Positions 1-64,000 of a stretch of 64,000 nt of DNA are shown here, piece after piece; position 1 is the first letter of the stretch, and each line of letters opens with the position of its first letter. A program made the translations under genes and the position numbers. The stretch spans positions 2,414,168 through 2,478,167 of the forward strand of contig LT827128.1 in NCBI GenBank assembly GCA_900170005.1. Reading direction: 5' to 3'. Source of the DNA: Gordonibacter massiliensis (ex Traore et al. 2017). GTDB lineage: Bacteria > Actinomycetota > Coriobacteriia > Coriobacteriales > Eggerthellaceae. The notes below the pieces were generated by a model, which saw only the letters and a program-made list of their open reading frames with translations, ran no database searches and was not told the DNA's origin.

Positions 1-336
1 GCGCGTGACATCGTAGGGTTTGAAGTTCCAGCCGGGGCCGGCCGGCACGACGTCCATGTGACCGATGATGCCGATCTGGGTGTCGCTCTTGCCGGGGAAG
101 TCGGCGAAGCCGATGTAGCCTTCGGCGTCGTGCGTCGAGAATCCCATGTCCTCGGCCATCTTGAGTGCGGCCGTGAGCGCGGCCTTGGGACCGGGGCCGA
201 ACGGGGCACCGTCGGCCTTCTTGTCGTCTTCCTGGAAGCTGGGGATGCGCACGAGCGTGGCGATGTCCTCCACCATGGCGTCCCAGTTGTCGTCGAGGTA
301 CGCGTCAATTTTCTTAGTCAGTTCTTCGTGCTCCAT
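1..336 (-). CDS. M20-family dipeptidase (PepV-like), N-terminal part
   Basis: Only the first 112 residues lie in the window; the gene runs off the left edge. It begins MEHEELTKKIDAYLDDNW, followed by a helical region and the metal-site motif IGHMDVVPAGPGW around residues 91-103, where His93 and Asp95 would be ligands of the two zinc ions. This motif belongs to the M20 metallopeptidases, and the spacing and the sequence around it fit PepV-type Xaa-His or broad dipeptidases, which act in the cytoplasm on short peptides. The ATG at 336 has GAGAGGCGG just upstream. The rest of the protein, with the other ligands, cannot be seen, so the substrate class is inferred. Confidence 0.8.
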   Translation of the reverse strand, partial: MEHEELTKKIDAYLDDNWDAMVEDIATLVRIPSFQEDDKKADGAPFGPGPKAALTAALKMAEDMGFSTHDAEGYIGFADFPGKSDTQIGIIGHMDVVPAGPGWNFKPYDVTR

Positions 337-574
337 ACCGTTTCCGCCTCTCTGTCGAGTGGGTACGTCGTTGGCGCCAACGCGGCCTAAGGGGGCGTCG
401 GCGAAGATCATTCCATTATGCCCCTTGTCGAAACGCCGCGCCAGAACATCATGCATATGTTGAGGTGCCGTAGGTGCGAATGTCCCGAATGGGGACGCTA
501 GCGAGGATATCGGCGAACGTCGTGCCCCCATGTGCCGTCATTCTGAGCCGAGCGCCGGAAGCCACCCATCTTGC

Positions 575-685
575 CATCCTGAGCGGAGGCCGCAGGCCGC
601 AGTCGAAGGATCTTCGATGACGTGGGGCTTACCGCGCCGAAGATCCTTCGACTGCGCTCCCTGCAGTCGCTCCGCTCAGGATGAC
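575..685. repeat. Dispersed inverted repeat (CATCCTGAGCGGA family), paired copy
   Basis: Two head-to-head copies of the same unit face each other: CATCCTGAGCGGAG ... GCAGTCGAAGGATCTTCG on the left, and CGAAGATCCTTCGACTGC ... GCTCCGCTCAGGATGAC on the right, with a short spacer. The pair can fold into a long hairpin. A decayed half copy (GTCATTCTGAGC) lies just to the left near 536-547. Single copies of the same unit occur at 2468-2514, 22629-22680 and 37621-37664. The gene-free stretch 337-741 holds this element and nothing else I can name. Confidence 0.85.
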
Positions 686-741
686 AACGGAGAACGGCCT
701 GGCGGCTTGCCGATCAAGATGACAGGAGGGGCGATTTTCCC

Positions 742-770
742 TCGACGTGGTCGGCGGGTTCCGGTATACT
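742..770 (+). promoter_or_regulatory. Promoter of tRNA-Leu
   Basis: TCGACG at 742-747 and TATACT at 765-770 are separated by 17 bp, and the tRNA begins 10 bp after the -10 box. The good -10 match, spacing and position make this a likely sigma-70-type promoter. Confidence 0.65.
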
Positions 771-780
771 TTCTTTTTGC

Positions 781-863
781 GCCCGAGTGGCGGAATGGCA
801 GACGCGGCGGTCTCAAAAACCGTTGTCCTAGACGTGCGAGTTCGACTCTCGCCTCGGGCACCA
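781..863 (+). tRNA. tRNA-Leu (anticodon CAA)
   Basis: The 7-bp acceptor stem GCCCGAG pairs with CTCGGGC at 853-859, followed by discriminator A860 and an encoded CCA at 861-863. The anticodon loop is CTCAAAA, which gives anticodon CAA, reading UUG. The T-loop is TTCGACTC. The class II length, with a variable arm, fits leucine. Confidence 0.95.
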
Positions 864-1018
864 TCCGCAAACAGGCCGAGCTCGTCGAGGGAGATCTTCG
901 TCTTGGCGAGCTCGCTGCTTTTCTCAGGAAATTCATCTTTTCCTGTCGGACGTTTCCCGTTCGATATCAGGGTGCAATATAAACTAGCGCCGCACCAGCC
1001 ACATCATCCAGCGACGAT

Positions 1019-1306
1019 CTACGTCGTGATCGGCAGTTCCAAGTCCTTCACGGCCGCGTCGCTCAAGGTGAACTTGAGGGGCCGTTTCGAAACGACAGCA
1101 ACAAGGCCCCTCTCTTCCAGATCTTTCAGATACTTTCGAGCCGTCTGCGTGCTCACTTCCGCATGCGCCGACGCATCGCAGTACGACAGTGGAAATCCGC
1201 CGAAACGCACGAAAATGCGAGCAAAGTTGCGTTTCGAAACCTGCATTCGCAGCCACGCCTTCAAGCAATTCTTGAATTGCCTGTTCAGAGACTTAGTGCG
1301 TTGCAC
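1019..1306 (-). pseudogene. Winged-helix regulator remnant
   Basis: The reading frame of 95 codons ends with STQTARKYLKDLEERGLVAV, then a KRPLKFTLSDAAVKDL segment. This resembles the C-terminal winged helix of small transcription factors or of Fic-type proteins (helix, turn, recognition helix, then a beta wing). The upstream half is odd and overlaps the left arm of an inverted repeat at 1201-1237, so the frame probably represents the 3' end of a gene disrupted by the repeat. No convincing ribosome binding site was seen. It could also be a small intact gene. Confidence 0.35.
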
Positions 1307-1373
1307 GACGAACGAGGCAGGGCATCTTCACCGCCCTGAAACGCAACATTGCTCGCATTTTCGTGCGTTTCGG
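1201..1373. repeat. Inverted repeat with 36-37 bp arms, MITE-like
   Basis: The left arm at 1201-1237 starts CGAAACGCACGAAAATGCGA. The right arm at 1338-1373 is its reverse complement with about two mismatches and ends TTTCGTGCGTTTCG. About 100 bp lie between the arms. The size and near-perfect terminal arms resemble a miniature inverted-repeat element. There is no transposase frame inside. Confidence 0.8.
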
Positions 1374-1447
1374 GCATCCTCCACTGCCAAACCACCGTTG
1401 GCATGCACCCGGCCAGGATGGCAATGCGTTGGCTTGCGGAATGCCAC

Positions 1448-1507
1448 GCATTGTCGCCCGAAAGCCGCGGTTTTGAAACTGAAAACGCGGCTTTCGGGCG
1501 ACAATGC
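1448..1507. repeat. Near-perfect palindrome, hairpin with about 26-bp arms
   Basis: The left arm at 1448-1474 starts GCATTGTCGCCCGAAAGCCG and the right arm at 1482-1507 ends CGGGCGACAATGC. They match over about 26 bp with one bulged G and a 7-nt loop. It sits between the MITE-like repeat and the purL terminator and encodes nothing. Confidence 0.85.
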
Positions 1508-1524
1508 TCTCGCGCCGCGCCATG

Positions 1525-1554
1525 AAAAACGCGGCGCACCCAGAGGTGCGCCGC
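1525..1554 (-). terminator. Intrinsic terminator of purL
   Basis: Read on the minus strand, GCGGCGCACC pairs with GGTGCGCCGC across a 4-nt loop (TCTG) and is followed by GTTTTT. It lies about 28 bp after the purL stop codon, as expected for a rho-independent terminator. Confidence 0.85.
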
Positions 1555-1581
1555 GCGGAGGCTACGTGCTGTGGAGTTCGC

Positions 1582-4500
1582 CTAGTCCGTGAAGTACCCC
1601 ACGCCGCCTTCGAACAGCGGCTGGAACAGGTCGCCGGGGACGTTTTGGTACAGGCCCAAGCCGCGGCGCTCGCTGTGGCCCATCTTGCCTAAGATGCGGC
1701 CGTCGGGGCTCGTGATGCTCTCGACAGCCCACGCGGAGCCGTTGGGGTTCACGTCCAGGTCCAGGGACGGCACGCCCTGCGCGTCGACGTACTGGGTGGC
1801 GATCTGGCCTCTCTCCTTCAGCTCGGCCAGCAATTCGGGGCTGGCCACGAAGCGGCCCTCGCCGTGGCTCACGGGCACCGTATGGACGTCGCCCACCTCG
1901 CAGCGGCTGAACCACGGCGATAGGCTGGACGCCACGCGCGTGCGCACGAGACGGCTCTGGTGGCGGCCGATGTTGTTGAACGTGAGCGTGGGACAGCTCT
2001 CGTCCATGGGGCGGATGTCGCCGTAGGGCACCAGGCCCAGCTTCACGAGCGCCTGGAAACCGTTGCAGATGCCCAGCATGAGGCCGTCGCGGTTCTGCAG
2101 CAGGTCGCGCACCGCCTCCGTCACCGCCGGGGCGCGGAAGAACGCCGTGATGAACTTGGCGGAGCCGTCGGGCTCGTCGCCGCCGGAGAAGCCGCCCGGC
2201 AGCATGATGATCTGGCTGTTGTTGATGAGCCGCACCAGCTCGGCCGTGCTCTCGACCACGGCGTCGGGCGTGAGGTTGTTGATGACGAACGTCTCGACCA
2301 CCGCGCCGGCCGCCTCGAAGGCGCGGGCGGAGTCGTACTCGCAGTTGTTGCCCGGGAACACGGGGATCACCACGCGCGGGCGCGCGATGGTGCCGTTGTA
2401 GGTGAGCGGGATGGCGCTTGTGAAGGAAACCTGTTCCACGGAAAGGTCTCTCTGCTGGCGCCGCACGGGATCCTTCGACTCCGCGCCTTCGGCGCTCCGC
2501 TCAGGATGACAGGTGAAAGGCGCGTCGGCGCTCTGGTCGGGGTGGCAGGGGGTGGGCGCGTCGGTGCTCCGATAGGGGAAGACCGGTTCCAACCGGGCTT
2601 CCCAGGCTTCCTGCAGCTCGGCAAGATCGATGGTCTCGCCGGCGGCGGCGAACTCGTAGACCTCGGTGGTCTCGCCCACCTCGTCCACGCTCAGCGCGTC
2701 GGTTGCCGCAGGCGGCTCCACGCACGGTGCCAGCTCCACGAGGAAGCTGCCGTACGCGGGCGCGAACAGCTCGTCCACCGTCACCTGGTCGGCCAGCTTC
2801 ACGCCGATGCCGTTGCCGACGCACATCTTGAACAGCGCCTCGGCCGCGGCTCCGTAGCCCGGCGTGGACACGGCCAGCGCGTCGCCGCTGCCGATGAGCC
2901 GCTCCACAACCGCAAAGGCCTCCAGCAGCCCGGCGGCATCGGGCAGCACGCCGTCGTAGGCAGCGGGCGCAATGCGCACCACGCGGCTGCCCGCCTGCTT
3001 GAACTCGGGAGACGTCACGCGATCGACCGACCCCACCGCCGTGGCGAACGACACCAGCGTGGGCGGCACGTCGAGCTGCTCGAAGCTGCCCGACATGGAG
3101 TCCTTGCCGCCGATGGAGCCCACGCCCAGGTCGATCTGCGCCTTGAGCGCGCCCAGGATGGCCGCCGCGGGCTTGCCCCAGCGCTCGGGTTCGTCGCGCA
3201 GCTTCTCGAAGTACTCCTGGAACGTCAGGTACATGTCCTCGCGCTTGAAACCGGCGGCCGCCAGCTTCGCCACGCTCTCCACCACGGCTGCGTACGAACC
3301 GTCAAACTGGTTGGCCTCGGTCAGATACGGGTTGAAGCCCCAGGCCATGCCGCTCACCGTGGTGGTCTCGCCGAACACGGGGAGCTTCGCCACCATGGCC
3401 ATGGCCGGCGTGAGCTGGCGCGCGCCGCCGAACGGCATGAGCGCCGTGGCCGCGCCGATGGTGGAGTCGAAGCGCTCCGACAGGCCCTTGTTCGAGCACA
3501 CGTTCAAGTCGGTGACCAGCGCGTGCAGGCGCTCGCCCAGCGTGTCGCCCGCCCACGTGCGCTCGTAGGAGCCGCCGCGCAGCACGTGCACGTCCTGGTG
3601 CTTCGCCGCGCCGTTGCTGTTGAGGAACTCGCGGCTCACGTCCACGATGGTCGTGCCGTTCCACTCCATGCGCACGCGCGCCTCTTCGGTGACCTCGGCG
3701 ATGGGCGTGGCCTCAAGGTTCTCCTCGTGCGCGAGCGCGATGAACGCGTCCACGTCCTCGGCCGCCAGCGCCACGGCCATGCGCTCCTGGCTCTCGGCGA
3801 TGGCCAGCTCCGTGCCGTCCAGGCCCTCGTACTTCTTCGGCACCTTGTTCAGGTTCACGAACAGGCCGTCGGCCAGCTCGCCCACGGCCACGGACACGCC
3901 GCCCGCGCCGAAGTCGTTGCAGCGCTTGATCATGCGGCACGCGTCGCCGCGGCGGAACAGGCGCTGGATCTTGCGCTCCACCGGCGCGTTGCCCTTCTGC
4001 ACCTCGGCGCCGCAGCTTTCCAGCGAGTCCAGGTTGTGCGCCTTGGACGATCCCGTGGCGCCGCCGATGCCGTCGCGGCCCGTGCGGCCGCCCAGCAGCA
4101 CGATCACGTCGCCCGGCGCGGGCGTCTCGCGCCGCACGTGGTCGGCCGGCGTAGCGCCCACCACGGCGCCGATCTCCATGCGCTTGGCCGCATAGCCGGG
4201 ATGGTACAGCTCGTTCACCTGGCCGGTGGCCAGGCCTATCTGGTTGCCATAGGACGAATAGCCCGCCGCGGCCGTGGTCACCAGCTTGCGCTGCGGCAGC
4301 TTGCCGGGCAGCGTCTCGCTCACCGGCGCCAGCGGGTCGGCCGCGCCGGTCACGCGCATGGCCTGGTAGACGTAGCTGCGCCCGGAAAGCGGGTCGCGGA
4401 TGGCCCCGCCCACGCAGGTGGCCGCGCCGCCGAAGGGCTCGATCTCGGTGGGATGGTTGTGCGTCTCGTTCTTGAACAGGTACAGCCAGTCCTGCTCCTC

Positions 4501-5412
4501 GCCGTCCACGTCAACCTTCACCTTCACCGTGCAGGCGTTGATCTCCTCGGACTCGTCGAGCCCGGTGAGGATGCCCTTCGCCTTCAGGTAGCGCGCGCCG
4601 ATGGTGCCCATGTCCATGAGGCACACCGGCTTCTCGTCGCGCCCCAGCTCGTGGCGCATGGCCAGGTACTGCTCGAAGGCGGCGCGCACGGCCTCGTCGT
4701 CGATGACGATGTTCTCCAGCTCCGTGCCGAACGTGGTGTGGCGGCAGTGGTCGGACCAGTAGGTGTCGATCATCTTGATCTCGGTGATGGTGGGGTTGCG
4801 CCCCTCCTCGGCGAAGTAGCGCTGGCAGAACGCGATGTCGGCCGCGTCCATGGCCAGGCCGCGCTCGGCGATGAACGCCGCCAAGCCCGCCTCGTCCAAA
4901 TCGAGGAAGCCCTCCACCGTCTCCACCATCGGCGGCACCGGCTGCTCCATCGCCAGCGTGTCGCGCGGCTCCAAAGACGCCTCGCGCGCCTCGATGGGGT
5001 TGATGACGTAGTGCTTGACAGCGGCCACGTCCTCGTCGGACAGCGCGCCCTCAAGCAGGTACACCTTCGCGCTGCGCACCTCGGGACGCTCGCCCTGGCT
5101 GATCAGCTGGATGCACTCGCTGGCCGAGTCGGCCCGCTGGTCGAACTGGCCGGGCAGGTACTCCACGGCGAACACGACGGCGCCACCCGCCTCGGGCATC
5201 TCCAAAGACGCCACGTCGGACTGCGGCTCGCTGAACACCGTGGGCACGCACTGCGCGAAGAGCTCCTCCGAGATGCCCTCCACGTCGTAGCGGTTCACCA
5301 AGCGCAGGCCCTCGAGCCCCTCGATGCCCAGAATGTCGCGCAGCTCGTGCGCGAGCTGCTGCGCCTCCACGTCGAAGCCGGGCTTCTTCTCCACATACAC
5401 GCGAGAAACCAT
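1582..5412 (-). CDS. purL: Phosphoribosylformylglycinamidine synthase, single-chain
   Basis: This ATP- and glutamine-dependent enzyme converts FGAR to FGAM in de novo purine synthesis. The 1276-residue chain carries the two-lobed synthetase and a C-terminal glutaminase domain beginning near residue 1011 (RPRVVIPVFPGNNCEYDS), with nucleophile Cys1116 in GICNGFQ and a His1247/Glu1249 pair in GHSERRG. The length and the order of domains fit the long form of PurL also found in Clostridium-type genomes. The ATG at 5412 was chosen because GGGGGAAGG lies 9 bp upstream. Residues about 955-985 (CHPDQ..., then CHPERSAEGAESKDP) are encoded by a dispersed DNA repeat and form an extra linker between the synthetase and glutaminase. 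Catalytic motifs on both sides are intact, so the enzyme is probably active. Confidence 0.97.
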   Translation of the reverse strand: MVSRVYVEKKPGFDVEAQQLAHELRDILGIEGLEGLRLVNRYDVEGISEELFAQCVPTVFSEPQSDVASLEMPEAGGAVVFAVEYLPGQFDQRADSASECIQLISQGERPEVRSAKVYLLEGALSDEDVAAVKHYVINPIEAREASLEPRDTLAMEQPVPPMVETVEGFLDLDEAGLAAFIAERGLAMDAADIAFCQRYFAEEGRNPTITEIKMIDTYWSDHCRHTTFGTELENIVIDDEAVRAAFEQYLAMRHELGRDEKPVCLMDMGTIGARYLKAKGILTGLDESEEINACTVKVKVDVDGEEQDWLYLFKNETHNHPTEIEPFGGAATCVGGAIRDPLSGRSYVYQAMRVTGAADPLAPVSETLPGKLPQRKLVTTAAAGYSSYGNQIGLATGQVNELYHPGYAAKRMEIGAVVGATPADHVRRETPAPGDVIVLLGGRTGRDGIGGATGSSKAHNLDSLESCGAEVQKGNAPVERKIQRLFRRGDACRMIKRCNDFGAGGVSVAVGELADGLFVNLNKVPKKYEGLDGTELAIAESQERMAVALAAEDVDAFIALAHEENLEATPIAEVTEEARVRMEWNGTTIVDVSREFLNSNGAAKHQDVHVLRGGSYERTWAGDTLGERLHALVTDLNVCSNKGLSERFDSTIGAATALMPFGGARQLTPAMAMVAKLPVFGETTTVSGMAWGFNPYLTEANQFDGSYAAVVESVAKLAAAGFKREDMYLTFQEYFEKLRDEPERWGKPAAAILGALKAQIDLGVGSIGGKDSMSGSFEQLDVPPTLVSFATAVGSVDRVTSPEFKQAGSRVVRIAPAAYDGVLPDAAGLLEAFAVVERLIGSGDALAVSTPGYGAAAEALFKMCVGNGIGVKLADQVTVDELFAPAYGSFLVELAPCVEPPAATDALSVDEVGETTEVYEFAAAGETIDLAELQEAWEARLEPVFPYRSTDAPTPCHPDQSADAPFTCHPERSAEGAESKDPVRRQQRDLSVEQVSFTSAIPLTYNGTIARPRVVIPVFPGNNCEYDSARAFEAAGAVVETFVINNLTPDAVVESTAELVRLINNSQIIMLPGGFSGGDEPDGSAKFITAFFRAPAVTEAVRDLLQNRDGLMLGICNGFQALVKLGLVPYGDIRPMDESCPTLTFNNIGRHQSRLVRTRVASSLSPWFSRCEVGDVHTVPVSHGEGRFVASPELLAELKERGQIATQYVDAQGVPSLDLDVNPNGSAWAVESITSPDGRILGKMGHSERRGLGLYQNVPGDLFQPLFEGGVGYFTD
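2468..2514. repeat. Dispersed repeat inside purL
   Basis: This is a copy of the GGATCCTTCGACT ... CTCCGCTCAGGATGACA unit, located in frame within purL. On the coding strand it reads CHPERSAEGAESKDP. A second decayed copy (about 2530-2555, reading CHPDQSADAP) follows, so two units lie in tandem. Confidence 0.9.
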
Positions 5413-5526
5413 GGTGTTCTGCCTTCCCCCTCGTATAATCGAACGGCGCTTCTCCATCTATGCGCGAACGGACGGGGCAAGCCCCGCCCCTGCGGTTTCG
5501 ACCGTGCGCGCAAGCGGATAGATTTC

Positions 5527-6141
5527 TTACTTCTTCGAGTCCTGCGGCTGCTCCTTGGCCTCCTCCGCCTTCGACAGGCGGAAACCGCTGCCGAACAGGC
5601 CGCGCTTCTTAGGCTTCTCCTCTTCGGCGGGAGCCTCGGCGGCCTCGATCTTCTTGGACTTCTGCGCGGCCTTCTGCTGCTTCTCTATCGCGCGCTGCTC
5701 TTTGGACTTGCGGCTCTCCATCTCCTCCTGGTAGGCGCGGCGAACCTTGCGGATCTTCGAGAAGTCAACGTAGAGCGCGCCGATGATGCAGACGTAGGCC
5801 AAGCCCAGCATGACGTAGCTCACCGGATCGGGGAACCACGAACGGCCCAGCCACGACAGGGCCGTGGCCGCGATGGCGCCGATGAGCAGCGCCCACCATA
5901 TCTTGCGCAGGCGCTTGTACTGCGGCGTGGGCGGATTGTAGTACTTGCGGTCGAGCTCGCCCTGCTTCTGGCGGGCGACCTTCTTCTCGGCCTTCTTCTG
6001 CTGCTTCGTCTTCTCTTTGGGCTGCACGCGCACCGTCGCGGCCGCCTTCGATTTCGGCTTCATGGACGCGGCGCTCTTGCGGGTCTGGCCCTGGTGCTCG
6101 TCGGTCTGATAGCGGTCGTTCATGGGGTTGCGTTGGGACAT
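5527..6141 (-). CDS. Small basic two-span membrane protein, unknown function
   Basis: The 204-residue protein is not recognised. It starts MSQRNPMNDRYQTDEH and has a Lys/Arg-rich N-terminal region of about 90 residues. Two predicted membrane segments follow (LLIGAIAATALSWL and SYVMLGLAYVCIIGALYV), then a long charged, probably coiled-coil tail rich in Lys, Glu and Ala. Both termini would be cytoplasmic. AAGGAG lies 9 bp before the ATG. It lies between purC and purL on the same strand, but its composition gives no hint of a purine role. An RNA-, DNA- or ribosome-associated membrane tether is possible but unproven. Confidence 0.75.
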   Translation of the reverse strand: MSQRNPMNDRYQTDEHQGQTRKSAASMKPKSKAAATVRVQPKEKTKQQKKAEKKVARQKQGELDRKYYNPPTPQYKRLRKIWWALLIGAIAATALSWLGRSWFPDPVSYVMLGLAYVCIIGALYVDFSKIRKVRRAYQEEMESRKSKEQRAIEKQQKAAQKSKKIEAAEAPAEEEKPKKRGLFGSGFRLSKAEEAKEQPQDSKK

Positions 6142-6194
6142 GGGTTATTGCTCCTTGTTGATTGCCTCGAACCTCGCAGGTTCGTCAAAGTCAG

Positions 6195-6299
6195 CGAGAG
6201 GCGTTGAGGTGCCCGGAATTGCCGTGAAAGCTTTGCGAAGCGTGCTTTTGCACGTGAGCGAAGCTTGGAGCGGCAAGGCCGGACGCCTCAACGCCTCGC
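6195..6299. repeat. Imperfect inverted repeat between purC and the membrane gene
   Basis: CGAGAGGCGTTGAGG ... GCCGTGAAAGCTT on the left mirrors GAAGCTTGGAGCGGC ... CCTCAACGCCTCG on the right, over roughly 38 bp with several mismatches. Inside, GCTTTGCGAAGC and GTGCTTTTGCAC form smaller hairpins. It has no U-tract and looks like a mobile or REP-type element rather than a terminator. Confidence 0.65.
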
Positions 6300-6323
6300 A
6301 GCGTCGAGAAGTTCCGGTTGCCG

Positions 6324-7202
6324 TCAGGCAAACGGAACAAAAGGCCGACCCGTGATCTTCTCGTAGGCTTGGATGTACTTCTCGCTCGTCTTCTCGATGA
6401 CGTCTTGGGGCAGGCGGGGCGGGTTGCCCTGGCGGTCCCAGTTGGCGGAGAGCCAGTCGCGCACGAACTGCTTGTCGAAGCTGGGCTGGTCCTTGCCCTC
6501 GGCGTACTCGTCGCCCGGCCAGAAGCGCGAGGAGTCGGGCGTCAGCACCTCGTCGGCCAGGATGATCTGGCCGTTTAGGCGGCCGAACTCGAACTTCGTG
6601 TCGGCGATGATGATGCCCTGCTTCTCGGCGTGGTCGCGCGCCGTGGTGTACACCTTCAGCGCAAGGTCGCGCAGCTGCGAAGCGTCGTCCTCGCCGATGA
6701 TCTCCACGAGGCGCTCGTAGCTGATGTTCTCGTCGTGGTCGCCGATCTCGGCCTTCGTGGACGGCGTGAAGATGGGCTCGGGCAGCTTCGAGGAGTTCAC
6801 CAGGCCCTCGGGCAGCTCGATGCCACACACCGTGCCCTGCTTCTGGTACTCCTTCAGGCCGCTGCCGGCCAAATATCCGCGCACGATGCACTCGGCGGGG
6901 AACATGTCGGCCTTCTTCACCAGCATGAAGCGCCCGCGCAGGTAGTCGGCGTACGGCTGGAACTGCTCGGGCAGGTCGGCCACGTCGGCGGAGATCAGGT
7001 GGTTCTCCACCACGCCGTCCAGCAACTCGAACCAGAAGCAGGACAGCTGCGTGAGCACCGCGCCCTTGTGCGGGATCTCGTCTTCCAGGATGTAGTCGAA
7101 CGCGGAGATGCGGTCCGACGCCACCAGCAGAAGCCGGTCCCCCAGGTCGTAGAGATCGCGCACTTTGCCTTGCGCGTCGGGCTTGATGTCCATTCCGGTC
7201 AT
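6324..7202 (-). CDS. purC: SAICAR synthetase
   Basis: PurC joins aspartate to CAIR with ATP to give SAICAR, a middle step of de novo purine synthesis. The 292-residue protein contains the family motifs GKVRDLYDLGDRLLLVASDR near the N-terminus, SAFDYILEDEIPHKG, and ADTKFEFG with LADEVLTPDSSRFW in the second half. The length fits the longer SAICAR synthetases of eukaryotic or actinobacterial type rather than the short 240-residue form. ATG 7202 is preferred over the ATG three codons later because AAAGGA lies 11 bp upstream of it. It lies upstream of purL on the same strand, separated by a membrane-protein gene and an inverted repeat. Confidence 0.96.
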   Translation of the reverse strand: MTGMDIKPDAQGKVRDLYDLGDRLLLVASDRISAFDYILEDEIPHKGAVLTQLSCFWFELLDGVVENHLISADVADLPEQFQPYADYLRGRFMLVKKADMFPAECIVRGYLAGSGLKEYQKQGTVCGIELPEGLVNSSKLPEPIFTPSTKAEIGDHDENISYERLVEIIGEDDASQLRDLALKVYTTARDHAEKQGIIIADTKFEFGRLNGQIILADEVLTPDSSRFWPGDEYAEGKDQPSFDKQFVRDWLSANWDRQGNPPRLPQDVIEKTSEKYIQAYEKITGRPFVPFA

Positions 7203-7287
7203 GGTCTGCTCTGTCCTTTCATCGACGCGCCGCGCGCCTTGCGGCGGCCGGCGTTTTTCGTATGCGCTCCATTATCGCGCAGTTTGG

Positions 7288-8883
7288 CTATTTGCGCCCC
7301 TTGGGCCGCGACTTTTGCGGCTTTTCTTTCGCCCTGGGCACCTTCTGCAGCTTCGGCTGCTTCTGCTGGCGCGCCTTCGGTTGGCGACCCTCGTCGTACA
7401 GCGGAATGTGGATGGTGAAGCAGGCGCCTTCGTTCTTGCGGCCCTCCACCTGCACCCAACCGCCGTGGCGGTCCACGATCTCCTTCACCACGGCCAGGCC
7501 GATGCCCAAGCCGCCGCTCTCGCGGTTGCGTCCGGCGTCGGCGCGCCAGAAGCGCGAGAACACCATCTTCGCCTCTTCGGGCGAAAGGCCGATGCCCGTG
7601 TCGCGTACGGCGATGGACGCCATGAGGTCGCCGCGCTTCACCTCCACGGTGATGTGGCCGCCCTCGGGCGTGTAGCGCACGGCGTTGGAGATGAGGTTGG
7701 CCGTGGCCTGGCGGATCATGTCGGCGTCGCCCAGCACGCGCACGTCGTCGTCGGCCTGGTATTCCAGCGTGAGACCCGAATCGGTGACGAAGGCGTCGTG
7801 CGTGGCGATGATGCCCGAGATGAGCTGTCCCACGTCCACGACCTCTTCCTTCATGGGGTTCGCGCGGTTCTCCAAGCGCGACAGCTTCAGCAGCGAGTCC
7901 ACCAGACGGCTCAGACGCTGCACCTCGGAGTTCACCGTTTCCAAGTGCTCGGGGTCGGCCTCGAACACGCCGTCGACCATGGCCTCCACCGTTGACTGGA
8001 TGGCCATGAGGGGCGTGCGCAGCTCGTGCGCCACGTCGGTTGTCAGGCGCCGCTCGAGCTCGCGATCCTTCTCCACCGAGTCGGCCATCTCGTCGAACGT
8101 CTCGCCCAGGCGCGCGATCTCGTCTTCGCCGTGCAGGTCGGTGCGGGCGGACAGGTCGCCTTCCTTGATGGCCTTCGCCGTCTTCGTCATGCGGTTGATG
8201 GGGCTCACCAGGTTGCGTGCGAACAGGAAGCCAATGCACGATGCCAGGAGTATGGCCATGGCCGCCGCGAAGAACATGGCCTGGTAGGATTTGTCGCGGA
8301 ACTCCTCGTCGGTCGAACGCAGCAGCGTGTCGGAGCCGAGCACCCACACGCTCACCGAGCCCACCGCCTGCTCGGAAGGCTGGCCTTGGTCGATGACGAT
8401 GGGCACCGTGACCATCTGCTCGGGCTTTGCGTGCTTCGGGATGAGCGAAACGCCGTCCGCGCCGTCCTCCTCGTTTTCGATAAGCGTGGAGTCGAACACG
8501 ATGGACGCCTCGCTGTTCGCGGGCACGAGGTTGTCGACGACGCGCATGCCGATGCTCGGCGTGACGTTGACCATGTATCGGGCGGGCGCGAGCGTTTGGG
8601 CGTCGAACGTGCCCGACTTCTCGTAGTTCTCCGCGATGTCCTGGGCGACCTGCTGGGCCGTCCGCTCTATGTTGTCGCGCGTGTACGTTTGGAAGTGCTG
8701 CTCCCACACGAACGACACCACGCCGATGGCCACCAGCGCGGTCATGGCCGCGATGAAGGCGAACGCCGCCGTCACACGGGTTGTGTACGAAAGGTTGTCC
8801 CAGCCCAGCCGCTTGTGACTGCGCGCGTCCGCGTCGTCCGCGCCCGCCTTGCCGATGGGTCCGGTCGTCGCCGAGTCTTGCAC
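7288..8883 (-). CDS. Membrane sensor histidine kinase (HAMP, HisKA, HATPase)
   Basis: The protein is 531 residues from the GTG at 8883, which has AGGAGGAG six bases upstream; an in-frame GTG at 8901 has no such site. Membrane segment 1 spans about residues 37-60, an extracytoplasmic sensor domain of about 140 residues follows, and membrane segment 2 lies at 201-223. The HAMP linker is at 221-275, the H-box with His286 is in DVAHELRTPLMA, and the ATPase boxes include NLISNAVRYTPEGG and DTGIGLS. A basic tail (about 35 residues) ends the chain. It autophosphorylates and passes phosphate to the response regulator whose gene ends 55 bp upstream. The signal is unknown. Confidence 0.93.
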   Translation of the reverse strand: MQDSATTGPIGKAGADDADARSHKRLGWDNLSYTTRVTAAFAFIAAMTALVAIGVVSFVWEQHFQTYTRDNIERTAQQVAQDIAENYEKSGTFDAQTLAPARYMVNVTPSIGMRVVDNLVPANSEASIVFDSTLIENEEDGADGVSLIPKHAKPEQMVTVPIVIDQGQPSEQAVGSVSVWVLGSDTLLRSTDEEFRDKSYQAMFFAAAMAILLASCIGFLFARNLVSPINRMTKTAKAIKEGDLSARTDLHGEDEIARLGETFDEMADSVEKDRELERRLTTDVAHELRTPLMAIQSTVEAMVDGVFEADPEHLETVNSEVQRLSRLVDSLLKLSRLENRANPMKEEVVDVGQLISGIIATHDAFVTDSGLTLEYQADDDVRVLGDADMIRQATANLISNAVRYTPEGGHITVEVKRGDLMASIAVRDTGIGLSPEEAKMVFSRFWRADAGRNRESGGLGIGLAVVKEIVDRHGGWVQVEGRKNEGACFTIHIPLYDEGRQPKARQQKQPKLQKVPRAKEKPQKSRPKGRK

Positions 8884-8938
8884 GCTTTGCTCCTCCTGCA
8901 CCGGTTACGCGTTCGCGCTCGAGGCGTTCGCGCGGTGC

Positions 8939-9649
8939 TTACTGCTGGACTTTGGTCGGATCTTCGAAGCGGTAGCCCACGCCGTGCACGGTGTGCAGCC
9001 ACTTCGGGCTGCGCGGGTTGTCGCCGATCTTCGCGCGCAGGTTCTTCACGTGGCTGTCGATGGTGCGCTCGTAGCCCTCGAAGTCGTAGCCGAGCACCTT
9101 CTCCACCAGCTCCATGCGCGAGTACACGCGGCCCGGATAACGGGACAGCGTGGTGAGCAGCTTGAACTCGCTGGCCGTGAGGTCGATCTCCTCGCCGTTC
9201 ACCAGCACCTTGTGGCCCGACACGTCGATGGTGAGCTCGCCGAACTCCAGCACTTCGCGCTGCGGCTCGGAATCGGCGTGCACGCGGCGCAGCAGCGCGC
9301 GGGCGCGGGCCACCAGCTCGCGGGGGCTGAAGGGCTTCACCAGGTAGTCGTCGGCACCCAGCTCCAGGCCGATGATGCGGTCCTCCACCTCGCCCTTGGC
9401 CGTGAGCATGATGATGGGCACGTCGGAGTTGTCGCGGATGGCGCGGCAAACGCGCTCGCCCGGCACACGGGGCAGCATCAGGTCGAGGATGACCAGGTCG
9501 AAATGGTGCTTCGAGAACTCTTCGAGCGCTTCCTGGCCGTCGCCGACCGCCGTGACCCAGTAGTTCTCGCGCTCAAGATAGGCCGTCACCGCGTCGCGGA
9601 TGGCCTTTTCGTCTTCAACAAGCAGTATACGTCGCGTTTCGTTGCTCAT
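8939..9649 (-). CDS. OmpR/PhoB-family response regulator
   Basis: The 236-residue protein has an N-terminal receiver domain, with acidic pocket VEDE at 11-14, phospho-acceptor Asp56 in VILDLMLP and the conserved KPFSPRE lysine. A C-terminal winged helix follows (LTASEFKLLTTLSRYPGRVY, then RTIDSHVKNLRAKIGD and VHGVGYRFE). ATG 9649 is favoured over a GTG at 9658, since AGGTGG sits 5 bp before it. It is the first gene of the pair with the histidine kinase. Proteins of this family usually bind direct repeats of about 10-11 bp. The targets here are unknown. Confidence 0.95.
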   Translation of the reverse strand: MSNETRRILLVEDEKAIRDAVTAYLERENYWVTAVGDGQEALEEFSKHHFDLVILDLMLPRVPGERVCRAIRDNSDVPIIMLTAKGEVEDRIIGLELGADDYLVKPFSPRELVARARALLRRVHADSEPQREVLEFGELTIDVSGHKVLVNGEEIDLTASEFKLLTTLSRYPGRVYSRMELVEKVLGYDFEGYERTIDSHVKNLRAKIGDNPRSPKWLHTVHGVGYRFEDPTKVQQ

Positions 9650-9742
9650 GGATACCACCTCTGGTCGTTACCGGCTCGGATCACGCCCGGACGCGTATCC
9701 CGTACGCACCCAGTTCCGAGCGTCTAGGTCGTGTTTGCGTTT

Positions 9743-9748
9743 ATTGTA
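9743..9748 (-). promoter_or_regulatory. Extended -10 box upstream of the two-component pair
   Basis: On the minus strand TGC-TACAAT forms an extended -10 element about 95 bp before the response-regulator start codon. No good -35 box was seen, which an extended -10 promoter can tolerate. Confidence 0.4.
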
Positions 9749-9802
9749 GCAATTACCCTCGAAGCAGCTGGAACCCGTACGGGAAATGACACAATATCCA
9801 CC

Positions 9803-11401
9803 ATGGTAACCCGCAGATCAACACATGCTAACCACGCGAAACCCGGTGGCGCGACCAAGCGCAGCGCACAGCGGCGCGGCGCCGCCTTGGGCGGCGGCAC
9901 GTACGTCGGTGGAAAGAAAAGCGCGCGCGGCGGGCACGTGGGCAACGTCGGAAGCTTTGGCGGCGACCTGGGAGGAGCAGGCTCTTCCCGGCCGACGGCG
10001 CGCAGAAGCGCGGCCGGCGCGGGGCGCGGCGGGCAGAAGGCCTCCGTCGGCCCCAACGGCGCCCTCGGATCGGGCGGCGTGCACAAACGCGGCGCCTCGG
10101 GAGCCGGCTCCGGCGGAGGCGGGGTTCGCGTTCCCACCCCGAGCGGCGGTGAAGTGCTCCTCACCCGGCGCCACTTCCTGTTCGGCGCCGTCGGCGTGGC
10201 GGCCCTCGCCGCCGCAGGAGGCGCGGCGACCGTGGTCATCAAGCAGCGGGAGGAAGCCGCCAACGACGTGACGGTGCTCGAGGTTCCCGCCTCGTCCGTG
10301 ACAACGCTGAACACCGCCGACACCGAAAGCTCGTTCACCCTGATAGAAGACACCGCCTCGCGCATGAACCTGGCCGCGCGCTTCGAGCTGCCTTACGGGT
10401 CGCTCGTCTGGGCCAGCGGCGATGACGTGGCCGCCTGCCTGGTGCCCACCGACCAAGGAAGCCCCCTTGCGCAGGTGGCCTTGCTGCTGCTCGGCAGCGG
10501 CAACCAGGCAACCGTGCTGGAACAGGCCGTGGGACAGGACGAGGGGTTCGACATCTACGACGTGCGCGCCACGGAGACGGGCATGGTGTGGACGGAGGCC
10601 GACATCCTCGACGGCATCTGGCGCGTGTACACGGCGCGCCTCGACGGTGCGACCCTCGGCGAACCGCACCTGGTGGACGAGGGCGACAACCAGTGGGAAA
10701 CGCCCACCATCGCGGCCGCGGGCTCCCACGCCTTCTGGCAGGTCATGCCGAGGCTCGACGGCGATAGCAGCGCGGAGGACTCGCTCGTGAAACGCGCGAC
10801 GATGGCGTCGGGGGCGACCGAGACCGTCTACACGTCGCACGGCCGGCTGTGCACGCCGCCCTACGCGCTGGACGACTCGGTCGTCATCACGCCGCGTGCG
10901 GAAACGTCGGGCACGTACTACCAGCTTACCCACCTGGATGCGGCCTCGGGCAGCGTGCTGGACACCATGGTGCTGCCGCGGTCGATGAGGCCGCTGGAAG
11001 CGGGCTACGGCGACAACGGGTTCTCGTTCTCGTTCGACGCCTGGTACACCTACGGCGACGGCATCGCCAACATCGGCACGTACACGCCCGCCTCGCGCGT
11101 GACGGATGGGAACTACAGCGGCGCGCCGTGGTTCTCGTTCGGCTTGGCCCCCACCGCGCCGCCCGCGTGGTGCGGCGGCTACTTCATCGTGAAGTCGAAG
11201 CGCACCGTGTGCGGCATCGACCTGGACACGAGCGAGTACTTCGCCCTGCAGCCCGAGAACGGCTCGGACGACTACGGCGAGTACCTGGCGTCCACCGGAT
11301 CGAACAACCTGGTGGTCACGTACGCCAACATCGACGACAAGCCCATCGACGGCGAACCGAAGAAGTACTGCCTCGTGAGGGCCTGGTCGCCGGTGAGCTA
11401 G
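9803..11401 (+). CDS. Twin-arginine-anchored extracytoplasmic protein, probable beta-propeller
   Basis: The 532-residue protein starts MVTRRSTHANHAKPGG and has about 115 residues of basic, Gly/Ala-rich low-complexity sequence. A twin-arginine motif and hydrophobic segment follow (TRRHFLFG at 121-128, helix to about 147). The rest is extracytoplasmic and shows spaced Trp/Asp-rich strands (for example VWASGDDVAACL, MVWTEADILDGIWRVY, QWETPTIAAAGSHAFW), suggesting a WD- or TolB-like beta-propeller. No enzymatic motif was found. The ATG at 9803 gives the Tat-like arrangement but has a weak ribosome site. It is divergent from the two-component genes and its stop codon overlaps that of the convergent GGDEF/EAL gene. 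Confidence 0.7.
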   Translation: MVTRRSTHANHAKPGGATKRSAQRRGAALGGGTYVGGKKSARGGHVGNVGSFGGDLGGAGSSRPTARRSAAGAGRGGQKASVGPNGALGSGGVHKRGASGAGSGGGGVRVPTPSGGEVLLTRRHFLFGAVGVAALAAAGGAATVVIKQREEAANDVTVLEVPASSVTTLNTADTESSFTLIEDTASRMNLAARFELPYGSLVWASGDDVAACLVPTDQGSPLAQVALLLLGSGNQATVLEQAVGQDEGFDIYDVRATETGMVWTEADILDGIWRVYTARLDGATLGEPHLVDEGDNQWETPTIAAAGSHAFWQVMPRLDGDSSAEDSLVKRATMASGATETVYTSHGRLCTPPYALDDSVVITPRAETSGTYYQLTHLDAASGSVLDTMVLPRSMRPLEAGYGDNGFSFSFDAWYTYGDGIANIGTYTPASRVTDGNYSGAPWFSFGLAPTAPPAWCGGYFIVKSKRTVCGIDLDTSEYFALQPENGSDDYGEYLASTGSNNLVVTYANIDDKPIDGEPKKYCLVRAWSPVS

Positions 11402-14400
11402 AGGCGCGGCAAGAAGCCGCGCTCGAAGTCCTCGAGGGGCACGGGGCGGCTGTAGAGGTACCCCTGCCCAAGGTGGCAGCCCAAACCCTGCAACATAGTC
11501 TCTTGATCGGGAGTCTCTATGCCCTCCGCTATGACGTCGACGCCCAGGTCGAAGCACATGCCCACGATGTGGCGCACGATGGTCTGCTTGATCTTGTCGT
11601 CGGCGAGCGTGTCGATGAGGCTCTTGTCGAGCTTGACCACGTGGAAGCTGATGCTGGAAAGGATGGAGAGATCCGTGTACTTCGTGCCGAAATCATCGAG
11701 CGACAACGAGAACCCGACGCGCAGCAGCTCGGAGGCCACTTGGTACAGCACGCCCCTGCCAACGGTGCCGAAGCTTTCGGTTATCTCGATCTCCAGCATG
11801 CTGCGGTCGATGTCGTAGCGCGAAGTGATACCCTCTATGCTGGTGATAATGTCGCTTTCCAGCACCGTGCGGCGCGACAGGTTCACCGACACGGGCACGG
11901 CGCGCTCCTCGCGCTTCCAGCGCTCGAGCAGCTTGGTCACCTGCTCCAACACGAAGAGATCCGCATGGCGAACGAGCCCGTTCTCTTCGAGCGCCGGAAT
12001 GAAGCGGCCGGGAGGCACGATGTTGCCGCTCGCATCGCGGTACCGGATGAGGGCCTCCGCCCCCACCGTGCGCCGCGTGGACAAATCGACTTTCGGCTGC
12101 AGGTACACGAGGAAGTTGCCGTTTTCGATCGAGGACACGATGCCCCGCAGGGCCTTGCGCCGGCTATCGTCGGATACGTCCTGGGCTTTGTCGTGGAAGC
12201 GCCGCTTGTCGGCCTCCATCGCCGCCACGGCTTGGTTGGTAAGGACCTCGAGGTTCTTCTCCACGTCGTCCCAAGAACACCCTATCGCCACGGTGAACAA
12301 GCCGTTGCCCTCTATCACTTCGCGCATGTCGCCGATGCGCCGTTCGAGCTCCTCCCGGCTCAGGTTCGGGGCGATCACGGCGAACTCGTCTCCGTTAAGG
12401 CGGTACACGTTCTCTTCGGAAAACGCGTTCGTCAGCATGAAGGCGAACTGTTTCAGGTAGTAGTTGCCTTCGGCGAAGCCCTTCGCGCTGTTGACCTGCT
12501 TCATGTTGTTCACATTCGCCGACACCACGCCCACGCATCGAACGAGATCGGCGTCGAACGCGGCCACGCAGCGCTCGTAGCCCTCGCGGTTGAGCACGCC
12601 GGTCAGCTCGTCATGGCTGCTCGCGTACAACAGGTTCTCCATCATGCGCCGCTTGCGCACCTCGCTGACCACGAATATCGGGAACCGCTCCAAGAACGCC
12701 ACGTTCTGCAGGTTCGCCGTCAGGTTCTCAACCGAAATATAGCTGGGAAGCCGACCCTCGCGCTGATCGTCGCGCACGACGATCCAGCGGGCGTTGTCGA
12801 TGTTGTTCTCGCGCATGTACTGGTACAGAACGAACGACGAGCGCATCACCGACTCGGGACTCTCTATCAAAACGGGCTCTTCCCACTGCTGCACGGCCAG
12901 CCACGAGTCGAGCGCACGATCGTCGGGGGCCGTCGGGCAAACCGCGACGCCGTCGCGCGACCAGAACGTGACGCACTGGTACGACGAGGCCTCGTCGTCG
13001 AACGACCAAAGACGCACGGAGTCGGAGCGGAAAAACCGACCGATCGCCTCCAACGCGCAGTGGATCACCTCGGCGAGGTCTTTGGCTGCGCTCATTTGCT
13101 GGATGCCCGCCAGCAGATGATGCCCCTCCGACGTGCCGTTGTCGAGCGAGTCCACGATGCTCTTGTTGTTCGATATGTCCACGGCGATAGCGAGCAACGC
13201 CTCGCGACCCTTCCAGTTCACCAACTTGTTTTTCAGGAGGAATTCCTGTTCGAGCGATTCGTTGTCGTTGCGCCACATGAAGAACTTGTCGGTCGACCAG
13301 TTCGCCTTGCTGCAAAACGGGCACGGGGACGTGCGCCGATGCATGGCCTCGTAGCATTTCATGCCCAAGCAGCTTGAAGCCGTCTCGCCGATGCGCTCGT
13401 AGAACGCTTCGTTTCCGCAGATGAGCGTGAACGTATCCGGGTCAACGAGGTAGGCCATCTCCCCCTGTTCGGAAAGGAATTGCGCGAATGCCGCGGCATC
13501 CTCGCCGGAGGCGGACGGAGACGAGGACGAAGAGCCGTGCGCGGCGAGCAGAGGCCCTGGCGCAGAGGCGCCGGCTACGCCCTCGTCCCTCGAGAAAGCG
13601 TCGAAGGGCACGTCGGCGGCTCTTCCCTCGTTTTCCGCGTTTCCCGCCGCTTTGCTTTGCACGTAGGAAAGCCGGTTGCCCGCATCGCCGGAAGAGTCCG
13701 CGCGGTGGAACACGTAGGTGTCCTTGCCTTCGTCTTTTGCCAGATACAGCGCCGCGTCGGCCTGGCTGAACGCCGTTTCGAACGGGCTTTCCCCCGAAAG
13801 CAGCGTCACGCCTACGCTGCAGGTGATGGGCGGATCGACCTCGTGCCTAAGTTGCGCGAACACGTCTTCGAGCAGCTGGGCGATGTGGTCTTCGTCGCGC
13901 GCGTCGTCCACGTACAGGATGAACTCGTCGCCGCCAAATCGTCCGAGCACGTCGAGCCGATCGATGCAACGGCTGATGGCGTCGACGAATCGCAGGAGCG
14001 CCCGATCGCCAGCTTCGTGGCCGAACCGGTCGTTGACGTCTTTGAAGTCGTCGACGTCCAAAATCATGAAAGCGCTCACGCGACCGGGCACTCGGTCTCG
14101 CAAGCGCTCGCGAATAGCGGTTTCGGCGGATTTCTTATGCAGTATGCGCGTGAGCGGATCGCGCTCCGACGAGCTTTGGAGCATGAGCTCCTGCCGCTTC
14201 TTCTTGTCGATGTTCCTGATGCGCAACAGAGCCAGCACATGATGCGTTATCGGATCCTTCAGCAGATGGGCCGTGAACTCCATCCACACCATCTTGTTCT
14301 GGTCGGCGATGCGACGGAACTCGCAACCCAGCCGGTCGATGCCGTTCTCCAACGATGCGACGAAGTTCTCGCACCGCATGATATCGGAGTAGTGGGCCCG

Positions 14401-15414
14401 GTCGTCGGGGTGCACGACCTTGTCCATGAACGACCCGACGATGTCGGAGTAAGACGTGGTGGAGATGAGCTCGTTGTACAGATTCCACATGCCCCCGACT
14501 TTTATCAGCACGTCATCGGTGGCGTCGAGGTGCGCATAGGCGGTTTCTTCGGCAAGCATCGCGTAGTAGAACTGCGTTTCGTTCAGGTAGGTCATCGCCA
14601 GTTCTTTGTGTTCGGTTATGTCCATGAACACGCCGCCGCCCGAAGACCTGCCGGGAATCAGCGGATTCTCGCATCCCGCGAGAGTGAGCCGATACCAACG
14701 CCATTGCCTGGTATCGGGCGAGGGCCCGCCCAAACGCAGATCGCACACGCAGCGCACGCCTGAGCATGCCGAGCTGGAGAACGCTTTTTCGAACGCCCCC
14801 ACATCCTCGGGGTGAACAAGCCCCGCGCGGAGCATGGCTCCGGGAAAATCAGGACAGGTTGTCCCCGGTGCCCCAACAGGTTCCAAGAGGGACGAGGAGA
14901 AGATGATGCGTGCCGTCCGACTCGCGGCATCGTACGAGAACGCCTCGAAACCCGCCGTGGCAGCCACGCATGCGCCGAGGTTCATGAATTCCCCCAGCTC
15001 GGCTTCCAGGCGCATCTCGTGGGTGCAATCGCGTGGCAAACAGCATATGATCGGCCCCTCGTCCTGCTGCAAAACAAAGGCCATCGTCTCGAATTCGCGC
15101 TCCTCGTCGCGCACCACCACGCGATGGTGGAATTTCGTGGATCGGGACGGCGCGCTCGCCGCTTGCGCCATATTCACGAGACGGCCGACGGCGTCCTGAT
15201 TCCACAGGGCGCTCAACCGGCTGGCGTAGCGAAAGCCCATCTCCTCGGGCGTGCAGCCCATGAGCTCGTAAAACGCTTCGTTCGCCCAAATCAAGGTGAA
15301 ATACTCATCGCATTTCACCATGCACGCAGCAATCGGCAAAACGGATATGTCGGCTAACGCCAACTCGCTTCCGTCCCGGCATCCCTCTGAGGGAGACTCC
15401 TCACCACGCGTCAT
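11398..15414 (-). CDS. Large PAS-GGDEF-PAS-GAF-GGDEF-EAL signalling protein
   Basis: The 1338-residue protein seems soluble. PAS-like domains lie at the N-terminus (PIAACMVKCDEYFTLIWANE) and again near residues 270-400. A diguanylate cyclase-like domain with intact GRFGGDEFILY follows. A third PAS-like segment contains EAFYERIGETASSCLGMKCYEA, then comes a GAF-like region (AKDLAEVIHCALEAIGRFF). The second GGDEF domain has the variant RLNGDEFAV. The C-terminal EAL domain keeps EALIRY, VNLSRR, EITES, DDFGTKYTDLS, VKLDKSLID and EGIETPD, so c-di-GMP hydrolysis is likely. ATG 15414 follows GAAGAAGG; a TTG at 15429 is the alternative. Whether the first GGDEF synthesises c-di-GMP cannot be told. Confidence 0.9.
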   Translation of the reverse strand: MTRGEESPSEGCRDGSELALADISVLPIAACMVKCDEYFTLIWANEAFYELMGCTPEEMGFRYASRLSALWNQDAVGRLVNMAQAASAPSRSTKFHHRVVVRDEEREFETMAFVLQQDEGPIICCLPRDCTHEMRLEAELGEFMNLGACVAATAGFEAFSYDAASRTARIIFSSSLLEPVGAPGTTCPDFPGAMLRAGLVHPEDVGAFEKAFSSSACSGVRCVCDLRLGGPSPDTRQWRWYRLTLAGCENPLIPGRSSGGGVFMDITEHKELAMTYLNETQFYYAMLAEETAYAHLDATDDVLIKVGGMWNLYNELISTTSYSDIVGSFMDKVVHPDDRAHYSDIMRCENFVASLENGIDRLGCEFRRIADQNKMVWMEFTAHLLKDPITHHVLALLRIRNIDKKKRQELMLQSSSERDPLTRILHKKSAETAIRERLRDRVPGRVSAFMILDVDDFKDVNDRFGHEAGDRALLRFVDAISRCIDRLDVLGRFGGDEFILYVDDARDEDHIAQLLEDVFAQLRHEVDPPITCSVGVTLLSGESPFETAFSQADAALYLAKDEGKDTYVFHRADSSGDAGNRLSYVQSKAAGNAENEGRAADVPFDAFSRDEGVAGASAPGPLLAAHGSSSSSPSASGEDAAAFAQFLSEQGEMAYLVDPDTFTLICGNEAFYERIGETASSCLGMKCYEAMHRRTSPCPFCSKANWSTDKFFMWRNDNESLEQEFLLKNKLVNWKGREALLAIAVDISNNKSIVDSLDNGTSEGHHLLAGIQQMSAAKDLAEVIHCALEAIGRFFRSDSVRLWSFDDEASSYQCVTFWSRDGVAVCPTAPDDRALDSWLAVQQWEEPVLIESPESVMRSSFVLYQYMRENNIDNARWIVVRDDQREGRLPSYISVENLTANLQNVAFLERFPIFVVSEVRKRRMMENLLYASSHDELTGVLNREGYERCVAAFDADLVRCVGVVSANVNNMKQVNSAKGFAEGNYYLKQFAFMLTNAFSEENVYRLNGDEFAVIAPNLSREELERRIGDMREVIEGNGLFTVAIGCSWDDVEKNLEVLTNQAVAAMEADKRRFHDKAQDVSDDSRRKALRGIVSSIENGNFLVYLQPKVDLSTRRTVGAEALIRYRDASGNIVPPGRFIPALEENGLVRHADLFVLEQVTKLLERWKREERAVPVSVNLSRRTVLESDIITSIEGITSRYDIDRSMLEIEITESFGTVGRGVLYQVASELLRVGFSLSLDDFGTKYTDLSILSSISFHVVKLDKSLIDTLADDKIKQTIVRHIVGMCFDLGVDVIAEGIETPDQETMLQGLGCHLGQGYLYSRPVPLEDFERGFLPRL

Positions 15415-15689
15415 GAGGCCTTCTTCCAATCGACGCGGATAGTACGCCGCGTTCTCGCATGAAACGACGAAACGAACGGCGCGTTAAAATACTACCACTT
15501 CAATTGCATATTATAATACCTCACTGGAAAGCACAAGGACAAAGGCCTCAAAGAGCGGGTAAAACCGCTGGTGGTTCCATAAAAGCTCGGGAAGCGGCCG
15601 CTTTGGGCCCAAGCGTGCGCGTGTCGGCCGGAGGCTGTGCGGCTCCTTGACGCAGAGCCTTGCACCCGGGGCCCCACGCCCCCGCTGAA

Positions 15690-15722
15690 AGACGAAAAGG
15701 CCGGAAGCGCATGCTTCAGGCC
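15690..15722 (-). terminator. Intrinsic terminator after the BspA-like gene
   Basis: On the minus strand GGCCTGAAGC pairs with GCTTCCGGCC (9 of 10 bp) around ATGC, followed by TTTTCGTCTTT. It lies about 40 bp past the stop codon. The surrounding stretch 15415-15759 otherwise holds small hairpins and an AT-rich patch near 15480-15525 but no gene. Confidence 0.75.
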
Positions 15723-15759
15723 TGCAAGTTCGAGATCCCGTATCACTATGAAACGGTTA

Positions 15760-17535
15760 TCACAGGTCTTTCGCCTTCCGCCTTGCCCCTGGGAGCGCCA
15801 TAAAAGCGAGCGCGACGCCGGCTGTCCCTGCGAGCGCAAGTCCCTCGAACATACCGGCGTCTCCTGTTCGAGCAAGCGTTTGCCGAGAAGGGGTATCGGA
15901 ATTGGGCGCAGGTGCCGGGATGTCAAGGGGCACGAAGCGGGCATACAGCGTCATGGCATCGCTGCACGTGTTGCTGAAATCCCAGACGGTATCGAAACTA
16001 CTGGTGGTATACCAGTTGTCGAAGGCATAGCCGTCCACGTGAGGGTCGGGAGCGGGCTTGGTTACGGCTGTATTCCGTTCAATGGTCACATCGCCAGGAG
16101 GATTCGTGCAGGTAAGACCTTGGCTTGCGGTATCGAACGATATGGTGATGTCGCGACTTATGCCATCTCCTCCCCAGTTCACCGCGATATAGGCACGGTC
16201 CGAAAAGCAATCAGCGCCGGTAAAGGTGCCCCGAGCCGTAGTGGGAACATAGTCGGGATCCCCGATAATGCCTTGCGCTAAGCGACTCTGCGTGGGGGTT
16301 GTTGAAGCGAGCTTTTGAAAGGCGCCCTCGAACATTCCCGTTTGATTAAGAACGGAAGAGTCAAACCGAGGAAACGCAAACACCTCGTTTACCTGAAAGC
16401 TCGGGCCTCCAGCCCGACTGAACATGTTGCTCGCGAAGTTGTCGCCTACGCTGCCAAGGTTTTGGGGGAGGTTGAATGCGTTGTTCATGGTGAAGGCGTA
16501 TCCGGAACAGCCTTCAAACATATTGCTCGCGAAGTTGTCGCCCGCGTTGGCCAGATTTTGGGGGAGGTTGAAGACGCCGTTCATGGTGAAGGCGTCGCCT
16601 GAGCAGCCAGCAAACATGTTGCCTGCAAAGTTGTCGCCTACGCTGGTGAGGTTTTGGGGGAGGTTGAAGACGCTGCCCATAGTGAGGGCTTCACAACCAG
16701 AAAACATGTCGCTCGCAAAGTTGTCGCCTACGGCGGTAATGCTGTTCCACTCATCGCTGAACGTGAAATCGGCTCCCATGGTGAGGTTGCGACAACGGCT
16801 AAACGTGTACCTCCATTCATCATGAGGAACGGTTGAAGCAGCGACGTCCCTCGTCATGGAGGGAGTAAGGGGGCTTTCCACGTCGTACATTTTGTCTCTG
16901 TTTGCTTGGGCATTTGCACCTTCGTCATCCGTAGAAAAGCCAAACGCGGCAAGCCAGGCTGCTCTATTAGTAGAGCCGTAAGGAGTGATGGTAATACGGT
17001 AGATGCCCGGCCCACCATAGGTGTGGCTGATACCGGCGGAGGTGCTGGAACCATTTGCGTGCTGCATAGAATTGTCTCCCCAGCGGACCTCCCAAGAATA
17101 TGGTTGTCCAAGTCCGTCTCCCGAAGTAGGAATGGAGAAGGATAAGTCATCAGCAGTCACTTTTATCCGGAATATAAATACTTCAGTGGCACGTGGTGCA
17201 GTTACCTGAAGAGCAGTGTTCGTTTGTTGTTGGACAGCGGCGAAAGCGTCAGCGGCGCTATCCTCATTTCGCGTGCTCGCAAACTCAAGGTTATCAAGCA
17301 CTTCTTGCTCTTGTGCCGAAACGCCCTTTTCATCACGACGTTCTTCGGTATCCCCTACGACGCTACTTACGTTGTCAAAAGAAGGGCCTGATTCTTGCGC
17401 ATGCGCTACGGCAGGAAAGCCCGTAAGCATAAGCAGGGCAGTCAACAACAAAGGGAGAAAGGGAACCTCAAGGTTTTTTCTTTTGGCAAATATCGAAGAA
17501 CGCGAATCGACTTTGCAGAAAGTTTTATGAAACAT
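15760..17535 (-). CDS. BspA-like repeat surface protein with LARTG sorting signal
   Basis: The 591-residue protein has a signal peptide (about residues 1-47, LPLLLTALLMLTGFPAVAHA). An N-terminal domain of about 170 residues follows, including a PKD-like stretch (SWEVRWGDNSMQH). Next come four copies of a 30-32-residue leucine-rich or BspA-type unit with the signature VGDNFASNMFxGC and FNLPQNL. A bacterial repeat like InlB B repeats comes next (DGYAFDNWYTTSSFDTVWDF). The tail LARTG, a hydrophobic helix and ARRKAKDL is a sortase substrate signal. It is probably cell-wall-anchored and may bind host or bacterial ligands. It lies in an AT-richer patch, which suggests transfer. The ATG has GAAAGGG upstream. 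Confidence 0.85.
   Translation of the reverse strand: MFHKTFCKVDSRSSIFAKRKNLEVPFLPLLLTALLMLTGFPAVAHAQESGPSFDNVSSVVGDTEERRDEKGVSAQEQEVLDNLEFASTRNEDSAADAFAAVQQQTNTALQVTAPRATEVFIFRIKVTADDLSFSIPTSGDGLGQPYSWEVRWGDNSMQHANGSSTSAGISHTYGGPGIYRITITPYGSTNRAAWLAAFGFSTDDEGANAQANRDKMYDVESPLTPSMTRDVAASTVPHDEWRYTFSRCRNLTMGADFTFSDEWNSITAVGDNFASDMFSGCEALTMGSVFNLPQNLTSVGDNFAGNMFAGCSGDAFTMNGVFNLPQNLANAGDNFASNMFEGCSGYAFTMNNAFNLPQNLGSVGDNFASNMFSRAGGPSFQVNEVFAFPRFDSSVLNQTGMFEGAFQKLASTTPTQSRLAQGIIGDPDYVPTTARGTFTGADCFSDRAYIAVNWGGDGISRDITISFDTASQGLTCTNPPGDVTIERNTAVTKPAPDPHVDGYAFDNWYTTSSFDTVWDFSNTCSDAMTLYARFVPLDIPAPAPNSDTPSRQTLARTGDAGMFEGLALAGTAGVALAFMALPGARRKAKDL
16423..16746 (-). repeat. Tandem coding repeats in the surface protein
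   Basis: Units containing GTTGTCGCCT(A/C) recur at 16439, 16535, 16631 and 16721, that is with periods of 96, 96 and 90 bp. They encode 32-, 32- and 30-residue repeats. The copies are similar enough that slippage or recombination could change their number. Confidence 0.85.
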
Positions 17536-17910
17536 GGTTCGCCCTTTCTCTCGTTGGCTTCTTTAAGCTCAAGGCCAACAAGGACTTTCTTCCATAGTGC
17601 GAAGCGCACACAGGGCCTTCCGCGATTAGGAGCGCCGCCTGCATACAATAATAAAGCAACATACTATACTTTTGGTGAAACCGGAATAGCGAACAATCCG
17701 AGAATAAAGTTGACGCTTTTTGGGGCTTTACTCCCACGCTGCCGTTTGCTGAAAGACAACTGCGCCAAAACCAAAGACCACCAGCTGCGCGTCGGCAACG
17801 TCTTCTCGAAAAGGATTTGTCGCCGGAGCTTGGCCGAGCACGCCCAAAAGCCATCGTTCGAACTCGGAAAAGCAGCTGATAAAACTACAGTCCCTCCCCG
17901 CTTGAGCAAG

Positions 17911-18801
17911 CTACTCCCATGCCAGCGCTTCCGTGCTCCAAACGTTCAAACCCATCCGCCCCGATAGACACGGTTCTATCAACTCCTTGGCAAGCGCTTC
18001 GGCGTTGCGAATATCGTGGAAGCGTTCGGGGATTTTTGCTTGTTCGGCCAGTTTTTTGTACTGGCGGGCCTGGACATCGCCCCATTCCGGCGGTACGCCG
18101 AATGCTCGACGCAACGTCAACCTTCGCGCTGAAATCTCCGTTTTCAAGACTGCGCTCAGAGAGTCGAATTCGAACGCGACGTTTCGGGCGTACACGACGA
18201 TGTCCACAAGATCTTTCACACGGGAGGAAGGTCTGTCGCCATGACGCTCCACGATGCCGCAAACTTTGTCCGCTACGGCCCGTTCAACAGGGTATACCAG
18301 GTAGTCGCAAGTCTCGATGCCGGCTAGCTCGACTCGATCCACAGGCGAAACCCTGTCGGGTTCGCCGCAGTCGATCTCGTCCGTCACAAGGTCTACCGAA
18401 ACCATCTGAACCTTTTTCGCCCCAAGGAATACATCGAAAGCCACCGTGCGACCTTCTCGATATTCGTCTTCGGCTTTGATGGGATTGCAGTCAATGTATG
18501 CGAACGAAACGAAATCGTCGAGGTCTTTCAAGGCGAGAGTTTTCAACTCATCCACAGCGGCTTCTATGCCTAGCGAGTTTGTCGTAAGATCGATATCGCG
18601 AGTGTAGCGCGCATTCTTCATGCGAGCGAGCACGCCAAGACCCCCTTTGAGAACGAACGGGGAGTCCGGATCGGAGAAGACCCTGCAGAGCAACCTGTGA
18701 AAGTAAAACCCCGCGATGGCCCGGCTCGTGTCCATGGGCGAGCGCCTCGCCGCCTCTTTAACGGCCATCTCCAATGCCCTCGGCGACGAGTATCCTGACA
18801 T
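17911..18801 (-). CDS. AbiEii-family nucleotidyltransferase toxin
   Basis: The 296-residue protein has the family's nucleotidyltransferase signature LKGGLGVLARMKNARYTRDI, with Gly53-Gly54 and the two acidic residues Asp69 and Asp71, followed by SVDLVTDEIDCG and YPVERAVADKVCGI. AbiEii proteins are toxins of type IV toxin-antitoxin and abortive-infection systems; related members add nucleotides to tRNA 3' ends. The start ATG overlaps the stop of the upstream antitoxin gene (TGATG), so translation is probably coupled. The 375-bp stretch 17536-17910 beyond its end is AT-rich and probably holds the promoter of the BspA-like gene near 17640-17690. Confidence 0.9.
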   Translation of the reverse strand: MSGYSSPRALEMAVKEAARRSPMDTSRAIAGFYFHRLLCRVFSDPDSPFVLKGGLGVLARMKNARYTRDIDLTTNSLGIEAAVDELKTLALKDLDDFVSFAYIDCNPIKAEDEYREGRTVAFDVFLGAKKVQMVSVDLVTDEIDCGEPDRVSPVDRVELAGIETCDYLVYPVERAVADKVCGIVERHGDRPSSRVKDLVDIVVYARNVAFEFDSLSAVLKTEISARRLTLRRAFGVPPEWGDVQARQYKKLAEQAKIPERFHDIRNAEALAKELIEPCLSGRMGLNVWSTEALAWE

Positions 18802-19490
18802 CAGCTCCCCTTCTTTTCGATAAGCGCGACGTGCCCCGCAGCGTCTGTTTCAACGAGTTCGGCTTCGCCGAACGGCGCAATCCCTGCAGCATGGAGCAGC
18901 TCGTCGTAGCGCTCCGCTCCGAGCCAAACGCGAAGCTTCCGTATGTCCATCTCGGTCGCCCCGTACTTCCTGACTGCCTCCGTGAAAACATCAGCAACGA
19001 GAGAAGCATCTTCGCCAGTGTCTACAAGACTAGAAATCGTCGCTTCCACGCGCATGACGGGGATTCCCGATTTCCAGACGATGTCGGCTTCCGAGAGGGA
19101 CTTGACTGGAAACCGTACACCGCCCATGCGGCTATTGAACCGGCGAGGTGCGGCGATCTCGTACGGGTCGGGATGAAGGTCACCGATTCCGTGGATGTAC
19201 GCCGCCGTGGCGCCGGCGGCGGCGAAGCCGTCGAAGGTTCGTATACGTTCATGGGTCCATTTTTCGGGAGCGGTGAGCTTGTACGTCGCACGCAGGCCGT
19301 CGAGGCCGTCGTCGATGGAAGAGGCGAGCCGGTATGCACCGTGAGCGATGCGCTCGACCTTCCCCGCTTTCTCGGCGTAAGCCAGCGAATAACGCGGAAT
19401 GCCGAACAGCCGCGCCTGCGCAGCAGTGAACACGCCGTCTTCGGATGCCGCCAGCTCTTCTATGGCGGATATGTTGCTTTTGCTTCCCAT
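18801..19490 (-). CDS. AbiEi-type antitoxin and autorepressor
   Basis: The 229-residue protein has an N-terminal winged helix (FTAAQARLFGIPRYSLAYAE, then KVERIAHGAYRL), and a C-terminal region with DIRKLRVWLGAERYDEL. This layout matches AbiEi antitoxins, which neutralise AbiEii and repress their own operon by binding inverted repeats. It is the first gene of the operon and overlaps abiEii by one base. The ATG directly follows a palindrome (19491-19531) and has no Shine-Dalgarno, so a leaderless or very short-leader transcript is likely. Confidence 0.87.
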   Translation of the reverse strand: MGSKSNISAIEELAASEDGVFTAAQARLFGIPRYSLAYAEKAGKVERIAHGAYRLASSIDDGLDGLRATYKLTAPEKWTHERIRTFDGFAAAGATAAYIHGIGDLHPDPYEIAAPRRFNSRMGGVRFPVKSLSEADIVWKSGIPVMRVEATISSLVDTGEDASLVADVFTEAVRKYGATEMDIRKLRVWLGAERYDELLHAAGIAPFGEAELVETDAAGHVALIEKKGS

Positions 19491-19531
19491 ATTGTTGCAA
19501 TAGTAGCAAATATTGCAACTATTGCAACAAT
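19491..19531 (-). promoter_or_regulatory. Palindromic operator abutting the antitoxin start codon
   Basis: ATTGTTGCAATAGT at 19491-19504 and its exact complement ACTATTGCAACAAT at 19518-19531 flank a 13-bp spacer holding another TTGCA core, so TTGCAA occurs three times. The right place for AbiEi autoregulation is next to the start codon, as here. Binding itself is inferred. Confidence 0.8.
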
Positions 19532-19615
19532 GGACATGTAGTGAACCTTATGTGAGAGCGTTTTGAAACACTGTGATAGTTTGCCCAGATTTGTGTCGAA
19601 AATGATCCTAAACGT

Positions 19616-19650
19616 AAAACAGGCCAGAAGCATTTTTAACTTCTGACCTG
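19616..19650 (-). terminator. Intrinsic terminator of tRNA-fMet
   Basis: On the minus strand CAGGTCAGAAG pairs with CTTCTGGCCTG (one G-U pair), followed by TTTTACGTTT. It lies just beyond the tRNA 3' end. Confidence 0.8.
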
Positions 19651-19659
19651 CGAAAATTC

Positions 19660-19736
19660 TGGTCGCGGGGGCAGGATTTGAACCTACGACCTCCGGGTTA
19701 TGAGCCCGGCGAGCTACCAGACTGCTCCACCCCGCA
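19660..19736 (-). tRNA. Initiator tRNA-Met (fMet, anticodon CAT)
   Basis: The anticodon arm reads CCGGGCTCATAACCCGG, whose three consecutive G-C pairs mark initiator tRNA. The D arm is AGCAGTCTGGTAGCTCG and the T-loop GGTTCAAATCC. Position 1-72 is a weak U-G pair instead of a Watson-Crick pair, another initiator sign. The 3' CCA is encoded (19660-19662). Confidence 0.95.
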
Positions 19737-19832
19737 ACATTGGCGCCTGCCCCTCCTGTCCGGTATACTGCAAACAGGAAAAGCGGCAAGATTGAATACT
19801 ATCTAATGATCCTCTCCATGACAAACATTTTC

Positions 19833-21605
19833 TCACTCCTTCACAGCATCATCATAATACTCTCGAGCAAGCGACTCTTCTTGCAACTCCATCAGTCGTT
19901 TTCTCAAAGCATCGTCACTCGCGTAAAGATAGAGCCCTTTCATCGCCCGTTTCATCAGCACATTCACCGAATTCAAAATGATCCGCTCTTTGATTTGCGG
20001 AATCTCTTTCACCGGAAAATCTCCGCTCCATTTGAACGCCTCTGTGTCGCGATAACGCTCGGGAAGAACCTTGATCCGATCCGTCTGCCGATCGTATGTA
20101 ATGGATGGGCCCAAGATAACGCCTGCGTAGTTCAGGTCGAACCCTTGCACCGTATAAATCGAGCCTACCTCGTCGATGGTCTCGTCGCGCTCTGCCCAAG
20201 TCTCCCCTTCCTTCGGCTTGTTCCAAGGTAATTTGAACGAGCCCTCTTCGACGTAGTACGTCCGCCCGTCCTTCTTATGCTCGTAATCGAACGTCGCAAT
20301 CACGCGCGACAGCGACTCCTCGTCGTTCTTCTTTCGAATAGCCTCGTGCATGGCGACTGCGTCGGCGAACACGCGGAACTCGAACCCTTCGTCTTTCGCA
20401 CCATCGTTTCGGGCCTTCGGGAATTCCCTCATTTCTTTGCAGCCGACGAACGCTTCGATCCAATCGATGACGCTCTGGTCGGCCTGCATTCTGAATTGCT
20501 CGGTCAACTCGAACTCGACGTGTGCGCCAGCCGAAGCGAGCGCTTCTTGAAGGAGCTTCCTATCCCAATAGCTCTTCATTTTCAGAACCTGCCGATCGTC
20601 GTACACGATGATCGCGACGCGGCTGTTCTCCACGATCTCACGAAGATGGTTGTCGCCTTTGTAGGAATTGAACGCATCGCTTCGCGAAAGCAGCAGATGG
20701 GCCTCGTCCACCACAACCACGTCAGCACGCATGCGGCCCTTTTGAACGGCATTGATGAACGAGGTCGGTTTCATGAACTGATTAAGACGCAGACCTTCCA
20801 CCCCACGGGCGATGTCGTGGTACGTCTTCAATTGCTCGGTGTGGTTGACGACGAAACGGCTTTTCGCTCCACTCAGAGTTGAAGACGGATCGCTCGCCCG
20901 GTCGACGAGGGTCTTGAACAAGCTGCTCAGCACAACGCTCTTTCCGGTTCCCGCATCCCCTCTAATGAGGAATACCGCATGACCATCTTCACCGACATGC
21001 GCCTCGCAGAACCGCACCGCCTCTTGAACGAGTTCGTTTTGACTTGCGGACAACTGCTTGTAAGGCGAGAGCTTGAACACGTCGCGATTCTTGACCACTT
21101 CAAGGGCGTTGCGCGCTATGCCAAGCCTGATAAGCTCGTCCCAGACAAGCTGGAACAAGGGGCCGTCGTAGTACGGCTTGCCGAAGTAGTTGTGCATGAC
21201 GAACTCGGATGAGGTCTGCCGCTCGTTCTGCAGCACGTACGCGCCGTCGGCAAGCATGCAGGAAATGAGGTTGCTCTCGATGTTGTACGTCGCCGACTTG
21301 TTGAACGTTTCGCAGCCGATGGCCACCACGCGCTCAAGCCGCCGGCGCTTGCCGTTTTTGAGATGGGATCGCATCCGGGTGCGGAAGTGACACGTCTCGC
21401 CCACGTACGCTTCCCCCTTCTTGTTCTTGCGGGGGGAATGCAAGATGTACACCGTGGGGTAGTCCTTCTCATACAGCTGAAACTGCTCACGCCCCTCGGC
21501 GCCGGCATTCAGGGCGTCCTTCCCGAAGCGGTTCCGGTAGAAAACGGGAGAGGACGTGACTTCCAAGATCGCCTCAAGCTGCCGGTATCCGTCGCTCTGA
21601 TCCAT
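19833..21605 (-). CDS. GIY-YIG nuclease fused to DUF2075 helicase-like NTPase
   Basis: The 590-residue protein combines two activities. Residues about 50-125 form a GIY-YIG domain: VYIL at 52-55, YVGET at 67-71, Arg75 and metal-ligand Glu110. Residues about 185-590 form a superfamily 1-like NTPase of the DUF2075 type, with Walker A GDAGTGKS at 216-223, Walker B VVVVDEAH at 296-303 and later motifs such as TEQFRMQ and DEVGSIYTVQGFDL. It likely moves on and cuts DNA. ATG 21605 has GGAAGAGG upstream, and the frame extends further without a better start. Lying in the patch with AbiE suggests defence, but its role is not established. Confidence 0.85.
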   Translation of the reverse strand: MDQSDGYRQLEAILEVTSSPVFYRNRFGKDALNAGAEGREQFQLYEKDYPTVYILHSPRKNKKGEAYVGETCHFRTRMRSHLKNGKRRRLERVVAIGCETFNKSATYNIESNLISCMLADGAYVLQNERQTSSEFVMHNYFGKPYYDGPLFQLVWDELIRLGIARNALEVVKNRDVFKLSPYKQLSASQNELVQEAVRFCEAHVGEDGHAVFLIRGDAGTGKSVVLSSLFKTLVDRASDPSSTLSGAKSRFVVNHTEQLKTYHDIARGVEGLRLNQFMKPTSFINAVQKGRMRADVVVVDEAHLLLSRSDAFNSYKGDNHLREIVENSRVAIIVYDDRQVLKMKSYWDRKLLQEALASAGAHVEFELTEQFRMQADQSVIDWIEAFVGCKEMREFPKARNDGAKDEGFEFRVFADAVAMHEAIRKKNDEESLSRVIATFDYEHKKDGRTYYVEEGSFKLPWNKPKEGETWAERDETIDEVGSIYTVQGFDLNYAGVILGPSITYDRQTDRIKVLPERYRDTEAFKWSGDFPVKEIPQIKERIILNSVNVLMKRAMKGLYLYASDDALRKRLMELQEESLAREYYDDAVKE

Positions 21606-21800
21606 GCGCCTCTTCCGCTCTCTCGCTTCGTGGATTCCTTTCGGCCTCCCATTATAGCAATCGGCATCGCTCGCAGCCGCAGACCTGACCACACTCTTCC
21701 CCAGGTTGCGCGCATTGGGTGCTGCATGCGAGCACAGGTTGCACTACAATCGAACCTGCAACCCTTATGAAACCCACCGCCTGCGAAGGAGCAGCCAACC

Positions 21801-22592
21801 ATGACCGTCATCGACGTCCACGCCCATATCTACCCCGAGAAGATCGCCGAGCGAGCCGTCGGCGCCGTGGGCGACTTCTACCTGGTGGACATGTACGGCG
21901 AAGGCACGGCGGTGCATCTCCTCGCCTCGCAGCAGCAAGCGCCCATCACGCACTTCGTCGTGCATTCCGTGGCCACGAAACCCAGCGCCGTGGCCAGCAT
22001 CAACGACTTCATCGCCGAGCAGTGTCGCATCCATCCCGAGCTCATCGGGTTCATGGCCATGCACCAAGACCTCGAGGACCCCGAAGCCGAGATCGAACGC
22101 GCGATCGGCCTGGGCCTCAAGGGCATGAAGCTGCATCCCGACACGCAGAAGGTGAACATGGACGATCCGCGCCTCATGAACGTGTACGAGATGATCGAGG
22201 GGCGCCTGCCGCTCATCGTGCACACGGGCGACTACCGCACCGACTTCTCGCACCCGCGCCGCCTGAAGAACATCCTGCATACGTTCCCCGACCTCGTGGT
22301 TGACGCGGCGCACTTCGGGGGCTGGTCGGTTCCCGAGATCGGCTACGACGAGCTGCACGACGAGAACGTGTTCATCGACGTGTCCAGTTCCATGGCCTTC
22401 GTGGGCAACCGCCGCACGAAGGAGCTCGTGGGGATGTGGGGAGCCGACCGCGTCATGTTCGGCTCCGACTTTCCCATGTGGGATCCCGCGCGCGAGTACG
22501 ACACGTTCACGTCGCTCGGCTTCTCCGACGACGACCTGGAGAAGATGCTCTGGAAGAACGCCGAGCGCTTCACCGGCGTGAGCGTTTCTTAA
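21801..22592 (+). CDS. Amidohydrolase (amidohydro-rel, PF04909 type)
   Basis: The 263-residue protein is a TIM-barrel metal-dependent hydrolase. The N-terminal metal motif VHAHI (His7, His9) is followed by KGMKLHPDTQ, a LIVHTGDYRTDF histidine, VVDAAHFGGW and GSDFPMWDP with the catalytic Asp near the end. This family includes decarboxylases and lactonases of the ACMSD type, so the substrate cannot be named. GAAGGAG lies 9 bp before the ATG. It stands alone, divergent from the GIY-YIG gene. A strong hairpin (CCTGCCGGT / ACCGGCAGG) and a copy of the dispersed repeat follow its stop codon. Confidence 0.85.
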   Translation: MTVIDVHAHIYPEKIAERAVGAVGDFYLVDMYGEGTAVHLLASQQQAPITHFVVHSVATKPSAVASINDFIAEQCRIHPELIGFMAMHQDLEDPEAEIERAIGLGLKGMKLHPDTQKVNMDDPRLMNVYEMIEGRLPLIVHTGDYRTDFSHPRRLKNILHTFPDLVVDAAHFGGWSVPEIGYDELHDENVFIDVSSSMAFVGNRRTKELVGMWGADRVMFGSDFPMWDPAREYDTFTSLGFSDDDLEKMLWKNAERFTGVSVS

Positions 22593-22628
22593 CCTGCCGG
22601 TACGGCAGAACCGGCAGGCGACATGGTT

Positions 22629-22680
22629 GCCGAAGATCCTTCGACTGCGCTCACTGCGTTCGCTTCGCTCAGGATGACAG
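22629..22680. repeat. Dispersed repeat overlapping the 3' end of the CBS gene
   Basis: The unit reads CCGAAGATCCTTCGACTGCG ... GCTCAGGATGACA. It includes the last two codons and the TGA stop (22669-22671) of the minus-strand CBS-domain gene, which ends KLSS. Confidence 0.9.
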
Positions 22681-24000
22681 CTTGGCGCTTTCCCCTTCAG
22701 GCTCTGTCTCCAAAACCACGCGTACCTTGTCGATGCGGTGGCGGTCCATGTCCACCACGGTGAACGTTGCCTTGCGGTCGTCGTGCTCGACGGTCACGGA
22801 GTCGCCCTCGGCGGGAATGCGGTCGAACAACGACAGCAGCAGGCCGCCGGTCGTCTCGCACTCGGAAGCCTCCTCGGGCTCGAAGCCGATGAGCTCCTCC
22901 ACGTCGTCGATGGGCATGGAGCCGTCCACCAGGTAACTTCCGTCGTCCAGCTTCACCACGTCGTTGGCGTCGCCGTGCAGGTATTCGTCATCGATGCGGC
23001 CCACGATCTGCTCCATGATGTCGCTCATGGTGACGATGCCCGACGTGCCACCGTGCTCGTCGATGACCACGGCGATCTTCGTGTGCTTCGCCTGCAACGC
23101 TTGCAGCAGCTTCGCGATGGGAATGCCCTCGGGCACGGCCTCGATCGTGCGGATGCGCAGATCGTCCATCGTGCTGTCGGGCGGCATGGTGTAAAGGTCC
23201 TTCACGTGCACGAAGCCGACGATGCGGTCCTTGTTGCCCCGGCACACAGGATAGCGCGTGTACTTGTACTGCGTGATGAGCGCCATGTTCTCTTCGAGCG
23301 AGTCCTCCAAGTCGAGGCAGATGACGTCGGTGCGCGGCGTCATGATGGCCTCGGCGTCCTTGTCGCCCAAGTCGAAGATGTTGTCAACGTACTCGTTCTG
23401 CTCGGGGTCGATGAGGCCGCTTTCGGTGCTCTCGTCGATGAGCAGCATGATCTCCTCGTCGGTGTACACCTCGTGCTCGTTGGCGATGTCGTGGCCCAAA
23501 AGCTTCATGACGCCGTTCGTGATGGAGTTGAACAGCCACATGATGGGGTACGTGATGCGGTAGAACCACACGAGCGGCGTGGCCGAGAACAACGCGTAAC
23601 GCTCCGTGGAGAAGATGGCGAGCGATTTGGGGATGAGCTCGCCCACCACGATATGCAGGGCGGTGATGAGGATGAAGCCGATGGCCACGGAGATGGCCTC
23701 GATGGCCGCCTCGGGCAAGCCGAACATCTCGAAGAAGGGGCCGATCAGCTTGGACACGGCCGGCTCGCCCAACCAGCCCAAAGCGAGCGAAGCCAGCGTG
23801 ATGCCCAGCTGGCAGGCGGACAGGTAGGCGTTGACGTTGTCGGCGACGAGCTTAGCGTACTTGGCACCGCCCTTGCCTTCTTCGACGGCCATTTCGATTT
23901 GGGATTTGCGAACGCGGACGAGCGAGAATTCTGCAACGACGAAAAAGGCGTTCATGAGCAAGAAAAATACGACAAGCACAAGGCTTAACGCAGGGTGCAT
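22669..24000 (-). CDS. CNNM/CorC-family membrane protein (DUF21, CBS pair, CorC_HlyC)
   Basis: The 443-residue protein starts with a DUF21 membrane domain of about 180 residues in four segments (ALSLVLVVFFLLMNAFFVVAE; ITLASLALGWLGEP). A CBS pair follows (IMTPRTDVICLDLED and HTKIAVVIDEHGGTSGIVTM), then a C-terminal CorC_HlyC domain (YLVDGSMPIDDVEELIG). Members are linked to Mg2+/Co2+ efflux or resistance and have been called hemolysins by old annotation. It stands alone on the minus strand. Its final codons come from a dispersed DNA repeat. Transport direction and ion are inferred from the family. Confidence 0.92.
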   Translation of the reverse strand: MHPALSLVLVVFFLLMNAFFVVAEFSLVRVRKSQIEMAVEEGKGGAKYAKLVADNVNAYLSACQLGITLASLALGWLGEPAVSKLIGPFFEMFGLPEAAIEAISVAIGFILITALHIVVGELIPKSLAIFSTERYALFSATPLVWFYRITYPIMWLFNSITNGVMKLLGHDIANEHEVYTDEEIMLLIDESTESGLIDPEQNEYVDNIFDLGDKDAEAIMTPRTDVICLDLEDSLEENMALITQYKYTRYPVCRGNKDRIVGFVHVKDLYTMPPDSTMDDLRIRTIEAVPEGIPIAKLLQALQAKHTKIAVVIDEHGGTSGIVTMSDIMEQIVGRIDDEYLHGDANDVVKLDDGSYLVDGSMPIDDVEELIGFEPEEASECETTGGLLLSLFDRIPAEGDSVTVEHDDRKATFTVVDMDRHRIDKVRVVLETEPEGESAKLSS

Positions 24001-24158
24001 TAAAGCTGGTCTCCTTAGGTTCGGTTGTCAATGCCTGCCGTCGCGGATTGCCGTACCGCGCGTAGGATGGCAGGTTTTGGCTGTCCTGGTAAGTTGTACC
24101 ATCCCTCAAGGCCACGGCCGGGAAAAACTACTCTATATACAGAAGTTGACACCGTTTT

Positions 24159-24267
24159 GCAACGTTCCCAACGAAACCCGGCAAACAAAGGCTCGTGCAA
24201 CGTGACGAGAACGTAAGCGAAAGCACAGGGGCCTGCAAGGTTGACGCAAGGTGCGGCAGGTAAGGTG
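24159..24267 (+). promoter_or_regulatory. Imperfect 11-bp-spaced repeats upstream of the 32-codon gene
   Basis: GCAAGGTTGAC and GCAAGGTGCGG start 11 bp apart at 24235 and 24246. GCAACGT and GAACGT units also recur at 24197 and 24208, and GCAA units at 24159 and 24181. The motif resembles the phased arrays upstream of the other two small genes but is less regular. It may be a regulator site or a promoter element. Confidence 0.4.
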
Positions 24268-24304
24268 GATATCGTACGAAGCCCCCTTATGAAAGGAGCC
24301 CGTT

Positions 24305-24403
24305 ATGAAAAAGATGTTCGTGACCATGGCGACGCTGGCCGCCATGGGAGGCCTGTTCGTCTACGTCGCCCTGCAAGCGCCGCGCTTGGAAAAGGTCCGC
24401 TAG
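24305..24403 (+). CDS. 32-residue single-span membrane peptide
   Basis: Too short for routine gene finding, but it has a strong ribosome site: GAAAGGAG six bases before ATG 24305. The peptide begins MKKMFVTMATLAAMGGLF, continues as one hydrophobic helix to about residue 23, and ends with a charged tail (APRLEKVR). The shape recalls tiny actinobacterial membrane proteins with a short basic C-terminus, such as those in the DUF6893 group, but I cannot confirm membership. It is preceded by GCAAGGT repeats like those of the two other small-peptide loci. Function unknown. Confidence 0.7.
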   Translation: MKKMFVTMATLAAMGGLFVYVALQAPRLEKVR

Positions 24404-24414
24404 CCTACGGCGTG

Positions 24415-25863
24415 CTACACGCGCGCCAGATCGCCTTCGTCGACGTCGAGCGCGGGAGCGTCCATCGGAGACGCAACGTTTTCGGGACCTGCAGACTGCA
24501 CGGCTGCGGGCTCTTCTCCCGGCCGATCGTCCGTGCGTTCCCCCGCCGGCGCGTCGTCCACCTTCGCCTCGCGCGGCAGCACGAGGTTCGCCACCACGGC
24601 CACCAGGAACACCACGGCCACGCAGTTCTCGGCGAACACGCTCTGCACGATCTCGGGGAACACCGCGAACAGGGCCGACGCCTGCGTGAAGCCGATGCCC
24701 ACGGCCAGCGACAGCGCCGCGATGGTGATGTTGCGCTGCGTGAAGCCGGCCCGCGCGATCATCTGGAAGCCGCTCACGATGATGTTGCCGAACATCATGA
24801 TGGTGCAGCCGCCCAGCACCGCCTCGGGCAGCGACGAGAACAGCACGCTGATGACCGGCAGGAACGCCGCCAGCACCATGATGACGGCGCCGGTGGCGAT
24901 GGCCTTGCGGTTCACGACCTTCGTCATGGCCACCAAACCCACGTTCTGCGAGAACGACGTGATGGGCAGGCAGCCGAAGCACGCCGACAGCGAGCTCACG
25001 AAGCCGTCGCAGGCGATGGAGCCGGTGAGCTCCTTCTCGCGCACCTCGCGGTTCAAGCCCACCATGGCCAGCGCCGATGTGTCGCCGATGGTCTCGGTTG
25101 CCGACACGAGGAAGATGAGCGTGACCGATACGATGGCGCCCACGTTGAACTCGGGCGTGAACGGCATGAGCTGCGGCAAGGCGAACAGTTGCAGGTCCGC
25201 GAATCCGCTGAAGTCCACCGCCCCCATGAACAGCGCCACCACATAGCCTATCACCAGGCCGAACAGCACAGACAGCTGCTTGGTCTTCCCCTTCGCGAGC
25301 ACCTGGAACACCAAGCACGACACGAGCGAGATGGTGCCCAGCACCAAATTCTGCGGCGATCCGAAGTCGGGCGCGCCGCTGCCGCCGCCGAACGACGTGG
25401 CTCCCACGCCCAGCAGCGAGAAGCCTATCGACGTGACCACGACGGCTGCCACGATGGGCGATATAATGCGCCGCCAGTACTTCGCGAACAAGCCCAGCAC
25501 GCCCTCGATGACGCCGCCCACCATGATGGCGCCGATGGCCGTGCTGTAACCGTACGTGGCCACGATACCGCACAGCACCGTGACGAACGTGAAGCTGATA
25601 CCCATGACAATGGGCAGCCCTGAGCCGATGCGCCACAGCGGGAACAGCTGGATGAGCGTGCCGATGCCCGCGATGAGCATGGCGCTTTGGATGAGCGTGC
25701 CCGCTTGGTCGGCCCCGAGCCCGGCCACGCCGGCCACGATGACGATGGGGGCGAGGTTGGCCACGAACATGGCCAGGATGTGCTGGATGCCGTACGGGAT
25801 GGCGCGCAGCAGGGGGATGTCGCCGTCGAGCTTGAACAGCTCCTCGTGCTTGAACTGCTTCAT
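24415..25863 (-). CDS. pbuX: Xanthine/uracil permease family (NCS2) transporter
   Basis: The 482-residue protein has about 14 hydrophobic segments and NCS2 motifs, including [25 protein letters not shown] and [11 protein letters not shown], where the Glu is the substrate-binding residue. The last 60 residues are an extra hydrophilic tail rich in Ala, Glu and Asp. It moves purine bases with protons or sodium. The start overlaps the xpt stop by four bases (ATGA), so the pair is translationally coupled. That partnership argues for xanthine as the substrate. It ends close to the 3' end of the convergent 32-codon gene. Confidence 0.93.
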
Positions 25864-26438
25864 CGGCGGAACTCGATCTCGCCGGTGTCCGGGTTCATGG
25901 CGTCCACGATGGCGAGCGACTCCAGGCGGTAGCCGCGCTCGCGCAGTTCGGCCCCGCCGGGCTGGAAGCCCTTCTCCACCGCGATGCCGATGCCCTCCAC
26001 GGTCGCGCCGGCCTCGTCGACGAGCTCGATGAGCCCGTTGAGCGCGCAGCCGTTCGCCAAGAAGTCGTCGACGATGAGCACATGGTCGTGCGGCCCCAGG
26101 AACTTCTTGGACACGATGACGTCGTACACGCGGCCGTGCGTGAACGACTGGATGCGCGCGGTGTACATGTCTCCGTCAAGGTTGATGCTCTGGGCCTTCT
26201 TCGCGAACACCACGGGCACGCCGAAATGGCGGGCGGCCACGCAGGCGATGCCGATGCCCGACGCCTCGATGGTGAGAATCTTCGTCACGGGCGCATCGGC
26301 GAACAGGCGCTTGAACTCGGCGCCCATGGCGTCGAACAGGTCGATGTCCAACTGGTGGTTCAGGAAGCTGTCGACCTTGAGAACGCCTCCCGACTTCACC
26401 ACCCCGTCGCGCCTGATGCGCTCCTCCAACTGCTCCAC
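25860..26438 (-). CDS. xpt: Xanthine phosphoribosyltransferase
   Basis: The 192-residue enzyme makes XMP from xanthine and PRPP. It shows the Xpt-type N-terminus ([18 protein letters not shown], then [12 protein letters not shown]), the VVFAKKAQ loop and the PRPP-binding motif [14 protein letters not shown]. Start GTG 26438 was chosen because GGAGGCGGGG lies 8 bp upstream and the length then matches other Xpt proteins; the open frame extends much further upstream without similarity. It is first in the pair with pbuX. In Bacillus this operon is controlled by a purine riboswitch. No such element is visible in the leader here. Confidence 0.93.
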
Positions 26439-26632
26439 GTGCCCCGCCTCCGTCGTCCGCGATCCGTCTCTCAAGCCCACCGCCCGCACGCTCCGCGCGC
26501 GGCGGGCCAAACCTCTGGAGGACAGTGTAAAGGACGCGCGCGCCGTTGGGAACGGGTCAATTGCCTGAACAGGCACGAAAGGCGTTGGCGAAAGCTCGTG
26601 AGAGGAAGCCGCCAGAAAGGCGATTGATCCCC

Positions 26633-26731
26633 GCAAGGTTCGGGCGGCGCCCGTACAAGACGGCGTTAAGGTTCTCGCGGCGAATACGCAAGAAACGTGC
26701 AAGGTTGGGACGGTTTTATTACGGCTCCATG
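26633..26731 (+). promoter_or_regulatory. Phased 11-bp direct-repeat array, locus A
   Basis: Nine consecutive 11-bp units start at 26633, 26644, 26655, and so on. They are GCAAGGTTCGG, GCGGCGCCCGT, ACAAGACGGCG, TTAAGGTTCTC, GCGGCGAATAC, GCAAGAAACGT, GCAAGGTTGGG, ACGGTTTTATT and ACGGCTCCATG. Most begin RCRRG. The 11-bp spacing keeps all sites on one face of the helix, as with sites for OmpR-family regulators. A very similar array lies at 56790-56888. The binding protein is not known. Confidence 0.65.
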
Positions 26732-26758
26732 GCAATGAATCGGTAAGGAGCAACGCCC

Positions 26759-26764
26759 TATACT
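26759..26764 (+). promoter_or_regulatory. -10 box of locus A peptide gene
   Basis: TATACT lies 72 bp before the start codon with only a poor -35 match near 26736, as expected if activation depends on a protein bound to the upstream array. The predicted leader is about 65 bases and contains CCTCTCCC, which could pair with the AAGGAGG ribosome site. Confidence 0.45.
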
Positions 26765-26835
26765 GCCAAGCAGGGATCGCAAGGCGGCATGGTACCTCTC
26801 CCTCTCACTATTCTAGATAAAAGGAGGTGATGACC

Positions 26836-26961
26836 ATGCCCGTTTTGGAGTTTTTGGTGTTGGCGACTGTGCTCTTGGAGCTTGCTTCTCGTATCATCGA
26901 GTTGATCGTGGTGATAAAAGACGCGCTCCTAACCCACCGGGGAAAGGAGCGCCACCCATAA
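26836..26961 (+). CDS. 41-residue hydrophobic peptide, candidate type I toxin (locus A)
   Basis: The ATG at 26836 follows AAGGAGG by eight bases. The peptide starts MPVLEFLVLATVLLELA, continues as a single hydrophobic helix to about residue 27, and ends with a basic tail (THRGKERHP). Its size, charge pattern and strong ribosome site match small membrane toxins such as the Fst and TxpA/BsrG types, but the sequence is not one I recognise. A conserved hairpin and a convergent antisense promoter follow, and the same arrangement occurs at 56989. It could also be a regulatory membrane peptide. Confidence 0.7.
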   Translation: MPVLEFLVLATVLLELASRIIELIVVIKDALLTHRGKERHP

Positions 26962-27020
26962 ATCCAAACCGCCGAAGCGATTCTTAGAGTCGTGGGGAGT
27001 TAGCAGCTCCCTGCGGCTCG
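26960..27020 (-). ncRNA. Predicted antisense RNA, locus A
   Basis: A minus-strand transcript would start near 27020 from the promoter at 27027-27056 and run towards the 3' end of the 41-codon gene. The conserved GGGAGCTGC...CTCCC hairpin forms its first part and a CGCTTCGGCG stem-loop follows near 26970. The 3' end is a guess. The evidence is the promoter and conservation with locus B. Confidence 0.45.
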
Positions 27021-27026
27021 CCTAGC

Positions 27027-27056
27027 ATTGTAGCAGATTCCTTCGGGCTATGCCAC
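27027..27056 (-). promoter_or_regulatory. Antisense promoter, locus A
   Basis: On the minus strand GTGGCA (27051-27056) and TACAAT (27027-27032) are 18 bp apart, with TGC before the -10 box. Exactly the same geometry occurs in locus B. Confidence 0.65.
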
Positions 27057-27124
27057 TCATACCGGTGCGGAACCCTCGCAGCCCACGCATGGCGCGCGCC
27101 GCCAGCATACGCCCCTGCCGAAGC

Positions 27125-28687
27125 CTACAGCACAACCTGTCCGGTTGCAATGAGCACGATCGACGCCGCGGCGGCGGCCAAGATGATGAACACCACCACT
27201 TTGTCCAGCGTGCTGCGCAGGTACGGCTCGTTGCGCTCCTTCTTCCCCTTGACGTACATGAGGATGCCCGGCGCGTACAGAAGCGACATGATGGTGAGTC
27301 CCACCGCCCCGCTGGCGAACGCCAGGAAGAAGCTGTACACGACGCCGAATATGCCGAACACACGCCACAGCGCGATGCTGCCGCCCAGCTTGCCCTTGAA
27401 CGCCTGCGGCTCCGTGAACGTGAGCTTCGCGAAGTACGCCGCCGACAGCAGGTACGGCAGCAGGATCATGCCGGCCGAGATGGTGTAGAAGAACTGATAC
27501 GTGCTGTCCGAGAACAGCATGATGACGAGAAACGCCTCGATGATGATGTTCGTGACCACGAGCGTGACGATGGGGGCGCCTTTCTTGTTCGTCTTAGCGA
27601 ACGCTTTGATGAACACACCCTGCTCAGCCGCCTCGTAGGGCGACTCGCTCGACAGCACCGTGTAGCCCAGCATGGCACCCACCAGCGACAGCACCACGCC
27701 GCAGTTGATGAGGATGGCGCCCCACTGCCCCACGGCCGCCTCCATGACGCCCGCCAGCGCCGGGTTCTCAAGCTCGGCCAGCTCGGACAGCGGCATGACG
27801 CCCATGGAAAGCACGCTGACCAGCAGGTAGATGGTGAGCACGCACACGAACGCAATGACCGTGGCCTTGCCCACGTCGCGTTCCTTCTTCGCGCGGCCCG
27901 AGATGGCCACCGCGCCCTCGATGCCCACGAACACCCAGATAGTCACCATCATGGTGCCGCTCACCTGGTCCCAGAACGGCAGACCGGGCTCGGCGCCCGT
28001 CGCAAGGTTCGCCATGAAGATGCCCAGGTCGAACTTTTGGAACAGGATGATGGCCGTGATGGCAACGAAGATAGGGACGATCTTCGAAATGGTGATGACG
28101 GCGTTGACGCCCGTGACCTCTTTGATGCCGCGCGACACGAGGAACACGTAGAACCAGATAAGGCAGCTGGCGCCGATGATGGAGGGCAGGTTGTTCCCTC
28201 CGCCGAAGATGGGGAAGAAGTACGACAGCGCGCCGAACAGCAGCGCCGAAAAGCTCACCGTGCACAGAAGCGCGCTGATCCAGTAGCCCCAGGCGCTGTT
28301 GAAGCCCAGGAAATCGCCGAAGCCGGTGCTCGCGTAGCTGTAGATGCCGCCCTTGAGCTGCGGCTTGATGCGCGTGAGCGCGAAGAACGTGAGAACGAGG
28401 CATAACACGCCCACCGCCGAGATGCCCCATGCCGTGAGAATGGCCGTGCCGCTGGCGCCGCCCGCCGCCTGGTCGCCGGCCAGCGTGAACACGCCGCCGC
28501 CGATGATGAGCGTGATGACGGTGGTGACGAGGCGAAATATGCCCAATCCGCCCTGCGGCTGGGGAATGCCCGGCGACCCGGAGCCCGATTCGACGTCGAG
28601 GCCGCCTTCTGCCGTGGATGCGGTCGGCGCAACCGCAGGGCTCGCCTGGGCCGTCGATGCGGATTGGTGCGATGCGGAAGCGCTCAT
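27125..28687 (-). CDS. APC-family basic amino acid antiporter, arginine/ornithine type
   Basis: The 520-residue protein starts at ATG 28687 after a GGTGG-rich leader. It has a hydrophilic N-terminal tail of about 45 residues rich in Ala and Ser, then 12-13 membrane segments. The first carries the substrate-binding GGGVF motif (TTVITLIIGGGVFTLAG). Other APC landmarks are KGGIYSYASTGFGDFLGF, FVGIEGAVAISGRAKKERDV and LSSESPYEAAEQG. The pattern fits the APA subgroup of arginine/ornithine and lysine exchangers. Arginine fermentation is important in Eggerthella, but no arc genes are nearby, so the substrate is inferred. Confidence 0.88.
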   Translation of the reverse strand: MSASASHQSASTAQASPAVAPTASTAEGGLDVESGSGSPGIPQPQGGLGIFRLVTTVITLIIGGGVFTLAGDQAAGGASGTAILTAWGISAVGVLCLVLTFFALTRIKPQLKGGIYSYASTGFGDFLGFNSAWGYWISALLCTVSFSALLFGALSYFFPIFGGGNNLPSIIGASCLIWFYVFLVSRGIKEVTGVNAVITISKIVPIFVAITAIILFQKFDLGIFMANLATGAEPGLPFWDQVSGTMMVTIWVFVGIEGAVAISGRAKKERDVGKATVIAFVCVLTIYLLVSVLSMGVMPLSELAELENPALAGVMEAAVGQWGAILINCGVVLSLVGAMLGYTVLSSESPYEAAEQGVFIKAFAKTNKKGAPIVTLVVTNIIIEAFLVIMLFSDSTYQFFYTISAGMILLPYLLSAAYFAKLTFTEPQAFKGKLGGSIALWRVFGIFGVVYSFFLAFASGAVGLTIMSLLYAPGILMYVKGKKERNEPYLRSTLDKVVVFIILAAAAASIVLIATGQVVL

Positions 28688-28788
28688 GAAACCACCGTTC
28701 CTCGTCGGGTTGACCGCACCATAATACCCCACCGACCTGTATTACGTCAGAGCGTTATGCAATATTTTGAATGCCGTTAACGAGGACG

Positions 28789-31641
28789 TCAGCGCGGGCG
28801 CTCGATCACCCTTCGATCAACCAGAACGCCGGCCAAGGTGGCGCGGTTGAGGTCGCAGCCCAGGCCGTGCTCGTGCCCCGCGCGGTTGAGCGTGACCAAG
28901 CCGCGCTCGGCCGTGTGCGGCGGGTCGGTGACGTCGGCGGCGAAGTAGCGGGCCGTGGCTCCGATGTCGCCGGGCGCCTCGACGCCGGGCAGTGTTTCGA
29001 ACGCGGCGTGCAGACGCTTGGACACACCGGTGTCGTACATGCCGCCCATCCACACGGTGAGGTCGCGCGAACGCGCGAGACGGAGGAAGTCGAGCGCCGG
29101 CTGCACGCCGCCCATCTTGGCGATTTTGAGCGCGTAGCAGCGCAGTTCGGGGTGCTGCAACGCCCGAGAGAGGTCGTGCGGGCGGACGATGGATTCGTCC
29201 AGGCAAATGGGCGTGGCCAAACTGCGCTGCAGGCGAACGAGGCGATCGAACAGGTCGGTCGGCCCGACGCCGGGCTGGCGGCGCGGATCGAGCGGCTCCT
29301 CGATCCAGGCGGCACCGCATTCGTCGAGCGCCCGCAACTCGTCCAGATCGCGCTCCGCAAAGCTCTGATTGGCGTCGAGCGTGATCATGAGCTGCGGATA
29401 GGCTTCGCGCACCGCCTTCACGGCAGCCAGCGAAGCACCCGGAGCCACCTTGAGCTTCACGCGCCGGTAGCCCGCCTCCACGCAACGCTGCACGGCGGTC
29501 ACCGTCTCGGGCGGCGCGCCCACGCCCACCACGGCGCCGGCCGGCACGGACGCCTGACCGGCCGCGGAGCCCTTCGGCGCGGTGCCGCCTATGAGCTGCC
29601 AGAGCGGCTTGCCCACGATCTTGCCGTACAGGTCCCACAGCGCCGGCTCGAGCGCGCCCTGCGCGAGCGGGAGCGACGCCACCTCGGCGCATGAGGCGAA
29701 CGAAGCGCTGGCCTCGGACGGATGCAGGTACACCTCGCTCAGCACCAGGGGCGCGAGCGCGCTTTCGATGGCATGCACGTCTTGGTCGAGCGTTTCGGGC
29801 AAATACCAATCCGTCGGGAACGCGACGCACTCGCCCAGACCCACCCGTCCGGCGTGGTCCTCCACCTCCACGATGACGGATTCGCGATCGCGCAAGAACC
29901 CCTTCGCCGTTCTGAACGGGCGCGCGAACGGCAGGCGTATGCGGTACAGCGTCACGCGCACGACCTCTATACGCTGCTCGTAAAGCGCCTGAAGCGCGGC
30001 GCGGTCGATCTTCCCCACGCCCGTGCGCGGGAACTCGTCGAGCACGCAGATGCACCGGGGCTGGTAGAGCTTCGACAAGCGCGTGCTCAGGCTGGCGCGC
30101 ACGGTGGCGGCGAACTGCTGCGGCGTGGCGGCCGGTGAACGCAGCGGTGCGGCGGTGCGCTCCCGCTCGACGAACGCCACGGGGCGGCGCCCCCAAACGG
30201 CGTCGGGCGCGCCGAACACGTAGGCCTCGGCCACACCGGGCACCCGCACGAGCTTGTCGCGAATCTCGGCCGGATAGACGTTCTCGCCGCCCGACACGAA
30301 CATGTCGGCCGTGCGTTCTTTCACGTAGAGCCGCCCCGCGCCCAACGCAGCCGTGTCCCCCGTGAGGAAGAACCCATCCACCGTGTAGGCAGCCCGCGCG
30401 TTCAAATACCCTTCGAACACCCCGGGGCCCTTGACGGCCAAGCGGCCGAAACCGTGCTCGTCGGGATCGACGATGCGCACCTCGTAGCCCGGCAGCAGGC
30501 GCAGCCCGCCGTCGAACGATGTCGTGACCTGCGCGTGGGCTATCTGGCTCGACGTCTCCGTCATGCCGTAGCTCGCGAAGACGCGGGCTCCCGCGGCCGT
30601 GGCGCGCGCAAGCGTGTGCGGGTTCGACGCGGCCCCGCCCAACAGGATGCAGCGATAGTCCTTCAACGTTCCCGCTTCGTCCTCGTTCAGCAGGTCCTGC
30701 AGCATCTTGTCGACCACCGACACGTGGGTGACGTGGGAGCGCGCCGCGTCGGCCAGCAGGCGCGCCGCGTCGAAGCGACGGTAGAGTATGAACGGCACGC
30801 ATCCCAGCAGGCTGCGCACGATCACCTGGAACCCCCCGATATGGTACAGGGGAAGCGCCGCCTGCCACATGCCGACGCCCGGAGTGTTGAGCGCGGCGTT
30901 CGAGGCCTCGGCGGCGCGGCAGAGCTGGTCCCAGGAAAGCGGCACGGCCTTCGGTTTGCCCGTCGTTCCCGACGTGAACATGACGAGCGCCCGCGTTTTC
31001 GCGTCGAACACATGCGCGGACCGCTCGGCGAAGTGGATGATCTCCTCGAGCGCATCCTGCCGCTGCGTTTCGTCGCGCCGACGCCGCGCGGCGCGGTTCG
31101 AGGTCACTCGGCCCAAACCGCGCGACGAACGCGGCGCGGCCGTGGCGGCCGTGGCGCGCGCGGTGAAGCTCGGGCGCGCCGTATGGGCGGCGTGCGGGTC
31201 GTACCGGTCCTCGCCCGCAAGCAGCGCGGCGGCGCGGTCGAGCAGCCGCGGCGCGTCCTCCTCGTCAACGCGCACCGCGATACGCGACCCCAAGCAGCGT
31301 TCCAGCTCCAGCAGACGGCTGAGCTTCTCGCCCGAGGCGAGCCGGTTGTTCACGGCCACGATGGTGAAGCTTCCGTAGGCGGCGGCCAGGATGAGCAGCA
31401 CGTACAGAGGGCAGTTCGGCAAATCGACCGCAACGCAGTCTCCGCGCTGCACGCCCCGCGCTTGCAGATGGCGGGCGAGCGCCGCCGCAAGCATGCGCAC
31501 CTCGCGGTACGAGTACGGCGCCTCGTCGCCCGCTTCGTTTACGTACGTGAAGCACGTCCTCTGCGGGTATCGGCGAACCATGCTTTCGAATGCGCTGATC
31601 ATCGCCTGTCTGCTACTGCCTTCCCGCGCGTCCGCTCGCAC
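28789..31641 (-). CDS. menE-menC: Fused o-succinylbenzoate-CoA ligase and o-succinylbenzoate synthase
   Basis: One 950-residue frame carries two consecutive menaquinone enzymes. Residues 1 to about 555 are MenE: ATP loop TSGTTGKPK at 223-231, YGMTETSS, GGENVYP and catalytic Lys544 in GVGKIDR. A Thr/Ala/Arg-rich insertion lies at about 150-195. Residues 558-950 are MenC of the enolase superfamily: KLK pair Lys729/Lys731, metal ligands Asp756, Glu781 and Asp815, and Lys839. MenC makes o-succinylbenzoate and MenE activates it to the CoA ester. The GTG at 31641 follows menB by 18 bp; the ATG at 31602 is an alternative. All catalytic residues are present. I read no frameshift between the parts. 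Confidence 0.93.
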   Translation of the reverse strand: MRADAREGSSRQAMISAFESMVRRYPQRTCFTYVNEAGDEAPYSYREVRMLAAALARHLQARGVQRGDCVAVDLPNCPLYVLLILAAAYGSFTIVAVNNRLASGEKLSRLLELERCLGSRIAVRVDEEDAPRLLDRAAALLAGEDRYDPHAAHTARPSFTARATAATAAPRSSRGLGRVTSNRAARRRRDETQRQDALEEIIHFAERSAHVFDAKTRALVMFTSGTTGKPKAVPLSWDQLCRAAEASNAALNTPGVGMWQAALPLYHIGGFQVIVRSLLGCVPFILYRRFDAARLLADAARSHVTHVSVVDKMLQDLLNEDEAGTLKDYRCILLGGAASNPHTLARATAAGARVFASYGMTETSSQIAHAQVTTSFDGGLRLLPGYEVRIVDPDEHGFGRLAVKGPGVFEGYLNARAAYTVDGFFLTGDTAALGAGRLYVKERTADMFVSGGENVYPAEIRDKLVRVPGVAEAYVFGAPDAVWGRRPVAFVERERTAAPLRSPAATPQQFAATVRASLSTRLSKLYQPRCICVLDEFPRTGVGKIDRAALQALYEQRIEVVRVTLYRIRLPFARPFRTAKGFLRDRESVIVEVEDHAGRVGLGECVAFPTDWYLPETLDQDVHAIESALAPLVLSEVYLHPSEASASFASCAEVASLPLAQGALEPALWDLYGKIVGKPLWQLIGGTAPKGSAAGQASVPAGAVVGVGAPPETVTAVQRCVEAGYRRVKLKVAPGASLAAVKAVREAYPQLMITLDANQSFAERDLDELRALDECGAAWIEEPLDPRRQPGVGPTDLFDRLVRLQRSLATPICLDESIVRPHDLSRALQHPELRCYALKIAKMGGVQPALDFLRLARSRDLTVWMGGMYDTGVSKRLHAAFETLPGVEAPGDIGATARYFAADVTDPPHTAERGLVTLNRAGHEHGLGCDLNRATLAGVLVDRRVIERPR

Positions 31642-31659
31642 CGGCGCGCGATCTGAATC

Positions 31660-32499
31660 CTAGGGAAACTTCGGGAACTGGGTGAAATCGGGCGCGCGCT
31701 TCTCCTTGAACGCGTCACGGCCCTCCTTCGCCTCGTCGGTGGTGTAGTACAGAAGCGTCGCGTCGCCCGCCAGCTGCTGGATGCCCGCCAGCCCGTCGGT
31801 GGCGGCGTTAAACGACGCCTTCATGAAGCGCAGCGCCGTGGGGGAAAGGCGCAGCATGTCGCGCGCCCAACTCACGCATTCGGCCTCGAGCTGTTCGAAG
31901 GGAACCACCTTGTTCACCAGGCCCATCTCCAGCGCCTCGGCGGCCGTGTACTGGCGGCAGAGGTACCAGATCTCGCGGGCCTTCTTCTGGCCCACGATGT
32001 TGGCCAGGTAGCCCGCGCCGTAGCCGGCGTCGAAGCTGCCCACCTTCGGGCCGGTCTGGCCGAACTTGGCCGTCTCGGCCGCGATGGAAAGGTCGCACAG
32101 GATGTGCAGCACGTGGCCGCCGCCGATGGCGTAGCCGTTCACCATGGCGATGACGGGCTTGGGCACCACGCGTATGAGGCGCTGCAGGTCCAGCACGTTC
32201 AGGCGCGGGATGTTGTCCTCGCCCACGTAGCCGCCGTTGCCGCGTATCTTCTGGTCGCCGCCGGAGCAGAACGCCTCGTCCTCGTGGCGGCCGCCGTGGT
32301 TGGCGCCGGTGAGGATGATGACGCCGATCTCCGCGTCGTCGCGCGCGACGGTGAACGCGTCGTACAGCTCGTTCACCGTGAGCGGCGTGAACGCGTTGCG
32401 CCGTTCTGGTCGATTGATGGTGATCTTGGCGATGCCGTCGCTGGTTTCGTAGATGATCTCGCGATACGCTTTGCCCGCCTGCCACGCGGTTTCGCCCAT
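31660..32499 (-). CDS. menB: 1,4-Dihydroxy-2-naphthoyl-CoA synthase
   Basis: MenB closes the second ring by converting o-succinylbenzoyl-CoA to 1,4-dihydroxy-2-naphthoyl-CoA. The 279-residue crotonase-fold protein shows [27 protein letters not shown], the oxyanion-hole region [19 protein letters not shown], and the MenB-specific [18 protein letters not shown] with the catalytic Asp and Tyr. AAAGGA lies just upstream of ATG 32499. It is directly followed by the menE-menC fusion, so the two form an operon making the next step's substrate and product. An inverted repeat at 32553-32605 lies in its promoter region. Confidence 0.97.
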
Positions 32500-32552
32500 G
32501 GCCGTCCTTTCATCGCGCGCCCGAACGTCCGAGCACGCCTGCTATGGAAGAT

Positions 32553-32605
32553 GTTCGGTAGGATGAGCATATACTACCGCGCCGCGCGGCCGAGAGCTAC
32601 CGAAC
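32553..32605 (-). promoter_or_regulatory. Inverted repeat in the menB promoter region
   Basis: GTTCGGTAG at 32553-32561 and its exact complement CTACCGAAC at 32597-32605 are separated by 35 bp holding TAGTATATG-like -10 candidates on the minus strand. The arrangement suggests a looped or cooperative operator. The TetR regulator encoded at 33919 is a candidate binder. This is inferred. Confidence 0.5.
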
Positions 32606-32688
32606 GCAGAATATTCCCGAAAAGAAACGAGGTCAGTCAACGAAAACATGAGTCTTCGCCTCTTTCCCGCCTATTCCGATAGCTAAAT

Positions 32689-32727
32689 TTATAGACTATT
32701 GTTTATTTAGATACATTAATCTATAAT
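32689..32727 (+). promoter_or_regulatory. Promoter and TTATAGA palindrome of the HemW-like/TetR pair
   Basis: TTGTTT at 32699-32704 and TATAAT at 32722-32727 are 17 bp apart, a near-consensus sigma-70 promoter for the gene at 32759. Inverted copies TTATAGA (32689-32695) and TCTATAA (32720-32726) flank and overlap it, as a repressor site would. The patch is AT-rich in a GC-rich genome. Confidence 0.7.
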
Positions 32728-32758
32728 ACAGGGAAAGGCAAGACGGAGGAGGCCGACC

Positions 32759-33784
32759 ATGGACGCAACCGCTACGCTGACGCGCACCTGCCTGAATCGA
32801 TCGGTGAAGCTGCGCTGCTTCTCGCAGGAACGCGGCTCGCTCTTCGACTACGCCGACGTCGAGAACCTGGGACTGTACGTCCACGTTCCCCCCGACGCGT
32901 CCGGCCGCGACCGCTGTCGACGCCGTTCCGTCTGCAAGGAAAGAGAAACTGCCGCCTGCGTGGACGCGCTCGCCCGGGAGATCGAAGCCGTCGGCTCGTC
33001 CTCCTGGCGCGCGCCGATCAGCCTCTCGGCACGCGAGGCCGCGAGAAACGGAGCGCTTCGCACGCGCTGCGCAGGCAGCGGGGCGAAGAAGCGGATCACC
33101 ACCCTTCACTTCGGCGGAAGCACCGCCCGCCTGCTCGACGGAGACCTGCTCAAGTTGGTGCAGGCGGTCGAGCGGCGCTTCGAGATAACCGAAGGCATCG
33201 GGTTCGAGCTGCGGGCCGCCGACGCGACGCCGCGCAACCTGCAGGCGCTTCGCCGGGCGGGCGTTCGGCACCTCGTCATCGTGGCGAGCGGCGCTTGCGC
33301 CCTCGAAGACGCCCTCCCTTCGGCCGGGAGCTCTTTGGAACGGGCGCTTGCGGCTGCGGGAGGCACCCCGTTCGAAACGGTGTCTGCGGCTTTCGCGTTC
33401 GGAGAGCCCGGTCAGACGGTCGCCCGGTTGCAGCACGACATTGATCGGGCGTTCTCTCGCGGCGCCAACCACGCGTCCATTCGCCCCTGTTCGGCGCGCA
33501 TCGTCGCGCGGGGCGAGCGTCCCGAGCGCGGGCGGAATCGGCCCGGAACGCCGCACGTCGCTTTCGGCTGCTCGGCAACGGCGTTTCTAAAAGGCCGGTT
33601 CGAGGTGGACGCGTTCTCGCTGTCGGAATACGCCGAGCTCGTGCACCAGCGGCGCGCACCGGCTGCCCTCACCCTCAAGTTCGTCGAGCGCGAGCGCGTC
33701 CTGCGTTTCCTCGCATGGGCGAACCGCCAGTGCAGAAACGTGGTCGCTCGCAGGCGGCCGCGCCGTTCTCCCGCCCGCTTGTAG
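32759..33784 (+). CDS. HemW-like radical-SAM pseudoenzyme
   Basis: The 341-residue protein resembles oxygen-independent coproporphyrinogen oxidase/HemW: GLYVHVPPD at 38-46 stands where HemW has LYIHIPFC, TTLHFGGSTARLL at 114-126 matches the family's FGGGTP segment, and LQALRRAGVRHL and the AFGCSATAFLKGRF tail also fit. The Fe-S motif CxxxCxxC is missing: Cys53 and Cys59 are left in CRRRSVC, which lacks the spacing and the aromatic pair. It probably cannot do radical chemistry. GGAGGAGG precedes the ATG. It lies upstream of a TetR gene, with its own promoter, between the men operons. Role unknown; a haem or SAM-binding sensor is possible. Confidence 0.7.
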   Translation: MDATATLTRTCLNRSVKLRCFSQERGSLFDYADVENLGLYVHVPPDASGRDRCRRRSVCKERETAACVDALAREIEAVGSSSWRAPISLSAREAARNGALRTRCAGSGAKKRITTLHFGGSTARLLDGDLLKLVQAVERRFEITEGIGFELRAADATPRNLQALRRAGVRHLVIVASGACALEDALPSAGSSLERALAAAGGTPFETVSAAFAFGEPGQTVARLQHDIDRAFSRGANHASIRPCSARIVARGERPERGRNRPGTPHVAFGCSATAFLKGRFEVDAFSLSEYAELVHQRRAPAALTLKFVERERVLRFLAWANRQCRNVVARRRPRRSPARL

Positions 33785-33918
33785 CTCGCGCCGGTATCGG
33801 CGGTTCGGCCTCGCGAGGAAAAGACCTGTTTTTGGGCCGCCACCTTGGGAGAGAAGCCCGGGAAGTCGTACTATAATGCTCGACAGCGCAAGCGCGACCG
33901 CTCGAGCGAGGAGACCCG

Positions 33919-34476
33919 ATGTACGTCGAACCGAAAGATTCCCGGCAACGCTACACCAAGCAGTGCTTGTTCTCGTCGTTCGAACGCGCGTTGCAGGACA
34001 AGCCCGTGCCCGACATCACGGTGAGCGAGATCTGCAACGACGCCGGCATATCGCGCAAAACGTTCTACAAGTACTATTCCGACCCGTTCGCCTTGCTCCT
34101 TGCCATGCAGGACGACCTGTTCGCAGGTTTGGGCGAGCGCCTTGCAGAGCTGCCCCCCGACGTGTACGCCATCTCGTCGGCCATCATCGACTTCGTCGCC
34201 GAGCACCGCGTGGTGACGAAGGCGGTGTTCGAGAACCGCGGAGAGGGAAACCTTATCGACCGCGTGCTCGACCAGCTGTACGTCACGTACCATGAAAGCT
34301 GGGAGCAGGCGAACCCGGACATGGCGGAAAGCGACGTGGAGTTCCTGTTCCATTACGTGACCTCGGGGTGGGTCGGCATCGTGAGGCTCTGGCTGTTCAA
34401 GTACCCCAGCATGGAGGTCGACGAAGTGAAGGCCCGGGCCGACTCCCTCATGAAGCTCACCACGCCGCGCGCCTGA
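33919..34476 (+). CDS. TetR-family transcriptional regulator
   Basis: The 185-residue protein has a typical N-terminal helix-turn-helix (TVSEICNDAGISRKTFYKYY, about residues 34-53) and a helical ligand-binding domain of the TetR_C_33 sort (SDVEFLFHYVTSGWVGIVRLWL). It starts with ATG after GAGGAG. It follows the HemW-like gene by 134 bp on the same strand and converges with menH. Lying inside the men cluster, it may regulate menB-menEC or its own operon. Possible operators are the palindromes at 32553-32605 and 32689-32727. The ligand is unknown. Confidence 0.9.
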   Translation: MYVEPKDSRQRYTKQCLFSSFERALQDKPVPDITVSEICNDAGISRKTFYKYYSDPFALLLAMQDDLFAGLGERLAELPPDVYAISSAIIDFVAEHRVVTKAVFENRGEGNLIDRVLDQLYVTYHESWEQANPDMAESDVEFLFHYVTSGWVGIVRLWLFKYPSMEVDEVKARADSLMKLTTPRA

Positions 34477-34539
34477 GGCGGCAGCCGGCGCCTCGATCTT
34501 CCCGCTTCGCGCATCGAGCCCGCCCGACAGGAAGCATGG

Positions 34540-35406
34540 CTATACGCAGGCGAAGAAATCCTCGAGAACGCGCACGTACGCTTCGGGCGCCTCGAGGTGC
34601 ACGTTGTGGCCGGCGCCCTCCACGATGCGCGTCGCGCAGACGTTGGATTCGCGCAGATGCTCCGCGAGCGCACAATACTTCTCATCGAGCGCGCCGGCCA
34701 GGTACAAGACCGGAACTTCGGCATCCCGCAAGGAACGCAAGCAATCGAGCACGGCATCCCGACCGGGCATGGCATGCTGGCCCGCCTCCTCGAACGAGCG
34801 CGCGAGGGCTTCGGCGTCGTTCGCCAGGCGGCCCGCACGAAGGCGCTCGCGCACGTCGGGCGGCAGCTCGCGCTGCGTGGCGAACAGGGGTAGCCGCTCC
34901 CAAGCACCCATGAACGCTTCGACGCCCTGCTCTCGGAGGCGGGCGGCGTTCGCAACGTCGCGTGTGCGCGCGGCTGCGCGTTCTTCGGAGCTGGCGGGCC
35001 CGAGCCCCGTGCTTTCCAGCACGAGTGCCGCAAAGGGGCGAGGGTCTTCGATGGCAGCGGCGAGCGCGACACGGCCGCCCATGGAGTAGCCCGCCACGGG
35101 CACCGAAGGCACGGCGCGTTCGCCTGCCACATGCTCAAGGAAAGCGACCAGGGCATCGGCGGCCCGGTCGAGCCGGAAAAGGCGCGCGTCCTGGGGTCGG
35201 TCGCTACCACCATGCCCCACGAGATCGAGCGCGACGACGGGGCGCCTGCGACGCAGAAGCTTGGCAACGTCGTCCCAGCTGTCGGCGCTCTGCGCGAAAC
35301 CGTGCAGCAACACGACGGGCGCGACTTCGGCGGCATCGCCTTCCCAAACGAAATAGCGGTAACGCACGTCGCCGTGTCGAAAGAAGCGTTCCCGGTTCGT
35401 CATCAT
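34540..35406 (-). CDS. menH: SHCHC synthase-like alpha/beta hydrolase
   Basis: The 288-residue protein is an alpha/beta hydrolase with oxyanion loop LLHGFAQSADSW, nucleophile Ser108 in AGYSMGGR, an acid near Asp239 and His267 in GAGHNVH. MenH removes pyruvate from SEPHCHC to give SHCHC in menaquinone synthesis. The GYSMGGR motif and the men neighbours favour that role over an ordinary esterase. Two ATG codons at 35406 and 35403 share a ribosome site (GAGAAAGG). It lies downstream of menD but is separated from it by a 392-bp gap, so it may have its own promoter. Confidence 0.85.
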   Translation of the reverse strand: MMTNRERFFRHGDVRYRYFVWEGDAAEVAPVVLLHGFAQSADSWDDVAKLLRRRRPVVALDLVGHGGSDRPQDARLFRLDRAADALVAFLEHVAGERAVPSVPVAGYSMGGRVALAAAIEDPRPFAALVLESTGLGPASSEERAAARTRDVANAARLREQGVEAFMGAWERLPLFATQRELPPDVRERLRAGRLANDAEALARSFEEAGQHAMPGRDAVLDCLRSLRDAEVPVLYLAGALDEKYCALAEHLRESNVCATRIVEGAGHNVHLEAPEAYVRVLEDFFACV

Positions 35407-35798
35407 GCGACCTTTCTCGGTTCGGCCCGCGCTCGCGCGGACGAGAGGTGGACAAAATTCGAAGCTATGGTAATTAAACGTGCTGAAATTCTAAAAGCTC
35501 CGCAGACCGACAGTTCGAAAGAAATCAAAAGTCCTGATCAGATGCTTGCTTTCTCCATCTGAATAGTGCGCTTCCGAAAGCAAGCTGCCATGCCTTTCGT
35601 TTTTGTCCATGACCATATAACTTATATACAAATCGCGATTCCCTATCGCGCAAAGCGCAGCCGAACCGAAGGCGAAGATTCGCGCACCCCCAGCGCATTG
35701 CGCACGGCATCCAACTGCGAAATGAGCCAGCAGGAGCACGGCCGCCCATGACCAGGCGGCGCTTCGCGCACGGCATCCGACATCCGACGACGCTTGGA
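35407..35798. other. Gene-free stretch between menD and menH
   Basis: The 392-bp stretch is AT-richer in its middle (about 35460-35640), with TTGTATATAAGTTATATGG on the minus strand as a possible promoter for menH. GCGCACGGCATCC occurs twice, near 35699 and 35767. No open frame there looks coding, and nothing else is recognised. Confidence 0.5.
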
Positions 35799-37724
35799 TC
35801 ACGACCAATAGGGCGCATAGCGGCCCTTCAACCCGGAAAGCGGCACGCGCACTTCGATAAGCGAGATGCCGGGCGTTCCCAAAAGCTCGCGGTACGCCTC
35901 GTCGAACGTCAGAACCGTGTTCGCGATCCGATACGGCACGCCGAACGCGCGGGCCGCCGCGCCGAAGTCCACGTCTTGCGGCGTGAGGAACAAACGCTCG
36001 AAGTACGGGTCGTCGGACTGCTGGGGCAGCATGTCGAAAATGCCGCCGCCGTTGTTGTTCAGCAGCACGATGACGATGCTCGGCGCCGCACCGGGCGCGC
36101 CGCCGTCGCGCGCGGCCGCAGCTTCCCGCTGCACGCGCAGCTCGCGCTGGAGTGCGAGGGCGTTCAGATCGTGCAGCAGCGTGAGGTCTCCCGTAAGCAG
36201 CGTGGTCTGCTCGAAATGCTGCGCCGCGCCCAAGGCCGTGGACACCGTGCCGTCGATGCCGTTCAAGCCGCGGTTGCACAGCACGGCGAGGGGCCGGCCG
36301 CCTTTGAGGTAGAACGTGTCGAGCGCGCGCACGCTCATGGAATTGGCCGCGAACAGGCACGACCCCTTGGGAGCCAGCTCCACCACGCGGCGGACGAATG
36401 CGCCTTCGAAGCCTTCCGCCACGTCGTCCACAGCCGCAATGCGCGCCCGGGCGGCGTCGTTGGCAGCGATCCAAGCGGCGTTGAACTCGTGCTGCTCCTT
36501 CGTGTCCGTATGGCAGAAGCGAAGGGAGCGCACGAAATCGTGGGGAGAGCAGGGAACGAACACGTCGGTAGCCGCATTGAAGTCGCGCGTTTCGAACGGG
36601 TCGACCACTATGTTGAGCGGACGCGCGCCGGCCAGCGCCGACGTCGCGCGCTTCGACACGGGACACCGGCCGAAACGCACCACCACCTCGGGTTGCGGGC
36701 CCTCGTTCTTCGATCCGAAAAGCGAATCGTAGTTGTCTATGACGCGGGGGTCGCCGTCGTTCCTCAATCCCGAAAGCGGATCGGCGAAAACCAGCAGCTC
36801 GTTCGAGCGGGCCCACAACATAAGATCGCGCGCCTCAAGCTGCGTGCGCGCGCTGCCCTCGCCGGCAAAAACGACGACGCGCCGGCCGCGCAGCAGCTGC
36901 TCGATGCAATCCGCGTCCTCGTCCAAGCGCAAATGCGTGCGCACGCGGGGAACGGAAACCGCCGGCTCGGGCGTGCGCGCCGCGTCGAACAGGCCCTCTA
37001 CCTGCAAATCGGGCTTGAGGGGCTCGTCGAAGGGGAAGTTGAGATGCACCGGGAATCCTTCGCACGCGCCGGCAATGCGCAAGCCCTCGCCGTCGCCCGA
37101 AGCGGGCACGCCGAACGGCAAAGCCGCGATGCACGCCTCGCGCGCCGCTTGGCGGGCGAACGCGAGCGCCGCGTCGTCGGCGGTCGGCAGCGGCATCTGC
37201 CGGAACGCGCGCACGTGGTCGCCGTACGCTTTCAGCTGGTCGCACGTTTGCGGCGCGCCGAGGCCCTGCAGGCGCGGCGGGCGATCGCCCGTCAGCACCA
37301 CGAGTGGCACGCGCGATGACTCGGCCTCCAACACCGCCGGATAGTAGTTCGCCACCGCCGTGCCCGACGTGCACACGAGGGCCGCCGGGCGCCCGCTCGC
37401 CTTCGCCAGCCCCAGCGCGAAGAAGGCGGCGCCGCGCTCGTCAACATCCACGAACAGCCGCAGCCGCTCCGGGTGCCGGCGCGCCAGCTCGTAGGCCACC
37501 ATCGCAAGCGGCGTCGACCGCGACCCCGGGCTCACCACCACCTCGCGCACGCCCCAGCGCGTCAACTCGTCGAAGAACCCGCCCAGGAACAGGGCGCTGG
37601 CCGTGCTGGTTGGCACCGCGCGGGATCCTTCGACTCCGCGCTGCGCGCTCCGCTCAGGATGACAGGCGGGGGGCTGGGCGCCGGGATCAGGACGGCGGGC
37701 GCCGACCGCGGGATCGGCGCTCAT
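35799..37724 (-). CDS. menD: SEPHCHC synthase
   Basis: MenD is a thiamine-diphosphate enzyme that joins 2-oxoglutarate to isochorismate. The 641-residue protein contains VVSPGSRSTPLA, DERGAAFFALGLAKASGRPA, GDRPPRLQGLGAPQT, a cofactor motif GDLTLLHDLNAL and LLNNNGGGIFDML. The ATG at 37724 overlaps the menF stop (ATGA). The first 40 residues lie outside the normal MenD core. Residues 21-35, CHPERSAQRGVEGSR, come from the dispersed DNA repeat, which here forms part of the N-terminal extension. An internal start downstream cannot be excluded, but translational coupling to menF supports the early one. Confidence 0.95.
   Translation of the reverse strand: MSADPAVGARRPDPGAQPPACHPERSAQRGVEGSRAVPTSTASALFLGGFFDELTRWGVREVVVSPGSRSTPLAMVAYELARRHPERLRLFVDVDERGAAFFALGLAKASGRPAALVCTSGTAVANYYPAVLEAESSRVPLVVLTGDRPPRLQGLGAPQTCDQLKAYGDHVRAFRQMPLPTADDAALAFARQAAREACIAALPFGVPASGDGEGLRIAGACEGFPVHLNFPFDEPLKPDLQVEGLFDAARTPEPAVSVPRVRTHLRLDEDADCIEQLLRGRRVVVFAGEGSARTQLEARDLMLWARSNELLVFADPLSGLRNDGDPRVIDNYDSLFGSKNEGPQPEVVVRFGRCPVSKRATSALAGARPLNIVVDPFETRDFNAATDVFVPCSPHDFVRSLRFCHTDTKEQHEFNAAWIAANDAARARIAAVDDVAEGFEGAFVRRVVELAPKGSCLFAANSMSVRALDTFYLKGGRPLAVLCNRGLNGIDGTVSTALGAAQHFEQTTLLTGDLTLLHDLNALALQRELRVQREAAAARDGGAPGAAPSIVIVLLNNNGGGIFDMLPQQSDDPYFERLFLTPQDVDFGAAARAFGVPYRIANTVLTFDEAYRELLGTPGISLIEVRVPLSGLKGRYAPYWS
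37621..37664. repeat. Dispersed repeat at the menD 5' end
   Basis: The unit GGATCCTTCGACTCCGCGCT ... GCTCCGCTCAGGATGACA lies at the N-terminal coding end of menD, in the same orientation as the purL copy, and is read in frame as CHPERSAQRGVEGS. Confidence 0.9.
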
Positions 37725-39130
37725 CGGGCACCTCCGACGCGCTGGTCGTTCGTAAGGTCAGCGAGGGTTTCCATGGCGCCCGAGCTGGGGTCGATGGCGG
37801 AGGCGTGGCGTACTGCCGTACGCGAGCCTCCGACAGCGGCCGCAGATCGGGTGCCAGGGGAAGCCGCAGCGTCGGCGTCGTCCTCTCCGCTGAAAGCGGA
37901 GAGGACCGTCATAAGCTTCATGCCTATCTCGTCGTATTCGTCATCGGCCACGCTGCCGGCCACGATGCCGCAGCCCGCGTACACCCAGCCGATCTCGCCG
38001 TCGAACACGCCCGTGCGCAGCGCCACCGAGAACTCGCCGTCGCCGTCGCCGTCCACATAGCCGCACGCGCCCGCGAAGAAGCCGCGGTTGTACGCCTCGA
38101 TGGAGCGGATGAGCATCTTCGCCTCGCCCACCGGCGTGCCGGCCACGGCCGGCGTGGGATGCAGGTCGCCCTTCATCTCCCACAAATCGACGCCCTCCAA
38201 GATGCGCGCCCGCGCCGGCGTGCACAGGTGTTGCACATGCGTGAGCGGCAAGATGCCCGGCTCGTCAGGAACGTCCACGTCGTAGCACGTGCGGCGGAAC
38301 ACCTCGCGGATGAACCGCACCACGTAGTCGTGCTCGGCGCGGTTCTTCGGATCGGCCATGAGCTCGGAGGCCAGCCGCTCCCGCTCGGCCTCAGACCCAC
38401 CGGCCGGGCACGTGCCCGCCAGGCACATGCTCTCCAGCTCGTTGCCCGTCTTGCGCACCAGCAGCTCGGGCGTGCATCCGCAGAAGAACACGTCGGCGTA
38501 GCGGTACAGCAGCACCGTGCCGCGCGCGGGCCCGTCTATCAGGTTCACCAACAGGTCCTTCGACGAAAAAGGCCGCTCGGCCACCAGCCGCTGGCGGCGC
38601 GACAGCACCACCTTGTCCACGCGCCCCGCCTCGATGGCGGCCAGTCCCGCGCCTACGGCCGCGCGCCACGCCTCGCGCGAGTCGGGCTCGACGGAATACG
38701 GCACGCTCTGGCGGCGGCGCGGCGGCGCGGCGAGCGCCTGGCGCGCGAACCGCTCGATGCGCCCCGCGTACACCGGCCCGAGCGAGTTCACCTGCAGCAG
38801 CGTTCCGCGCTCGTTCTCGATGAGCACGATTTCCGGCAGCATGAACTTCAAGCGCGGGAACGCCTCGAACAGCTCGTCAGTGGGCGCAGGGTTCTCGGCG
38901 TCGAAACGGTTGAACGAGAAGTACACGGGCGGCTGGTCCACCGGACCCTCCAGCTCGCTTTCGGCATCGTCGAGCGTCGGCAGCGCGATGCAGCGGCCGA
39001 GCCCCATATAGCGGCACGCGCGGCGCTTGTCGTAGTAGACGAACTGGTCGGTGAAGCCTTTCTGCAGCACGCAGAACGCGTCGACGATATCGGCATCGAT
39101 GGGTCGCGTATGCGAGAATATCCTGGTCAT
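37721..39130 (-). CDS. menF: Isochorismate synthase
   Basis: MenF converts chorismate to isochorismate, the first step towards menaquinone. The 469-residue protein belongs to the chorismate-binding family, with KVVLSRRQRLV (general-base Lys region), CTPELLVRKTGNELESMCLA, THVQHLCTPARARI, HPTPAVAGTP and the metal and substrate motifs ending YAGCGIVAGSVADDEYDE. AAGGAG lies 4 bp before the ATG. A Ser/Ala-rich tail follows the catalytic domain. It is the first gene of the menF-menD pair and overlaps menD by four bases. A -10 box at 39278 may serve it. Confidence 0.95.
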   Translation of the reverse strand: MTRIFSHTRPIDADIVDAFCVLQKGFTDQFVYYDKRRACRYMGLGRCIALPTLDDAESELEGPVDQPPVYFSFNRFDAENPAPTDELFEAFPRLKFMLPEIVLIENERGTLLQVNSLGPVYAGRIERFARQALAAPPRRRQSVPYSVEPDSREAWRAAVGAGLAAIEAGRVDKVVLSRRQRLVAERPFSSKDLLVNLIDGPARGTVLLYRYADVFFCGCTPELLVRKTGNELESMCLAGTCPAGGSEAERERLASELMADPKNRAEHDYVVRFIREVFRRTCYDVDVPDEPGILPLTHVQHLCTPARARILEGVDLWEMKGDLHPTPAVAGTPVGEAKMLIRSIEAYNRGFFAGACGYVDGDGDGEFSVALRTGVFDGEIGWVYAGCGIVAGSVADDEYDEIGMKLMTVLSAFSGEDDADAAASPGTRSAAAVGGSRTAVRHASAIDPSSGAMETLADLTNDQRVGGAR

Positions 39131-39277
39131 GGTTCTCCTTACCGCTCAAGCCGCCTCGTGCGCCGCGCTGGTTCGCAATCGGGCGCCGCGCACGGCACCC
39201 TGGTCTTCGCCCTGCCCATGAACGCACCGAAGCCGCCGGGAAACCGCGCCGCGCCGCCGCCATGCGCACGACGGTAT

Positions 39278-39283
39278 AGTATA
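39278..39283 (-). promoter_or_regulatory. -10 box upstream of menF
   Basis: TATACT on the minus strand lies about 150 bp before menF. TGCGGT lies 18 bp upstream as a weak -35 box. The local sequence GACGGTATAGTATACCCGTC is nearly symmetrical and also offers TATAGT on the plus strand. The rest of the stretch 39131-39456 holds no gene I can support. Confidence 0.45.
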
Positions 39284-39456
39284 CCCGTCCGCATGCGCCG
39301 AACCGCAGGACGTCGGCAAGCACGCACCCGAATCGGCCGTTCGAGAATCATTGCCCGATCCGCGCCCGAGCGGGCCTCCTCCTGCCGCCACCCCGAACGG
39401 GGCGCCAAAGGCGCGCTCGAACCAGATGCAGGATCGTCAACGACTCCGTGGAAGTT

Positions 39457-39485
39457 TTGCGCACGCGCTCGGCGACCTCTATACT
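39457..39485 (+). promoter_or_regulatory. mscL promoter
   Basis: TTGCGC at 39457-39462 and TATACT at 39480-39485 are 17 bp apart. Transcription would start near 39492, leaving a 28-base leader before the mscL ATG. Confidence 0.7.
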
Positions 39486-39519
39486 GGGCCAACAACCAGC
39501 CGTACGCGAAAGGCCCGCT

Positions 39520-39981
39520 ATGAGGAAGTTTCTCCAGGAGTTCAAAGATTTCATCAACCAAGGCAACGTGATGGACCTGGCCGTGGCCGTGGTCATAGGC
39601 GCCGCGTTCACCGCCATCGTGAACTCGGCCGTGAGCGACCTCATCATGCCCCTCGTGGGCGCCTTCACCGGCGGCATCGACTTCTCGGACATGAAGCTGT
39701 ACCTGCCGCTGGGCGCGGGCAATTCCGCCATCGCCTACGGCAACTTCATCAACGCCGTCATCCAGTTCGTCATCATCGCGTTCGTGGTGTTCCTTATCGT
39801 GAAGGCCCTGAACAAGGCGCGCTCGCTGGCCACGCGCGGCAAGCAGGCCGACGAGAAGGAGGCCCCGCACTGCCCGTACTGCCTGGAAGAGGTGGCGGAA
39901 GGCGCCACGCGCTGCCCGCATTGCACGGCCGAGCTGCCCGCCCCGGCCGCACCCGTCGTTAAAACGCCAGCGAAGGCGTAA
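39520..39981 (+). CDS. mscL: Large-conductance mechanosensitive channel with zinc-ribbon tail
   Basis: MscL opens when membrane tension rises and releases solutes on osmotic downshock. The 153-residue protein starts MRKFLQEFKDFINQGNVMDL, has the pore helix AVAVVIGAAFTAIVNSAVSD, a periplasmic loop and the second helix NAVIQFVIIAFVVFLIVKAL. The cytoplasmic tail then carries two CxxC pairs (CPYCLEEVAEGATRCPHC) instead of the usual C-terminal helix bundle alone. The tail would bind one zinc ion. ATG 39520 follows AAAGG by seven bases; the frame upstream has no good start. Confidence 0.94.
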   Translation: MRKFLQEFKDFINQGNVMDLAVAVVIGAAFTAIVNSAVSDLIMPLVGAFTGGIDFSDMKLYLPLGAGNSAIAYGNFINAVIQFVIIAFVVFLIVKALNKARSLATRGKQADEKEAPHCPYCLEEVAEGATRCPHCTAELPAPAAPVVKTPAKA

Positions 39982-40008
39982 GGCCGCAGGGCGACCACCG
40001 AGCGCGCG

Positions 40009-41493
40009 TCACTGTCCTTCGGGAGGAAGCGGCGCCTCCTCTTCGGTGGAGAACATCTTCTCGCGCTTGGCAACGAACGCCTTCAGGTCGCTCTCGGAGT
40101 GGATGTCTATCTTGCCGTAGAGGTTGTGCAGGTGCGTCTTGATGGTGTTCTGCGTGATGAACAGCTCCTCCCCTATCTCCTTACGCGTCTTGCCCAAGAT
40201 CACGCTGTGCATGATCTCCAGCTCGCGCTGCGTCAGGCCGTAGTCTTGCGCGATTACCTCGCACGTGCGGAAGATGTCGGTTTCCTCGTCGGTATTGCCG
40301 GGGCGCACGAAGCCCCATCCCGTGCGCATGTTCGCGTTGTTGGTGAGGAGCAAGGCGGCGAACAGCACCAGGAAAGCCAGCACGCAGAAGAACATGATGG
40401 TTTGCTCCGAGCTCACGAAAACCTGCAAGGCCACACTGCCTATCACCACGCCGAGCGCCCGACCCGTCATCAACGCCGTGCTGGGACACGAGGCAACCCA
40501 GGTGGCCGGCTGGTCGCAGCTTTTGATGAGGTACGACCCCAGCGCCCACAGCACCAGGTCGAGATACAGAAAGCCGGTCGTCTGCAGCACGCCCGCCGCC
40601 ACGGACGACGGCCCCAGCACCCCTACGGCCAGCAACCCGAGCCCCGCCAAGGGGAACCCTATCTGGTAGATGGAGCGGTTGAAGTCCATTTGCAGCACCA
40701 TGGCCACGAGCAACGCCAGCAGCGCCGCAAGGAAGTACCCCGCGGAATCGGGCATCGGAACGAAAGCGCCCGAGAAGCTCATGAAGCCCAGCGGTATGCC
40801 CAGCGCGAGCCCCTGGGTGATGGACGTGGCCATGAAGCGGTACGGTATGAGCAGGTCGTTCGTCGATTCGCGATACAGCACCTTCTGATCGGGAAAAGCC
40901 TGCGCCTTCGAAAGGTAGAACGTCAGAACGATGAACGCGGGCAGCACGAAAGCCATCACCCACTTCACCCACGGATCGAGAAACGAGATGCCCAGCGCCA
41001 GCAGCGCCGTGGCGAGCGCGGCCGCGATGCCGAACGTCAGCGTAGGCGTCACCCCCAGCATGCCGAAGATGCGCCCCAACTCTATATGGATGCCCATCGT
41101 GCCCACGGCCAGCATGACCATGCCCAGCGCCAGCGCCGCGAATCTGAACGGCTCGTTCGCTATCCCCGCATGCGTTTCCATAAAGAGGAAGAATATCCCC
41201 AGGGTCATGCTCGTGACGAGGAACCACAGGTATCCGTTCTTGTCGAACACCTTGATCTTCTTGAACCGGAACGCGAAGAACAGGCACACGCACGCGCAAA
41301 CGAACATGAACGGAACGATCGTGGAAAAGGAGAAACCGGCCACCTGGAACGAGTCGGGAAAGAAAAAGCCCTCTATGAACAGCAGGGCAGCGAACGTCCG
41401 ATATCCGACGAAACACACGAACAGCGTCGGCTGCTCGCGCACGTCGTGGACAACCTTGCGTATGCCTCCGCGATGAACGCCCTCTGCTTCCAT
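40009..41493 (-). CDS. LuxR-family regulator with multi-span membrane N-terminus
   Basis: The 494-residue protein has about 12 hydrophobic segments in its first 400 residues, in an MFS-like layout, and a C-terminal LuxR helix-turn-helix (LTQRELEIMHSVILGKTRKE, then NTIKTHLHNLYGK). This architecture is common in Eggerthella-type genomes, where such genes often sit beside a metabolic gene they control. It would sense a small molecule in the membrane and bind DNA with its tail. ATG 41493 has GGGGGG upstream; the frame extends further without similarity. It is divergent from a second, short LuxR gene. Confidence 0.85.
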   Translation of the reverse strand: MEAEGVHRGGIRKVVHDVREQPTLFVCFVGYRTFAALLFIEGFFFPDSFQVAGFSFSTIVPFMFVCACVCLFFAFRFKKIKVFDKNGYLWFLVTSMTLGIFFLFMETHAGIANEPFRFAALALGMVMLAVGTMGIHIELGRIFGMLGVTPTLTFGIAAALATALLALGISFLDPWVKWVMAFVLPAFIVLTFYLSKAQAFPDQKVLYRESTNDLLIPYRFMATSITQGLALGIPLGFMSFSGAFVPMPDSAGYFLAALLALLVAMVLQMDFNRSIYQIGFPLAGLGLLAVGVLGPSSVAAGVLQTTGFLYLDLVLWALGSYLIKSCDQPATWVASCPSTALMTGRALGVVIGSVALQVFVSSEQTIMFFCVLAFLVLFAALLLTNNANMRTGWGFVRPGNTDEETDIFRTCEVIAQDYGLTQRELEIMHSVILGKTRKEIGEELFITQNTIKTHLHNLYGKIDIHSESDLKAFVAKREKMFSTEEEAPLPPEGQ

Positions 41494-41583
41494 ATTGGCC
41501 CCCCGATAACCAATCGCCTCGCATGAGCGAGCGCATGGAGGACCGCGGAAACAAACGCGTTGCCCCCTTCGCGCTTCACGGCG

Positions 41584-41589
41584 AGTATA
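41584..41589 (-). promoter_or_regulatory. -10 box of the membrane LuxR gene
   Basis: TATACT on the minus strand, about 90 bp before the start codon. Two copies of CTAATAC lie just upstream (41591 and about 41613) and could be regulator sites. Confidence 0.5.
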
Positions 41590-41855
41590 CCTAATACTTA
41601 TCGAAAAGCATCTAATACATGAGGGGTGAGATGCCTTGTCGAGACAAACCACCTCTGGTGGAGGATGGCGCTCGCCTTCGTGAAATCTCATGATGCGAGT
41701 CAGCACATGCGCCATGCCCGGCATTTCCGAGGAAGGAACGTGGCAAGGAGGTGAACAGGGGACGGGCATGAACATGAGCGCATCATTCACGTTAGGTTTC
41801 TAATGCTTCAAGCTGAAGTTTCGCAAGAAAGCGGAAACCGAAGTGTCACCCCCTT

Positions 41856-41886
41856 CCCCTCCTTCGGGTCGCTCCCGAAGGAGGGG
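41856..41886 (+). other. Perfect 13-bp hairpin in the leader of the short LuxR gene
   Basis: CCCCTCCTTCGGG pairs exactly with CCCGAAGGAGGGG across a 5-nt loop. No U-tract follows. It lies about 30 bp before the start codon and next to the GGGAGG ribosome site, so it could affect translation. Confidence 0.65.
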
Positions 41887-41915
41887 AAACCCCATGAAGG
41901 GAGGCGTCGTTCGAC

Positions 41916-42305
41916 ATGGCAAGCCAGACCCCCGCTCAAGGGCAAGACCGCTATCTGGACTTCACGAACGCCCAAGGCCTCTGCTTCCGCATGCAGGTGG
42001 AAAACGATCCCACCGACGCCTGCGCGTTCACCGTCCGCGTCACCCCGCTTTTCGAGCAGAGCGAGCGGAGTGCCCAAAGCGCAGACTTTTCCTCCCCACA
42101 GCAGAGCGGCCTTCTGTCCGCCCTCACGGCACGCGAGCGCGACGTCGCGCAGCTGATAGCCGAAGGGTTCACGAACGAGCAGATCGCCCTTCGCCTGTGC
42201 ATCAGCCTCTCCACGGTGAAATCCCACATCCAGAACATCTTCGCCAAGGTTCACGTAGCGAACCGCACGGCGCTCGTGGCACTGCTGCACGAAACCGCCC
42301 GCTAA
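41916..42305 (+). CDS. Short LuxR-family DNA-binding regulator
   Basis: The 129-residue protein has an N-terminal part of about 55 residues without a known domain, then a LuxR-type helix-turn-helix: LTARERDVAQLIAEGFTNEQ, ALRLCISLSTVKSHIQNIF, and VHVANRTALV. It lacks membrane segments. GGGAGG lies 11 bp before the ATG. It diverges from the membrane-bound LuxR gene, and the two may act together or on each other. The ligand or partner is unknown. Confidence 0.85.
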   Translation: MASQTPAQGQDRYLDFTNAQGLCFRMQVENDPTDACAFTVRVTPLFEQSERSAQSADFSSPQQSGLLSALTARERDVAQLIAEGFTNEQIALRLCISLSTVKSHIQNIFAKVHVANRTALVALLHETAR

Positions 42306-42393
42306 ACCTTTCGCCCGGCCATCCGAGGCCGCCCGAGAAGACCGCGCGCCCATCGCTTTTCACTCAGCCATCGGGATTACCCGACCCCACCCT

Positions 42394-42472
42394 GTAGGAC
42401 AAGGGCTCTGCCCTTGCCGCTTATCAAACAGCGTTTTGCGGGTTGCCGGCAAGGGCAGAGCCCTTGTCCTAC
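42394..42472. repeat. Inverted repeat with perfect 26-bp arms, MITE-like
   Basis: The left arm at 42394-42419 starts GTAGGACAAGGGCTCTGCCC and the right arm at 42447-42472 is its exact complement ending GTCCTAC. They are separated by 27 bp. Its ends (CCTGTAGG ... CCTACG) match those of the element at 57832, though the inner sequences differ. Confidence 0.88.
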
Positions 42473-42509
42473 GAGGCGGCCTCGGAGGACGCGCGTCGTA
42501 GCGGCTGCC

Positions 42510-42545
42510 AAAAGCCCCCGCCGCGGGGACTGAAGGCGGCGGGGG
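42510..42545 (-). terminator. Intrinsic terminator of the membrane-protein gene
   Basis: On the minus strand CCCCCGCCGC pairs with GCGGCGGGGG, followed by CTTTTGG. It lies about 55 bp past the stop codon. Confidence 0.8.
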
Positions 42546-42599
42546 TTCGGGGGTAGAAATGTCGGGCGCGCTGTCGGGGCGCGCCTCGACCGAATGGGC

Positions 42600-43838
42600 T
42601 TAAGCGAGCATCGGCATGACCAGGTACATGACCGCGAACGACCATGCGGTGCACACCGTGAAGATGGAAACCTGTATCAGGCAGATGGGGTGGTAGGTTC
42701 CCTTGAAACGGAACACCTTGAGCACCCACTCCACCAGCGGCGCGAACACCACGGCGCCGATGAGAATGGTGGGGATGACGATGGCCCAGCTGGGCGGATA
42801 GGTGCTCACGATGGCGGAAGCGAACACGATGCCGGCGAACGTGAAGGCCATGCCGGTTTTCTTCCACTTCGGGTACCAGATGAGGATGGCGAGCGCGCCC
42901 GTGACCACCTGCACCAAAATGAGCAGCGGGAAGTTGCCGGAGCCGTAGGCGGGATGCAGCGGGTTCATGATCCACGACACAATGCCGCCCACGTACATGC
43001 CGATGGTCGCCCACGAGCTGCCCCAGATGGTCAGCTGACCGATGTCGCCGAAGATCTGGTGCACGAAGAACTTGCTCTTGTTCTGGTCCGTGGGGTTGGG
43101 AGCCTCGGCCGGCGCCGGGATGGTCATCCACGGCATGAGGCGGAATATGAGCGAGCAGAGCGGCACCACGACGGCCACGCCGGCGGACACGGCGATGAAC
43201 AGCGGCAGACCCAGCGGGGACACGATGCCGTAGAGCAGGGCGTAGCACACCGGGCAGGTGACGAGCGTGCCCAGGATGAGCGACGTTGCCACCTTCTTCA
43301 GGTCGGCGCCGTAGAAGATCACGAACACCTGCACGGTGAGCACGGTGGCGAACGTGGGAATCCAGCCGCTGGCGAACAGGCCGCCGTAGATGAGCTGGCC
43401 CAGGATGAGCGACAGGCACGTCGTCACGAACATGGTGGTGAAGATGTGGCCGTTGCCCGCCACGCCGGTGCCGGCATGGGCCGACTTCTTGCGCTCGAGG
43501 GCGGCGGCCACGAAGCCCATGATGATCATGCCGATGGAAGCCGGAAGCGCCGCGATGAACGAGCCTTCCGTCAAGTCGGCGAAGAACCAGGCCACGCGAT
43601 AGAGGGGCGATCCCTCGATGCAGCCGGTCATCATGGTGCCGAAGTCATAGATGAAGTCGTTGTTCATGAGCATCGGCTGCACGTAGCTCATCAGAGCGTA
43701 CAGGGCGATGGCCGCGACGACGGTGATGCAGAACGCCGGCAAGATCTCCTTGCGCGATCCTGCCGTCGAGGACGCTTTCGACGAAGCGGGCGTTTCAGCG
43801 ACGACGGATGTATCCGCGTCGGCAATCGTATTTTCCAC
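42600..43838 (-). CDS. Polytopic membrane protein, unknown function
   Basis: The 412-residue protein is not recognised. It has about 10 to 11 hydrophobic segments (ILPAFCITVVAAIALYALMS; FIAALPASIGMIIMGFVAAA; TTMFVTTCLSLILGQLIYGG, and so on) with Gly- and Pro-rich helices and loops of transporter type. Start GTG 43838 follows AGAAGG by seven bases; longer starts lack similarity. It is divergent from the YtcJ-like amidohydrolase, 354 bp away, and may carry its substrate or product. There is no transporter signature motif that would give a family. Confidence 0.65.
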   Translation of the reverse strand: MENTIADADTSVVAETPASSKASSTAGSRKEILPAFCITVVAAIALYALMSYVQPMLMNNDFIYDFGTMMTGCIEGSPLYRVAWFFADLTEGSFIAALPASIGMIIMGFVAAALERKKSAHAGTGVAGNGHIFTTMFVTTCLSLILGQLIYGGLFASGWIPTFATVLTVQVFVIFYGADLKKVATSLILGTLVTCPVCYALLYGIVSPLGLPLFIAVSAGVAVVVPLCSLIFRLMPWMTIPAPAEAPNPTDQNKSKFFVHQIFGDIGQLTIWGSSWATIGMYVGGIVSWIMNPLHPAYGSGNFPLLILVQVVTGALAILIWYPKWKKTGMAFTFAGIVFASAIVSTYPPSWAIVIPTILIGAVVFAPLVEWVLKVFRFKGTYHPICLIQVSIFTVCTAWSFAVMYLVMPMLA

Positions 43839-44191
43839 GAGGGCACCTTCTCTCGTATCCGATGAATAGAACCGTGCAGAACCCCCGACGAAAAGGGCGG
43901 CGCATCGCGCCTGTCGTTTCTGCACGCTATGGATGGACCGAGGAAGGATTGGCTTGGGCACATCCTACCCTAGTTCTCCGGCCGCTGAGAATCGGCCGAA
44001 AGTACGATAATCCCGCGCGATATCGTCCTTCCGGACGGTGGCGCGCCGCACCGTTTTTTCCTATGCTGTGCGACGGGGATGATACAAGGGTTTCAAGACG
44101 CTGTCGGGCGATGCGGCTTCACGGTCGCAGGCCGGCGAACGTCCTTTCCGCTTTTTCGCGAACAGCGACAACGGAAGAGGAGAGCCCCATC
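43839..44191. other. Divergent promoter region
   Basis: This 353-bp gene-free stretch lies between the membrane-protein and amidohydrolase genes. It contains GATAAT near 44008 and a hairpin (CGGCCGCTGAGAATCGGCCG) near 43979-43998. No promoter can be assigned with confidence. Confidence 0.4.
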
Positions 44192-45865
44192 ATGAAAACG
44201 TGGTATCCCGAGGCCGATCTGGTCATCCAGCATCCGAAGATCTACACCGTCGCCATCACCTGCGACGAGGTCAAGGAAGGCAAGACCGACTTCCCCATCA
44301 TCGAAGACGGCGGCGTGGCCGCCAAGGACGGCAAGGTCATCGCCGTGGGCACGGCCGCCGACGTTCAGCGGTTCATCGGCGAGCACACCCAGGTCATCGA
44401 CGCCTCCGGCAAGATCCTCACCCCGGGCTTCGTCGAGTGCCACATGCACTGCAAGTGGACCGGCGAGCAAATGCTCAACCTCGACTTCAACGGCGTGACG
44501 AGCCGCCAGGCCATTCTCGACGCCGTGGCCGAGAAGGCCGCGAACACCCCCGACGGCGTGTGGATCGAGGGCGACGGCTGGAACGAGCTCATCTGGGAGG
44601 ACAGCCAGGAGGTCATCACGCGCCGCGAGCTCGACGAGGTCGCCCCGAACAACCCGGTATTCCTGCTGCACATGTCCGTGCACACCATCGCCGCGAACTC
44701 GCTCGCGCTCGAGGCGTGCGGCTACACGAAGGACACGCCGCAGCCCGAAGGCGCCGAGATCGGCCACTACGACGACGGCGAGCTCGACGGCCTGCTGTAC
44801 GAGAACGGCGCGCTCCAGCCCATGCTCAAGACCAAGCCGGCACTGACCGATGACGAGCACCTCGAAAGCCTCGTGCTCATCGGACAGCGCCTCAACTCCT
44901 TCGGCATCACGAGCGCCATCGACGCGAACCTCAATTACAAGCAGATGCACATCTACAACGAGGCCAGGAAGCAGGGCAAGCTCAGCTACCGCGCCAACCT
45001 CATGTTCTACCTCGACCCGCAGTTCGGCTCCTTCGAGGACAACCTGCGCCGCCTCGAGGAGATGGACTGCGTCACCGGCTTCGGCGACGAGATGCTCAAG
45101 CTCAACGGCTGCAAGGTCACGCTCGACGGCATCACCGCCGCCTTCACCGCCGCGATGAACCGCCGCGAGTACCGCCAGCGCCCCGGCTACTACGGCGACA
45201 CCATCTACACGCAGGAGGAGATCGACGCCCTCGTGTGTAAGGCCACGGAGCTGGGTTGGCAGTTCGGCATCCACACCATCGGCGACATGAGCGAGGACCG
45301 CGCGCTGCACGCGTTCCAAGAGGCGAACAAGATCCGCCCGGTCAAGGAGCTGCGCCACTACCTGATCCACTACCAGCTGCCCTACGAGGACCAGTGGCCC
45401 ATCATGAAGGAGCTGGGCGTGGGCGTGTGCCTGCAGCCGACGCTCGTGTCCCAGATGGGCGAGGAGCCGCTGTTCTGGCCCGAGCAGGTCGAGCGCTTCC
45501 AGTCGCCGGGCCTCATGTTCAAAAACGGCATCCTGGCCGGCGGCAGCTCCGACTCGCCCGTGGTGTCCCCCAGCCCGATGCTCGGCATGTACTACGCCGT
45601 CACGCGCCTCGACGAGACGACGGGCAAGACGCTCTCCAAGGGCGACGAGTCGAAAGTCACGCCTATCCAGGCGCTCATCATGTGGACGAAGAACTCCGCG
45701 TTCTTCAGCCACGACGACGACAAGATGGGCTCGGTGGAGGTGGGCAACTTCGCCGACTTCGCCATCCTCGACCGCGACTGCTTCGCGTCCGACGATCCCA
45801 CCGATATCCGCGACGCGCAGGTCACCACGACCGTGCTCGGCGGCAAGGTGGTGTACGAGGCCTAG
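44192..45865 (+). CDS. YtcJ-like metal-dependent amidohydrolase
   Basis: The 557-residue protein belongs to the amidohydrolase_3 family. It has an N-terminal beta-sandwich, metal motif GFVECHMHCKWTG, catalytic-core segments such as GWQFGIHTIGDMSEDRALHA, RHYLIHYQLP and the late SDSPVVSPSPMLG with its acidic residue, then the sandwich-completing VEVGNFADFAILDRD. It hydrolyses C-N or C-O bonds in a small molecule. GAGGAG lies eight to nine bases before ATG 44192. It is divergent from a membrane protein gene and near LuxR regulators. A strong terminator follows. Confidence 0.9.
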   Translation: MKTWYPEADLVIQHPKIYTVAITCDEVKEGKTDFPIIEDGGVAAKDGKVIAVGTAADVQRFIGEHTQVIDASGKILTPGFVECHMHCKWTGEQMLNLDFNGVTSRQAILDAVAEKAANTPDGVWIEGDGWNELIWEDSQEVITRRELDEVAPNNPVFLLHMSVHTIAANSLALEACGYTKDTPQPEGAEIGHYDDGELDGLLYENGALQPMLKTKPALTDDEHLESLVLIGQRLNSFGITSAIDANLNYKQMHIYNEARKQGKLSYRANLMFYLDPQFGSFEDNLRRLEEMDCVTGFGDEMLKLNGCKVTLDGITAAFTAAMNRREYRQRPGYYGDTIYTQEEIDALVCKATELGWQFGIHTIGDMSEDRALHAFQEANKIRPVKELRHYLIHYQLPYEDQWPIMKELGVGVCLQPTLVSQMGEEPLFWPEQVERFQSPGLMFKNGILAGGSSDSPVVSPSPMLGMYYAVTRLDETTGKTLSKGDESKVTPIQALIMWTKNSAFFSHDDDKMGSVEVGNFADFAILDRDCFASDDPTDIRDAQVTTTVLGGKVVYEA

Positions 45866-45890
45866 CCCCTCGTTCGCATCTCACCGCGCA

Positions 45891-45929
45891 GAGCGCCTTG
45901 GTCCACCGCGGCCAAGGCGCTCTTTTTTC
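45891..45929 (+). terminator. Intrinsic terminator of the amidohydrolase gene
   Basis: GAGCGCCTTGG pairs with CCAAGGCGCTC around a 10-nt loop, followed by TTTTTTCTCG. It lies 26 bp after the stop codon. Confidence 0.92.
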
Positions 45930-45937
45930 TCGCGACG

Positions 45938-47464
45938 TCACGCCCTGCTTTCCCGCGCCGCTTCCTCGTCGGCAACCGCCTCTTCCCCGTCGTCGGTCAC
46001 GTGGCGCAGCACGAAGAAGCCCGCGATGCCGGCGATGAGCGAGGCCGCCAGAATGGCCGCCTTCGCCACGGCGATGGTGCCGGGGTCGACGAACGCCAGG
46101 TTCGTCACGAAGATGGCCATGGTGAAGCCCACGCCGCCCAGCACGGACACGCCGGCGATATGCCCCCAGCCCACGCCCTTCGGCAGATCGCTCAGGCGCA
46201 GTTTCACGGTAAGCCACGTGGCTAGGAAGATGCCGAGCGGCTTGCCGAACAGCAGGCCGCAGAACACGCCGATGGTCACGGGGTTCGTGATGACGGCGAG
46301 CGGATCCATGCCCACGAGCACCACGCTGGCGTTCGAGAACGCGAACAGCGGCAGGATGACGAAGTACACGGGGATATGCAGGCGGTAGTCCAAGCGCGTG
46401 ATGGGAGGGATGGCCATGCGCGACACGCGGCCGATCTCGTCGAGCTCCGCCAGGTACTCTTTCTGCACGATGTCGGGCTCGCCGGGATCGTAGCGCTCGT
46501 CGGCCTTGCGCGCCCGCGCCGCGAACCAGCCCGGAGCCCTGTCGAGCTTCACCTGCGATTGCGCCGGTATGGCCAGCGCCAGCAGCACGCCCGCGATGGT
46601 GGCGTGCACGCCCGACAGCAGGAAGCACACCCACATGGCCAACCCGATGAGCACGTACGGCCAGAGGTCGTACACGTGCAGCCGGTTGATGACGAGCGCG
46701 CCGGCGAACAGCGCCAAACCGCCCGCCAACCACGCGATATCGAGGTCGGCCGTGTAGAACACCGCGATGACCAGGATGGCGATCATGTCGTCGGCGATGG
46801 TGAGCGTGGACAAAAACGAGCGCAACCCCGCCGGGACGCGGCTGCCCAGCAGCGCCAAGATGCCCAGGCAGAACGCGATATCGTTCGCCATGGGAACGCC
46901 CCAGCCCTGTTCGAAACCGCCACCCGCGTTCACCACCGTGTACACGACAGCGGGCACCACGGCACCGCCGGCCGCGCCCAAGATGGGGAGCAACGCCTTG
47001 CGCGGGTTGCGCAGCTCGCCCGCCGTGAGCTCGAACTTGATCTCCAAGCCCACCAGCAGGAAGAATATGGCCATGAGGAAGTCGTTGATGAAGTGCTCCA
47101 ACGACAGGTGCGGCGCGAAGCTTCCCAGCGAGAAGCCCAGGTCGAAATCGTGCCAGAACGAGGCGAAGTACGGCAGCACCGGCGTGTTCTCGATGACGAG
47201 GGCCGCCACGGCCGCCGCCAGCATGAGCATGGTCGCGCGCGTGGACGAGTGCGTGAACTCGAGGAACTTGCGCCTGCGGCGATGATGGTGCCGCACTTCC
47301 GGTTCGAGGATGCGCTCGGTGGGCGAGCAGGCGGGATCGCCGGTCAGGCAGGCGCCGTCGGCAGGCTGTCGAAGGGGCCGCGCTCCGTCGGGCGCGTCCG
47401 CTGCCGCGCCTCCGTCGGAAGCCGTATCCTGTGCGGCATGCTTATCGTTGTAAGTCTCGGTCAT
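45938..47464 (-). CDS. nhaA: Na+/H+ antiporter NhaA
   Basis: NhaA exchanges sodium for protons across the membrane to control pH and salt. The 508-residue protein has a long acidic-to-basic N-terminal extension (about 70 residues, ending in HHHRRRRKF). Twelve membrane segments follow, with VPMANDIAFCLG (the canonical VPMATDIAF site carries Asn instead of Thr) and the sodium-site pair in LTIADDMIAILV. It is followed by FLLSGVHATIAGVLLA and a C-terminal acidic tail. ATG 47464 begins six bases after the -10 box, so the mRNA is probably leaderless. Alternative starts upstream have no similarity. Confidence 0.93.
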   Translation of the reverse strand: MTETYNDKHAAQDTASDGGAAADAPDGARPLRQPADGACLTGDPACSPTERILEPEVRHHHRRRRKFLEFTHSSTRATMLMLAAAVAALVIENTPVLPYFASFWHDFDLGFSLGSFAPHLSLEHFINDFLMAIFFLLVGLEIKFELTAGELRNPRKALLPILGAAGGAVVPAVVYTVVNAGGGFEQGWGVPMANDIAFCLGILALLGSRVPAGLRSFLSTLTIADDMIAILVIAVFYTADLDIAWLAGGLALFAGALVINRLHVYDLWPYVLIGLAMWVCFLLSGVHATIAGVLLALAIPAQSQVKLDRAPGWFAARARKADERYDPGEPDIVQKEYLAELDEIGRVSRMAIPPITRLDYRLHIPVYFVILPLFAFSNASVVLVGMDPLAVITNPVTIGVFCGLLFGKPLGIFLATWLTVKLRLSDLPKGVGWGHIAGVSVLGGVGFTMAIFVTNLAFVDPGTIAVAKAAILAASLIAGIAGFFVLRHVTDDGEEAVADEEAARESRA

Positions 47465-47470
47465 AGTGCC

Positions 47471-47498
47471 AGTATACGAAAACAATTTTCTGAACCAA
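47471..47498 (-). promoter_or_regulatory. Promoter of nhaA, leaderless
   Basis: On the minus strand TTGGTT (47493-47498) and TATACT (47471-47476) are 16 bp apart, and ATG 47464 starts seven bases beyond the -10 box. No Shine-Dalgarno can fit, so initiation would be leaderless. Confidence 0.65.
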
Positions 47499-47662
47499 AC
47501 ACGACAAGGTAACAAACGGAAAGAATCGTGGCCAAGCGTAGGCGCATAAGAGGTTTGGCTTGTTCTGAGGGCATAGGTAAATTGTATTTAAAACTTAAAA
47601 CGCCTGGTTGTCTGCCATGAATGCAGCAAAAATCGAAATAGTTGTGATTTAATTATGTTGAT

Positions 47663-47677
47663 TTCAAATTTTTTGAA
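47663..47677 (+). promoter_or_regulatory. Possible Crp/Fnr-family binding site
   Basis: TTCAA-N5-TTGAA (TTCAAATTTTTTGAA) is a symmetrical 15-bp site like Crp/Fnr half-sites. Its centre (47670) lies about 60 bp upstream of the predicted start site, matching class I activators. The probable binder is the Crp/Fnr regulator encoded in the same cluster. Confidence 0.55.
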
Positions 47678-47694
47678 TTTCTCACTTGCACTTC

Positions 47695-47723
47695 TTGCGA
47701 AGTCGAAATAGCCCGCATATACT
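47695..47723 (+). promoter_or_regulatory. Promoter of the molybdoenzyme operon
   Basis: TTGCGA at 47695-47700 and TATACT at 47718-47723 are 17 bp apart. Transcription would start near 47730, giving a leader of about 150 bases before ATG 47879. The wider gene-free region 47499-47878 is AT-rich between 47580 and 47690. Confidence 0.7.
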
Positions 47724-47878
47724 CGCTCGCAAGGGGGCAGGTAATTCTGTATACAACCAAAAGCGCGCGCTGATTGCCCTGGCATTCCCGTGTCCAAATT
47801 CACTCCATTGAAGGCAAAAAGCCTGGTGGGATATTGGACCATGCAAAAAAGTCAAACCGAGAGGAAGGTGCGACCCGC

Positions 47879-50512
47879 ATGAAGGAGCACGAAGCACGCG
47901 TACAAGACACCGAACACGGTCCGTGCCAAACGCGCAGGGGATTCTTGAAAACCACCGCGGCGGCGGGATTAACCGCTTGCGCGGCCGGCAGCGTCACGCC
48001 GCTTGCGCAGGCGCTTGCAGACGACGACATGATGGGCGATTCCGCTATGGCAGCCGACGGTCAGGCCCTGTCGCAGGTCCGTTCCACTTGCTCGCCCAAC
48101 TGCACCGGAGCCTGCGGCATGGTCGCGACGACGTACGAAGGAAAGGTGAGAACGCTCATCCAAGCCGCCGATTACGGCGATGACGGCTACAATCCGCGCG
48201 GCTGCCTGAAGGGAACTTCGTTCAACACCATGATGTACGGCGACGACCGTCTGCTGCATCCCATGATCCGCGAAACGCCGCACAAGGACGGCGGCCAGCT
48301 GCGCGCGTGCACCTGGGACGAGGCGCTCGACTTCGCGGCGAAGCGCATCCGCGAGATCACCGAAAAGTACGGCGCCGACTCGATCGCCGTCGACTACCAG
48401 GTGCCGCCGCTCAACTACATCAACAAGGGCACGTTCATCCGCTTGGTGAACATGAGCGGCTGGACGAACTTCCCCGGCTACGAGATGAACGGCGATCTTC
48501 CGATGTTCTTCCCGGAAACGTTCGGCTGCCAATGCGAGGAGCTCGAGAGTTACGCTTGGGAGGATTCCCGCCTCACCTTGAATTTCGGCTCCAACATCAT
48601 GACCACCCGTCTTCCCGACTCCCATTTCCTCACGAAATCGCAGGAGGCCGGGGGCAAGGTGATCTACTTCGACCCGAACTACACGGTCACGGCCTCGAAA
48701 GCCGACGAATGGGTACGGCTCGCCCCCGGCAGCGACACGGCAGTGGCCCTGGCCATGGCCAAGGTTATGATCGACGAGAGGCTCTACGATGAAGCCTTCG
48801 TCAAAACGTACACCGACCTGCCCCTTCTCGTGAACAACGCCACGGGGAAGCGTATCCCGGCATCCGCCGTGAACGGCCTCGAGCGGCCGCAGGACACGCC
48901 CGAGAAGCGCGAGGCGTACATCGCCGTCGTCGACGGGGCGCCCATCGTGATCAACCCCACCCGCCTCGAGGCGCCCTTGTCCGTCGAGCTGGAAGGCTCG
49001 TACCGCATCGAGCTCAAAACCGGGGAAACCGTGGAGGCGAAACCTGCGTTCCAGCTGCTCAAAGAGCTCCTCGACCGCGACTACACCGCGGCAAAAGCCC
49101 AGAACATCAGCGACGTTCCCGCCGAGACCATCGAGCGGCTCGCCCGCATGACGGCCACCATCAAACCGGCCCACATCATCTTAGGCGGATCCGCCCACCA
49201 GTACCATCACGGCGACCTCAAAGGACGTGCGCTTTCCCTGCTGGCGGTGCTCACCGGCAACGTGGGCACGTTGGGCGGCGGCATTTCCGACTACATCGGC
49301 CAGTACAAGGTGCGCTTCAAGCCGGCGTCCTGGTTCATGCCCGCGAACGCGAACGCCACGTCCACGCCATACCATTATTTCGTGAATGGCCCCACCGAAA
49401 CGATGACGGCGCCCTACCCGAAAAACGGCTTCCATGCCTTGGTAACCGGTTGGGCCAACCCCTTCGACCAGCATGCGGTATGCGACGTATTGCGCAAACG
49501 CGTGGAAAGCGGGGAGCTGGAGTTCATTATGACCTGCGACTTCCTGCACACCACCACCGTCGATTACGCCGACGTCGTGCTCCCCGGCTGCGCTTGGTAC
49601 GAGAAGACGGACGTGTGCACCACGCCGCTGCACCCCTACATCCAGCTGCAGCAGAAAGCGGCGGATTCACCGGGCGAAGCGCGTGCCGAGATTTGGATAT
49701 TCTCGGAGCTGGCGCGCCGGATCGACCCCGCTTGGGGCGAGCAGTTCCCCGACTTCCCGCCCGAGGATTCCGAGAAGCAGATCGAGGCGGTGCTGGCGAA
49801 GTTCCTGGAAACCGGCGGAGACAAGGTGGCGGGCATCACGGTAGAGGACCTGCGCCGCGGCCCCGTCAAGATGAAGCACGCGAACCCGGAAGAGAAGATG
49901 ATCCCCTTCTGGAACCAGATTCACAACCACGTGCTGTTCCCGCCCCCGTCGCTGCCGAACGCGCCGGGTTCGACCGACCATTTCGTGCCGACCGGACGCA
50001 TCGAGTTCTACAAGGACCACGATCGCTTCCTCGAGATGGGCGAGCAGCTGCCCGTTTGGAAGCCGCTGTTCGAAGACACCGAGTACGCGCTCGACCCGTC
50101 CGCACGCGAGAAGTACCCCTTCAACTACCTCACGCGCAACAGCCTCTATCGCGTTCACTCGAACTACTCGAGCAATCCCATGATGCTCGAGTTGCAAGAC
50201 GGACTCCCGCGCGTATGGATGAACCCCGACGACGCGGCAGCGAAGGGCTTGGCGGAAGGCGACGAGGTCGAAGTGTTCAACGACCGCGGCCACGTGAACG
50301 GCAAGCTCGTGTTCGAACCAGGCCTCTACCCGAAGCAATGCATATTCGAGATGGGCTGGTGGGCGCGCTACACGGAAGACTCGTCGTACAACACGCTCAT
50401 CTACCCGTTCATCAATCCCATCCATGAGATCTACTTCATCGGCGCCACGTGGTCCACGAACATGGCCTGGAACGAATGTCTCTGCGATGTGAGGAAGGCA
50501 GGTGCGAAATGA
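47879..50512 (+). CDS. Tat-exported molybdopterin oxidoreductase, catalytic subunit
   Basis: The 877-residue protein is a DMSO reductase-family enzyme. It starts with a twin-arginine signal (QTRRGFLKTTAAAGLTACAAG, Arg19-Arg20) and is exported folded. The 4Fe-4S site has Cys71, Cys75, Cys79 and Cys109. Molybdopterin-binding regions follow (GSDTAVALAMAKVMIDERLY; GGSAHQYHHGDLKGRALSLL; HVNGKLVFEPGLYPKQ near the end). The active-site metal ligand cannot be assigned by eye. GAGGAAGG lies 10 bp before the ATG. It overlaps the FeS subunit gene (ATGA). Eggerthella-type genomes have many such enzymes for drug, steroid and catechol reduction. The substrate here is unknown. Confidence 0.92.
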   Translation: MKEHEARVQDTEHGPCQTRRGFLKTTAAAGLTACAAGSVTPLAQALADDDMMGDSAMAADGQALSQVRSTCSPNCTGACGMVATTYEGKVRTLIQAADYGDDGYNPRGCLKGTSFNTMMYGDDRLLHPMIRETPHKDGGQLRACTWDEALDFAAKRIREITEKYGADSIAVDYQVPPLNYINKGTFIRLVNMSGWTNFPGYEMNGDLPMFFPETFGCQCEELESYAWEDSRLTLNFGSNIMTTRLPDSHFLTKSQEAGGKVIYFDPNYTVTASKADEWVRLAPGSDTAVALAMAKVMIDERLYDEAFVKTYTDLPLLVNNATGKRIPASAVNGLERPQDTPEKREAYIAVVDGAPIVINPTRLEAPLSVELEGSYRIELKTGETVEAKPAFQLLKELLDRDYTAAKAQNISDVPAETIERLARMTATIKPAHIILGGSAHQYHHGDLKGRALSLLAVLTGNVGTLGGGISDYIGQYKVRFKPASWFMPANANATSTPYHYFVNGPTETMTAPYPKNGFHALVTGWANPFDQHAVCDVLRKRVESGELEFIMTCDFLHTTTVDYADVVLPGCAWYEKTDVCTTPLHPYIQLQQKAADSPGEARAEIWIFSELARRIDPAWGEQFPDFPPEDSEKQIEAVLAKFLETGGDKVAGITVEDLRRGPVKMKHANPEEKMIPFWNQIHNHVLFPPPSLPNAPGSTDHFVPTGRIEFYKDHDRFLEMGEQLPVWKPLFEDTEYALDPSAREKYPFNYLTRNSLYRVHSNYSSNPMMLELQDGLPRVWMNPDDAAAKGLAEGDEVEVFNDRGHVNGKLVFEPGLYPKQCIFEMGWWARYTEDSSYNTLIYPFINPIHEIYFIGATWSTNMAWNECLCDVRKAGAK

Positions 50513-51216
50513 AGTTGGGAATGGCAATCGACCTCGACCGCTGCATAGGTTGTAGAACCTGCATGGTCGTATGCAAGAACCACAACGCCCAGCCGGAGGG
50601 CATATGGTGGAACCGCGTGTTCACCATCGGCAGCGACGAGCACCAGGTGGCAACGGGCACGAGGGGCGCCGGTTACGAGATGGCCTTCATGCCCGTTTCA
50701 TGCCAGCATTGCGAGAACGCCTCGTGCGTGAAGGTGTGCCCCACCGGCGCGAGCTACACCGCAGACGACGGCACCGTGCTCGTCGACTACGAACGCTGCA
50801 TCGGCTGCCGCTACTGCCTGGCCGCCTGCCCTTACGGTGTCCGGCAGTTCAACTGGGAGGATCCCGCGAAAACGAAGGGCGTGGACGAGGACCGGTACTG
50901 CTACGGATACCCCTTAGACAGCCTCGACAAGGGCCGGCTCGTCTACACGCGCGATCGGCCGCAGGGCGTTGCCGAGAAGTGCACCTTCTGCCATCAGTAC
51001 CGCGTCGAAGGGGAGAAGCCCGCGTGCGTCCGGGGCTGCCCGGCGAATGCCCGCATATTCGGCGATCTGGACGATCCGACCTCGGATGTGAGCCGCTACC
51101 TTGACGGCCGGCCGACCTCTCGACTGCGGGAGGAGCTTGGCAACGATCCGAAGGTGCTCTACGTCCAAGCAGGAGCCAGACAGAAGCCGCAGCTTGTCTA
51201 CGGAGAGGGGATGTGA
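50509..51216 (+). CDS. Four-cluster ferredoxin subunit of the molybdoenzyme
   Basis: The 235-residue protein carries electrons between the membrane subunit and the catalytic subunit. It has four 4Fe-4S binding sites: the first starts C12-I-G-C15-R-T-C18 with Cys22, further ones are CQHCENASCVKVC and CIGCRYCLAACPYG, and the last involves CTFCH and CVRGC. It has no signal peptide, so it would ride with the Tat-exported partner. The start codon overlaps the previous stop codon, and the gene for the membrane subunit begins four bases after its stop codon. Confidence 0.95.
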   Translation: MKLGMAIDLDRCIGCRTCMVVCKNHNAQPEGIWWNRVFTIGSDEHQVATGTRGAGYEMAFMPVSCQHCENASCVKVCPTGASYTADDGTVLVDYERCIGCRYCLAACPYGVRQFNWEDPAKTKGVDEDRYCYGYPLDSLDKGRLVYTRDRPQGVAEKCTFCHQYRVEGEKPACVRGCPANARIFGDLDDPTSDVSRYLDGRPTSRLREELGNDPKVLYVQAGARQKPQLVYGEGM

Positions 51217-51220
51217 TCCC

Positions 51221-52480
51221 ATGAAACGAATTCCGCTCGTTATCGGATTGGCGGCCGTCGTGGTCGGTGCCGCCGCGTGGGTCTACCAGCTGATCGGCGG
51301 GTTGGCGGTCACCAATATGTCGAACCTGTTCAGCTGGGGATTCTACATCGGCTGCTTCGTGTTTCTCGTCGGCGTTGCGGCAGGAGGCATGATCATCTCG
51401 TCTTCCATCTATCTGTTCGACGTGCAGCGACTGAAACCGTTCGGCAAGATAGCGTCGCTTTCGGCGTTCGCCTGCATCTTGGCCGCCGGCTGCATGGTCA
51501 TCGTGGATTTGGGACGCGCGCAGAACATCGTGCAGATGCTCATACACCCGAACTTCTCGTCGCCGCTCGTGTGGGACATCGTCGTTATAACGCTGTACCT
51601 GGTCCTCACGTTTCTGAGCGTGTACTTCCAGTTGCTGCCCGATTGCAAGCGTTCGGGAAAGCGCTTCTTCAACCGTTGGATAGAGAAGCGCACCGAGGCG
51701 GAAATCGATGCCGTATCGCACCGTTGGTCGCGCATCGTGGCGATCGTGGCGCTACCGGTGGCCGTCCTCATCCACACGGTCACCGCGCTCATATTCGCCA
51801 CGCAGAACGGCCATCCTTGGTGGCACACAGCCATGCTGCCCGCCGATTTCATCGCCATGGCCGTTGCCTCGGGCGGCGCCCTCGTGCTGCTCATCGCCTT
51901 GGCCGCCATCGGGCGTGCGCATTGGCGCGAGCATATGGCCGGGCTTGCCACCATCGCGCGTATTGCCGCGGTCGCGCTGGCCGTCCACTTCTTCTTCGTC
52001 GCGGTCGAGCTCGTGCTGCTCGCTTGGACGGGAGGCGGGGAATCGGCGGCCTTGCTTCAATCGCTCACCGGAACGTGCGGGATTCTTTACGCCCTCGAGA
52101 TCGTGCTCACGGCAGCTGCCATGGCGTTGTTCTTTACCAAGGCGGGTACGAGCAGGCCAACTTTGCTTGCGACCGGATCGATCATAGCGTTGGCGGGCAC
52201 GCTTATCCATCGCCTTATGCTGTTGTATCCGGAATTCGCCTCTTCGAGTCTCTCATTCACCACGGCTACGGGCACAGAATGGCTCTACCCGCTCTCAACG
52301 GGTCGATATCTCATGACGGGGCAGGCTTTCGCCTCAACCTACGCCTATGTGCCGAACATTATCGAAGTGGCGGTTGTGCTGTTGCCCTTCGGCATCCTGC
52401 TGTCGGTTCTCGCACTTATCGCAGAACGCTACCCCATGGTTGGCGCCCCTGCGTCGAAGGCAGACAGCCCCCTGCGTTAG
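51221..52480 (+). CDS. NrfD/PsrC-family membrane subunit
   Basis: The 419-residue protein has about nine to ten membrane helices (for example SNLFSWGFYIGCFVFLVGVA; IVVITLYLVLTFLSVYFQLL; VAIVALPVAVLIHTVTALIF). The opening pattern of a Trp-Gly-Phe segment followed by AAGGMIISSSIYLF fits NrfD/PsrC quinone-interacting anchors, which lack haem. It would take electrons from menaquinol or return them to menaquinone. It completes the three-subunit complex with the two upstream genes. A strong hairpin follows its stop codon. Confidence 0.92.
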   Translation: MKRIPLVIGLAAVVVGAAAWVYQLIGGLAVTNMSNLFSWGFYIGCFVFLVGVAAGGMIISSSIYLFDVQRLKPFGKIASLSAFACILAAGCMVIVDLGRAQNIVQMLIHPNFSSPLVWDIVVITLYLVLTFLSVYFQLLPDCKRSGKRFFNRWIEKRTEAEIDAVSHRWSRIVAIVALPVAVLIHTVTALIFATQNGHPWWHTAMLPADFIAMAVASGGALVLLIALAAIGRAHWREHMAGLATIARIAAVALAVHFFFVAVELVLLAWTGGGESAALLQSLTGTCGILYALEIVLTAAAMALFFTKAGTSRPTLLATGSIIALAGTLIHRLMLLYPEFASSSLSFTTATGTEWLYPLSTGRYLMTGQAFASTYAYVPNIIEVAVVLLPFGILLSVLALIAERYPMVGAPASKADSPLR

Positions 52481-52515
52481 CATCCCCCTCACCGAGCGGT
52501 AACGCTCCGGCAAAC

Positions 52516-52553
52516 CTGATCGGCCCGGCATCCTCCCTTGTCGGGTCGATCAG
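52516..52553 (+). terminator. Hairpin after the molybdoenzyme operon
   Basis: CTGATCGGCCCG pairs with CGGGTCGATCAG (one mismatch) across a 14-nt loop. It is not followed by a clear U-tract, so it may be a weak or factor-assisted terminator or a read-through attenuator between the operon and the regulator gene. Confidence 0.5.
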
Positions 52554-52658
52554 ATAGGATTGATACGAAATTGGCGGGCACCCTGCAAGCACCCCTCCCC
52601 CACGTTCGTGCCCGGGCTCGCGCCACCAAGCCCAAGCGCTTTCGCGAAAGGACGATCA

Positions 52659-53345
52659 ATGCAGTACGCCGATTTGCAGCTCATGGCGAAAACGCCGCTG
52701 TTCAAGAACCTCACGCTCGAGCAAATCGACTACCTTGCCGAACGGAACCGAGGATACACACGCAGCTATAAACGTGGCGACATCCTCCTGGTTGCCGGAG
52801 ACCCCATCGAAACGTGCGGTCTTCTGCTCAAAGGCAAGGTGAAGATCATGACCGAGAGTTATCAGGGCAACCAGTCGATCATCGCCGATATCGGGCCCGG
52901 CGAGTTCTACGGTGAGCCGTTCAACTGGCTTTCATATCCTCGCGTTCCTATAACCGTGCAGGCCAGCGTCAGTACCACCGTGTTTTTCATTGATCTCCGT
53001 ACGTTCATACGACCGACCGGGGGTGCCGATCCGGAAATCGATCAAATTGTCCTCCGCAATATTGTTACCTCGTTTGCCGAGAAGATCATCTTGTTCCGCA
53101 ACAAAGTAGAAGTGCTCAGTCAACGCGGTCTGAGGTCGAAAATTCTCATGACGGTACGGAAATTCGCTGAAAAACAAGGCACGGACACTCCCATCATCCC
53201 TTTTTCGCGCAAAGAGTTTGCCGAATACCTGTGCGTCAACCGCAACTCGCTCACTCGCGAACTTAAAGAAATGGAATTGGCCGGCGACATTGTGGTCATA
53301 GGAAAGCGAATACGATTCTGCCATAAAGAAGAACTGCTTCTCTGA
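52659..53345 (+). CDS. Crp/Fnr-family transcriptional regulator
   Basis: The 228-residue protein has an N-terminal cyclic-nucleotide-binding-like beta-roll (YKRGDILLVAGDPIETCGLL, KGKVKIM, GPGEFYGEPFNWL), a long dimer helix and a C-terminal winged helix (FSRKEFAEYLCVNRNSLTRE). There is no N-terminal cluster of Cys residues, so it is not an FNR-type oxygen sensor. Only Cys54, Cys193 and one Cys near the C-terminus are seen. AAAGGA lies six bases before the ATG. It follows the molybdoenzyme operon on the same strand and probably controls it, as is usual in this group. Confidence 0.92.
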   Translation: MQYADLQLMAKTPLFKNLTLEQIDYLAERNRGYTRSYKRGDILLVAGDPIETCGLLLKGKVKIMTESYQGNQSIIADIGPGEFYGEPFNWLSYPRVPITVQASVSTTVFFIDLRTFIRPTGGADPEIDQIVLRNIVTSFAEKIILFRNKVEVLSQRGLRSKILMTVRKFAEKQGTDTPIIPFSRKEFAEYLCVNRNSLTRELKEMELAGDIVVIGKRIRFCHKEELLL

Positions 53346-53477
53346 CGTTGCCGTGGGAACAGTAGGCAAATATCGTATGCTTTAATGCTGTTATTTGTAA
53401 CAGTTAAGGAAACCGTTCGGCGAGGGAACTCGATACCGATAAAATCCCACTATATTATTAGGTTGAAGGAGGCTGCC

Positions 53478-54647
53478 ATGCTGGGACGTATCGGACGCTT
53501 CGTTGTTTCTTTCGCCGCCTTGGCGGCGTTGGCGTTCGTCGGTTTTGCCTGCACCTCCCAGAATTCCAGCGAAGGAGGTTCAGGATCCATGTTTGCCAAC
53601 TTAGGGAACGATCTCACGTACAACGAGGCCAAGGCGCTGCCGTTGAAGCACGCGGACATCGATCGAAACAACCTGCGCGAGGTGTACTTCGCCGGAGGGT
53701 GCTTCTGGGGCGTCGACGCCTACTTCTCGCTCGTGCCCGGCGTGGCCGACACGGTTTCGGGATACGCCAACGGCACCACCGAGAACCCCACCTACCAGGA
53801 GGTGTGCCGCGGTAACACCGGTTTCGCCGAAACGGTGCGCGTGCGCTACGATCCCTCCGCCGTATCGCTTGAGACGCTCGTCGGGCAGTATTTCGGGCTC
53901 GTCGACCCGCTGAGCGAAAACCGGCAGGGAAACGACGTGGGAACCCAGTACCGCACGGGCGTCTACTACACCGACGAAGCCGACCGCAGCGCGCTTGAAA
54001 AAGCGTTCGAGAGCGAGGAGGCGAACGTCGGGCAGAACCTTGCGGTGGAACTCGAGCCTTTGGCGAACTTCTACGAAGCCGAGGAGTACCATCAGGACTA
54101 CCTCGACAAGAACCCCACCGGCTACTGCCATATCGACTTCTCGGGCCTGAAAGCGTTCGCGGACGACGCGGGCGGCAAGGGCTCGCTCGACCCGACCCGG
54201 TACCAGAAGCTCGACGATCCGGCGCTGCGCTACCAGCTGACGAAAGAGCAGTACGACGTAACGCAGAACGCGGGCACCGAGCGGGCGTACACGGGCGCGT
54301 ACCACGACAACCACGAGCAGGGAATCTACGTGGACGTCGCCACCGGCGAGCCGCTGTTCTCATCGGCCGACAAGTTCGACTCGGGAACCGGATGGCCCAG
54401 CTTCACGAAGCCCATCGACCCCGACGTCGTGGTCAAGCGCGAAGACGGCAGCTACGGCATGGTCCGCACCGAGGTGAGCAGCCGCGTGGGTGATTCGCAC
54501 CTGGGGCACGTGTTCACCGACGGCCCCGCCGACAAGGGCGGCCTGCGCTACTGCATCAACAGCGCCTCCCTGCGCTTCGTTCCCCTCGCCGACATGGATG
54601 CCGAAGGCTACGGCGATTTGAAACCGCTGGTGGAGGATGCGGGCTAG
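53478..54647 (+). CDS. msrAB: Fused methionine sulfoxide reductase A and B, exported
   Basis: The 389-residue protein repairs oxidised methionine in both stereoisomers. A membrane-targeting N-terminus ([19 protein letters not shown]) ends at Cys25. It may be a lipoprotein, but the lipobox is atypical. The MsrA half has catalytic Cys75 in [15 protein letters not shown]; the MsrB half ends with [14 protein letters not shown] (Cys359). MsrB lacks the CxxC zinc ligands, and the usual DSGCGWPSF reads [17 protein letters not shown] lies five bases before the ATG. It stands alone, 132 bp past the Crp/Fnr gene. The family partner is the extracytoplasmic methionine-oxide repair system. Confidence 0.93.
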
Positions 54648-54655
54648 GACGCTCC

Positions 54656-54925
54656 CTAGATCTTGTACATGTACTGGAACACGTCTTCGCGTTGGATGAT
54701 GATCTGCATCCCCACGTCCTCGCCCACCTTCTCCAGGCGCTCCTGCACCGTGTTGAAGTCGGCGACCTGGGGGTCGAGCGTGGTGAGCATCGTCATGGAG
54801 AAGATGTCGTCCAGGATGGTCTGGCTGATGTCGTCGATGTTCGCGCCGCAGTCGGCCAGCGCCGTGGCGACGGCGGCCACAACGCCGCTGCGATCCTTGC
54901 CCAGAACGGAGATGACGCACTTCAT
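54656..54925 (-). CDS. ACT-domain protein, UPF0237 type
   Basis: The 89-residue protein is a single ACT domain (MKCVISVLGKDRSGVVAAVA, NIDDISQTILDDIFSM, and a C-terminal amphipathic helix). These small ligand-binding proteins bind amino acids or other small molecules and form dimers. The usual partner in other genomes, a DUF711-type protein, is not next to it here. AAAGGA lies eight bases before the ATG. It converges with msrAB and follows folE by 26 bp on the same strand, suggesting an operon with folE. Ligand unknown. Confidence 0.9.
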   Translation of the reverse strand: MKCVISVLGKDRSGVVAAVATALADCGANIDDISQTILDDIFSMTMLTTLDPQVADFNTVQERLEKVGEDVGMQIIIQREDVFQYMYKI

Positions 54926-54951
54926 AGGTTGGTTCCTTTCCTCTTGCACTA

Positions 54952-55521
54952 TTAATCCCTGCGGGCGAATATGAGCGACAGGGCCTCGGCGCGGGTAGCT
55001 TGGCTGCGCTCGAACGCGCCGCGGACGGCGCTCGTGGTGGTTTTCGCGCCGGCCTTCTTCACGCCGCGCATGCTCATGCACAGATGCTCCGCCTCCAGCA
55101 CCACGATGACGCCCTGGGGGTGCAGCTGCTCGATGAGCGTGTCGGCGATCTGCGAGGTCAGGCGCTCCTGCACCTGCGGGCGCTTCGCGAACACGTCCAC
55201 CAGGCGCGCGAGCTTCGACAATCCGCAAATGCGCCCGTCGGCCGCCGGGATGTAGGCCACGTGCGCCATGCCGAAGAACGGCACCAGGTGGTGCTCGCAC
55301 ATGGAGTAGAACGGGATGTCGCGCACCAGCACCATTTCCTCGTGGTGCTCGTCGAACGTGGTGGCGAAGTGCTCGGCCGGGTCTTGCTCCAGACCCGCGA
55401 ACACCTCCTCGTACATGCGCGCCACGCGCGCCGGCGTCTCGCACAGGCCCTCGCGGTCGGGGTCCTCGCCCACGCCTTCCAGGATGAGCCGCACCCCCGC
55501 CTCTATTTTCGCAGCGTCCAT
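54952..55521 (-). CDS. folE: GTP cyclohydrolase I
   Basis: FolE opens GTP to dihydroneopterin triphosphate, the first step of folate synthesis. The 189-residue protein has the ATG-proximal region [14 protein letters not shown] and the zinc and catalytic motif [12 protein letters not shown] with Cys and His ligands, then [20 protein letters not shown] and [12 protein letters not shown] carrying the second Cys. The length and motifs are standard for type IA enzymes. The ATG at 55521 has a weak AAGACGG upstream. It is followed by the ACT-domain gene. Confidence 0.96.
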
Positions 55522-55754
55522 AACCGTCTTTTCTCGTCGTTGGTCGAATGCATGATAGCACGACGCCTTGCGCCGCCCCGCCCGCAGAGGGCGTCGCGCA
55601 CGGAATCGCCGCGTGCGGAAACGCGCACGAGGGCGGGAAGCACGACGAAACGCGTTCGGAGCGCGTTCGTGAGCGAGCGGCGCAAGACAAGGCAGACCGC
55701 GTTTGGGCGGCGCCAAGCGGGCCGCACTCGTGGCGCGGCGCGGAAGGATGGCCG

Positions 55755-56612
55755 CTACAGGGCCAGCTCCAAACCCACAGGACAGTGGTCGCTGCCGTAG
55801 ACCTCGTCGTAAATGCAGGCGCTCTCGATCTTCGACGCCAACTCGTCGCTCACGAGGAAGTAGTCGATACGCCAGCCGGCGTTCGTCTGCCGCGCCTTGA
55901 AGCGGTAGCTCCACCACGAGTACGCGCCCGTGACGTCGGGATGCAGGTGACGGAACGTGTCCACGAACCCCGCGCCCACCAAATCGGTGAACTTGCCGCG
56001 CTCCTCGTCGGAGAAGCCGGCCTTACCGCGGTTGGGACCGGGATTCTTCAGGTCGATCTCCTGGTGGGCCACGTTGAAGTCGCCGCACATGATCACGGGC
56101 TTCGGGTCGGCCGTCCGGCCGGGCTCGGTGAGCGGCAGCTCGGAAATCGTGGGATGGCCCTCGCCCGGCGCCGGCTGCTCGAAGGGCACGCCGGCGGGCA
56201 GCACGCCCTCTTCGAGCCCCTTGCAGAAGTCGCGGAAGGCGTCGTCCCACTCCATGCGATGCGCGATGCGCGCCAGCTCGTTCTGCGCGTTCGGCGTGTA
56301 CACGTCGACGAACCAGAAGGAGGGAAACTCGAGCGCGACGATGCGCCCCTCGGCGTCCAGGTAGTCGCTGCCCAGGCCGTGCAGCACCTGCAACGGCTCC
56401 TGCTTGCTGAACACGGCCGTGCCGGAGTAGCCCTTCTTCTGGGCGTAGCTCCAGTACTCGCGGTACTGCGGCAAATCGAGCGTGGCCTGACCCTCCTGCA
56501 GTTTCGTTTCCTGCAGGGCCACGACGTCGGCGTCGAGTTCGCACACGATATCCTCGAAGCCCTTCTTCATCACGGCGCGCAAGCCGTTCACGTTCCACGA
56601 GATGAAGCGCAT
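55755..56612 (-). CDS. xth: Exodeoxyribonuclease III
   Basis: The enzyme cuts abasic sites and chews duplex DNA from 3' ends in base excision repair. The 285-residue protein begins [20 protein letters not shown] and has the metal site [36 protein letters not shown], and C-terminal WRIDYFLVS and [11 protein letters not shown], the catalytic His/Asp pair. ATG 56612 was chosen over the ATG at 56618 because GGAGG then has an eight-base spacing. It stands alone on the minus strand. Confidence 0.94.
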
Positions 56613-56789
56613 GGGCATTGCCTCCCTTCACGCGCCGCCCCTCGAAACGGCGCTTCTCTGCTTACGACCAAGTATAGCGAAGATGAAGGGCTTGTTGAGG
56701 CCAACATAGAACGTCGACCACCTCGGCGTTGTGGCAACACCCTTCCCACCTGGCGAAAAGAAAATCCGTCGGAGATGCGCCGGATGCGC

Positions 56790-56888
56790 GCAAAGTTTAT
56801 GCAAGGTCGAGACGGTCGAGACGTTAGATTCTTGCAAGGTCGACGCGGTCCCGCGACGGCCGGATTACGGTCGCCAAGCAAGGTTGCG
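56790..56888 (+). promoter_or_regulatory. Phased 11-bp direct-repeat array, locus B
   Basis: Nine consecutive 11-bp units start at 56790 and end at 56888: GCAAAGTTTAT, GCAAGGTCGAG, ACGGTCGAGAC, GTTAGATTCTT, GCAAGGTCGAC, GCGGTCCCGCG, ACGGCCGGATT, ACGGTCGCCAA and GCAAGGTTGCG. Eight of nine begin RCRRx, and the four GCAA(A/G)GT units are the clearest. A similar array precedes locus A. The 11-bp spacing suggests cooperative binding of one regulator along one face of DNA. Confidence 0.65.
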
Positions 56889-56988
56889 GAGGTAGGATAG
56901 GAACCACGGAGCGCAAAGGCGGCGCGGTGCCACACCCCTTCCCACCCATGTCCCCTCTTGAAGGGCCTTGCGGAGGGAGGTGGATACC

Positions 56989-57099
56989 ATGACCGATTTG
57001 GTTTTGATTTCGGCGGTGCTTCAGCTGATAGCCAGTGCGGTGTACCTTGCCGCGGTAATACTGGAGCGGCTCCCGGTCCGCAAGGACAGGGAGCCGTAA
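56989..57099 (+). CDS. 36-residue hydrophobic peptide, candidate type I toxin (locus B)
   Basis: ATG 56989 follows GGGAGG with an eight- to nine-base gap. The peptide begins MTDLVLISAVLQLIASAVYL, with a single hydrophobic helix to about residue 25, and ends with a charged tail (RLPVRKDREP). Its sequence differs from the 41-residue peptide of locus A, but the ribosome site, the ACCATG context, the downstream CCAAACCGCC...GGGGAGTTA.CAGCTCCC block and the antisense promoter are shared. The pair therefore looks paralogous. Upstream CCCCTC near 56953 could pair with the ribosome site. Toxin function is inferred. Confidence 0.7.
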   Translation: MTDLVLISAVLQLIASAVYLAAVILERLPVRKDREP

Positions 57100-57160
57100 C
57101 AAAGACCAAACCGCCTAGGCGATTCGAGGGCCGTGGGGAGTTACCAGCTCCCTGCGGTCC
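57100..57160 (-). ncRNA. Predicted antisense RNA, locus B
   Basis: A minus-strand transcript would start near 57160 from the promoter at 57167-57196. Its first part forms the GGGAGCTGGTAACTCCC hairpin and it then runs through CGCCTAGGCG towards the 3' end of the 36-codon gene. The end point is unknown. The evidence is the promoter and conservation with locus A. Confidence 0.45.
57131..57157 (+). other. Conserved hairpin downstream of the locus B gene
   Basis: The CCGTGGGGAG / CTCCCTGCGG stem with the loop TTACCAG (mismatched in the middle) lies 31 bp after the stop codon. The same block occurs after the locus A gene at 26990-27016 (GTGGGGAGTTAGCAGCTCCC). It may act as a terminator or as the antisense pairing region. 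Confidence 0.6.
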
Positions 57161-57166
57161 GCCTGC

Positions 57167-57196
57167 ATTATAGCAAACACGGCCGCTTCATGCCAC
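57167..57196 (-). promoter_or_regulatory. Antisense promoter, locus B
   Basis: GTGGCA (57191-57196) and perfect TATAAT (57167-57172) are 18 bp apart on the minus strand, with TGC before the -10 box. The -35/-10 distance and both flanking bases match locus A exactly. Confidence 0.75.
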
Positions 57197-57279
57197 TTAT
57201 AGCAGTGCGAAAACATGCTCTCACTTCTTAAGCGACCGAACCGAGAAGGTTCGACGCACTCGAGCGGAGCGTCGGCCTC

Positions 57280-57750
57280 TTATTTGTGATACGGTTCGCC
57301 TCGCGATATCTTCTGGGCGCGGTACAGCTGCTCCAGCAGCACGACGCGGGCCAGGTTGTGCGGAAGCGTGATGGGACCGAACGAAAGGGTCTCGTCCGCG
57401 CGCGCACGCACGGCCTCGCTTACGCCGTCCGAACCCCCGATGACGAACGATATATCGCTCGATCCCCCCAGCTTGAGCGCGTCGATGCGCCGCGATAGCC
57501 CCTCGCTCGAGCGCTCCTTGCCGTCGATGGCCAGCAGCACCACGTGCGTTGCGTCGGGAAGCGCCGCCAGGATCGCGGCGCCTTCGCGCTCGCGCGCCGC
57601 GTCGACGCCCCCCGCCCGCGCGGGATCGACGTCGGCGACCTCCTTCACCACCGTCTTCCCATACGGCTGCAGGCGTTTGAGGTACTCGGCGCAAGCGTCC
57701 GTCCAGAACCGCTCCTTCAGCTTCCCCACCGCCACCACCGTGAATTTCAT
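57280..57750 (-). CDS. rlmH: 23S rRNA (pseudouridine1915-N3)-methyltransferase
   Basis: RlmH methylates the pseudouridine at position 1915 of 23S rRNA after ribosome assembly. The 156-residue protein is a small SPOUT knotted methyltransferase with LLAIDGKERSSEGLSRRI, FVIGGSDGVSEAVRARA and LPHNLARVVLLEQLYRAQKI, the SAM-binding knot. It ends YHK, as is typical. The ATG at 57750 has a weak GACGGGG site. It stands alone. The MITE-like repeat at 57832 lies upstream. Confidence 0.96.
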   Translation of the reverse strand: MKFTVVAVGKLKERFWTDACAEYLKRLQPYGKTVVKEVADVDPARAGGVDAAREREGAAILAALPDATHVVLLAIDGKERSSEGLSRRIDALKLGGSSDISFVIGGSDGVSEAVRARADETLSFGPITLPHNLARVVLLEQLYRAQKISRGEPYHK

Positions 57751-57831
57751 GAATACCCCGTCTCGCACCTTCGATTTGCATCGTGGCACATGATAGCGCA
57801 TGCGAAGGGAAGGGGTCGCACCGGTTCCCCT

Positions 57832-57935
57832 GTAGGGGCGATCTCCTGATCGCCCGTTCCGGCGAAGCCGGAAAAGCAACCGAGGGCCGCGTTCTCGCGC
57901 TTCGCGCGAGCGGGCGATCAGGAGATCGCCCCTAC
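57832..57935. repeat. Inverted repeat with perfect 25-bp arms, MITE-like
   Basis: The left arm at 57832-57856 starts GTAGGGGCGATCTCCTGATC and the right arm at 57911-57935 is its exact complement ending CGCCCCTAC. A smaller stem (GCTTCGCGCGAGC) lies between. The ends CCTGTAGGGG and CCCCTACGGGG mirror those of the element at 42394. The gene-free stretch 57751-58114 holds this element and the terminator below. Confidence 0.9.
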
Positions 57936-57984
57936 GGGGGTCGCCATTACAGGTGGAGTCAAGACGACCGTCGGCTAATCGGGC

Positions 57985-58025
57985 AGAAAGAAAGAAGGCC
58001 GGGACTTCGAATCGAAGCCCCGGCC
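57985..58025 (-). terminator. Intrinsic terminator of the N-acetyltransferase gene
   Basis: On the minus strand GGCCGGGGCTTCGA pairs with TCGAAGTCCCGGCC across a two-base loop, then CTTCTTTCTTTCTG. It lies about 90 bp after the stop codon. Confidence 0.75.
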
Positions 58026-58114
58026 AAACGTCTACCGTGCTTGGAGAACCCGACCAGCATGCCGGCCGCCTGCGCAAAGGGGGCTTGGCGAAGAGCCTCG
58101 ACGGCTCGCAGCGG

Positions 58115-58945
58115 CTAGTCGGGCAGCACGATATCGAAGTATGCTTCCAGCAGCGTGCGGAACTCGGCGTCCGTTTCCACGATGCGCGTCTCCTTGCCTT
58201 CGGCCGTCACGCGCACGAACCGGTCCTTGGTGATGGATACGTTGCCGTCCTCCGTGCGGCGGTTGACCATCCTCCACTGCGTGAACACGGAGTCGGGGTG
58301 CGTCGAGCAGTAATAGGAAAGCGGCACGCAATCGGTGAGGGCCGCCGGAGCGTCGAGCAGGGCGAACACCGGCGTGGGCTCCACGGCTTCCCCGCCCTCT
58401 TTCGCAGCCGCGAGCTTCGCGGCGCTTCCGCAGTAGATAACGTGCCACCAGCACGAATCATGCAGCTCCACGCGGAACACCTGCCCGCGCGACTCGAACT
58501 CCGCTCCGTCGACAAGGGGGATGGCGCAGGCCGGCGTGGGTCCGCCGTAACCGACCTCGGCGATGTAGCGCTGCCCGTCCACTGTCGCGATGATGCCCCG
58601 ATGCAGTATGGGGTACACGTAGCCGCGGTCCTTCAGACTGCGCCCCAAGCACGGCATGGTCTCGACGCCCGCGTCTTTGAGAAGCGCATCGAACAGCGCG
58701 TTGAGCTCGAAGCAGTAGCCTCCGCGCTTGCCTGCGACGATCTTCTCGAACAATTCCGGTATGCCAAGCGAGATGGGTCGGTGATAGTCGCACACGTCCA
58801 GATTCTCGAAGGGGATGCTGCACTGGTGCGCGAAGATGATCCGGTCGAGATCGTCCTTGGTCAACGGGCTCTTCGGTCGATCAAGGCCCAGCCTTTCCCA
58901 GTACCGATCGACATCCGGCAGATCCTCGTAGAGTTCCTCGTACAT
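58115..58945 (-). CDS. nat: Arylamine N-acetyltransferase
   Basis: NAT enzymes use acetyl-CoA to acetylate aromatic amines and hydrazines, including drugs. The 276-residue protein has the catalytic cysteine in KRGGYCFELNALF (Cys78), the His region YVYPILHRGII (His115), then YIAEVGYGG. The usual sequence there is DVGFG, so the catalytic Asp of the Cys-His-Asp triad is Glu130. Other family features (FENLDVC, LVDGAEFESR) are present. ATG 58945 has AAGGG six bases upstream; 13 extra codons upstream lack a site. It stands alone. Gut bacteria with this enzyme can acetylate drugs, but activity here is not shown. Confidence 0.9.
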   Translation of the reverse strand: MYEELYEDLPDVDRYWERLGLDRPKSPLTKDDLDRIIFAHQCSIPFENLDVCDYHRPISLGIPELFEKIVAGKRGGYCFELNALFDALLKDAGVETMPCLGRSLKDRGYVYPILHRGIIATVDGQRYIAEVGYGGPTPACAIPLVDGAEFESRGQVFRVELHDSCWWHVIYCGSAAKLAAAKEGGEAVEPTPVFALLDAPAALTDCVPLSYYCSTHPDSVFTQWRMVNRRTEDGNVSITKDRFVRVTAEGKETRIVETDAEFRTLLEAYFDIVLPD

Positions 58946-59138
58946 GCGGCACCCTTCTCGCAGACGCCGCGCAGCCCTTCGCATTCCAGGCGCGGCGGCG
59001 ATCCCCTTACCATTGCCGGATCATTCTACGGTGGAATGCCGGAGCCGCGCTTCCCTCTACAGGGTCTATAAGCTTCGATAGATCGGCCCGAAAGGCTGAA
59101 TTTCGCCAAGTGGCCCGTGGGCTGGGCAGGGAAAGGCC

Positions 59139-60707
59139 CTATCCCTCCCAGTCGGCGCCGAGCACGACGAGGAAGTCGCCTTCGAACGCGTACGCGCCGG
59201 AGTTCTGCTGGGCTTTGCCCACGCCGATGGTGTTCGCGATCTCGCGCGCCTCGGTGGCCTGGTCGCCGCGCTCGTACACCACGATGGTTTGCGAGTAGTC
59301 GAAGCTCTCGGCGTTGCCCGTTTCCACGGTGTAGCCCAAAGCCTCCAGCTTCTCGGCCGCCACGGCGCCCGCGCCCGCCAAGCCGTTGCCGTTCTTGACC
59401 GTGACCGTGCTCGTCTTCTTCGCCGTCGAGCCGGAGGTCGAAGCCTGCTTCTCCGCGTTCGCCGCGCCCGATCCAGTGGTGGCGAGCACGGTGCCCGACG
59501 TTTCGTCCACCTCGTCTTCTTCGGTGGGCGGCAAGCCCTGATCGACACGCGACATCATGGTCTTCCACGCGGCCGTGTCGAGGTACTCGTACCAACCTCC
59601 GTTGATGTAGGCCGCGGTCGTGGGCTCCATGGCCGTGTAGATGTCCTTCTCGGGGTCGAGCCCGCGCAGCCCCGACGCGATGGACAGGATGTCGCCGATT
59701 CCGAAATCGGTGGTCACATACTGGGAGAGCGCCTGCACCGAGTTGACCATCGTGGCCGCATCGGACGAGAGTATCTTCTTGGCGATGGCTGATAGCACGA
59801 GGCGCTGGTTGGCCGCGCGGTAACGGTCGCCGTCTCCGAACTCGTCGTAGGCATGGCGCGCACGGCAGAGGATGAGCGCCTGGTCGCCGTTGAGCGTTTG
59901 CGGACCTTGAGCCACGTAGCCGCCCGCGTCCTCGTCATCGATGGTCATGGGCACGTCCACCTCCACGCCGCCCAGCGCGTCGACGATGTCCTTGAAGCCG
60001 TCGAAGTTGATCTCGGCGTAATGGGTGATGGGAACGCCGGCAAGCTTCGATACCGTTTCCACCGTGTACGCCGCGCCGCCGATGGAATGCGCCGCGTTGA
60101 GCTTCTGCTGGCCGTACTCGCCCATGTCCACCAGCGTGTCGCGGTGGAGGGACACGAGCGCGACCTTCTTGCCCTGGGGGTCGATGCGCGTGAGCATCAT
60201 GCTGTCGGAGCGGAACTGGTCGCCCGCGTACTCCTCGGAAGCCTCGCGGTCGGAGGAGCCGTCCGTGCCCATGAGCAGCATGTAGAACGGGCCGCCTTCG
60301 TAGGGTTGGCCGGCGCCCGCCTCGTTGAGCACCCGCTGCAGATCGGCGTCGATGCCCTCGTGCAAGTTGTTCGACACGGTTTGGTAGTACGCGAACGCCG
60401 CGCCGGCACCGCCGAGGCACAGCACGGCCGCCACAACGACGGCGATGAGCGCGATGCGCTTGCGCTTTGCGCGTTTGCGGCGCTGGGTGTACTCGGCTTG
60501 AGAGACGCGGCGCGTGTAGGGGCTGTCGTCGTCGCGACGCGCCTCATTGCGCGTACGAGCGGTCGGCCGACCGTAGGACGAGGGGTCGAACGAGTCGCGG
60601 CGCGTGTACGCACCGTTACGGGAAGCCTCGTCGGGGCGACCGTCGACACCGATGGAATCGGACGACCGGCGGACGGGGCGGCGCTGATTGCTTCTTCTAC
60701 TACTCAT
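59139..60707 (-). CDS. LytR-CpsA-Psr family cell-wall glycopolymer ligase
   Basis: LCP proteins attach wall teichoic acid-like polymers or arabinogalactan to peptidoglycan. The 522-residue protein has a basic N-terminal tail of about 82 residues, a membrane helix (IALIAVVVAAVLCLGGAGAAF), then the LCP catalytic domain: FYMLLMGTDGSSDRE, FRSDSMMLTRIDPQGKKVAL, SLHRDTLVDM, AYTVETVSKLAGV and the ILCRARHAYDEFGDGDRYRA Arg/Asp cluster. A LytR_C domain follows after a Thr/Ser-rich linker (VTVKNGNGLAGAG). It acts on the outer face of the membrane. It is downstream of murT-gatD on the same strand. Confidence 0.93.
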   Translation of the reverse strand: MSSRRSNQRRPVRRSSDSIGVDGRPDEASRNGAYTRRDSFDPSSYGRPTARTRNEARRDDDSPYTRRVSQAEYTQRRKRAKRKRIALIAVVVAAVLCLGGAGAAFAYYQTVSNNLHEGIDADLQRVLNEAGAGQPYEGGPFYMLLMGTDGSSDREASEEYAGDQFRSDSMMLTRIDPQGKKVALVSLHRDTLVDMGEYGQQKLNAAHSIGGAAYTVETVSKLAGVPITHYAEINFDGFKDIVDALGGVEVDVPMTIDDEDAGGYVAQGPQTLNGDQALILCRARHAYDEFGDGDRYRAANQRLVLSAIAKKILSSDAATMVNSVQALSQYVTTDFGIGDILSIASGLRGLDPEKDIYTAMEPTTAAYINGGWYEYLDTAAWKTMMSRVDQGLPPTEEDEVDETSGTVLATTGSGAANAEKQASTSGSTAKKTSTVTVKNGNGLAGAGAVAAEKLEALGYTVETGNAESFDYSQTIVVYERGDQATEAREIANTIGVGKAQQNSGAYAFEGDFLVVLGADWEG

Positions 60708-60850
60708 AACCGTTCATTTTGACGGGCGGAACGCGAAGGGGCAAGCGCTGGCCGGCGTTTCTAGGAAAAAGCCATAGGCTCGATTCCCATCTCGGGTTTT
60801 GGTGTTGGTTTGCTGTCGATGCCGCAAACGCTGCACGACGTCCAGCGCGG

Positions 60851-63067
60851 CTACCCCACGTTCAGCCGGCGGCACACGTATTCGTTCGCCGCGTTCTCCA
60901 CAGCATCGTCCAGCGCGCTCAGAACGGGAGTCGGCATTCCCGTGCGGCGGGCACGACGCTCGAGGGCGCGGGCGAGCAAAGCGTCGGCCACCTCGGGGTT
61001 CTTCGGCAGCAGCGGCCCATGCAGATAGGTGCCCACCACGTTGCGGTAGAGCATGCCGTCGCGCTTGTCATCGTCGTTGTTGCCGTGGCCCGTGGAGGAC
61101 GCCACCTCGCCGAACGCCTCCACGCCGGCACCGAGGTGCGTGCGTCCCGCATGGTTCTCGTAGCCCACGACCGGGCGCGTGGCGAGCGGCGAGCGCAGCA
61201 CGATGTTCCCGATGAGCCGATTGCCCGACCCGCCGGGAGCGCGCTCGGTGGTCATGTCCACCAACCCCAGACCACGCACCACTTCCTCGCCCAAAAGCCA
61301 CTCGTGGCCAAGTATCTGGTAACCGCCGCAAATGGCCAGCAGCACGCCGTCGTCTTCCACGTAGGCGCGCAGGTCGTCGCGCATGCCCATGAGCCCCTCG
61401 GAGGCGAGCCGCTGCTCGCGGTCGGGACCGCCTCCTAAGAACACCAGGTCGACGCCCGTCAAATCCACGTGCTCGCCATGGTTCACGCGAAGAACCTCCA
61501 CGGGAACGCCGCGATCGAGCGCGCGCCGTTCGAGCACCTTCACGTTGCCGCCGTCTCCGTACAGGTTGAGCAGGTCGGGGAACAGGTGCGCGATTACCAG
61601 CGGGGGCGCCGCAGCGCCGGCCCGATCGCCCGAACCTGTCGCATCGTCGGCAATCCCCATAGGGGCGGCCTGCTGGCCGTCCGCGGGATGCTGGGAACCG
61701 GCGTTTGCGGTGGCCGACGACGCGCTGACCGCCCGATCCTCGGACGCGAGCCTTCCCAGTTCGGCATGTACGGCGGGCAGGGCCGTGTAGTTCGCGATCA
61801 CGTAGGCGCGCGCGTCGGGCGGCAAACCGCCCAGCTGCGCGAACATCCCGGCCGCGTCGTCAACCAGCGCGGCGTCCAAACCGGCGTACTTCAGGCGCAC
61901 CTGCACGTCGTTTCTGCGGATGCCGCCCGCGAACACGCGCAGGTCGGGCTGGCCGGCCAGCTCCTCGAAGTCGATGTCCCACAGCCACGACACGTCGCGG
62001 CCGTCGCCCTCCTTGTCGTTCACGAAGAAGGCCACCGCCTTGGGGCCCTCGTCTTGGAGGATGATCTTGATGTTCTGGTTGAATCCCGTGGGATTCTTCG
62101 CCAGGTTGAGCAGGGTGGACCTTCCCGCTACCGAGAATTCCTGCAAGCGCCCGTTTTGCGGATCGAACGCGTCGATGGCGCGCTGCAGCGCCTCGGGCGC
62201 CACGCCCACCAGATCGGCCGCGGCCCAGGTGGCAAACAGGTTGTACACCATGTACGCGCCGCTGAACGCCGCCTTCAGCACGGCGTCGCGCTTCGGGCCG
62301 CGCGCGGCGAAGGCCAGCCCGTCGGCCCCCAGCCGCACGTCCCGCGCCTCGCAGTCCAGCGCCGGGCGCGCGAACCCGCACGTGGGGCAGCGATAGGAGC
62401 CCAGCTGGCCGTACTGGCGGTAATCGTATTCCAGCATGGTGGAGCAGCGCTGGCACATCTGCGCGTCGGCCACCGTGTTCTGCGGCAGGTGCAGGTCCTC
62501 GCCCACGCCGAAGGCTATCGTGGGGTTGCCCACGCGCTCGGCGATGGCCGCGCACAGCGGGTCGTCGGCGTTGAACACGAGCGTGGTGTTCGGCGAGGTC
62601 GCCAGCGCGCCCGCGATGCTTTCCTGAATGCGGTCGATCTCGCCCACGCGGTCCAGCTGGTCGCGGAACAGGTTCAGCAGCACCACGTAGCTCGCCTGCA
62701 AATGCGGCAGGATCTTCGCCAGCCACAGCTCGTCGCTTTCGAACACGCCCCAGTCGGCCTCCTGGGCGTGCAGCAGCGCCGTGGCCACGCCGGAGTCCAA
62801 GTTCGCGCCCGTGCGGTTGCACACCACGCGCTGTCCGGCGGTTTCAAGCGCGTCGGCCAGCAGGTTCGTCACCGTGGTCTTGCCGTTCGTGCCCACAACG
62901 CACACCGAGCCCTTCCGCAGGCGCGGCGCAAGGTCGGCGATGACGCGCGGGTCGACGTACAGGGCGATCTTTCCCGGAAAATTCGCGGCGGGACGGTGGA
63001 ACACGTGCTTCAACCCCCACGTGGACACGGCGCTGACGGCGCGTGCGGCGGCGAACTGCAAGCCCAT
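60851..63067 (-). CDS. murT-gatD: Fused lipid II isoglutaminyl synthase (MurT-GatD)
   Basis: This enzyme amidates the D-glutamate of lipid II using glutamine and ATP. The 738-residue protein joins two normally separate subunits. Residues 1 to about 480 are MurT: P-loop GTNGKTT at 59-65, a Mur ligase core, an unusual Cys4 zinc ribbon (CQRCSTMLEYDYRQYGQLGS, then RCPTC) and the C-terminal DUF1727 domain. After an Ala/Ser-rich linker of about 50 residues, GatD shows PPLVIAHLFPDLLNLYGDGG, nucleophile Cys580 in AICGGYQILG and His683 in GTYLHGPLLP. AAAGGA lies six bases before ATG 63067. Upstream codons are not supported. Confidence 0.93.
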   Translation of the reverse strand: MGLQFAAARAVSAVSTWGLKHVFHRPAANFPGKIALYVDPRVIADLAPRLRKGSVCVVGTNGKTTVTNLLADALETAGQRVVCNRTGANLDSGVATALLHAQEADWGVFESDELWLAKILPHLQASYVVLLNLFRDQLDRVGEIDRIQESIAGALATSPNTTLVFNADDPLCAAIAERVGNPTIAFGVGEDLHLPQNTVADAQMCQRCSTMLEYDYRQYGQLGSYRCPTCGFARPALDCEARDVRLGADGLAFAARGPKRDAVLKAAFSGAYMVYNLFATWAAADLVGVAPEALQRAIDAFDPQNGRLQEFSVAGRSTLLNLAKNPTGFNQNIKIILQDEGPKAVAFFVNDKEGDGRDVSWLWDIDFEELAGQPDLRVFAGGIRRNDVQVRLKYAGLDAALVDDAAGMFAQLGGLPPDARAYVIANYTALPAVHAELGRLASEDRAVSASSATANAGSQHPADGQQAAPMGIADDATGSGDRAGAAAPPLVIAHLFPDLLNLYGDGGNVKVLERRALDRGVPVEVLRVNHGEHVDLTGVDLVFLGGGPDREQRLASEGLMGMRDDLRAYVEDDGVLLAICGGYQILGHEWLLGEEVVRGLGLVDMTTERAPGGSGNRLIGNIVLRSPLATRPVVGYENHAGRTHLGAGVEAFGEVASSTGHGNNDDDKRDGMLYRNVVGTYLHGPLLPKNPEVADALLARALERRARRTGMPTPVLSALDDAVENAANEYVCRRLNVG

Positions 63068-63097
63068 GGGCAATCCTTTCGGTTCGAGACGCGCCCC

Positions 63098-63103
63098 AGT
63101 ATA
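63098..63103 (-). promoter_or_regulatory. -10 box upstream of murT-gatD
   Basis: TATACT on the minus strand, 31 bp before the start codon. The -35 match (TCGGCC, 17 bp upstream) is poor. Confidence 0.45.
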
Positions 63104-63355
63104 ACCCTTTCGCCCGGAGCGGCCGAATCCGCTGCAGAACGCCACCGCGTTCCCTCCATACAATTTTCAGTAGAAGGCATCTCGAGGCCTTCTTGGTGCT
63201 GGTTTGGTAGTGTTATGGTGTTAAATTGCCGGCAAGCACAAGGCCACTCGCGGCGGAACGACTCCGCACGGGCCTTTTACCCACGTTTTCCGATAGAATA
63301 CGCAGGAGACGATTAACGACAGGCACGCGTACGTTCGATCGCCATGGGAGCGGAA

Positions 63356-64000
63356 ATGCATGATAACTACGGTCAAGGCTCTGAGCGCCACGAGAACGGA
63401 GGGCTAGCGCCCCGACCGGATCGGGCGCGCTCCGACAGCGCGCGCCGCAGCGCCTCCGAAAACCGGCGTGCCCGCGAAGGCGGCTCATATTCAGGCAGCG
63501 GACGCGGCTTCGAACGGACGGGCTTGACGGCGGAAGAGCGCGCAGCAGGGCGCCCGATCGCGCACCCCTCCTCGCGCGGCGGGGGCAGACCGGCCCATTC
63601 GGGGCGTATTCCGCAGCAGAACTCGGGCCGAGTTCCCCGACAGGGTTCGGGCCGCATCCCCCAGCAGGGTAGAAGCCAGCACTATTCTCCGTCACCGAAC
63701 GCGCAGACGCGCCCGCGCAGGACGAGCGACGCTCCGTCCGGGCGCAGCCGCGAGGAGCATCCGACTCCCGGCCAAACCCCCTACCAAGACCGCGACCGCT
63801 ATCTGCGCATATCGCAAAAGCCGGAGCGCAAGGGCCGTCGCGTGGCGGGAGTGCTGGTCAGTTTGGGCGTGGTGGCCGCCGTCGTCCTCGGCGTGGTGCT
63901 GTTCGTGCAGAGCCTTCCCGCCAACATCACCCTCAACGGCGCCAACATCGAGGTGCACGGCGGCAAGACGCTGGCCGACGCCTTATCGGCCAGCGGCATC
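63356..64000 (+). CDS. Single-pass membrane protein with disordered N-terminus, partial
   Basis: The gene runs off the right edge; 215 codons are visible. About 160 residues of Arg, Gly, Ser and Gln-rich low-complexity sequence (PQQNSGRVPRQGSGR and similar repeats) precede a membrane helix (VAGVLVSLGVVAAVVLGVVLF). The extracytoplasmic part begins QSLPANITLNGANIEVHGGK. ATG 63356 follows GGGAG by five bases; an in-frame ATG at 63344 is also possible. The enzymatic domain, if any, lies outside. Its neighbours are wall-linked genes (LCP, murT-gatD), but no function is assigned. Confidence 0.7.
   Translation, partial: MHDNYGQGSERHENGGLAPRPDRARSDSARRSASENRRAREGGSYSGSGRGFERTGLTAEERAAGRPIAHPSSRGGGRPAHSGRIPQQNSGRVPRQGSGRIPQQGRSQHYSPSPNAQTRPRRTSDAPSGRSREEHPTPGQTPYQDRDRYLRISQKPERKGRRVAGVLVSLGVVAAVVLGVVLFVQSLPANITLNGANIEVHGGKTLADALSASGI

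Follow-up and report, generated by a model that had tools for sequence, protein, structure and literature searches.

The array of nine 11-bp direct-repeat units that stands in front of a small hydrophobic peptide gene at 56790 is very probably the operator of a competence-type promoter and a member of a natural-competence regulon. This reading is preferred because arrays of the same kind precede transformation operons of this genome as well as the homologous genes in a genome of a second genus (G025), where the repeat unit is a different one. The fuller reading, in which such a competence regulon is bound by a SARP-type regulator, was considered likely, by roughly two chances to one.

The window, i.e., the whole 64-kb stretch of DNA that was analysed, comprises bases 2414168-2478167 of a 3.95-Mb one-contig genome. 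Arrays were scored using a held-out unit profile built on seven arrays that lie outside the window and are not among the paralogous peptide loci, the score being the sum over nine units at 11-bp steps, and both strands were scanned. The two top scores in the window were 32.3 at 26633 and 22.1 at 56790, and the next best on either strand was 6.8. Wrong steps (9, 10, 12, and 13 bp) reached at most 7.8 to 12.8 on the + strand. The preliminary description had claimed a nine-unit array at 56790-56888 as an example of long, helically phased direct-repeat operators and had proposed a shuffled-sequence control and a genome-wide motif search as checks. The array was confirmed to the base (Table 1), with its score matched by none of 2000 Markov resamples drawn from the same stretch, and the claim of long, helically phased operators is supported. 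Neither outcome that would have spoken against the 56790 array, i.e., equal scores in shuffled sequence or a lack of further copies in the genome, was seen.

Split every 11 bp, 56790-56888 resolves into nine heptamers, each with 4 nt behind it; the last heptamer is GCAAGGT, and TAGGAT comes 8 bp after it. A tenth unit (GCCGGAT) lies directly upstream at 56779. Given that the array mixes unit types (GCAAGGT, ACGGTCG, GCGGTCC, and GTTAGAT), plain autocorrelation of the window did not single it out; the top autocorrelation scores lay elsewhere and the unit profile was needed. The array at 26633, which was not named in the preliminary description, also precedes a small-peptide gene (26830-26961). 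The shorter version that had been proposed before the gene at 24305 has two well-matching units and, 8 bp on, a -10, but its signal was weak, with the 3-unit score equalled in 52/1000 resamples and the 9-unit score in 208/1000. The association of arrays with small-peptide genes therefore holds for 56790, 26633, and weakly 24235, but it is too narrow, since arrays also precede transformation and toxin-antitoxin operons. An Rfam scan of the window returned two tRNAs only. Additionally, a 96-bp tandem repeat (3.3 copies, 79% matches) was observed inside an open frame at window positions 16421-16732.

Table 1. Array promoters, peptide genes, predicted antisense elements, and the candidate regulator (window positions unless marked as genome)
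Feature	Position	Strand	Basis or remark
Borderline short version: GCAAGGT twice, then TAAGGT after 8 bp	24235..24266	+	52/1000 resamples
32-aa peptide gene behind short version	24305..24403	+	sequence
Second array, 11 units spanned, top scorer of the window	26633..26749	+	score 32.3; 0/1000 resamples
Predicted -10 hexamer TATACT	26759..26764	+	9 bp past last heptamer GTAAGGA
43-aa hydrophobic peptide gene (MTMPVLEF...)	26830..26961	+	sequence
Predicted antisense -10 TACAAT, second peptide locus	27027..27032	-	conservation
Array, nine 11-bp direct-repeat units	56790..56888	+	profile score 22.1; resampling
Predicted -10 hexamer TAGGAT	56893..56898	+	8 bp past last heptamer GCAAGGT (56878-56884)
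36-aa hydrophobic peptide gene (MTDLVLIS...)	56989..57099	+	sequence; homologs behind arrays in two congeners
Inferred antisense RNA with conserved hairpin, reaching peptide mRNA 3' end	57100..57160	-	conservation; approximate ends
Predicted antisense -10 TATAAT	57167..57172	-	-35-like TGGCAT 17 bp upstream at 57190-57195; conserved at 11 loci
SARP-type protein (P0001), 872 aa	genome 1605059-1607674	-	sole BTAD match in genome

Across the whole genome, the pattern GCAAGGT-N4-GCAAGGT with up to two mismatches gave 61 matches versus 31 for the reversed pattern, and eight of the matches were exact. A sequence-only array model trained on 12 arrays of this genome yielded 15 matches at E<1e-10, namely the 12 training sequences and three new ones, which stand before recA, comEA-comEC, and the Tad operon. 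When up to two 1-bp shifts of register are tolerated, these 15 strong arrays are between 7 and 15 units long. Six of them precede transformation operons (comEA-comEC, comF, yraN-(ComM-like ORF)-dprA, rpsF-ssb, recA-recX, and the Tad/Flp pilus), three precede type II toxin-antitoxin pairs (HigBA-type with a Gp49 toxin and HTH partner twice, BrnT and a partner once), four precede small-peptide genes, and the remaining two stand before a secreted SpaA-like protein and a DUF559 protein. Downstream genes were assigned using Pfam for part of the set; recA, recX, rny, rpsF, holA, the ComM-like ORF, CpaE, the SpaA-like, NnrD-like, and AbiE-like genes, the extra HigA-like genes, topA, and secA were named by eye. 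Pfam matches for CpaE fall below the cut-off, and so does the match of the BrnT partner to CopG_antitoxin. The overlap of the arrays with transformation operons corresponds to P values of 1.0e-10 to 1.6e-12, assuming 8 operons and 1000-2000 transcription units, for a set picked after the fact.

Several further properties of the arrays were observed. A clear -10 is absent from the additional arrays L005, L006, L008, L012, L015, and L017, and three of these (L012, L015, and L017) have a common upstream stretch (GCGTAGGCGTAAAGGATTTC-like), as if they were part of a dispersed element. The register shifts by 1 bp two to four units before the promoter in L010, L013, L020, L025, L082, and L083, so that the distal units of such arrays are lost to a fixed 11-bp comb. 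The heptamer TGACCTG precedes the first array unit by one or a few units at L206, L209, L214, and L216 in G025 and at L001 and L010 in this genome; it is exact at 4 of 18 G025 arrays, with near variants at several more, and is perhaps a second site. Palindromes (e.g., GTATATAACATAGATGTTATATAC in L020) were seen by eye between the array promoter and the toxin-antitoxin genes at L001, L013, L020, L205, L213, and L219. These are probably antitoxin operators, and the toxin-antitoxin genes may therefore be under dual control. In both genera an array-driven HigBA-type pair lies directly before a topoisomerase-like gene (L093 in this genome, L213 in G025).

When the GCAAGGT model was run on 196 genomes of the class (E<=0.001), it matched this genus only, with 18 matches here and 15 and 16 in two congeners. 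Homologs of this genome's array genes were encoded at 17 of the 20 congener array loci fetched; the other three are L097, L100, and the unassigned L109. The idea of a genus-only feature was dropped once the comF upstreams of other genera gave a different unit. In those other genera of the family, the 11-bp phase upstream of comF is kept and the unit is GCTGGAT/GCTTGAT. Of 28 family comF loci (3 of them from this genus; 2 of an initial 30 dropped as too short), 17 had lag 11 ranked in the top three of 30 lags, and the mean peaked at 11, 22, and 33. With up to two mismatches, GCTGGAT-N4-GCTGGAT gave 111, 34, 48, and 58 matches in G025, G061, G009, and G116, respectively, versus 9, 3, 8, and 7 for the reversed pattern.

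Eighteen G025 arrays were read among the matches listed, and 12 of them had homologs of this genome's array genes behind them, six being transformation operons. The shared targets were comEA-comEC, recA, yraN-dprA, comF, rpsF-ssb, Tad, DUF559, SpaA-like, a HigB, BrnT, an NnrD-like gene, and a small toxin-like pair, the last two of which have arrays outside the 15 strong ones in the own genome. Three further G025 arrays have HTH-antitoxin or AbiE-like genes downstream, as judged by eye, and the last three were left unassigned. The array architecture and its targets are preserved while the unit sequence drifts between genera. Upstream of comEA, the excess was at least 0.15 at 4 of 11 family loci; at the other seven it was 0.047-0.120 with no clear long array, and the highest of these looks like a hairpin by eye. 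Outside the family, arrays were not found in the upstreams of 19 comF and nine comEA loci: the 11-bp phase was absent from all 19 comF upstreams from other families or orders (in the four inspected, the upstream reads as coding), and the nine comEA upstreams from other families held no long array (excess <=0.065).

Promoter geometry was determined as the distance from the last heptamer to a TANNNT hexamer, with 4-12 bp allowed. After filtering, 12 arrays of this genome (from 24 loci scanned) and 10 congener arrays (from 20 loci scanned) were left, and all of them had a spacing of 8 bp. For G025, a spacing of 8 bp was found in 10 of 14 pairs and 9 bp in two arrays, and 5 of the 18 arrays had no pair. 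SARP sites have been described as direct repeats at 11 or 22 bp with the 3' repeat 8 bp from the -10, on which protomers sit side by side, one per 11-bp repeat, and overlap the -35 (PMC10936776). SARP heptamers are separated by 4-nt spacers and bound cooperatively, the PimR heptamer being CGGCAAG (PMC5930380). The arrays mostly follow the published rule of 11-bp direct repeats with the 3' repeat 8 bp from the -10; 26633, at 9 bp, is among the exceptions.

Given that the 11-bp step and the 8-bp spacing to the -10 are the published SARP geometry and that the genome encodes one BTAD protein, the 872-aa SARP-type protein is the best candidate for the binder and probably occupies the arrays. Its BTAD domain (PF03704, 52.8 bits, cut-off 22.1) covers residues 764-864 and is preceded by an OmpR-type winged helix, recognised from a profile match of residues 614-693 to EmbR. 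The profile of the protein's family matches both EmbR and AfsR, and a fold search with the structure model (mean pLDDT 85, pTM 0.65) returned EmbR and AfsR chains at TM 0.74-0.76 by AfsR chain length; a maltose regulator system entry was ranked 17 with a low score in the same search. Whereas large members like AfsR have the SARP domain at the N-terminus, here it lies at the C-terminal end (about residues 614-866 of 872), and the protein was therefore labelled "SARP-type, inverted domain order". A Walker-A-like APEGFGKS was noted by eye in the N-terminal part, and secA lies immediately downstream of the gene. The closest named relatives among the matches listed were from Gordonibacter sp. 28C (89%) and G. 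pamelaeae (86%), and the genus was accordingly taken to be Gordonibacter.

Matches to the SARP-type protein were found in 176 of the 196 genomes of the class; they cover most of the protein within the family and mainly its C-terminal 250 residues elsewhere. The protein occurs together with ComF and ComEC in 45 of 46 family genomes, and the 46th (G192) is without all three. Counting against its assignment as the binder, 19 genomes outside the family keep ComEC without a SARP match, and no array lies near the SARP gene itself, so autoregulation through an array is unsupported and was discarded. In distant families, some 12 kb separates the SARP gene from comF, which is on the same strand (L225-L228 in G080, G013, G169, and G028). 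No weight was put on this linkage, because in two of the four regions read (L225 and L228) the SARP gene is followed by a SecA-like gene and the gene order may be no more than an old neighbourhood. The SARP gene of G025 has a BrnT-like gene just behind it (L205:6494-6796) and, about 3 kb in front, an array accompanied by an HTH-antitoxin-like gene.

An OmpR-like or other direct-repeat-binding protein had been suggested in the preliminary description, with the window's own OmpR-family response regulator (8939-9658) as the protein to compare. An OmpR-type winged helix is indeed the best fit, but that response regulator is a poor candidate and was rejected: it is 98-100% identical in 10/10 genomes of six genera, a striking constraint, although the repeat unit changes between genera, and a binder near-invariant in this way, with no co-change of site and DNA-binding domain, is unlikely. 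Among the 25 matches listed, it passes no NCBIfam equivalog cut-off. In a wider form of the same idea, the regulon would be unchanged and its arrays would be occupied by phosphorylated dimers of some OmpR/PhoB-class response regulator, sitting on direct repeats. Regulators of this class likewise recognise direct repeats of about 11 bp, this genome encodes 20 OmpR-type proteins (the PF00486 search output listing them does not contain the SARP-type protein) and one of them was compared across genera, and the SARP link is one of geometry and distribution only. This alternative was nevertheless judged unlikely, at about one chance in five, since the arrangement of heptamer, 8 bp, and -10 is the one printed for SARPs (PMC10936776) and the one regulator compared did not vary with the unit.

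The competence reading itself draws on a promoter signal shared by genes for DNA uptake and processing (comEA-comEC, comF, the dprA operon, ssb, and recA), as is characteristic of a regulon. Counting against the regulon and its SARP binder, 9 of the 15 strong arrays are not before transformation genes, and no array was found near the pilB/pilT-like operon (2655359-2657378), which encodes the more usual kind of DNA-uptake pilus. The same holds for the lack of long arrays at the comEA and comF loci outside the family, for the lack of clear ones at 7 of 11 family comEA loci, and for the C-terminal place of the SARP domain. The Tad operon carries an array, and in the actinobacterium Micrococcus luteus transformation has been described as requiring tad clusters (PMC8467076). 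It is improbable that the regulon answers DNA damage or replication stress with the DNA uptake genes as passengers: recA-recX, ssb, and dnaB are behind arrays, toxin-antitoxin operons are among the targets, and in G025 an NnrD-like gene lies behind an array with ligA further down, but the targets in both genera include comEA-comEC, comF, dprA, and the Tad operon. Still harder to credit is a regulon of toxin-antitoxin and peptide genes to which the transformation operons were added later or by chance proximity. It is true that toxin-antitoxin or peptide genes follow seven of the 15 strong arrays and that G025 has more such genes, but the transformation operons are the ones that recur in both genera, whereas the HigB, BrnT, and AbiE-like targets vary. 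Chance, or a composition artefact of GC-rich intergenic DNA, would fit the unremarkable autocorrelation at 56790 but is contradicted by the held-out profile, the reversed-pattern controls, and the conservation of targets, and can be practically dismissed.

Under the competence-regulon reading, the activator would consist of a regulatory N-terminal part and a C-terminal SARP domain, and its monomers would bind one unit each on nearly one helix face while touching their neighbours; a cooperative filament on the arrays is plausible. In place of a -35 contact, RNA polymerase would be recruited by the two promoter-proximal protomers, in the manner of AfsR at afsS. With so many units upstream, binding would be steeply cooperative, and the whole regulon could thereby be turned on together at a competence signal. 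At the peptide loci, the array promoter would drive a membrane peptide, and the 3' end of its mRNA would meet a convergent antisense RNA. More speculatively, and at somewhat less than even odds, a SARP-type protein with an ATPase-like N-terminal part, kept in most Coriobacteriia, may be the master activator of natural transformation, which in Eggerthellaceae would assemble on 9 to 15 units for all-or-none competence and would have recruited antisense-controlled peptide toxins and several type II toxin-antitoxin modules, coupling DNA uptake to controlled growth arrest.

The 36-aa and 43-aa peptides and their relatives were judged hydrophobic by composition, as are the small peptides of type I toxin-antitoxin systems. 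No Pfam match was obtained for the 36-aa or 32-aa peptide and no NCBIfam match for the 43-aa peptide. A convergent element was found at 11/11 peptide loci in three genomes. It comprises a hairpin and an extended -10, which reads TATAAT at eight of these loci, and most copies also have a TGGCA-like -35; at the congener loci L097 and L100, this antisense element is present with a related peptide. By script, the peptide ORF stops 31-35 nt before the hairpin at 9 of 11 loci, the exceptions being L004 (no peptide ORF) and L108 (another ORF picked, though a homolog exists there). Compared with shuffled sequences, the inferred antisense RNA folds only moderately better (z -2.2 for 57078-57160). On these features, we lean slightly toward antisense-controlled toxin peptides.

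The molecular basis of competence in Actinobacteria has been called little known (PMC8467076). Eggerthella and Gordonibacter have been transformed by electroporation, and the word "competence" is absent from the text describing this (PMC9734109). Among the matches listed from the open-access literature, no paper was found on natural competence in Coriobacteriia or on a SARP tied to competence. Arrays before DNA uptake and recombination genes and toxin-antitoxin genes would point to an unrecognised master switch for natural transformation in Gordonibacter/Eggerthella relatives. If the reading is true, there would be one gene to turn on for DNA uptake by genetically difficult gut bacteria, a route of gene exchange among drug-metabolising gut species would be indicated, and the role of SARPs would be widened beyond antibiotic control. 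For studying how regulators assemble on DNA, the arrays would also provide operators far longer than those published for SARPs, which have two or three repeats.

Type I toxin-antitoxin loci combine a small hydrophobic peptide gene with a convergent antisense RNA overlapping its 3' end. The peptide loci resemble them in the small hydrophobic peptide, the convergent antisense promoter-like element, and the predicted 3' overlap, as read from the sequence, and differ in having no sequence family match (Pfam, NCBIfam, and Rfam) and an array on the peptide promoter. Competence regulons are run by regulators such as ComK, ComX, or Sxy/CRP. As in those regulons, one promoter signal covers comEA, comEC, comF, dprA, ssb, and recA; the promoter type and candidate regulator are different here, and an array is carried by the Tad pilus operon but not by the pilB/pilT-like operon. 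Competence regulators are varied (PMC8467076). A Tad pilus is tied to transformation in M. luteus, where regulation has been called little known and no array is reported in the available part of the account (PMC8467076).

The arrays resemble Streptomyces SARP/AfsR operators in the heptamer plus 4 nt, the 11-bp direct repeats, and the 8 bp to the -10, and they have GCAAG in common with the PimR heptamer (PMC10936776, PMC5930380). In contrast to the two to three units described there, the arrays have 7-15, and unlike Streptomyces SARPs acting on antibiotic clusters, the candidate here would serve a genome-wide regulon including transformation genes (PMC10936776, PMC5930380). The candidate also carries its SARP domain at the C-terminus, whereas that of AfsR is N-terminal. 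Finally, Haemophilus influenzae has a competence-regulated toxin-antitoxin operon, toxTA, which likewise places a toxin-antitoxin operon under a competence-type promoter; unlike toxTA, the present case involves several modules in one genome, i.e., HigBA-type twice, BrnTA, and the peptide loci (PMC6957337).
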